A program made the position numbers and the translations under genes. Shown here in pieces: positions 1 through 10,862 of a stretch of DNA of 10,862 bases; position 1 is the first letter of the stretch, and every line of letters begins with the position of its first letter. Source of the DNA: an uncultured Clostridium sp. (lineage in GTDB: Bacteria; Bacillota; Clostridia; Lachnospirales; Lachnospiraceae); assembly GCA_905192625.1 (NCBI GenBank), contig CAJJLI010000029.1, positions 1-10,862 on the forward strand, read 5' to 3'. The notes below the pieces were generated by a model. That model was not told where the DNA came from and did not search any database. It saw only the letters and a program-made list of their open reading frames with translations.

Positions 1-629
1 GTAGAGAAAAGTGGCAATATTTTAAAGACTATTACTTTAAAAAGACAGTTATATCGGTGTTGTTAATTTCTTTGGTTGGATATTTTTTATATACTGTATT
101 ATCCCCAAAACCAGAAACTGTTTTACACATTGCTTGCGCGAATTATCAATTTTCCGAAGAGCAGATAGAGCAACTTGAACAAGAAGTTGCAGATTACCTA
201 GGCATTAACCCAAACACTCAAGAAGTCTTATTTGACCCATCCTATATCTTAAGTGATTTTGATTATTCAAGTGCAGAGAAACTATCTGTTTTAGCTTTTG
301 CCAGAGAATTGGATGTTTTAATTGTTCCAGAATCTAAGTTTCAAGAATATGCGTTTAGTGGTTCGCTTTGGTCACTTTCTGATCAATTGCCTACAGATTT
401 ATATAGTGCTTTGTCCGATAAATTTTATCTTTCACAATTACGACAAGATGAAGAAAGTTATGAAAATGCGACAGGTCCATCCTATGTATTTGGAATTTAT
501 TTAGATGAAGTTGAACTCTTTAAAAATTATCCTACAGAGGATCCTCCAGTGCTTGGAATTGTATTATCTGGAGAAAATAACGAAAATGCCGTAGAATTTA
601 TACGCTATTTATTTGGGTTAAATCCATAA
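1..629 (+). CDS. Single-pass membrane protein of unknown function, 5' end off the window
   Basis: The reading frame is open from the first bases, with codons in phase from base 3, and ends at TAA 627-629; 208 residues are visible. The GTG at base 57 is not a convincing start, because the open frame upstream encodes a basic stretch (KWQYFKDYYFKKT) that leads directly into a hydrophobic segment (about VISVLLISLVGYFLYTVL). This is the usual positive-inside layout of an N-terminal anchor, so the true start lies left of the window. After the membrane segment comes an acidic domain of about 170 residues, presumably outside the cell, rich in Glu, Asp, Leu and Tyr and with one Cys (IACANY). I recognise no family. 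The domain could be a divergent extracytoplasmic binding domain, but nothing decisive supports that. It converges with asd. Confidence 0.8.
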   Translation, partial: REKWQYFKDYYFKKTVISVLLISLVGYFLYTVLSPKPETVLHIACANYQFSEEQIEQLEQEVADYLGINPNTQEVLFDPSYILSDFDYSSAEKLSVLAFARELDVLIVPESKFQEYAFSGSLWSLSDQLPTDLYSALSDKFYLSQLRQDEESYENATGPSYVFGIYLDEVELFKNYPTEDPPVLGIVLSGENNENAVEFIRYLFGLNP

Positions 630-662
630 AAAAAAGGTATTCGCCAGGCGAATACCTTTTTT
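628..662. terminator. Bidirectional intrinsic terminator between the left-edge gene and asd
   Basis: The arms GGTATTCGC (636-644) and GCGAATACC (648-656) form a perfect 9-bp stem with a 3-nt loop. An A run (628-635) lies on one side and a T run (657-662) on the other, so it works as a terminator on both strands. It sits exactly between the convergent stops at 629 and 668. Confidence 0.93.
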
Positions 663-667
663 CATAT

Positions 668-1750
668 CTATTTTGCTACAATATAGCCAAGTGCTTTTAA
701 TAATTCTGCAGTAAGTACAGCACCACCCGCTGCACCACGTTTTGTATTATGAGACAATCCTACAAATTTATAATCATATACGGTATCTTCTCTTAATCTA
801 CCAAGTGAAATTCCCATACCATTTTCATAATCACGATCTAGATTCGTTTGTGGACGATTTTCTTCTTCATGATAATTTAAAAATTTCTTTGGCGCACTTG
901 GTAACTCTAATTCTTGTGGTAGTCCACTATATTCATTCCATGCTTTAAGAATCTGTTCCTTGCTTGGTTTCTTTTCAAAACTTACAAAAACAGCTGCTGT
1001 ATGACCATCCGTAACAGGAACACGAATACATTGTGTTGTAATCATTGGTGCGCTTGCTTTTACGATCTCACCGTTTTCTACCTTGCCCCAAACACGTAAT
1101 GGTTCTTGTTCACTTTTTTCTTCTTCGCCACCGATAAAAGGAATTACATTATCAATCATTTCTGGCCATTCTTTAAACGTTTTTCCTGCTCCTGAAATTG
1201 CCTGATAAGTTGTAGCTACTACTACCTTAGGGCCAAATTCTTTTAATGCGTACAACGCTGGCGTATAACTTTGAATGGAACAGTTCGGTTTTACTGCTAT
1301 AAATCCTCGCTTTGTTCCTAAACGTTTTCTTTGGCTTTCAATCACTTCACAATGTTCTGGATTAACTTCTGGAATTACCATTGGTACATCTTTTGTCCAA
1401 CGATGAGCACTGTTGTTTGATACAACTGGAGTTTCTGCTTTTGCATATGCTTCTTCTAATGCTTTAATTTCATCTTTTGACATATCTACTGCACTAAAAA
1501 CAAAGTCAACTTCACTAGATACTGCTTCTATTTCATTAACATTCTTCACAAGCATATGTTTTACTGCTTCTGGCATTGGTGTTGCCATCTTCCAATGATC
1601 ACCTACTGCTTCTTCATAGGTTTTCCCTGCACTTCTTGGACTCGCAGCTACTGCAGTAACCTCAAACCAAGGATGATTTTCTAATAATGCTATAAATCTT
1701 TGTCCAACCATTCCTGTTGCACCTAAAATACCAACTCTTAATTTACTCAT
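668..1750 (-). CDS. asd: Aspartate-semialdehyde dehydrogenase, archaeal/fungal-type subfamily
   Basis: It catalyses NADPH-dependent reduction of aspartyl phosphate to aspartate semialdehyde, the branch-point step to lysine/diaminopimelate, threonine and methionine. It is cytosolic. I chose the ATG at 1750 (MSKLRVGILG, 360 residues) because the Rossmann strand begins immediately there. AAAGG lies about 13 bases upstream, and the in-frame ATG at 1762 (MDNGMSK) would place that motif too close to be the ribosome site. The first possible ATG, at 1780, has no ribosome site. Visible motifs are the nucleotide-binding GATGMVG (10-16), SNNSAHR (111-117), the catalytic Cys157 in VKPNCSIQ, ISGAGKTFKEW, and the active-site His250 in VTDGHTA. 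Length and motif spelling match the archaeal/eukaryotic-like (TIGR00978) group rather than the classical E. coli group. It appears to be transcribed alone. Confidence 0.96.
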   Translation of the reverse strand: MSKLRVGILGATGMVGQRFIALLENHPWFEVTAVAASPRSAGKTYEEAVGDHWKMATPMPEAVKHMLVKNVNEIEAVSSEVDFVFSAVDMSKDEIKALEEAYAKAETPVVSNNSAHRWTKDVPMVIPEVNPEHCEVIESQRKRLGTKRGFIAVKPNCSIQSYTPALYALKEFGPKVVVATTYQAISGAGKTFKEWPEMIDNVIPFIGGEEEKSEQEPLRVWGKVENGEIVKASAPMITTQCIRVPVTDGHTAAVFVSFEKKPSKEQILKAWNEYSGLPQELELPSAPKKFLNYHEEENRPQTNLDRDYENGMGISLGRLREDTVYDYKFVGLSHNTKRGAAGGAVLTAELLKALGYIVAK

Positions 1751-2003
1751 ACCATTATCCATACCTTTCAATATATTCATCGATTGATATTTGTATTTAA
1801 GCTTGAATATATTCTTCTCACTTTTACTTATACCATCATACGCTTCGCTTCTTCATATGTATGCACTTATTAAGGTAAAATTCTCATACATGTTTTAAAT
1901 ATCTATCTGTGTACTTCCATTACGTACATTTGTCTTTCTGTAATGTATACTATGCCTTTTTTATAAAAAAATCAACTCTTTTTTACTTTTATTTATTATT
2001 TTG
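1751..2003 (-). other. asd upstream region, no gene seen
   Basis: Together with the neighbouring terminator this is about 300 bases with no credible reading frame on either strand. It contains the possible asd promoter and a leader with short inverted pairs, such as CATTAC/GTAATG around 1919-1945 and CATAC/GTATG at 1837-1863. I compared the leader mentally with lysine-riboswitch and T-box signatures and saw neither. Confidence 0.5.
1947..1975 (-). promoter_or_regulatory. Possible sigma-A promoter for asd
   Basis: On the minus strand, TTGATT (1970-1975) is followed after 17 bases by TAGTAT (1947-1952), a 4/6 match to the -10 consensus. If used, it gives asd a leader of about 190 nt. The match is weak at the -10 and the region is AT-rich, so this is tentative. 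Confidence 0.35.
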
Positions 2004-2038
2004 TTAAAAATGACGAAGACATACGCCTTCGCCATTTC
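2004..2038 (-). terminator. Terminator of the coaX-dus-zinc finger run
   Basis: In minus-strand orientation the arms AATGGCGAAGGC and GTCTTCGTCATT (2025-2036 with 2009-2020) form a 12-bp stem with two G-U pairs and a GTAT loop. A run of T follows (2006-2010). It begins about 15 bases after the stop of the preceding gene. Confidence 0.8.
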
Positions 2039-2052
2039 TCATTTGTGACTTT

Positions 2053-2487
2053 TTATTTTTTACCTAAGAAATACATCTTGCCTTTGTTATCTTTTCGATT
2101 CGCTTTCTCTCCAATTTCATATTCATCAAAAATCCCCACAAAATTCTTCGAGAGATGTATAGCACAATCCTTGCAGTACCGTCCCGAACGAATTTCTGTA
2201 TTGCACATCTCACAATGAATAAAAATATTAGAGTTCTCAGGTATTTCAAGACGTCCCTCTCTTAGATACTGTTCAATATATTTTATCTCCACCTTGGTGG
2301 CCTCAGATAACTCTATCATCGTTGCTGTTCCATGTTCATATATATAAGATCTTACCTTTTCAAAGTCCGCAACATCATATTCTTTACATATCTCGCAATA
2401 TCGATGACCAAATCCCGAGTATGTAAACATTCGTCTACATCTTGCACATACTTGTGTTTCACCCAAGGGCTTGTTTCTTTTAGTCAA
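2053..2487 (-). CDS. YvyF/TIGR03826-like protein: winged-helix between two zinc-binding knuckles
   Basis: This 144-residue protein starts with TTG at 2487. The start is supported by AAGGAGGGG about 8 bases upstream and by the lack of any in-frame ATG nearby. The first zinc-binding set is Cys14, Cys17, Cys31 and Cys34. Then comes a helix-turn-helix-like block (about 40-80, DFEKVRSYIYEHGTATMIELSEAT...) ending in YLREGRL. The second set is Cys92, Cys95, Cys105 and Cys108. This order matches what I remember of the family named after B. subtilis YvyF and the 'flagellar operon protein' model TIGR03826. In flagellate species that family lies beside flgM/flgK; here it follows dusB, with no flagellar gene in view. 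A regulatory or nucleic-acid-binding role is likely from the fold, but the exact function is unknown. The C-terminus is basic and lysine-rich. Confidence 0.82.
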   Translation of the reverse strand: MTKRNKPLGETQVCARCRRMFTYSGFGHRYCEICKEYDVADFEKVRSYIYEHGTATMIELSEATKVEIKYIEQYLREGRLEIPENSNIFIHCEMCNTEIRSGRYCKDCAIHLSKNFVGIFDEYEIGEKANRKDNKGKMYFLGKK

Positions 2488-2513
2488 TTTATGTGCCCCT
2501 CCTTCCTCTTCAG

Positions 2514-2559
2514 AAAAAGTTAGGCGCTATAAAGCCTAAACGCGCATACTCAACTTTTT
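2514..2559 (-). terminator. Hairpin between dusB and the zinc-finger gene, possible partial terminator or attenuator
   Basis: An 8-bp outer pair (AAAAAGTT at 2514-2521 with AACTTTTT at 2552-2559) encloses an inner TTAGGC/GCCTAA hairpin (2520-2525 with 2534-2539; the two pairings compete for two bases). On the minus strand the inner hairpin is followed by CTTTTTC. It overlaps the dusB stop codon. The T-tract is interrupted by C, so read-through into the next gene is plausible. Confidence 0.5.
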
Positions 2560-3532
2560 ATTGCTCCAAGTATTCTTTATATTCTTTCATAAGCTCAACT
2601 AAACCTTGCTTATCTTCGATTTCATTTACTCGATTGCGTAATTTTGCCGATTTAGGATAACCCGTTGTATACCATGCCACATGCTTACGCATTTCACGCA
2701 TCGCAGTAAATTCACCTTTGTATTGAATTTGCAAATCCGCATGTCGTAATATCATTGAAATAACTTCATCAACACTTGGTTTTTCAATGAGTTGTCCATT
2801 CTTTAGAAACTCCTTTGTTTGCTGAAAGAGCCAAGGGTTCCCACGAACTCCTCTTGCCATCATGATAGCATCACAATTCGTTTCTTCAATTAGACGTTTT
2901 GCATCTTGTGGTGTAAAAACATCACCATTTCCAATTACGGGTATCGTAAGCGCTTCCTTCACCCTACGTATAATATCCCAGTCTGCTTGTCCACTATAAT
3001 ATTGCTCTCTTGTTCTTCCGTGTACAGCAACCGCTGCTGCTCCGCTAGCCTCAGCTATTTTAGCTACTTCAACGGCATTGATTGTTGTATCTGTAAATCC
3101 CTTACGAATCTTAACTGTTACAGGCTTTTTAATTGCTTTTGAGACAGCAGATACAATTTCTCCAACCCTTTTAGGATTCTTCATTAAGGCTGATCCCTCA
3201 CCATTGTTTACAACTTTGGGAACTGGGCAACCCATATTAATATCTAAAATATCAAAATTCCTATGCTCTATTTTCTTTGCCATCTCACTCATGATGTATG
3301 GGTCTTCCCCAAATAGCTGCAATGAAACTGGGCGCTCGACTTCTTCAACCATGAGAAGTCCTTCGGTATTTTTATTATTGTATAGAATTCCTTTGGCACT
3401 TACCATCTCTGTATAAATTAGATCTGCTCCGCACTCTTTACAAAGAAGGCGAAAGGGCAAATCTGTAACCCCCGCCATGGGCCCAAGTACCAAATTACCA
3501 TCCATTGTTATATTACCAATGGTAAAACTCAT
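2558..3532 (-). CDS. dusB: tRNA-dihydrouridine synthase, DusB family
   Basis: This FMN-dependent flavoenzyme reduces specific uridines in the D-loop of tRNA to dihydrouridine. The start at 3532 (MSFTIGNITM, 324 residues) is set by GGAGG with a 5-base gap. Longer starts upstream would carry the ribosome site inside the gene and add residues unlike the family. Visible motifs are PMAGVTD (18-24) at the first strand of the TIM barrel, the catalytic Cys102 in NMGCPVPKV, Lys141/Lys144 in KIRKGF, HGRTREQ (171-177), the FMN-phosphate GNGD (201-204), MMARG (225-229), and a helical C-terminal domain ending YKEYLEQ. Length and motifs match the nifR3/YhdG group. It follows coaX at 140 bases and precedes a zinc-finger gene; a coaX-dus order is common in Firmicutes. 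Confidence 0.95.
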   Translation of the reverse strand: MSFTIGNITMDGNLVLGPMAGVTDLPFRLLCKECGADLIYTEMVSAKGILYNNKNTEGLLMVEEVERPVSLQLFGEDPYIMSEMAKKIEHRNFDILDINMGCPVPKVVNNGEGSALMKNPKRVGEIVSAVSKAIKKPVTVKIRKGFTDTTINAVEVAKIAEASGAAAVAVHGRTREQYYSGQADWDIIRRVKEALTIPVIGNGDVFTPQDAKRLIEETNCDAIMMARGVRGNPWLFQQTKEFLKNGQLIEKPSVDEVISMILRHADLQIQYKGEFTAMREMRKHVAWYTTGYPKSAKLRNRVNEIEDKQGLVELMKEYKEYLEQ

Positions 3533-3672
3533 CTTAACCTCCATAAAACCAATTCCATCCCTTATTTGTCGTAAACGGAAATGGTTACTTGTACTTTCAT
3601 CGTACATACTACTACTACAAACTTTACTTACTTCGCTTAATAGTACCTTTAACGTTCTTTATTACAATTATT

Positions 3673-4446
3673 TTATTTATTCTTGCATTTTAAATAAATC
3701 AAACGCAATCCTTTTAACGTTAATTCAGGATCATAAATATCAATTAGTGGGGTTGCATCTGCAATTATCTTTCCAAGTCCTCCGGTTGCAATTACCTTCA
3801 TTTCAGAAAGTTTTGCTTCTTCCTTAACTCGCTTTATAATATATTCGGTTTGTCCAATACAACCAAATACAAGACCTGCTTGCATACTAGTAATTGTATC
3901 CTTCGCTAAAATTGAATCTGGCATTTCTATTTCAACTTCTGGCAACTTTGCTGTATCTCTCCATAGTGCATTCGCGCTAATACGAATTCCAGGAGACGTA
4001 ATACCAGCTGCAAAAGATGCATCTTCTAATATCAAATCATACGTAGTTGCTGTTCCGAAATCTATAACTAAAATTGGACCACCATACAATTCGTAACCAG
4101 CAACGGCATCCACAATACGATCTGCACCAATTTCTTTTGGATTTGCGGTTACAATTTTAATACCAGTCTTCGTTCCAGTACCAACAATGATCGGCTTTTT
4201 ATCCAAATACTTTTTGATTCCATTTGTGAAAGAGTACATAATCCCTGGAACAACCGATGCTATAATCACATCATCTATTTGACTTTTATTAATATTTCTA
4301 GAATTTAATAAATCACAAATTAATAAACCATACTCATCGGAGGTATGACTCATTTTTGTTGTTATACGAAAACTAGCAGTTAATGCCTCCCCATCAAACA
4401 ATCCTAATGTAATGTTTGTGTTTCCAATATCTATGACTAATAGCAT
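3673..4446 (-). CDS. coaX: Type III pantothenate kinase
   Basis: It phosphorylates pantothenate to 4'-phosphopantothenate, the first step of coenzyme A synthesis. The type III enzyme is known to resist CoA feedback and to need a monovalent cation. The protein has 257 residues, the usual length. It belongs to the ASKHA fold: phosphate-1 motif DIGNTN (6-11), the GADR motif (107-110) with catalytic-base Asp109, DFGTATT (129-135), GITSPGI (148-154) and the adenosine-motif TGG (221-223). The start ATG at 4446 has GAGAGG about 8 bases upstream and begins directly with the first strand. It lies 32 bases after the DUF6145-like gene, so the two are probably cotranscribed. The window shows no birA, the other common neighbour of coaX. 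Confidence 0.96.
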
Positions 4447-4478
4447 ACTAAAACCTCTCTTCTTCTGGATGTTTTTAC

Positions 4479-4832
4479 TTATTCTTCATCCGAAAGCAAA
4501 TCGTTAATTTCTTCATTTAAAAAGAACACTTTATAATAAATTTCTAAGGTTTCAAACAATTCTCTTTTTTCTGCTTGTAATTGCTTCATTTTTAAAACAC
4601 TACCGATTTCATCAAAGAGATAGTCTTCTTCTTGACTGGTAACTTGAAAAATTAAATGTCCATCTTCCTCAAATTCTAGGGTTACTACACCTCCAACATC
4701 CTCTGTATAAAGCACACACATAATTTTTAATTCATCTTTTATAGTTTGTGGCAATCCATTAAAATTATCATTCAAATAAAATTTTTGTTCATATGAATTG
4801 CATCCACAAAGGACGACATTTCCCTGGTACAT
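4479..4832 (-). CDS. Small acidic protein, DUF6145-like, function unknown
   Basis: This 117-residue protein starts at ATG 4832 ([10 protein letters not shown]), fixed by a perfect AGGAGG 6 bases upstream. An in-frame ATG at 4871 would lie inside the upstream terminator and has no ribosome site. The sequence contains [14 protein letters not shown] near the N-terminus, a central [18 protein letters not shown] block, a helical stretch rich in Lys and Glu (about 80-105), and an acidic tail ending LLSDEE. There is no signal peptide or membrane segment, so it should be cytosolic. I associate this pattern with the DUF6145 family of Lachnospiraceae, from memory and with moderate confidence. No function is known to me. 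Its position as first gene before coaX is the only context clue. Confidence 0.78.
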
Positions 4833-4850
4833 TGTATCCCTCCTAAATTT

Positions 4851-4880
4851 AAAAAAGGGGCTGTATTTCACCGCCCCTGA
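4851..4880 (-). terminator. Terminator of the LiaF-like gene
   Basis: On the minus strand AGGGGC (4873-4878 complement) pairs with GCCCCT (4856-4861 complement) across an 11-nt loop, followed by a T6 run (4851-4856). It lies about 30 bases after the LiaF-like stop and ends only about 18 bases before the next gene's start codon. Confidence 0.8.
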
Positions 4881-4906
4881 CTTTTTGCACTATAATCGGT
4901 GCTATT

Positions 4907-5821
4907 CTATTTTACATCGATACCGCCTAAAACACAAGTTGCATTAATGAAAATTGTTGGTGTATTTTCATTGGCACCCATTGGGGTTCTCGTTTTGTCA
5001 TCCACTCCTCCAAGTATTGGAGTACAATCAATGGAAACACGTACATAATTTGGTACAAAGATATCAATTCCACCTAGAACTGCTTTCGCATCAATTACGA
5101 CATTTTCATTGATAATTGCATTTCTTAAATCCAATTCAATACCACCAAATATGGTAGATAAAGCAGCTCCATGGAATTCTTTATTGTCAAATCTTAAATC
5201 TTTGCCAGCAAATACTGCTGTGCAAGCACAATATCCCGCTCCTTTATAGGAATTTTGATATGCATTTTGATATGCGTTATGATTATTATGATTTTTATTG
5301 CTGTAATTGGTATTGTAGGTATAACTGAACTTACTGCCATTCGTTGCATTCTCATCCGTCGCACTAGAATTCTCAGTAGTGCCATCCGCTGCGTTATTGC
5401 CTTCGCTTGAATTGGTTCCATTTTCATTGTACACGTATTCTTTATATTCACCGGACTGATTGTTATTGTTTTGTTTATTATTAAACTGATTATGGTACTC
5501 AGATGGATCTTTTTTAAATAAAATATTAACTCCTGCCAATACCAAAACTGCTGCAAATACTAATGGTCCAAACATTCTCCAGGTTATCATGTTTTGCGCT
5601 GACATTAATAATAAAGTACCGATGCAAAGACCAATTAAATACGATATCTTTCCATGCTCATTACTAAATAATCCAATAAAGCAAGGTATAATAATAAATA
5701 AAGTCCACCAACCATCAAAAAATATAGAAAATGTAATAAGACCAACTGCTCTTGCTGCGATAAATAACCCTAATACAATTAATATTATTCCCCATATAAA
5801 TCCATTGGAATTTCGTTTCAT
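4907..5821 (-). CDS. LiaF-like four-TM envelope protein with Asn-rich linker
   Basis: This 304-residue protein starts at ATG 5821, with AAGGAG 9 bases upstream. The N-terminal third carries four predicted membrane helices (about 8-28, 35-52, 59-73 and 83-102), resembling the LiaI/LiaF TM region. A low-complexity linker (about 105-192) is very rich in Asn, Ser, Thr and Tyr and includes NAYQ-NAYQ-NSYK. The C-terminal domain (about 197-304) has beta-repeats IFGGIELDL, VLGGIDIFVP, ILGGVDDK and VLGGIDVK, typical of the LiaF C-terminal domain (PF09922/DUF2154). In B. subtilis LiaF restrains the LiaRS two-component system that senses lipid II damage. Here no histidine kinase or response regulator is adjacent, so that specific role is inferred only from family. 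The linker is much longer and more biased than I expect for LiaF. Confidence 0.85.
   Translation of the reverse strand: MKRNSNGFIWGIILIVLGLFIAARAVGLITFSIFFDGWWTLFIIIPCFIGLFSNEHGKISYLIGLCIGTLLLMSAQNMITWRMFGPLVFAAVLVLAGVNILFKKDPSEYHNQFNNKQNNNNQSGEYKEYVYNENGTNSSEGNNAADGTTENSSATDENATNGSKFSYTYNTNYSNKNHNNHNAYQNAYQNSYKGAGYCACTAVFAGKDLRFDNKEFHGAALSTIFGGIELDLRNAIINENVVIDAKAVLGGIDIFVPNYVRVSIDCTPILGGVDDKTRTPMGANENTPTIFINATCVLGGIDVK
5253..5276 (-). repeat. Two 12-bp tandem units inside the LiaF-like linker
   Basis: TTTTGATATGCA and TTTTGATATGCG (plus-strand spelling) lie in tandem and encode the NAYQ repeat of the linker; a more diverged third unit follows. The 12-bp length keeps the frame, so slippage would change linker length by four residues at a time. 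Confidence 0.7.
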
Positions 5822-5873
5822 AGTTTCACTCCTTCATATTCATTTTATATTCCCAATATTGATTTCTAATTTT

Positions 5874-5902
5874 ATAATAACCTCTATATAGCAGAATATC
5901 AA
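5874..5902 (-). promoter_or_regulatory. Sigma-A promoter of the LiaF-like gene
   Basis: On the minus strand TTGATA (5897-5902) is followed after exactly 17 bases by TATTAT (5874-5879). The gene starts about 50 bases downstream. A dyad ATCAAA-6-TTTGAT (5898-5915) overlaps the -35 box and could be an operator. Confidence 0.75.
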
Positions 5903-5963
5903 ATTAAAGTTTGATTAGAGTTATCTAATATACAATACCTAGATTTATATGTGTTATACCTAA

Positions 5964-6902
5964 TTAGTTATTACCTAATGTTGCAACCATAACTGCTTTA
6001 ATCGTGTGCATACGATTTTCTGCCTCATCAAAAATAACTTCCGCATGAGCTTCGAATACCTCTTCTGTCACTTCATTTCCTTTAACTGCTGGTAAGCAAT
6101 GCAACAAGATTGTTGACTCTTTTTTTGTCATATTCATTAAGTTAGTATTCACCTGATATGGACGAAGTAACTCAATTCTACTTGCTGCTTGATCTTCTTC
6201 TCCCATAGAACACCATACATCAGTATACACAATATCTGCATCTTCTATTGCATCTAAATTCTCTGAAATTTCGATAATGCTTCCAGATTCTTTTGCATAT
6301 TCCTTACAAGTACTAACTAGTTCTTCTTCCGGCCACAAATTCTTAGGTGCTAATATTGTAAAATGAATTCCTATCTTTGCAGCTCCGATCATTAAACTAT
6401 TCGCCATATTGTTTCTTCCATCACCAACAAAAACTAATTTTAGACCTGCCAACTTGCCAAACTGTTCTTTTATTGTTAAAAAGTCTGCAAGAATCTGTGT
6501 TGGATGATCCGAATCCGTAAGTCCATTCCAAACCGGTACTCCACTGAATTTTGCTAATTTTTCAACGGTTTCTTGAGCAAATCCACGGTACTCAATCCCA
6601 TCAAACATACGTCCCAAAACCCTAGCCGTATCTTCAACGCTCTCTTTATGCCCTAATTGTATATCGTTTTTTCCTAAATATTCCGGATGCGCTCCTTCAT
6701 CAATGCAACCCACCGTAAATGCACAGCGAGTACGAGTGGACGGCTTTTCAAAAATTAAAGCTATGTTTTTTCCTTGCAAACTTTTCCCCGTAATCCCTTG
6801 CTTCTTTTTCGCCTTCAAATCTGCTGCTAGATCAATAAAATATAAAATTTCTTCGGCTGTAAAATCTTTCAATGTTAAAAATGATCGTCCTTTTAAATTC
6901 AT
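5964..6902 (-). CDS. argF: Ornithine carbamoyltransferase
   Basis: It converts carbamoyl phosphate and ornithine to citrulline in arginine synthesis; it is cytosolic, usually a trimer. The start at 6902 ([11 protein letters not shown], 312 residues) is set by AGGAGG 7 bases upstream; an in-frame ATG at 6935 lacks a ribosome site and adds non-family residues. Motifs are the carbamoyl-phosphate STRTR (55-59), HPTQ (133-136), the [11 protein letters not shown] block, the ornithine-loop SMGEED (232-237), HCLP (268-271) and the C-terminal [15 protein letters not shown] plus the SMG loop separates it from aspartate and putrescine carbamoyltransferases. Some stretches ([18 protein letters not shown]) recall catabolic ArcB, but the insertion common in ArcB after HCLPA is absent and no arc genes are near. 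ARG-box-like sites upstream favour the anabolic role. I see no clear terminator after it. Confidence 0.95.
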
Positions 6903-6924
6903 ATTATACCCTCCTAATAATTTG
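6903..6924 (-). promoter_or_regulatory. argF ribosome binding site
   Basis: TTAGGAGGGTATAAT lies directly before the ATG, with a 7-base spacer after AGGAGG. It decides between the two possible argF starts and lies immediately downstream of the repeat array in the predicted leader. Confidence 0.85.
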
Positions 6925-6974
6925 ATCGTTTTCATAGTGTAATATTTTAAAATAAACCCAATGGCTTACTTAAC

Positions 6975-7198
6975 ATATTACATGCTTATTTATGTTACTT
7001 GCTTATGCATGCCGCTTACTTATACAAGGCACCTTCGTATTCAAGTCACTTTTTATTCAAAACACTCTCTTATTCAAATCATTTCTTATTTAAGTCACTT
7101 CTTATTTAAGTCACTTTTTATTCAAGGTACTTCTTGTTCAAGTCACTTTTTGTTCAAAGCGCTCTTTTATTCAAAGCGCTTGTTAATTCATGTTACTT
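6975..7198 (-). repeat. Array of ~14 degenerate 16-17 bp repeats with palindromic cores, argF leader
   Basis: In plus-strand spelling, cores begin at 6975, 6992, 7009, 7026, 7043, 7059, 7076, 7092, 7108, 7124, 7140, 7156, 7173 and 7190, so the spacing is always 16 or 17. The commonest core is AAGTCACTT (7043, 7092, 7108, 7140). Variants include AAATCATTT (7076), AAGCGCTT (7174) and AAGGCACCTT (7026), where both arms have changed together so that the palindrome is kept. ATGTTACTT occurs near each end (6992, 7190). Cores are joined by AT-rich segments that read TTGAATAA or similar on the minus strand. The period is not a multiple of three, so the array is not a coding repeat. It lies between the predicted argF promoter and its ribosome binding site. 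Confidence 0.88.
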
Positions 7199-7220
7199 AA
7201 TAATTCTTATGTATATACGT

Positions 7221-7238
7221 ATTGAAATATTATTCATG
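7221..7238 (-). promoter_or_regulatory. ARG-box-like operator 1 of argF
   Basis: The minus strand reads CATGAATAATATTTCAAT. This agrees at 16 of 18 positions with the B. subtilis AhrC box as I remember it (CATGAATAAAAATKCAAK). It would lie at about +11 to +28 of the predicted transcript. The arginine repressor ArgR/AhrC binds such boxes with arginine as corepressor. Confidence 0.65.
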
Positions 7239-7240
7239 TT

Positions 7241-7258
7241 TATGTGTATTTATACATT
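7241..7258 (-). promoter_or_regulatory. ARG-box-like operator 2 of argF
   Basis: TATGTGTATTTATACATT (plus strand) fits the general ArgR pattern TNTGNATWWWWATNCANA with two mismatches and contains the dyad TGTAT-TT-ATACA. It overlaps the -10 box and is separated from operator 1 by only 2 bases, like the paired ARG boxes known from E. coli. Confidence 0.6.
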
Positions 7259-7283
7259 ATACTTCAAACATACATTTTGTCAA
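7256..7283 (-). promoter_or_regulatory. Perfect-consensus sigma-A promoter, probably of argF
   Basis: On the minus strand TTGACA (7278-7283) is followed after 16 bases by TATAAT (7256-7261); both hexamers match consensus exactly. The next minus-strand gene is argF, about 347 nt downstream of the predicted start near 7249. No other promoter of similar quality lies closer to argF. Confidence 0.8.
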
Positions 7284-7566
7284 TAATTTTTTTTATAATA
7301 ACTTATATTTAATAAAAATTACTAAGCCGTTCCAAAGTGCATATCCACGCATACCTTTATTTAATTATAACAAACCTTACAATGTCACTGCACATCAAGA
7401 ATGTATTTCTAATATTGAACAAAGAATGTACAACGGTATTCCCCACGCTTGAGCGGTTTTCGTAGCATTATATTTCTACCGTGAAGTGCGCATTTCGCCA
7501 CGTATTGCCTTTTTTAATTATAAGAAGATTCATTTTAATACTTTGCATTGACTATGTCTTTCCTAT
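7284..7566. other. Intergenic region with a diverged direct repeat, no gene seen
   Basis: There is no convincing coding region on either strand. A segment at 7335-7370 recurs in diverged form at 7485-7523; both share AAGTGC, CACG and a TTTAATTATAA tail, with 20 of 25 matches over the best part. A small bulged hairpin (CGTG..GCG/CGC..CACG, 7480-7502) is followed on the plus strand by a T6 run (7510-7515). Confidence 0.45.
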
Positions 7567-7615
7567 AATTAAATAAAAGTCTATCTTCCTACTCTTGCAA
7601 AAGGAAAATAGACTT
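7566..7615 (-). terminator. Terminator of the patatin-like gene
   Basis: On the minus strand a 13-bp stem (7603-7615 with 7577-7589, one G-U pair) encloses a 13-nt loop and is followed by TTTATTTAATT. It lies about 35 bases after the stop at 7650. Confidence 0.8.
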
Positions 7616-7649
7616 CTGGGATTCTAGACGAACTACATAAATTAAAACT

Positions 7650-8864
7650 TCATACCATTGGATTCGATTCATTTGAAATTACCACTAGATTCATCACTAA
7701 GTCTATAAATAGGGGCAGTCTAAAATTCTTATCTCTTGCTTTTAACATTTTATATTTTTCACGTATATTTACAATTAGTTCGCCTACCGTATAAACCTTA
7801 TACTTTTGTACTCGTACATTTTTGGCGCAGAGTTCTAACATTGATAAATATAATTCCTCATAGCCCCAGTGCTTCGATAATTTTAGTTCTTCTGCAATCA
7901 TTGGTAGTACCTTCTCTAATAAATTTCTTAGATACATCGATGCATCGTCGTAGTCCAAATGATAATATTCCAAGAATGCCATTTGCGCATACTCATTGCT
8001 CTGAACAAGTCGATGAATACATTCTTCCTCGCTTAATGCACTTTCAATATAATATATATATCCCTTCAAGGAACGGAAAACACGTAAACCATCGTAATAA
8101 CCAATCTTCATGTTACGGATACTTTTTTTGCTATCAAAATCAAGAAGATTACCAAGCTCTACTCTTGGAGCTATTTGTATAATTTCTACGTCTTCTGGTA
8201 TCTTTATACGCTTTTCAAGCCCTATTCCATAAATCCGTACAACAATTATATTTTTATAGCCACGTTTGATCAAGCGATCCACAGGCACATTATTAATGAT
8301 GCCACCATCCATGTACTTTTTCCCATGTAGCTTTTCATTTTTAAATGCAGGAAAATAAGCACTCGCTAATAAATAATCCTTTAAATATTCCCCATTGTCT
8401 GCATTTACTGGTATTTCAAGTTCCTTAAAACCCGTTACTAAAAAAGTGCCCAACAAAAGTTCGATTGGTGAATTTATTATTTTTTCTTCATCCACACATT
8501 CATCAATTAATTGTTTTAGCGGATCAATATTTAAACCTCCATCGGTTAGAAATTTAATTACTGTTTTCGATAATAGCTTTAAATCAAGTTGCTTAAGATT
8601 TAAGTTCATCAGATGATTCATCTGTTCATCATCTACTTGCATAACTTGCGAATAAGAGATGTTTTCCCAAATTGATTCTGCCTTTTTTATATCTCCCATG
8701 CACATAAGCGCTCCATTTAATGCTCCTACGGATACACCTTAGATACCTTTGATTTTCATCCCACATTCTTGCATCGCTTTCCATACACCAATTTGGTATG
8801 CACCTTTTGCACCACCACCTTCAAGCACTACACCATACTCTTTGCTAAAGTCAAACTGTGGCAC
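7650..8864 (-). pseudogene. Patatin-like phospholipase broken by one in-frame stop codon
   Basis: Read through, the frame encodes about 404 codons from GTG 8864 (MPQFDFSKEYGVVLEGGG), with GAGGGG 8 bases upstream. The N-terminus has the oxyanion-hole motif GGGAKGAYQIG (16-26). Next comes TAA at codon 42 (8739-8741), then GVSVGALNG (43-51) with nucleophile Ser45. The dyad Asp is in MDGGIINNVPVDRLI. A C-terminal extension of about 200 residues follows, without recognisable motifs. Intact members are cytosolic or membrane-associated lipid acyl hydrolases of the RssA/patatin group. The single TAA (probably from TCA or a similar codon) separates the oxyanion loop from the nucleophile, so a product started downstream (for example ATG 8705) would lack both. 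The rest shows no frameshift or decay, suggesting a recent mutation, a sequencing error or recoding. It stands alone with its own terminator. Confidence 0.88.
8739..8741 (-). other. Premature TAA codon in the patatin-like gene
   Basis: The codon sits between Ile41 and Gly43 of the GI-x-GVSVG block, three codons before the catalytic serine codon (8730-8732). The frame is continuous and family-like on both sides. Confidence 0.9.
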
Positions 8865-8900
8865 CTTTTCATCCCCTCACTTTCTTTATCATTTATATTT

Positions 8901-8929
8901 ACGTAAATACTTTCAAAGAATTAATTTAA
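8901..8929 (-). promoter_or_regulatory. Possible promoter of the patatin-like gene
   Basis: On the minus strand TTGAAA is followed after 17 bases by AATGAT, a 4/6 match to the -10 consensus. It lies a few tens of bases upstream of the GTG start. The region is AT-rich, so confidence is low; coordinates are approximate. Confidence 0.3.
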
Positions 8930-8949
8930 CTTTTATTATTTAATCAAAT

Positions 8950-9046
8950 AAAAAAGGAATGTTACAATTTCTGCTTACATACGTGTTCATCTACTAATAT
9001 CATAAGTAGTATGTACGTATTCTAAGCATAACAACATTCCTTTTTA
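8950..9046. terminator. 97-nt imperfect palindrome, probable bidirectional terminator
   Basis: The outer arms AAAAAGGAATGTT (8951-8963) and AACATTCCTTTTT (9033-9045) match perfectly over 13 bp. Further pairs continue inward: GCTTA/TAAGC (8973-8977 with 9023-9027), ATACGT/ACGTAT (8979-8984 with 9015-9020), CAT/ATG, and CTACT/AGTAG (8991-8995 with 9005-9009) closing a 9-nt loop. Both strands end in CC followed by at least five T. It lies between the end of the SPFH gene and the start of the patatin-like gene, so termination of nfeD-SPFH is its likely job. It is unusually long for that. Confidence 0.75.
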
Positions 9047-9100
9047 TTATGTAGCATTTTTTATTTTTCTACTTAACTATTTTGAATTTCTTATTCTTTG

Positions 9101-10027
9101 TTATTCTTTTGCAACTTCTGCAATACCTTTTGCTAAACCAGCTAAGCCTTGAATTTCTGATGGTATTATAATCTTTGTTGCTTTGCCATCGGCCGCTTTT
9201 GCAAATGCCTCTAAGCTCTTTAATTGAATAACCGCTGTGTCTGGCGCAGCTTCGTTTAACATTCTAATTCCATCTGCATTCGCCTTTTGTACTGCAACAA
9301 TAGCCAATGCCTGGCCTTCTGCTTCCCGTATCAATGTTTCCTTGGCTGCTTCCGCTCTTAAGATTGCTGATTCCTTCGCTGCTTCTGCTTCTAGAATAAT
9401 AGATTCCTTGTTTCCTTCAGCAACTAAAATCGTTGCTTTTTTCTCGCCTTCTGCTCGAAGAATTGATTCACGTCTTTCACGTTCCGCCTTCATCTGTTTT
9501 TCCATGGCGTCTTGAATTGCTGACGGTGGTATAATATTCTTTAACTCTACACGGTTTACTTTGATTCCCCAAGGATCTGTAGCAACATCAAGAGATACTC
9601 TCATTTTCGTATTGATAAGTTCTCTTGACGTAAGTGTTTCATCTAACTCTAAATCACCAATGATATTTCGTAACGTAGTCGCTGTTAAATTTTCAATTGC
9701 CATAATTGGCTTTTCAACTCCATACGCGTATAATTTTGGATCTGTAATTTGATAAAAAACTACAGTATCAATTTTCATCGTAACATTATCCTTCGTAATT
9801 ACTGGCTGTGGTGCAAAATCAACCACCTGCTCTTTTAAAACAACTTTTCTAGCAACTTTATCAATAAACGGTATCTTGAAATGTATTCCTACACCCCATG
9901 TTGCCTGATATCCACCAAGACGTTCAATAACAAAAGCGTTGGCCTGTGGTACGATTTTTATACAAGATGCGATTAAAACTAATAATAAAAAAATTAATAC
10001 AATCACTAAAGTTATACTTGATCCCAT
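9101..10027 (-). CDS. SPFH/band 7 (stomatin-like) membrane protein
   Basis: This 308-residue protein starts at ATG 10027 with AGGAGG 7 bases upstream. One N-terminal membrane segment (about 5-22) is followed by the SPFH domain (about 24-180: VPQANAFVIERLGGY, FIDKVARKVVLKEQ, GIKVNRVELKNIIPP). Then come about five 11-residue repeats (ILRAEGEKKAT, ILVAEGNKESI, ILEAEAAKESA, ILRAEAAKETL, IREAEGQALAI; 189-243), a right-handed coiled coil typical of the family. A hydrophobic tail follows. Such proteins (QmcA, HflK/C, slipin relatives) form large membrane-bound rings or cages and organise membrane domains, often with a protease or an NfeD partner. It lies 30 bases downstream of an nfeD-like gene, the classic slipin-NfeD pairing. 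No protease gene is visible. Confidence 0.94.
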   Translation of the reverse strand: MGSSITLVIVLIFLLLVLIASCIKIVPQANAFVIERLGGYQATWGVGIHFKIPFIDKVARKVVLKEQVVDFAPQPVITKDNVTMKIDTVVFYQITDPKLYAYGVEKPIMAIENLTATTLRNIIGDLELDETLTSRELINTKMRVSLDVATDPWGIKVNRVELKNIIPPSAIQDAMEKQMKAERERRESILRAEGEKKATILVAEGNKESIILEAEAAKESAILRAEAAKETLIREAEGQALAIVAVQKANADGIRMLNEAAPDTAVIQLKSLEAFAKAADGKATKIIIPSEIQGLAGLAKGIAEVAKE

Positions 10028-10057
10028 TACATTACCTCCTATTAAATCACATTCTGG

Positions 10058-10504
10058 TTATATAGCTACTTGTTCGCCAAGTGGCTCTACGATTAATTTT
10101 ACTCCAGACACTTCTTTTACTATAACTCTGGAACCTGAGTTTATTATGTAATTATCATTGGCAGCTCTAGCCGTCCATTCAACACCAGCTACCACAACAA
10201 CTCCTGTTGCATTAAAATTATTAATTGTCTGAGTTACCTTAGCCACACTCCCAATAACGCTTTCGTAATTTGTCTTTATACGTTTGGAATTGAAGTATTT
10301 CACTGCTATTGGCCTTGTAAATATTAACATTAAGATAGACACTACTAAGAAAACAACTATTTCTAAGTAAATGTTAACCTGTGCCAATGACATTAAAAAA
10401 GCTACTAAGGCACCAGTGGCAAACCATATCGTAGTTAATCCTAGCGTAGCAATTTCTATAACAAGCAAAACAGCAAGTATCACTAGCCATGCTATGGAAG
10501 TCAT
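10058..10504 (-). CDS. NfeD-like membrane protein, short form
   Basis: This 148-residue protein starts at ATG 10504, with GGAGG about 10 bases upstream. Three membrane segments are visible (about 4-23, 25-42 and 46-64), then a C-terminal domain (about 80-148: IGSVAKVTQTINNFNATGVVVVAGVEWTA) that fits the OB-like fold of NfeD. The WTARA segment matches the family's W-x-A pattern. The N-terminal ClpP-like protease domain of long NfeD proteins is absent, so it is the short, non-proteolytic form, which typically partners an SPFH protein. It is the first gene of an apparent two-gene operon with the SPFH gene downstream. The role is likely assembly or anchoring of the SPFH oligomer in the membrane, inferred from family. 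Confidence 0.9.
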   Translation of the reverse strand: MTSIAWLVILAVLLVIEIATLGLTTIWFATGALVAFLMSLAQVNIYLEIVVFLVVSILMLIFTRPIAVKYFNSKRIKTNYESVIGSVAKVTQTINNFNATGVVVVAGVEWTARAANDNYIINSGSRVIVKEVSGVKLIVEPLGEQVAI

Positions 10505-10536
10505 ACGATCTGCCCTCCTTTCATCTCCTTTTCCTC

Positions 10537-10565
10537 ATAATACTTGATTTTACAGGAAATTACAA
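10537..10565 (-). promoter_or_regulatory. Sigma-A promoter of the nfeD-SPFH operon
   Basis: On the minus strand TTGTAA (10560-10565) is followed after 17 bases by TATTAT (10537-10542), with the nfeD start about 33 bases downstream. The -35 matches at 4 of 6 positions and the -10 at 5 of 6. Confidence 0.55.
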
Positions 10566-10862
10566 GCAAATTATAGCTCCTGTATACTCCATGCTTTAAG
10601 AACATTAATCTGCTCCTTAATTAAAAATGGGTAAACATCATAATATCAATAAAGTACGAAGTAAAAATAATATAAATATAAAAATGAGCATAAAAAAACA
10701 AATATAAGATGGTAACCAAATTATATTTGTTTTTATTATTATCATGGCTATTATATATGTCAATATTGGCTAAACCAATGATTGATATCTATTTTATTAT
10801 ACATGTTCAATTTATGATAAATGTTCCACTACTTATAGTGAATGTTCCTCTAGGTATTTTTT
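10566..10862. other. Right-edge intergenic region, no complete gene seen
   Basis: This is AT-rich sequence with no credible complete reading frame. It holds the 14-bp hairpin and, near the edge, three ATGTTC direct repeats at 10804, 10821 and 10842. The last 30-50 bases could contain the 3' end of a minus-strand gene; too little is visible to decide. Confidence 0.5.
10692..10736. terminator. Strong hairpin with A/T runs, probable terminator
   Basis: AAAAACAAATATAA (10694-10707) and TTATATTTGTTTTT (10721-10734) form a perfect 14-bp stem with a 13-nt loop. The A run on one side and T run on the other allow termination on either strand. As nfeD starts to its left on the minus strand, it most likely ends a minus-strand gene lying beyond the right edge. 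Confidence 0.72.

Follow-up and report, generated by a model that had tools for sequence, protein, structure and literature searches.

An apparently private tandem array of short palindromic units in the argF leader of an uncultured Clostridium sp., probably a minisatellite-like repeat

The 5' leader of the argF gene of an uncultured Clostridium sp. (Lachnospiraceae) carries a tandem array of 14 short units, which is probably a minisatellite-like short tandem repeat, built by local duplication in a leader of variable length and private to its lineage. It is most likely a new representative of the intergenic short tandem repeats. The units show a dyad symmetry beyond chance, which is moderately supported, and a special regulatory system for argF has no support beyond this symmetry. 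All positions refer to the window, the whole stretch of 10,862 nucleotides that was analyzed (contig CAJJLI010000029.1).

The array and its surroundings upstream of argF

The array occupies 7198-6975 on the minus strand, the coding strand of argF, and by hand placement is composed of 14 units, 16-17 bp apart, with the consensus unit AAGTGACTTGAATAAR. Successive units start 16 or 17 bases apart, except for one step of 18 (u11 to u12), and the centers follow each other at 16-17.5 bp, confirming the regular core starts without a skipped unit that the initial annotation had described; the unit variants quoted there (AAATGATTT, AAGCGCTT, GAGCGCTT, and AAGGTGCCTT) are all found on the argF strand. 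In the hand alignment, units u2-u11 (7026..7181, minus strand) have dyad cores of 8, 9, or 10 bp, and the three units at the argF-proximal edge, u12-u14 (6975..7017, minus strand), are diverged, as measured by their distance to the consensus. A fifteenth, poorer core would start 12 bases further along and was left out of the unit count. Tandem Repeats Finder reports a row at 6985-7157 (16 bp x 10.6, score 149) and places u2 and u3 in separate rows (7148-7190), with u1 and u14 lying at or outside the edges of its rows. With at least four head-to-tail imperfect copies in non-coding DNA, the feature is an intergenic short tandem repeat array, and when the intergenic sequence of the window was simulated five times with a Markov-1 model, no array with a period of 10-35 and at least four copies appeared.

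The argF gene (5964..6902, minus strand, ATG at 6902) encodes an ornithine carbamoyltransferase of 312 aa, the product scoring 436 bits against TIGR00658 (cut-off 281). The array ends 72 bases from the ATG, with the ribosome-binding site AGGAGGG at 6915-6909 (minus strand) in between, and on its other side a sigma-70-type promoter, TTGACA-16-TATAAT (7283-7256, minus strand), agrees with the consensus at 12/12 bases, so that the claimed place between a consensus promoter and the argF ribosome site holds. This promoter is the best of four sites in 6850-7700, where shuffles give 5.6 sites of any quality.

Directly after the -10 element, a position that the box also takes in relatives, is a putative ArgR box (ARG box 1, ATGTATAAATACACAT, 7242..7257, minus strand), which is followed after about 20 bp by an ARG box 2-like sequence (TGAATAATATTTCA, 7223..7236, minus strand), placed by comparison of its position with relatives, its pattern alone not exceeding chance expectation (2 matches versus 1.2). 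The order on the minus strand, going upstream, is therefore argF, the array, the two ARG-box-like sites, and the promoter. A scan of the window with a box matrix ranks 7257-7242 second, with a matrix that is rough because its top score fell on a low-complexity stretch (2050-2065) and because box 2 was aligned automatically.

Several known elements were considered as the identity or content of the array. Catabolite-type sites were rejected or weakened, as none of the 23 window matches (with up to two mismatches) to the CcpA cre site pattern WTGNAARCGNWWNCA lies inside 6975-7198. The same applies to an Rfam leader family, no Rfam family reaching its gathering score in the window.

Other repeats are present nearby. 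The intergenic region that contains the array also has a 29-mer in two directly repeated copies (79%), at 7345-7373 and 7498-7526, which lie 153 bp apart and upstream of the argF promoter. An inverted repeat at 7577-7615, with 14-base arms that are 93% complementary and 11 bases between them, lies after a patatin-like gene and is followed by a T-rich stretch (minus strand); it is perhaps the terminator of this gene, and the terminator scan listed none.

Duplication, symmetry, and folding of the units

The likeness among the units follows their order. Adjacent units differ on average in 5.1 aligned columns and non-adjacent units in 6.7, with none of 5000 random orders giving so low a value, and the divergence from the consensus grows toward the array edges (Spearman -0.71, p 0.004). 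The units u6 and u7, including the following spacers, are identical 16-mers. Such a pattern is typical of tandem repeats that turn over in their middle, and similar neighbors together with diverged edges are what local duplication would produce.

The initial annotation suggested that the core is kept symmetric by selection rather than being a decaying microsatellite. A palindrome as long as AAGTGACTT is not rare in the letter-shuffled 16-base consensus (p 0.18), and covariation between the arms is better evidence for symmetry than palindrome length. In the hand alignment of the 14 units, for which the cores were aligned from both ends and the center gap was placed where the dyad gains, 47/56 cells are Watson-Crick paired versus 38.5 in column shuffles (p <0.0001, 20,000 shuffles), and six cells are changed on both sides versus 1.3 expected. 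Four of these double changes affect pair 4, from T-A to C-G in u2, u3, and u12 and to G-C in u11, the others being pair 3 in u8 and pair 2 in u14. The 10 distinct cores alone give 32/40 paired versus 24.7 (p 0.0003), the six distinct mid-array cores give p 0.022, and the set including the fifteenth core gives 48/60 versus 39.7 (p 0.0001); all these p-values take the units as independent, neighbors being related, which is answered only partly by circular shifts and reversals that preserve neighbor likeness, 27/27 of which score lower (at most 43 versus 47). Of 32 axes scanned across the aligned unit, the dyad axis is the best, the next one having a p of about 0.04.

With the three length variants removed, leaving nine-base units only, 36/44 cells are paired versus 31.6 (p 0.007-0.008), and the seven distinct nine-base cores give p 0.02-0.03. 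In a machine alignment, with 26 other arrays treated identically, the best axis of the window array has a z of 2.67 and ranks 6th of 27, and among axes largely paired in the consensus it is second best. With its best consensus dyad tested on machine-aligned units, the window array has p 0.025, and none of the 26 other arrays, many of them with little variation, falls below 0.3. Symmetry beyond chance is supported in part, strongly by the 14 hand-aligned units and less so by the nine-base units and the machine rank. In the hand alignment it is above both the shuffles and the 27 controls, which plain drift would not predict.

The proposal that ACTT and AAGT arms of neighboring units pair in alternative ways fared less well. 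Between the right arm of each unit and the left arm of the unit after it there is no covariation (38/52 paired versus 36.5, p 0.27), and pairing of adjacent units was rejected or weakened for want of it. The predicted fold of the leader has a z of -2.8, with 0/100 shuffles equally stable, or of -4.0 with slightly different ends, and the array alone reaches -4.0; in the ensemble, u2:u3 pair with a mean of 0.94, u6:u10 with 0.77, and u5:u11 with 0.64-0.71. That the leader folds well follows from the ability of palindromic units to pair among themselves. Most of the covariation sits at the innermost pair of the unit, which is not a pair of an intra-unit RNA hairpin, since 0-2 loop bases remain. 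Among the nine non-Watson-Crick arm cells on the transcribed strand, four are G.T and none is A.C, a weak hint toward RNA.

Five of the 11 relatives' leaders that were folded have z below -4.7 (L099, L001, L101, L104, and L108), and the remaining six range from -2.2 to 0.3. Ordinary upstream 200-mers from four relatives (162, 116, 59, and 82 regions) fall below -4 in 7-11% of the cases, and the 200 bases nearest argF in the window have a z of -1.35. The idea that argF leaders are exceptionally structured was not upheld, as windows of equal length are not clearly apart from those of other genes.

Relatives and other intergenic arrays

We placed argF by tblastn at 119 loci with 115 distinct upstream regions, some of which end at contig ends (e.g., L126), the ArgF identity being 56-83% and at least 70% for 59 of them. 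The nearest ArgF proteins, from searches that included a family sample drawn from a larger group, are 83% (genome G031) and 82% (a Herbinix MAG and others) identical. Chains of AAG-N2-4-CTT cores, 15-18 bases apart and searched on both strands, reach a length of 7 in the window and at most 3 in each relative, and no array of 16-17 bp units is found in any of the 115 distinct upstream regions, including the 59 with at least 70% ArgF identity. Close relatives lacking the array had been named in the initial annotation as speaking against its reading, and such an absence is what the comparison gives, with a nearest relative of only 83% ArgF identity. The array appears to be private to its lineage. 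A single relative, locus L136, carries a repeat upstream of argF, of 13 bp x 4.2.

The strict box pattern TGTATAAWTANNCA is present at 25/119 loci (24 genomes without the duplicate), 57 to 307 bases from the ATG in these loci and about 355 bases in the window, and the length of the argF leader is therefore variable in the group. By eye, other relatives have different box-like sequences or carry argF directly behind another gene. In the closest relative, G031, the argF leader contains a tandem 91-96 bp unit made of hairpins (L099, 1248-1442), which recurs in diverged form at a second place in that genome (L175, 794-1088) and is a dispersed palindromic element, also found in tandem copies.

A census of the intergenic sequence of sampled stretches (period 10-35, at least four copies) found 20 arrays in 672 kb of G031, the nearest genome examined. 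The samples of G253 (287 kb), G290 (247 kb), G001 (253 kb), and G047 (160 kb) contained 4, 2, 4, and 1, respectively, with a 16 bp x 11.1 array among those of G001, versus 0 in the 400 kb sampled of G022. The load is thus strongly unequal among relatives, and Markov-1 intergenic controls, five each for G031, G253, G290, G022, and the window, contain no arrays. The window array, with its score of 149, would rank 9th of 21 if placed among the G031 arrays. Eighteen of the 20 G031 arrays could be classified, 14 lying in co-directional, 4 in convergent, and 0 in divergent gaps, where the gap lengths predict fractions of 0.71, 0.14, and 0.15; the four in convergent gaps are therefore not leaders.

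Visual comparison showed no unit that is like the window unit over its full length, and two G031 arrays, both in L229, have AATTTTATAGAA in common. The closest in shape is the G001 array (L242, 2125-2305, 16 bp x 11.1), which lies upstream of a frame that appears sigma-factor-like from its translation. An array in G047 (L259, 14274-14357, 17 bp x 4.9), whose unit TAAGTTTCTTACAATAG also has AAG-NNN-CTT, sits between two co-directional frames, the upstream one being miaA-like by eye.

If all tandem repeats with periods of 8 to 150 are counted, they are present in 5/39 of the relatives' argF gaps versus 53/657 gaps of other genes in four genomes (G031 38/279, G022 4/157, G290 4/106, and G253 7/115), and argF is therefore no clear hotspot for them. 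Counting the window, the number is 6/40 (the others being L099, L104, L105, L135, and L136) for gaps of at least 100 bases, 17 shorter gaps and three loci without an upstream gene being excluded. At least four copies of a 10-35 bp unit are present in 2/40, the window and L136.

Searched as DNA against 195 relatives, the array matched at least three at E values up to 0.001, with pieces of only 30-32 bases, among the matches listed; the matches in 16 genomes are all short, with a best E of 0.001. Plasmids gave no match, phage gave 10 records at E 0.2-0.8 only, and viral contigs, searched with two consecutive units, gave nothing. The multi-copy matches in G007 (C. polysaccharolyticum) were rejected as kin of the array, the ten places (L089-L098) belonging to an unrelated dispersed element with long hairpins, mostly with a variable number of AGCTAAAAAACAGCGAC-type units.

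Origin and possible function of the array

Duplication in place would build the array downstream of the promoter and the paired ArgR boxes. Judging from the position of the promoter, the array would be transcribed within the leader, and the boxes common to relatives suggest that ArgR at the promoter-proximal operator controls argF. The array itself would most likely be a tolerated expansion, with little or no influence on the length or folding of the leader. The palindromic core may be partly due to chance, since palindromes of 9 bp are not rare in units of 16 bp, and partly kept, either by weak selection or by copying errors that correct palindromes. The uneven array load, with none in the G022 sample, counts against the tandem-repeat reading.

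The array resembles bacterial intergenic minisatellites (VNTR loci) in its head-to-tail imperfect units, its intergenic position, its private sequence, and its neighbors being most alike with diverged edges, but unlike them it has a unit core that is a dyad with partial covariation. The promoter and boxes are placed as in relatives and as in ArgR-controlled argF promoters with paired ARG boxes, whereas the array lies downstream of these boxes and is not built of them. Repeated short palindromes before a biosynthetic gene are also known from the met boxes of MetJ, which are contiguous 8-mers, in contrast to the dyads of 8-10 bp found here 16-17 bp apart, for which there is no candidate protein. 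In Mycoplasma hyopneumoniae, the regions 5' of genes contain tandem repeats and palindromes with a proposed effect on expression (PMC5179023); these share the intergenic position with the array, but the bacterium is distant and the comparison is one of description. Among the titles listed in a literature search, none describes such an array upstream of a gene for ornithine carbamoyltransferase.

The symmetry invites other explanations. A multi-site operator, in which each 8-10 bp dyad binds one homodimer and the occupancy tunes argF, would account for the intra-unit covariation, with its six double-changed cells above the 27 shift and reversal controls, and for its concentration at an innermost pair that is impossible in an RNA hairpin. 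We consider it unlikely, given that the gaps of the hand alignment favor symmetry, that the nine-base units and the machine rank weaken the signal, that no relative examined has the array and no similar array was found elsewhere, and that a distance of only about 5 bp between half-sites leaves little room for a helix-turn-helix dimer. Improbable to much the same degree is a many-site platform that was born fast, a duplicated palindrome recruiting many copies of a dimeric regulator or forming a unit-to-unit RNA ladder, with the symmetry selected and the core drifting in sequence and length. A special regulatory platform for argF, as initially suggested, is not supported by the 0/115 other upstream regions and by the nearest genome, where such arrays are common. 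If instead the units paired as a structured RNA leader (u2:u3, u5:u11, and u6:u10), with the fold affecting stability or translation of the argF mRNA, then the low z values of leader and array, the strong ensemble pairs, the G.T cells among the unpaired arm cells, and the five stable leaders of relatives would fit, yet any palindrome array folds well, neighboring units do not covary, six of the 11 relatives' leaders are unremarkable, the 200 bases nearest argF are weakly folded, and ordinary upstream regions reach similar values, which makes this a distinctly doubtful explanation.

Two further readings have less to recommend them. Template switching in replication could perfect quasi-palindromes that are then spread by duplication, explaining the double changes without a ligand and agreeing with u2 and u3 being adjacent near-copies; arms of 4 bases are short for such perfecting, and we regard this mutational origin of the symmetry as very unlikely. 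An extended ArgR operator made of half-sites, with TTGAATAAA in each spacer, is hardly credible: the array begins directly after ARG box 2 and the spacer is, by eye, like the left half of some relatives' box-like sequences, but all half-site copies have one orientation, and the matches inside the array are not above chance for the rough matrix (5 versus a Markov mean of 6.8, 4 versus 4.6, and 3 versus 2.7 at three thresholds), so that half-sites as array content were rejected or weakened.

The preferred reading of the array as a minisatellite-like repeat fits a group in which some genomes carry many private intergenic tandem arrays, and the presence of an array before a gene is therefore, by itself, weak evidence of regulation. 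If the symmetry proves to be under selection, repeat expansion would here have given rise to an operator or a leader structure.
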